Below are positions 1-10,182 of a stretch of DNA of 10,182 bases, in pieces. The stretch is taken from positions 87,017 to 97,198 of the forward strand of contig NVWJ01000005.1 of assembly GCA_002746235.1 (NCBI GenBank), read 5' to 3'. Under the pieces are notes generated by a model. That model was not told where the DNA came from, ran no database searches, and was given only the letters and a program-made list of their open reading frames with translations. This DNA is from Planctomycetota bacterium. GTDB lineage: Bacteria; Planctomycetota; UBA1135. Position 1 is the stretch's first letter. Every line of letters starts with the position of its first letter. Position numbers and translations under genes: made by a program.

Positions 1-2310
1 GGAGCAACAAGCGCAATAGTTTTGGGCTTGAAGGCGAAAGTCGCGGTGGCTGCGGCATTCGTATTGATTCCTTTAGCGGTGGTTCAGCCTTGGAAAGAAG
101 CGGAGAAGAAAAATCCCTCGCCTATCGATTTCGCACTCGCATTAAATGCAGAGCCGGGTTCGGTGGAGCTTGAACCATCCCAGCCGGGCCCGGTTGACCG
201 GGTCAATCACGAACCGACATTGGACCCCGTGTCAGTAAGGCCAATGGCATCTCTGCGCATCAAAGTGGTAGAGCAAGAAAGCGGTGCACCGATTCCCGAG
301 ATGGATCTTCAGTTGTTGAGTGGGTTAGTCGAAAACCGCAACACAGTACTTAGCAATCAAAAGGGTGTTACCGATGAGGACGGGGTATGGAGCCTTGAGA
401 TTCCTTGCGGAGAAACCTGGGTACGCATCGTCATGCCTATTGGCGAAGATTTGGCAGGGTTCGCGCAGCACCAGGACTGGCTGCTTGAAGAGGGGGATGT
501 TTTTGAGCACACCATCCTTGTACCCACAAGTTATGCAATTCGTTTTAGGGTAAAAGATCCTCAAGGCGACCCTCTTACAGATCAAAGATTCCGTGTCTCC
601 TTTGGAGAACGAGGTTCGGACTTTAATGTGCACCACACATACCAGACCAATGCGCACGGTGAAGCTTTGGCCACCTATTTCCCTGGCCAACTTATTGTTT
701 CCTTTGAGAATGTCCCTAACCACCTCTATCCGATCGTTGCCTGGCTCCCACTAACCAAGGAGCGTGATGGATTTGTGCAAGACCTGAATCTTTACGGACG
801 CCGTGAAGTCGAATTCGTGGTGCAGGACGAAGACCGTCGCGTGGCCGGAGATGCGGCACTAGAGTTTCGATTCCCCACCCTGGATATCGAAGGCGGCAGG
901 GTCTCAGCGGAATCGGTACGAAGCTGGGATCGGGAGCGCAAAGTCATCAAGACCGATGCAGATGGAAAAGTCTTGGTGGTCCTACCCGTCATTGAGGGAA
1001 TCCAGGTGACGGTCCAGCACCCCAACTACCAACCATTTGCCACAGAGATTCCAAGCTCCAATACGCAACAAACCTTGGTTCTCACATCGGGTGGGAGAGT
1101 CAGTGGGCGCATGCTTGATAAACAAGACCAACCGATTGTGGGTGCCGAAGTCATGGCCTGGGCAACTGGGGAGCTGAATTGGGGCAACTTCATGGGTGAT
1201 CCTCCTGACGAGAGGCAATGGAGAAGAACGACAACGGATGAACAGGGAAACTACCTGATTCATGGTTTAAAAACAGAAGGTTATTTCTTTCTCATGGCCA
1301 AGGCTGAAGGATTTGCCTACTACGGAAAGCGGTGGAAGGATTATCCCAGCGGATCGATTGACCTTTCACTGAAACCCTCCGCGCCCCTCTTTGGATTCGC
1401 TTTGGACAAGCAAGGTGAAAGGCTTGCCAAAGTTTGGGTCGAAGTCAGCGGCGAGCCAGTCTTTGGCCAAGTCACTCCGTGGCAAACTCTTTCCTACTAC
1501 GCAGACACTTACCGGCAACTCACAGATGAAGATGGTGCTTTTTCATTCCCTGGATTATTCCCTGGAAACCACAAACTAGAAATCCGTGGGGGAATGGAAA
1601 TGCGAAAGACATTTCCTACCGGGCCCGACCCTGTGTTCTTAGTCGAAGGAGAGCTGGATCCAGGACTTATCCTGGTTGATTTTGAAATTACGGATGCTGA
1701 TACTCAAAATCCTATTGCGCATGCAGAGCTCTGGAAATTCAAAACGCGCGATACGGGTGGAATGAGTGGCACTGGAACGCAGGAGGCTGACAAAGATGGG
1801 CACTGCATTTCAAAACTCGAGAAACGTGACCAGCAGCGTTGGTTTCATATCAAGGCAGAGGGCTACACCCCCGAAGTCATCTGGATGACCGAGTTTCCAG
1901 ATGGCCTATCTTCACGCAAAGTCGCTCTCCAACCAAGTGCTGCCTGCACCATTTCCTTCCAAGCTTCGGATGGCTTACCCCTGCTCATGGGTGATGAAGG
2001 GAAATCCCTTGGAGCGGCTCTGCTTCGAGGAAACGGGTTCATTCTTCCGGGGTCCTACCTGAGCCCCTTTCCAATGCCCGGCCAAGGGGTTGGTGCGGCA
2101 GGGCATTCCGCGGTCCGATATGAGAAAACGGTGTTCAAAGACTTCCCACGTGCCGGAGGCACCTTACGGGTTGAGGTTGGCATCGATCGGGATGAACATG
2201 GAGCCTTCACGCCGAGTGCATTCCTGGACATTCCGATCCCTGGCGGACTTAACGTTTACACCTTGACCTTCAGCCCTGAGGACCTGAAAGCTTTAGGACT
2301 GCGCAATTAG
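1..2310 (+). CDS. Membrane-anchored multidomain CarboxypepD_reg-like protein, 5' end outside window (probable sigma-factor fusion)
   Basis: The frame is open from base 1, so this is a partial gene. A TTG at 22 could serve as a start, but the codons before it (G-A-T-S-A-I-V) continue sensibly and match the juxtamembrane part of the sigma fusion at 2313-5546. I therefore treat it as truncated by the window. Counting residues from the TTG, a hydrophobic helix (about 5-22) is followed by PWKEAE, a Pro/Glu-rich linker to about 70, and then beta-sandwich domains of the carboxypeptidase-regulatory-like type. TDEDG-like turns have glycines at 121, 213, 315, 409, 505 and 593, a spacing of 88-102 residues, implying six domains. 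The last 130 residues form a different terminal domain. Such domains usually act as extracytoplasmic binding or structural modules, and I see no catalytic motif. The visible part should lie outside the cytoplasm. The gene converges on its presumed paralogue with 2 bp between stops. Confidence 0.85.
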   Translation, partial: GATSAIVLGLKAKVAVAAAFVLIPLAVVQPWKEAEKKNPSPIDFALALNAEPGSVELEPSQPGPVDRVNHEPTLDPVSVRPMASLRIKVVEQESGAPIPEMDLQLLSGLVENRNTVLSNQKGVTDEDGVWSLEIPCGETWVRIVMPIGEDLAGFAQHQDWLLEEGDVFEHTILVPTSYAIRFRVKDPQGDPLTDQRFRVSFGERGSDFNVHHTYQTNAHGEALATYFPGQLIVSFENVPNHLYPIVAWLPLTKERDGFVQDLNLYGRREVEFVVQDEDRRVAGDAALEFRFPTLDIEGGRVSAESVRSWDRERKVIKTDADGKVLVVLPVIEGIQVTVQHPNYQPFATEIPSSNTQQTLVLTSGGRVSGRMLDKQDQPIVGAEVMAWATGELNWGNFMGDPPDERQWRRTTTDEQGNYLIHGLKTEGYFFLMAKAEGFAYYGKRWKDYPSGSIDLSLKPSAPLFGFALDKQGERLAKVWVEVSGEPVFGQVTPWQTLSYYADTYRQLTDEDGAFSFPGLFPGNHKLEIRGGMEMRKTFPTGPDPVFLVEGELDPGLILVDFEITDADTQNPIAHAELWKFKTRDTGGMSGTGTQEADKDGHCISKLEKRDQQRWFHIKAEGYTPEVIWMTEFPDGLSSRKVALQPSAACTISFQASDGLPLLMGDEGKSLGAALLRGNGFILPGSYLSPFPMPGQGVGAAGHSAVRYEKTVFKDFPRAGGTLRVEVGIDRDEHGAFTPSAFLDIPIPGGLNVYTLTFSPEDLKALGLRN

Positions 2311-2312
2311 CT

Positions 2313-5300
2313 TCACTGTTCTTGCTCACTCCATGCTTTCTCATCGGATCGAGCTTCTTGCATCGCTTGCGCAAGCTTGCCGGGATCAATTGAAAAGTGA
2401 AACTCCTGCCCATCATCATGATCGAGAACCGTAATAACTTTGGTGTCCTGGGTGCCAGGGAGCGGGACCCAACGGTGGATCGAAGAGTTGTTTCGCGCGT
2501 GATAAACCTGAAACTCGATACGATAATCCCCAGGCCAGGCCAATCGGATTTCGTCCTTCCCTAACCCATCAAGCTCGACCTGAACGCTGCGATTCGGGTG
2601 TAACGACCCATCATCCGAAACGCGAAACATGTTCGCATGGAAATCCCAATCGGCAGGCACTATATCGGGATTATCAAGCACCAAAGTGCATGGAATCCCG
2701 TTCTTAAGCACAATCCGCTGATCCCCTTGCACCTGGTGCAGGATCACACCGCGCCTGTTTTTCGCCGAGAACTCCAAATCAAATCCTTGGTTCTTACTGA
2801 CCAAAGGAAGAGGTTGGAAGTCAAAGGGTTCACGGTATTCCAGTATTGGATTCCACAGGCGACCGCCTTTCACCTGTTGGCCACTTTCATCCACCACCGT
2901 CGCGCGTATGGCATGCAGTTGCCCACGCAAGTCAATGTCTGGGAAAACGAACTCGCCATGTGTCGACAGAAGTTTTTGCGGGGGAATGAAAAACAGCTCT
3001 TCATCCAACCATGCAGATTGGATTCGTAAGCCGTAGGTCCCTGGGGTGATGCCGCGAAATTCGTAGTTCCCATTGGAGTCGGCAAAAATTGCGCTCCCGT
3101 AAAACTCTCCCGGCGCATTGGGTTTAGGGGTCAACAATGCCACATGGACGCCATGAGTTGGAATGCTGGGGTCAAGAAACAGGCGCCCGCTAATAGTCCA
3201 TGTTTCACCAAACCGAAGCTCAACCGTCGCGTTGGGAGGCACAAACTCAGTCCACCCTTTCCGATGATCACGATGGCTTGCCTCGACTCGATAACGCATT
3301 CGGTCCGGGTGCGCGTAAATAGTGAACTGCCCTTGCTCCCCCGTCGTAGCGGTTAGGCCGTCCAATTCTTGCCAGTCGATGGCGCCTTCTTGGCTTTCCG
3401 CCACCATGATGGTGCCACGGGAACGGGCGGTGGTATCCAAATAACTTCCGTCTATTCCTTTGGCATAGGCCATTTTCACTTTTGCTCCGGCCACGGGAAT
3501 TCCGCCAAAGGTTAATATCCTGCCTTGCACAAGAATGGGCGGAGTTTCCACGACGAATGCGCCCAAGTCATGGTCGCCAGGACTCAAAGTACGACTCAAA
3601 TCAATCGTAGCGGTACGCCTTTCCTTAAGCTTGGTCTTGCGCATGATCACCGTAAACGCTCTGGTGAAACCTGCTTCGCATTCCGGTTCTATTTGAAGCC
3701 GAAACTGACCTTCTGCATCGGTTTGAATCGTGCGGAGCACCGTCGTGTCGGAGTCTGTAGATTGCCAACGAATGCGCGCCTTCAGCGACAGGTTTTTCGC
3801 CACCATACCTTCTGTATTCAAAACCTTACCCACAACAAAGCTCGCACTTAACTTTGGTTGCAGTGCGATACTGACTAACTCTTTGGCAGAAGTCGGGCCA
3901 AGGGAGTTCATGGATTCCATAATCGAGAAATCTAAGGATCCCGCCGCGACGAAAAGCGCTTGGTCGAGAGAGACATAAGGAAAGAATGCTCGTCCCTGAA
4001 AAGTGCGCGTTACCAAACCATCGCCATCAAGCGGACCGAAATCTTCTTCATCCAAGGGAGCTAAAGTCACCATAAAATCGCCCTTCATCAAGGCGCCAGA
4101 ATCTCTCCGAATTCTCACTTCCACCTGTCCTGTTTGTGGCATGACCAAGGTCACTGCATGCTGAGGAAGATTCCACAGATCCACCTTCGTCATCATGGGT
4201 TCTTGCGAGAGCGTATTTAGCTGCACATAAAACGACTCCCTTTCCGGCACTGCAAGAATACCGCTGAGCAGAGGAATCCATGCGAGGCCGTCGGCATTCG
4301 TTTCTGCCCCAATCCCACCTCCATGAAAACTTTTATTTGACAAGCACAAGCTCACGGCTGCTCCCTCCACAGGGCGACTACCTAGATCGATTACCTTCAC
4401 AAGCAAGGTAGGAACACGATCTAATCGAAGCACGATGTCCTCCCCCGCTAAAGCCCGTTGAGTTAGATCCGTCGACTTTAAGATGCCAACGAATTCCCCT
4501 GATGCGCCGATGAGATGCAGCTTTCCTTTGGGCCGAGGAATCCGAATCTGTCCTTTTTCGTCGGCGAGATACCGTTCTCCTAGCGCCCTTAAGAAACGTA
4601 GGCCACCGACTCCCTCTGCCTCCATCAATTGATCTTCAGGCATTGGGACCATGCCCATATCAAGCACGATGATTTCCGCACCAGGGATAGGCTTGTTCCC
4701 ATTACTGTCGACGACCATGACTACTGGACCGGTTTTCGATGCGGGGGAATAATGCAACGAGTGCGAAGATATTGTCTCAAGTTTAATCCTTTCCACTGTC
4801 GCAACTCCGGCGCTCTCCGATGCTACTTCTGCATCCACCGGCCCGGTTTCAGCAGCCGCAACCACTTCCGAGGCCGACGCCAGCTCAAGTGCACTCTCCT
4901 CCCGTTCCCACGGCGCCCAAAGCGCAAGCGTAGTCACCGAAGCTGCCACCGCTGCGACTACGGCGGTAGATCCGAGCGTCCATGATGTTGGAGCCAAAGG
5001 CATGGCAAAGACCTGACATCGCAAACGCCATTGGGTGCCAAGGTCTTCTTGCAAAGCGGTGCGTAAATGCTTTAGCCCTACACCAATCCGCGATTGAGCG
5101 GTGTCAATGGGAACCTTGGTGCGGCTTGCAACTTCCCGTACTGGGAGGTCCTCGAAATAGCGCAGGTAAATGGTTGCGGCATAAGGCTCTGGCAACTGCA
5201 TCACGGCGGAGGCTAAGCGTTTGAACGTTTCCATGCGCTCCGCCAAGTCATCCGGCGATGCGGATTCTGAACGATGCCCCATCGCGGCCAGATCGTCCTC

Positions 5301-5546
5301 CACCTCGCGACGTCGTCCTTGCTCGCGCCACCCTTTCCCAGCCGCACTACGCACCACCGATGCCCACCACGAACGCAAATTCCCGCCATGACTCGGCGGA
5401 TGCTCCAGCGCAGTCAGCCAAGCTTGTTGCTCGACGTCATCTGCGCCTGCGGGATCGGAAACTAGACTACGGGCCAACGCACGCACCCAGCCACTGTGGG
5501 CTAAAAGGGCATCGAGGTCCGGGGTGTTGGGTGGCACGGTCGTCAT
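2313..5546 (-). CDS. ECF-type sigma-70 factor fused to a transmembrane helix and tandem CarboxypepD_reg-like domains
   Basis: This 1077-residue protein begins as an ECF sigma factor. Region 2 (about 13-80) contains GADDVEQQAWLTALE and the basic WW-rich region 2.4 helix ending GWREQGRRREVED. Region 4 (about 105-168) contains LPEPYAATIYLRYFEDLPVREVA and the helix-turn-helix TKVPIDTAQSRI. A hydrophobic helix at about 190-210 is followed by APWEREE and a low-complexity Ala/Glu/Ser linker to about 250. The remainder is a chain of beta-sandwich domains marked by D/N-x-x-G turns (glycines 332, 420, 518, 613, 739, 826, 921) and ends in a separate terminal domain. The expected topology is sigma in the cytoplasm and the chain outside. 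Typical ECF factors are about 170-200 residues and are held by a separate anti-sigma; here tether and sensor may be on the same chain (inference). ATG at 5546 is the only standard start after the in-frame stop; its Shine-Dalgarno is weak. No anti-sigma gene is recognisable nearby. Confidence 0.9.
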   Translation of the reverse strand: MTTVPPNTPDLDALLAHSGWVRALARSLVSDPAGADDVEQQAWLTALEHPPSHGGNLRSWWASVVRSAAGKGWREQGRRREVEDDLAAMGHRSESASPDDLAERMETFKRLASAVMQLPEPYAATIYLRYFEDLPVREVASRTKVPIDTAQSRIGVGLKHLRTALQEDLGTQWRLRCQVFAMPLAPTSWTLGSTAVVAAVAASVTTLALWAPWEREESALELASASEVVAAAETGPVDAEVASESAGVATVERIKLETISSHSLHYSPASKTGPVVMVVDSNGNKPIPGAEIIVLDMGMVPMPEDQLMEAEGVGGLRFLRALGERYLADEKGQIRIPRPKGKLHLIGASGEFVGILKSTDLTQRALAGEDIVLRLDRVPTLLVKVIDLGSRPVEGAAVSLCLSNKSFHGGGIGAETNADGLAWIPLLSGILAVPERESFYVQLNTLSQEPMMTKVDLWNLPQHAVTLVMPQTGQVEVRIRRDSGALMKGDFMVTLAPLDEEDFGPLDGDGLVTRTFQGRAFFPYVSLDQALFVAAGSLDFSIMESMNSLGPTSAKELVSIALQPKLSASFVVGKVLNTEGMVAKNLSLKARIRWQSTDSDTTVLRTIQTDAEGQFRLQIEPECEAGFTRAFTVIMRKTKLKERRTATIDLSRTLSPGDHDLGAFVVETPPILVQGRILTFGGIPVAGAKVKMAYAKGIDGSYLDTTARSRGTIMVAESQEGAIDWQELDGLTATTGEQGQFTIYAHPDRMRYRVEASHRDHRKGWTEFVPPNATVELRFGETWTISGRLFLDPSIPTHGVHVALLTPKPNAPGEFYGSAIFADSNGNYEFRGITPGTYGLRIQSAWLDEELFFIPPQKLLSTHGEFVFPDIDLRGQLHAIRATVVDESGQQVKGGRLWNPILEYREPFDFQPLPLVSKNQGFDLEFSAKNRRGVILHQVQGDQRIVLKNGIPCTLVLDNPDIVPADWDFHANMFRVSDDGSLHPNRSVQVELDGLGKDEIRLAWPGDYRIEFQVYHARNNSSIHRWVPLPGTQDTKVITVLDHDDGQEFHFSIDPGKLAQAMQEARSDEKAWSEQEQ
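2365..2380. repeat. Overlapping palindromes near the convergent gene ends
   Basis: GCTTGCGCAAGC (2365-2376) and GCAAGCTTGC (2371-2380) are both perfect palindromes sharing six bases. They lie inside the last codons of the sigma fusion, 55 bp past the stop of the + strand gene. There is no T-run after either, so a classical intrinsic terminator is not supported. They may be a coincidence of coding sequence. Confidence 0.35.
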
Positions 5547-5579
5547 CTTCGCAAGAAGAATGTGTTTCGATGCCTTTTG

Positions 5580-5608
5580 CTTTGGAGAAATCTTGGAGAG
5601 TTTTCTCC
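5580..5608 (-). promoter_or_regulatory. TTGGAGA direct repeats plus inverted copy upstream of the sigma fusion gene
   Basis: The 110 bp gap 5547-5656 separates the 163-residue membrane protein gene from the sigma fusion gene. On the + strand, TTGGAGA occurs at 5582-5588 and 5593-5599, exactly 11 bp apart, about one helical turn. The second copy forms a dyad with TCTCC at 5604-5608 (GGAGA-GTTT-TCTCC). The cluster lies about 34-62 bp before the sigma ATG, where an operator or an autoregulated promoter could sit. I cannot identify convincing -35 and -10 boxes. The regulatory role is inferred from position and repeat spacing only. Confidence 0.3.
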
Positions 5609-5656
5609 GCGCCTGCTCCCTAGTGAGCTAGACGGAAAACATAGAATCTAAAACCA

Positions 5657-6148
5657 CTAAATGAGAGCTTCCATGAACCCCATAGACGCTATGGATTCTG
5701 GCTTTCTGCAACCGCAATGAATCAGCCCAGCTTCTGGGTCGAAGCTTGGAGCGCTCTTACCTTCGACTTCCTTTCCACCAAGAAAATACGCCTTGCCATC
5801 TTGCCATTCCACGCGAGCATTCGACCAACGACCGGAAGGCAGAAAACAATAGGCGGCCATTCCATCGGGGCGCATAACTCTGAGGAGGGTTAGGAATCCA
5901 CCCTTGGTCGGGGTGTTGATGAGAGTGACTCGATAATCATCGGACTCGACCGTGAGCTCCATGGAAGAAGCAAGGCTGGCCTCCATTTCATGCAAGAGAA
6001 TCTGCCCATGCGTCGGCACCGAAAGAACTAGAAACGGAAGTGCGGCAAAAGCAACGCCCAAAAATACGTATCCTTTTTGTTTGCGCTTTACCCATGCGAG
6101 AGTAAAGCCAAAAGCCAACACCGAAGCAAGAGCAAGGAATACGAGCAT
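5657..6148 (-). CDS. Small two-helix membrane protein with extracytoplasmic tail, unknown function
   Basis: I do not recognise the family of this 163-residue protein. Two hydrophobic helices (about 2-20 and 27-44) are joined by the basic loop KRKQKG, which by the positive-inside rule puts the loop in the cytoplasm and both termini outside. The tail from about 45 onward is predicted mostly beta, with a Cys at 101 and a C-G-C pair at 145 and 147 that could be oxidised outside the cell. It ends 110 bp before the sigma fusion gene on the same strand and starts 127 bp after the preceding gene. The ATG start has no clear Shine-Dalgarno. Adjacent position and topology would allow it to interact with the extracytoplasmic part of the sigma fusion, but nothing in its sequence resembles an anti-sigma domain. 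Confidence 0.7.
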   Translation of the reverse strand: MLVFLALASVLAFGFTLAWVKRKQKGYVFLGVAFAALPFLVLSVPTHGQILLHEMEASLASSMELTVESDDYRVTLINTPTKGGFLTLLRVMRPDGMAAYCFLPSGRWSNARVEWQDGKAYFLGGKEVEGKSAPSFDPEAGLIHCGCRKPESIASMGFMEALI

Positions 6149-6272
6149 GTTTTAGAGTTGAGGGTTGTAGGTGTATAGAAATCACCGTGCTCCCTTATCG
6201 GCTCATCCTCGACGATTCTAAAAGGCTCTCTCGGAACAAACCCTCGATTTCTAATCGATGATTAGTAGGCGT
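6149..6272. promoter_or_regulatory. Intergenic gap with two mutually exclusive hairpins and a weak -10-like box
   Basis: Two perfect inverted repeats overlap here: TCGATT-TCT-AATCGA (6244-6258) and CTAATC-GAT-GATTAG (6251-6265). They share 6251-6258, so only one hairpin can form at a time. Neither is followed by a T-run on either strand. Nearer the downstream gene, the - strand reads TATACA at 6177-6172, which could be a -10 element, but no matching -35 is visible. The gap may therefore end the upstream operon, hold an operator, or contain the promoter of the 163-residue gene. Confidence 0.3.
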
Positions 6273-6286
6273 ATTCTAGCTAGAAT
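6273..6286. repeat. 14-bp perfect palindrome ATTCTAGCTAGAAT over a stop codon
   Basis: ATTCTAGCTAGAAT is its own reverse complement. It includes the TAG stop (6278-6276) of the beta-rich protein gene. With no loop and no T-run it reads more like a protein-binding dyad than a terminator. It lies 8 bp from the overlapping hairpins at 6244-6265. Confidence 0.4.
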
Positions 6287-6752
6287 TACTTTGTTGAGCA
6301 CGACGCCAACTCATGAGGACTAACCAAAATGCAAAAGCAAGCGTTGGCGCATCGTAATCTTCCGCGTCCAGTTGAATGGTGCTGCGGCGCGTGAATGGAT
6401 GCACAGGCTCAATCCTTGCAAGAACTTGCTCTTCACGAAACAATTTGAAGGACCGACCCATTGCGGATTCTGGGCTTAAGGTCAACTCCCCCATGGGAGT
6501 GCTCATTTCGATTCTCCGACTGAGCATGGAAACTTTCTGTGCGGATAGGACTTCTTGTTCATCCAACTCCAAGGACCAATGCCCGCTGCCCATTCCGTGT
6601 TTTCGAACGAGATAAGTTTCGCCATCTAAAGTGAGCGAGCCCTGCTCACCCATAAGATTGAAAACCAGCGATGCTTTCCCGCCTTCCATATCGAGGCGGA
6701 AATCCCACGAACAAAGGCCTTTGGGCAGGCAGGAGATTATTTGTGAAGGCAC
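6276..6752 (-). CDS. Beta-rich protein with C-terminal membrane segment, possibly tubby/LURP-one-like fold
   Basis: This 158-residue protein has alternating short beta-strand stretches (for example GSLTLDGETYLVRKHGM, about 38-54, and FKLFREEQVLARIEPVHPFTRR, about 102-123). It ends in a hydrophobic segment and basic cap, LAFAFWLVLMSWRRAQ (about 138-153). From memory, the layout of repeated strands, an F-T-R-R motif and a final LxxWLVLxxWRR helix recalls a family of bacterial hypothetical proteins. The repeated strands surrounding a C-terminal helix also recall the tubby/LURP-one barrel; this fold call is tentative. The start is GTG at 6752. No ATG lies in frame between it and the upstream stop, and no Shine-Dalgarno is evident. 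It follows the polytopic membrane protein gene by 26 bp and is probably in the same operon as the M1 peptidase. Confidence 0.75.
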   Translation of the reverse strand: MPSQIISCLPKGLCSWDFRLDMEGGKASLVFNLMGEQGSLTLDGETYLVRKHGMGSGHWSLELDEQEVLSAQKVSMLSRRIEMSTPMGELTLSPESAMGRSFKLFREEQVLARIEPVHPFTRRSTIQLDAEDYDAPTLAFAFWLVLMSWRRAQQSNSS

Positions 6753-6778
6753 CTGAAAGAAGAAGGCCTGGGGTTCTG

Positions 6779-7852
6779 CTAAAACGCCATATCGGGTAGT
6801 TCCGCATCGGCTTCTGCGTCGGCGGATTCTTCAGCGGCTGCCGAGTCATGAGTCTTGGCAGCATAGAAAGTGGCGAGACTTACATATCTTGCGCCGCGGA
6901 AAACAATACGTCCGAACGGAAGCAAGAAAAGCAGGGTCCACATCGGCCAGTCGGCGAACTCTTGCACCGCTTTGGCGCCGGCAATCCAAAAGAGTTCGAG
7001 GGCAAAGCCAAGACTCATCATCCCGAAAACTTGCAGCGGACTGCGCAGGAAGAAGCCAACGGCGCGAAAGATGGCGAGCAGGGCAGAGCGTCGGTTGCCG
7101 CAAATCATCGAAGCGCGCGCTAAGTCGAGCAGGATTTCAATCTTCCATAAGGTGAGTAGGAACAACACCTGGCGCAAGGTTTCCAACCAGCGGCCGGTTT
7201 GTTCACTAGCGGCTTGGGTGGCATCGCCCTCTGGCATCATGCGTCCGAAAAACCATTCTGCCGGTGTGCCCCAGAAGATCCACGTTGCAAGAGCGAACAT
7301 GGGAAGCGCGAGTATCCAGGTGCGCAAGAACGGGAAGAAAAAATGTCCGCCACATTGCAGGAAGGTGCGCAGGGAATGACGGCGGCGATTCAACAAGGCG
7401 ATGCGCATCCAGCCGGCAGTGATGATGAGGTTGAATAAGCTGGCCAGAAGGAGCAGCGGTGCCAAAGTTTGCGCAGCAATGCCGAGTTCGGTGGGTGCGG
7501 CGCGGAACCATTCCTCGAACATCCAGGCCGGCGCAACTCCAGGCAAATCAATTGGGGTGCCGCCATCGATGGCTTCAAAATTACCCAGGTGCTGCTCTGC
7601 CGCGAAGAAGGTTGGGAGCGCCACGACCAATGGAAGCACCAAACTCACTCCCAATAAGAACAAGAGTAAACGCGGACGAGCGAGTGCTGCCCAAACGCCG
7701 CCAAGTAAATGGCTGCCGATGGAGCGTTCACGCGGCGATAAATCGAAAGCCTCCCGCGGCGATGGACTATCCACCGGGAAGGCATCGACCACCATCGTGG
7801 TAGGCATGCTCGCGGGTGCTGGATCGGAGCCAGAGGTGATGGGGCCCGACAT
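6779..7852 (-). CDS. Polytopic integral membrane protein, translationally coupled to the M1 peptidase
   Basis: The protein has 357 residues if started at ATG 7852. Hydrophobic segments lie at about 61-83, 127-148, 171-195, 226-243, 270-292 and 303-318, so about six helices are expected. The first 50 residues are polar and Pro/Ser-rich, and the tail is acidic (AEESADAEADAELPDMAF). Two segments look alike: RIALLNRRRHSLRTFLQCGG-x-FFFPFLR (about 150-177) and ARASMICGNRRSALLAIFRA-x-x-FFLRSP (about 245-271). Each is a basic loop followed by an amphipathic stretch, suggesting an internal duplication. I recognise no transporter or enzyme signature. The frame stays open to 7921, but ATG 7852 has a GGAGGAG Shine-Dalgarno seven bases upstream and overlaps the peptidase stop by one base, so it is the better start. 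Coupling implies co-production with the secreted peptidase; the functional link is inferred. Confidence 0.85.
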   Translation of the reverse strand: MSGPITSGSDPAPASMPTTMVVDAFPVDSPSPREAFDLSPRERSIGSHLLGGVWAALARPRLLLFLLGVSLVLPLVVALPTFFAAEQHLGNFEAIDGGTPIDLPGVAPAWMFEEWFRAAPTELGIAAQTLAPLLLLASLFNLIITAGWMRIALLNRRRHSLRTFLQCGGHFFFPFLRTWILALPMFALATWIFWGTPAEWFFGRMMPEGDATQAASEQTGRWLETLRQVLFLLTLWKIEILLDLARASMICGNRRSALLAIFRAVGFFLRSPLQVFGMMSLGFALELFWIAGAKAVQEFADWPMWTLLFLLPFGRIVFRGARYVSLATFYAAKTHDSAAAEESADAEADAELPDMAF

Positions 7853-10155
7853 TAGCCCACTCCTCCAAAGTATTGCAGGACTTGTTGCGCCCACAACATG
7901 GCTTGCACACCGACATGCCACGCGTTTTCCGTATTCGGTTCACGGGTGAAAGTGTTGTTACTCCAATCGCGATCCAGCATGAGATGACGACGTGGATCAA
8001 TTTCCACTTTCACCGCCTGTTGCGGATGTTGATGCCACCGGTAAGTCCAAACCCAATCATCGCCCGCCCAAACCAAATCGGTGGCACTGCCATCTTCCCA
8101 AGTCACGCGAATCTCTACCGGAACCGCAAAGTCGGTAGTGCGCGTGATGCCAATCTCCACCTCAAACTGCGGCGCGCCGGAGGTCTGCCCTTGCTGCAAA
8201 GTCGGCTCGCTCGTGAGGTGATGCACTTTGAAGTCCATCTCTGCATTGCCGACGTAAGCATGCTCCCAAAACTTAGCCCAATCCAACGCTATGCTGCCAT
8301 TCTCGCCACTTAAGCTCGCGCCATGTCCAAACTCTAAAAGCGTGCGCAAGAAGTCATCCGGCTGTGGATGCTGATAGCGGAAGCGTTCGTGGTAAGCCCG
8401 CAACACCCGTATCCAGCGCTCTTCCCCCATCATGCGCGCCATGGTTTCTAAAGTCATGGCCGGACGATAGTACGCATTGATCCGACGCTGCATGGTGTCT
8501 TGCAAATCCATAGTCGGAAACTGCAATGGCTGCCCCCACGCGACGCGGAACTTCTCCCGCTCATCCAACACGCTGTCATGGCGCACCTCCGGGAAGTAGG
8601 TCACTGGCGGCAATTCGGCGAGGAATCGTCCGAGCGAATCGTGCTTGCGTAATGCCAACGACAAGTCCGGAACAAAACCAAGATCCGGCGATTCCCATTG
8701 CTCCAAACTCAGAAAACCACGCGCATCGCCCTCTTCATAACTCGGCATTGCGAGTGGGGCATGTCCCGCATATTCGCTTCCGAACACCGAATAGGTATCG
8801 ACTTGTGCAGGAAATGCCTTGTTCATGATGCGCTTGGTGCTGAAGGTATTGAAGCCCTCATCCATCCACGCATGACGGAATTCATCATTGCCGACCAGGC
8901 CATACCAAAACTGATGACCGAACTCATGCACGGTCACGCCTTGCGGGCGCATGGTGGTTTCAGCAACACCAAGTTTCGCGCCGCCGGTAATCAAACGCGG
9001 ATATTCCATGCCGCCAGTTGCGCGCGCATCGTTCGCCGGGTCGACGCAGGAAATCGTCGGGTATGGATAACTGCCGTACCAAAGGCCGAAGTAGTAAATC
9101 GCCTTGCCGAGAGCATCGAAATAACGTTCTTCTAGGTTTGCGTGTTCCGGCTGCAGCAGCAAAATCATTTTGGTGGGCGATGGCCGCACCGTGTCGACCG
9201 AGCGACCGAGTGCCCGCGCTACCTTTTGCTCTTCTTCATCATCGCGATACATCTCGGCACGGAATTCGCGTTCGATGACTTTCGCTTTAGGATCCACGGT
9301 CCATGCATAATCATGAATATCTTCCGCTTCAGTGAAGTAGGTGATGGTGCCATCTTCATTGTGCGCAGCACCGGTCCCCATGATGGAACCGCTAGTGACA
9401 AAATGATTTTCATAACGTGGCGGCATGGTGAGGTTCACCTTATAGCTGCCAAAGTCGGAATAGAACTCCACCAAGTAACGGTATGGCGGACAGTTCCACT
9501 GCACCTCTCCATTGAGTTTTTCAAAGACTCCCAATTTCGGGAACCATTGCACCGCATGCAAATAACCTTCGCCGCCAAAACCGCTACGTCGGAAGGCGCG
9601 TGGCATGGTCGCTGTAAAATGCAATTCCACAGTCACCGAATGATGCGGCAGCACCATACGTGGAAGTTTCATGCGCGCAACCGTGCGATCGAGCGGTGCG
9701 CCGGGTTGCGGCAAGAACTCAAAATCTAAATCTAGATTTTCTTCTACAAGGAGCTCGCCATCAGGGTTGGTGATGCCCAAAAAATGCGCCCACTCCACTT
9801 CGGTGTGACCAAATTCGCGCGGCACGGTGGCATCGCCCTTCATACGGGCTTCGGTCAACCAAGCCGACTGCGGTCCTTCCCATGCGTTGTTGTAAACATG
9901 CCAATACAACTCATCGGTGGGCGACGAAGTTTGGTTTTCCCAAGTGACTTTGAGTTGACCAGAAATCGTGTGCCCATCTTCGGCCAACGCGATGTCCATT
10001 TCGTACGCAACCGTACGCGGACTTTCGGTGGGCAGATGGGTTGGCAGGGGCTCTTGTGCAAAGAGCCCCGAAGCTCCGCTGAAGGCAAACGCTAGGCCGA
10101 GACCTAGGTGCTTTCGGAGAGTGGGTAGTTTGGGTTTGACGGCGGTTGGCCGCAT
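7852..10155 (-). CDS. Secreted M1-family zinc metallopeptidase (aminopeptidase-like)
   Basis: The protein has 767 residues. A signal peptide is visible: basic start (KPKLPTLRKH), hydrophobic core about 17-31, and likely cleavage after LFA (about 33), so it should act outside the cytoplasm. An N-terminal beta domain (about 45-290) contains the M1-typical QWFPK stretch (203-207). The catalytic domain has HEFGH at 410-414 and the third zinc ligand Glu433, exactly 18 residues after the second His (DEGFNTF). The exopeptidase-type motif appears as GGMEY (381-385) in place of the classical GxMEN. The likely transition-state tyrosine is Y562 or Y563 in AYYRPA. A beta-rich C-terminal domain and a hydrophobic tail (about 745-767) follow. 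M1 enzymes usually remove N-terminal residues from peptides; the substrate here is unknown. ATG 10155 has AGGA seven bases upstream. The stop overlaps the next gene by one base. Confidence 0.93.
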   Translation of the reverse strand: MRPTAVKPKLPTLRKHLGLGLAFAFSGASGLFAQEPLPTHLPTESPRTVAYEMDIALAEDGHTISGQLKVTWENQTSSPTDELYWHVYNNAWEGPQSAWLTEARMKGDATVPREFGHTEVEWAHFLGITNPDGELLVEENLDLDFEFLPQPGAPLDRTVARMKLPRMVLPHHSVTVELHFTATMPRAFRRSGFGGEGYLHAVQWFPKLGVFEKLNGEVQWNCPPYRYLVEFYSDFGSYKVNLTMPPRYENHFVTSGSIMGTGAAHNEDGTITYFTEAEDIHDYAWTVDPKAKVIEREFRAEMYRDDEEEQKVARALGRSVDTVRPSPTKMILLLQPEHANLEERYFDALGKAIYYFGLWYGSYPYPTISCVDPANDARATGGMEYPRLITGGAKLGVAETTMRPQGVTVHEFGHQFWYGLVGNDEFRHAWMDEGFNTFSTKRIMNKAFPAQVDTYSVFGSEYAGHAPLAMPSYEEGDARGFLSLEQWESPDLGFVPDLSLALRKHDSLGRFLAELPPVTYFPEVRHDSVLDEREKFRVAWGQPLQFPTMDLQDTMQRRINAYYRPAMTLETMARMMGEERWIRVLRAYHERFRYQHPQPDDFLRTLLEFGHGASLSGENGSIALDWAKFWEHAYVGNAEMDFKVHHLTSEPTLQQGQTSGAPQFEVEIGITRTTDFAVPVEIRVTWEDGSATDLVWAGDDWVWTYRWHQHPQQAVKVEIDPRRHLMLDRDWSNNTFTREPNTENAWHVGVQAMLWAQQVLQYFGGVG
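7860..7866 (-). promoter_or_regulatory. Shine-Dalgarno GGAGGAG deciding the start of the membrane protein gene
   Basis: On the - strand GGAGGAG lies seven bases before ATG 7852, inside the last codons of the M1 peptidase (Gly-Gly-Val). Together with the TAATG stop/start overlap it indicates translational coupling and argues against the longer reading from 7921. Confidence 0.85.
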
Positions 10156-10162
10156 AAACCCA

Positions 10163-10176
10163 TCCTACCGCGTAGG
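10163..10176 (-). promoter_or_regulatory. Ribosome-binding site of the M1 gene within a small hairpin
   Basis: On the - strand CCTAC-GCG-GTAGG (10176-10164) can fold with five pairs and a three-base loop. The AGGA Shine-Dalgarno (10166-10163) overlaps its 3' arm, so pairing would partly hide the site. The stem is short and the window ends shortly upstream, so the role is uncertain. Confidence 0.35.
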
Positions 10177-10182
10177 GCTCTA

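Follow-up and report, generated by a model that had tools for sequence, protein, structure and literature searches.

In textbook ECF signalling a separate inhibitor of the sigma factor is needed. The layout in which sigma factor, membrane helix and outside domain lie on one chain is already known from IutY and ECF52, and what differs at the locus described here is that it occurs without a FecR-type domain and without the zinc finger of ECF52. IutY of Pseudomonas putida consists of a sigma domain, one transmembrane helix and a periplasmic domain, and a sigma fragment of ~23 kDa is liberated from it by Prc and RseP (PMC5411451). In the accessible text of that report RseP was required for the activity of all truncations bearing the helix, with the caveats that the proteins were undetectable without RseP and that the sigma domain remained membrane-associated (PMC5411451). 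IutY is classified as a sigma/anti-sigma hybrid, ECF243 (PMC8999054). For ECF52 (SCO4117 of Streptomyces coelicolor), ECF48 and ECF53 proteolytic activation has been proposed and positive autoregulation suggested (PMC5826349, PMC8999054). Gemmataceae, from the same phylum as the locus studied here, have WD40-ECF fusions that are expanded multidomain ECF proteins as well, and some Gemmataceae ECFs were recovered from detergent-soluble fractions (PMC8567305). These fusions carry WD40 repeats and not CarboxypepD_reg or Ig-like modules, and the accessible text of their descriptions mentions neither anchor nor export (PMC8567305, PMC11032199). Anti-sigma factors of the RsgI type share the outside sensor and the membrane helix, within which RseP cuts, but in those systems the anti-sigma is itself the protein in the membrane, with a separate sigma factor, as far as the accessible text goes (PMC12203970).

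The window analysed here, a stretch of 10,182 nucleotides from a Planctomycetota bacterium, contains a gene (2313..5546, minus strand; 1077 aa, 118 kDa) for one bacterial protein that unites a sigma factor with an anchor in the membrane and an outside domain of very large size. This agrees with the original prediction of anchor, ECF domain and repeat chain on one polypeptide, in that the ECF domain is genuine and both the anchor and the outside location are predicted. Like IutY, as far as that protein is described in the accessible text, the 1077-aa protein is predicted to have a cytosolic ECF domain, a single transmembrane helix and an extracytoplasmic C-terminal domain on one chain, with a fragment of similar size, and it likewise shares the order of sigma domain, helix and outside domain with ECF52, ECF48 and ECF53. 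The periplasmic part of IutY is described as a cell-surface-signalling anti-sigma domain, whereas the 1077-aa protein bears a beta-sandwich chain and FecR (PF04773) had no match in the genome (controls were positive in 4 of 14). We take the anti-sigma domain of IutY to be of the FecR family. The partner described for IutY is the TonB-dependent receptor IutA, whose gene is adjacent, whereas no gene for such a receptor was seen by eye among the frames of the surrounding 19 kb, and, unlike IutY, the fused sigma is present in several copies per genome. In ECF52 a zinc-finger domain separates sigma domain and helix (PMC5826349), whereas no zf-HC2 was found in the 1077-aa protein; ECF52 further contains a carbohydrate-binding domain as well as a stretch rich in proline, and the accessible text gives it as restricted to Actinobacteria (PMC5826349, PMC8999054). 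No family named as a carbohydrate-binding domain was listed by Pfam at E<=1 for the 1077-aa protein.

Sigma domain and membrane topology

The frame at 2313-5546 is real, lies on the minus strand and holds sigma regions 2 and 4 as originally predicted, both above their Pfam cut-offs. Region 2 (residues 11-89; 5280..5516, minus strand) is supported by Sigma70_r2, with its best stretch at 16-79 (30.4 bits, cut-off 24), by helices in the AlphaFold2 model and by D37, Q40, W43, W60 and R66, which are invariant among 37 aligned sequences. Region 4 (residues 98-167; 5046..5255, minus strand) is matched by Sigma70_r4_2 at 110-161 (31.0 bits, cut-off 25.7). The sigma70-ECF model TIGR02937 is passed as well (45.7, cut-off 42.9), and no other sigma region had a match among the Pfam families listed for the protein; with regions 2 and 4 above curated cut-offs, and with support from its fold, this is an ECF (sigma-70 group 4) domain. 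A loss of RNA polymerase contact residues, named in the original prediction as an argument against a working sigma factor, was not found in the 37 sequences, whose core residues are conserved; an ECF domain of this kind would bind core RNA polymerase and direct promoter-specific transcription. The region 2 and region 4 scores of 30-31 bits are modest and could fit a sigma part that has become a relic, the present role of the protein being confined to the surface or periplasm, but the sigma domain is the best-conserved part of the chain in the 37 sequences, its core residues are invariant and an ECF-like promoter element is kept upstream of many family genes, making a relic very improbable.

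Between sigma domain and membrane lies a segment that is predicted to be cytoplasmic (residues 168-189; 4980..5045, minus strand) and is recognised by its conserved LGxxWRxRCxVFAxPL (conservation 0.65 as compared to 0.27 for the stalk, 37 sequences). In the same 37 sequences 9-38 residues separate the end of region 4 from the most hydrophobic window. Sequence comparison revealed no anti-sigma domain in this interval: neither zf-HC2 nor FecR was listed by Pfam at E<=1 for the 1077-aa protein, and neither is among the 25 of 29 families listed for 33 scanned family members. zf-HC2 occurs at two places elsewhere in the same genome. A fused chain without a detected anti-sigma makes it testable whether membrane tethering alone silences a sigma factor.

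The hydrophobicity of the 1077-aa protein peaks at about residues 190-210, and a transmembrane helix is predicted there (4917..4979, minus strand) from hydrophobicity scans and, at low confidence, from the AlphaFold2 model. The original prediction proposed a search for the same architecture in other genomes; residues 1-240 match 71 proteins of 615-1428 aa (E<=1e-3), one of them contributed by Planctomycetes bacterium Poly30. With this many matches the architecture is not a chance product. This search admitted only proteins of about 592-1885 aa and therefore says nothing on short ones. The helix placed at 190-210 by the original prediction has a counterpart throughout, as a window of KD >=1.4 is found between residues 140 and 330 in 71 of 71 proteins; a KD of 1.8 is reached past residue 350 in one of the 71. 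Evidence against membrane insertion, which would have counted against the original prediction, was not found. A free-energy scan on a biological scale gave a borderline +0.2 for the helix of the window protein, and in the remaining 39 of the 40 proteins listed (out of 71) the top segment scored 0.0 to -3.5. Net charge averaged +2.3 over the 40 residues preceding the best window and -3.7 over the 40 following it (71 homologues), and the order of charges was as expected for an inside sigma domain in 61 of 71 homologues, with 3 ties. Relatives of the ectodomain without a sigma match are encoded at ten loci of the same genome (L003, L005, L006, L009, L010, L012 and L015-L018); in nine the N-terminus is a hydrophobic segment for export or anchoring, and L018, the tenth, is truncated close to the locus edge. 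Because of the charge bias and these segments the repeats are most likely extracytoplasmic and the ectodomain is probably located outside the inner membrane, in the periplasm. Repeats in the cytoplasm, which would contradict the original prediction, were thus not found. The sigma-less paralogues might act as free partners of the sigma receptors, compete with them or serve as decoys.

In the KD scan several homologues have two hydrophobic stretches, with the best window in the earlier one. A hairpin of two helices, which would leave the repeats inside, is unlikely and was set aside because the next-best segments are unfavourable (+1.4 to +5.9 in the 40 of 71 proteins listed, against +0.2 to -3.5 for the best segments). 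The two stretches, the borderline helix of the window protein and the existence of WD40-ECF fusions in Planctomycetes (PMC8567305, PMC11032199) would also fit a chain that is wholly cytoplasmic, with the hydrophobic stretch not inserted (or a hairpin) and the repeats serving as a scaffold, as perhaps in the WD40-ECF fusions. This is improbable in view of the other 39 of 40 listed proteins (0.0 to -3.5, next-best segments at +1.4 or worse), the charge bias and the hydrophobic segment preceding the ectodomain in nine of ten sigma-less paralogues.

Ectodomain and putative release of the sigma fragment

The AlphaFold2 model of the full chain (mean pLDDT 80.5, pTM 0.49) has helices to residue 181, a helix at 195-209, an all-beta chain at 275-1051 and a C-terminal helix at 1055-1076 (2319..2384, minus strand). 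The pLDDT is under 50 at 182-260, a stretch that includes the helix 195-209. Low pLDDT and composition point to an Ala/Glu-rich disordered stalk (residues 211-264; 4755..4916, minus strand) as the candidate site-1 region. R253 in the stalk is nearly invariant (90% or more of 37 sequences), and as a similar R motif is seen by eye in the sigma-less paralogues it is not specific to sigma release. The ectodomain (residues 265-1051; 2394..4754, minus strand) is predicted, from the model and from the paralogues with an export segment, to be a chain of beta-sandwich modules, among them a transthyretin/carboxypeptidase-D-like module (670-781; 3204..3539, minus strand) and the best CarboxypepD_reg stretch in Pfam (784-844; 3015..3197, minus strand). 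The original prediction was right about beta-sandwich repeats and overstated their length, which is about 790 and not ~860 residues, 211-264 being stalk and the last ~22 residues a helix. It had also called the repeats a CarboxypepD_reg chain, and here the whole-protein score agrees (56.2 bits, cut-off 32.3) but the best single stretch passes E 1 and fails E 0.01 on its own, so that this reading depends mainly on the AlphaFold2 model. A search with the ectodomain (residues 265-1077) found four proteins, including itself, among the 7995 candidates with most shared words, and no PDB sequence matched the same residues at E<=1. Whole-chain Foldseek was uninformative, with query-normalised TM-scores of 0.04-0.13 among the 50 matches listed.

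With a probability of roughly two in three, the 1077-aa protein is a one-protein transmembrane signalling sigma factor that is silenced by tethering and freed by two-step proteolysis, where we infer the inhibition and the cuts by analogy. The ECF domain would reside in the cytoplasm, tied via the short conserved segment to a single membrane helix, and the flexible stalk would hold the extended array of beta-sandwich modules on the outer side of the inner membrane. At rest the tether would stop the sigma domain from working with RNA polymerase. Upon binding or loss of a ligand by the ectodomain, a periplasmic protease would cut the stalk (site 1) and an RseP-type site-2 protease would then cut the helix, after which the freed fragment of ~21-23 kDa would bind RNA polymerase and, in a positive feedback, drive its own gene through an ECF-type promoter, together with further targets. 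In this way a signal from outside could set the sigma factor free with no second, inhibitory protein involved. Candidate proteases in the source genome are an M50 protein, in which HEAGH and LDG motifs are present, and S41 matches at five places. M50 and S41 proteases are present in most bacteria.

The original prediction had left two routes to activation, proteolytic release or action at the membrane. The analysis leans to release because IutY, which has the same layout, is freed by Prc and RseP; its fragment is ~23 kDa, and a cut at residues 189-211 of the 1077-aa protein gives a computed 21.0-23.1 kDa. Tether inhibition with two-step release is therefore ranked first, and ranked next, although rather unlikely, is a sigma domain that is active while anchored, with RNA polymerase recruited to the membrane and dimerisation or a shape change as the signal, without cleavage. 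Membrane-bound activators of the ToxR/CadC type work at the membrane. The pre-membrane segment is conserved almost like the sigma domain (0.65), beyond the need of a plain linker that is cut away, and the cytosolic sigma domain of IutY is also tightly membrane-associated (PMC5411451). On the other hand, in the accessible text every helix-bearing IutY truncation needs RseP for activity, subject to the caveat on stability (PMC5411451).

Promoter elements of the fused genes

From a set of 98 upstream sequences we removed 11 whose closed frames are shorter than 300 aa; the 87 kept are nearly all from long frames, the exceptions including at least L041 and L113 with 272 and 259 aa. A 28-base motif, cctGAA.cg...GCgGcat, reached a log-likelihood ratio of 279, where six sets shuffled at first order gave 103-126, the 87 upstreams being from related genes and so not independent. 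Fifteen of the top 16 motif sites end 8-17 nt upstream of the start codon. The fixed pattern TGAAYC-N13-SSGGSAT, drawn from the motif, occurred 22 times in six of eight genomes and the reverse pattern once; 9 of the 22 occurrences lie directly before a fused-sigma start, five in the training set (L172, L178, L182, L186 and L188) and four outside it (L169, L170, L173 and L181), and 13 lie elsewhere. The common ECF-like promoter element suggests autoregulation of the family genes.

The gene in the window is preceded by a diverged copy of the element (5560..5587, minus strand), which ends 13 nt before the start codon and is in register with its relatives. It is weak on its own, scoring -1.1 with the family-wide motif, and it appears that the element has drifted in this gene's own family. 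There, 15 upstreams including that of the window gene agree in register with a summed information of 21.2, compared to a mean of 8.3 and a maximum of 13.0 for 2000 random offsets, and part of this agreement reflects common descent and ribosome-binding sequence. A promoter pattern for the genus of the window gave three hits in nine genomes, two of them, by coordinates, directly before fused sigmas and the third (L192) with no long frame after it. By eye no element was seen upstream of the sigma-less paralogues L003, L005, L006 and L009. At L175 (G053:C16:10510) a pattern hit lies 12 nt before a long frame without a match to the fused-sigma queries, which may be a regulon member or a chance hit.

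Family distribution and sigma/ectodomain mosaics

The convergent second fused sigma, the size of the family and the promoter element of many family genes were absent from the original prediction. The source genome (3.16 Mb, 26 contigs, 87.6% complete) has Sigma70_r2 at 35 places, 34 of them over the cut-off, and seven of the 35 are in long frames of 892-1104 aa, one of these being the frame that continues into the window at 1-2310 (plus strand). Among the source genome and 40 relatives the N-terminal 218 residues match in 38 of 41 (E<=0.001), with at most 35 matches in one genome, and 142 of the 150 matches listed, counted by hand, are held by frames of at least 500 aa. Across the phylum, 80 of 149 genomes have a match at E<=1e-8, the candidates scored being capped at 20 for each genome. 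The family in Planctomycetota is large and apparently unstudied; no description of CarboxypepD_reg-type fused ECFs was found in searches that covered part of the ECF and planctomycete literature, and the group may already have an ECF number. Sensor, anchor and sigma factor have apparently collapsed into one chain within a lineage.

The second fused ECF-TM-ectodomain gene (965 aa) is distant in sequence from the 1077-aa protein and converges with its gene at a distance of 2 nt. Its C-terminal 769 aa are encoded in the window (1..2310, plus strand) and its sigma half lies just to the left. By eye, neither a recurrent operon partner nor an adjacent anti-sigma was seen in the frames of 22 loci; the Pfam scan of neighbours covered the window frames (five besides the sigma gene). 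Upstream of the sigma gene and in the same direction are three frames of 163, 158 and 380 aa (5657-7921, minus strand), two with hydrophobic stretches by eye and none with a Pfam match above cut-off, and an M1-family peptidase-like frame (7852-10155, minus strand; PF01433, 44.7 bits) with an HEFGH motif and an N-terminus that looks like a signal peptide by eye.

The histories of sigma domain and ectodomain disagree. P0005 is 68% identical to the window protein in the sigma domain and 19% in the ectodomain, and the respective values for P0030 are 59% and 37%. P0023 (706 aa) combines the ectodomain type of the window protein with a sigma domain from another clade (clade support 99/99). This ectodomain type forms a single clade in the ectodomain tree and requires three changes on the sigma tree, where its placement as one clade gave an AU p of 0.053, which is not decisive. 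P0025 and P0026 are 98-100% identical over 300 residues and 20-56% from about residue 350, and P0013-P0017, leaving aside the stalk, share mostly 70-100% identity up to about residue 600 and 22-76% thereafter, lowest against P0017. Such abrupt divergence in the distal ectodomain, behind a sigma domain, anchor and proximal ectodomain that are nearly the same, could result from recombination between copies or from metagenome chimeras. We tentatively suggest, as a possibility and not as the favoured account, that Planctomycetota hold a large repertoire in which recombination between copies swaps the sensor halves, the sigma-anchor half meanwhile being preserved or homogenised and every copy autoregulated from a shared promoter class. 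If true, this would be a modular, diversifying system for sensing the outside in which no partner protein is needed to reach RNA polymerase. If the sensor-half mosaics are real, they would be a bacterial example of receptors that diversify while coupled directly to transcription, and would supply modular parts for biosensors.

In G001 the closest fused sigma looks frameshifted, its sigma part being split into two pieces whose frames are 113 and 143 aa long (L105 7914-8453). Fused sigmas are also found in tandem arrays, three at L098 4713-16312 (G007:C12) and two at L096 7037-13728 (G002:C64), and such arrays are a setting for gene conversion.
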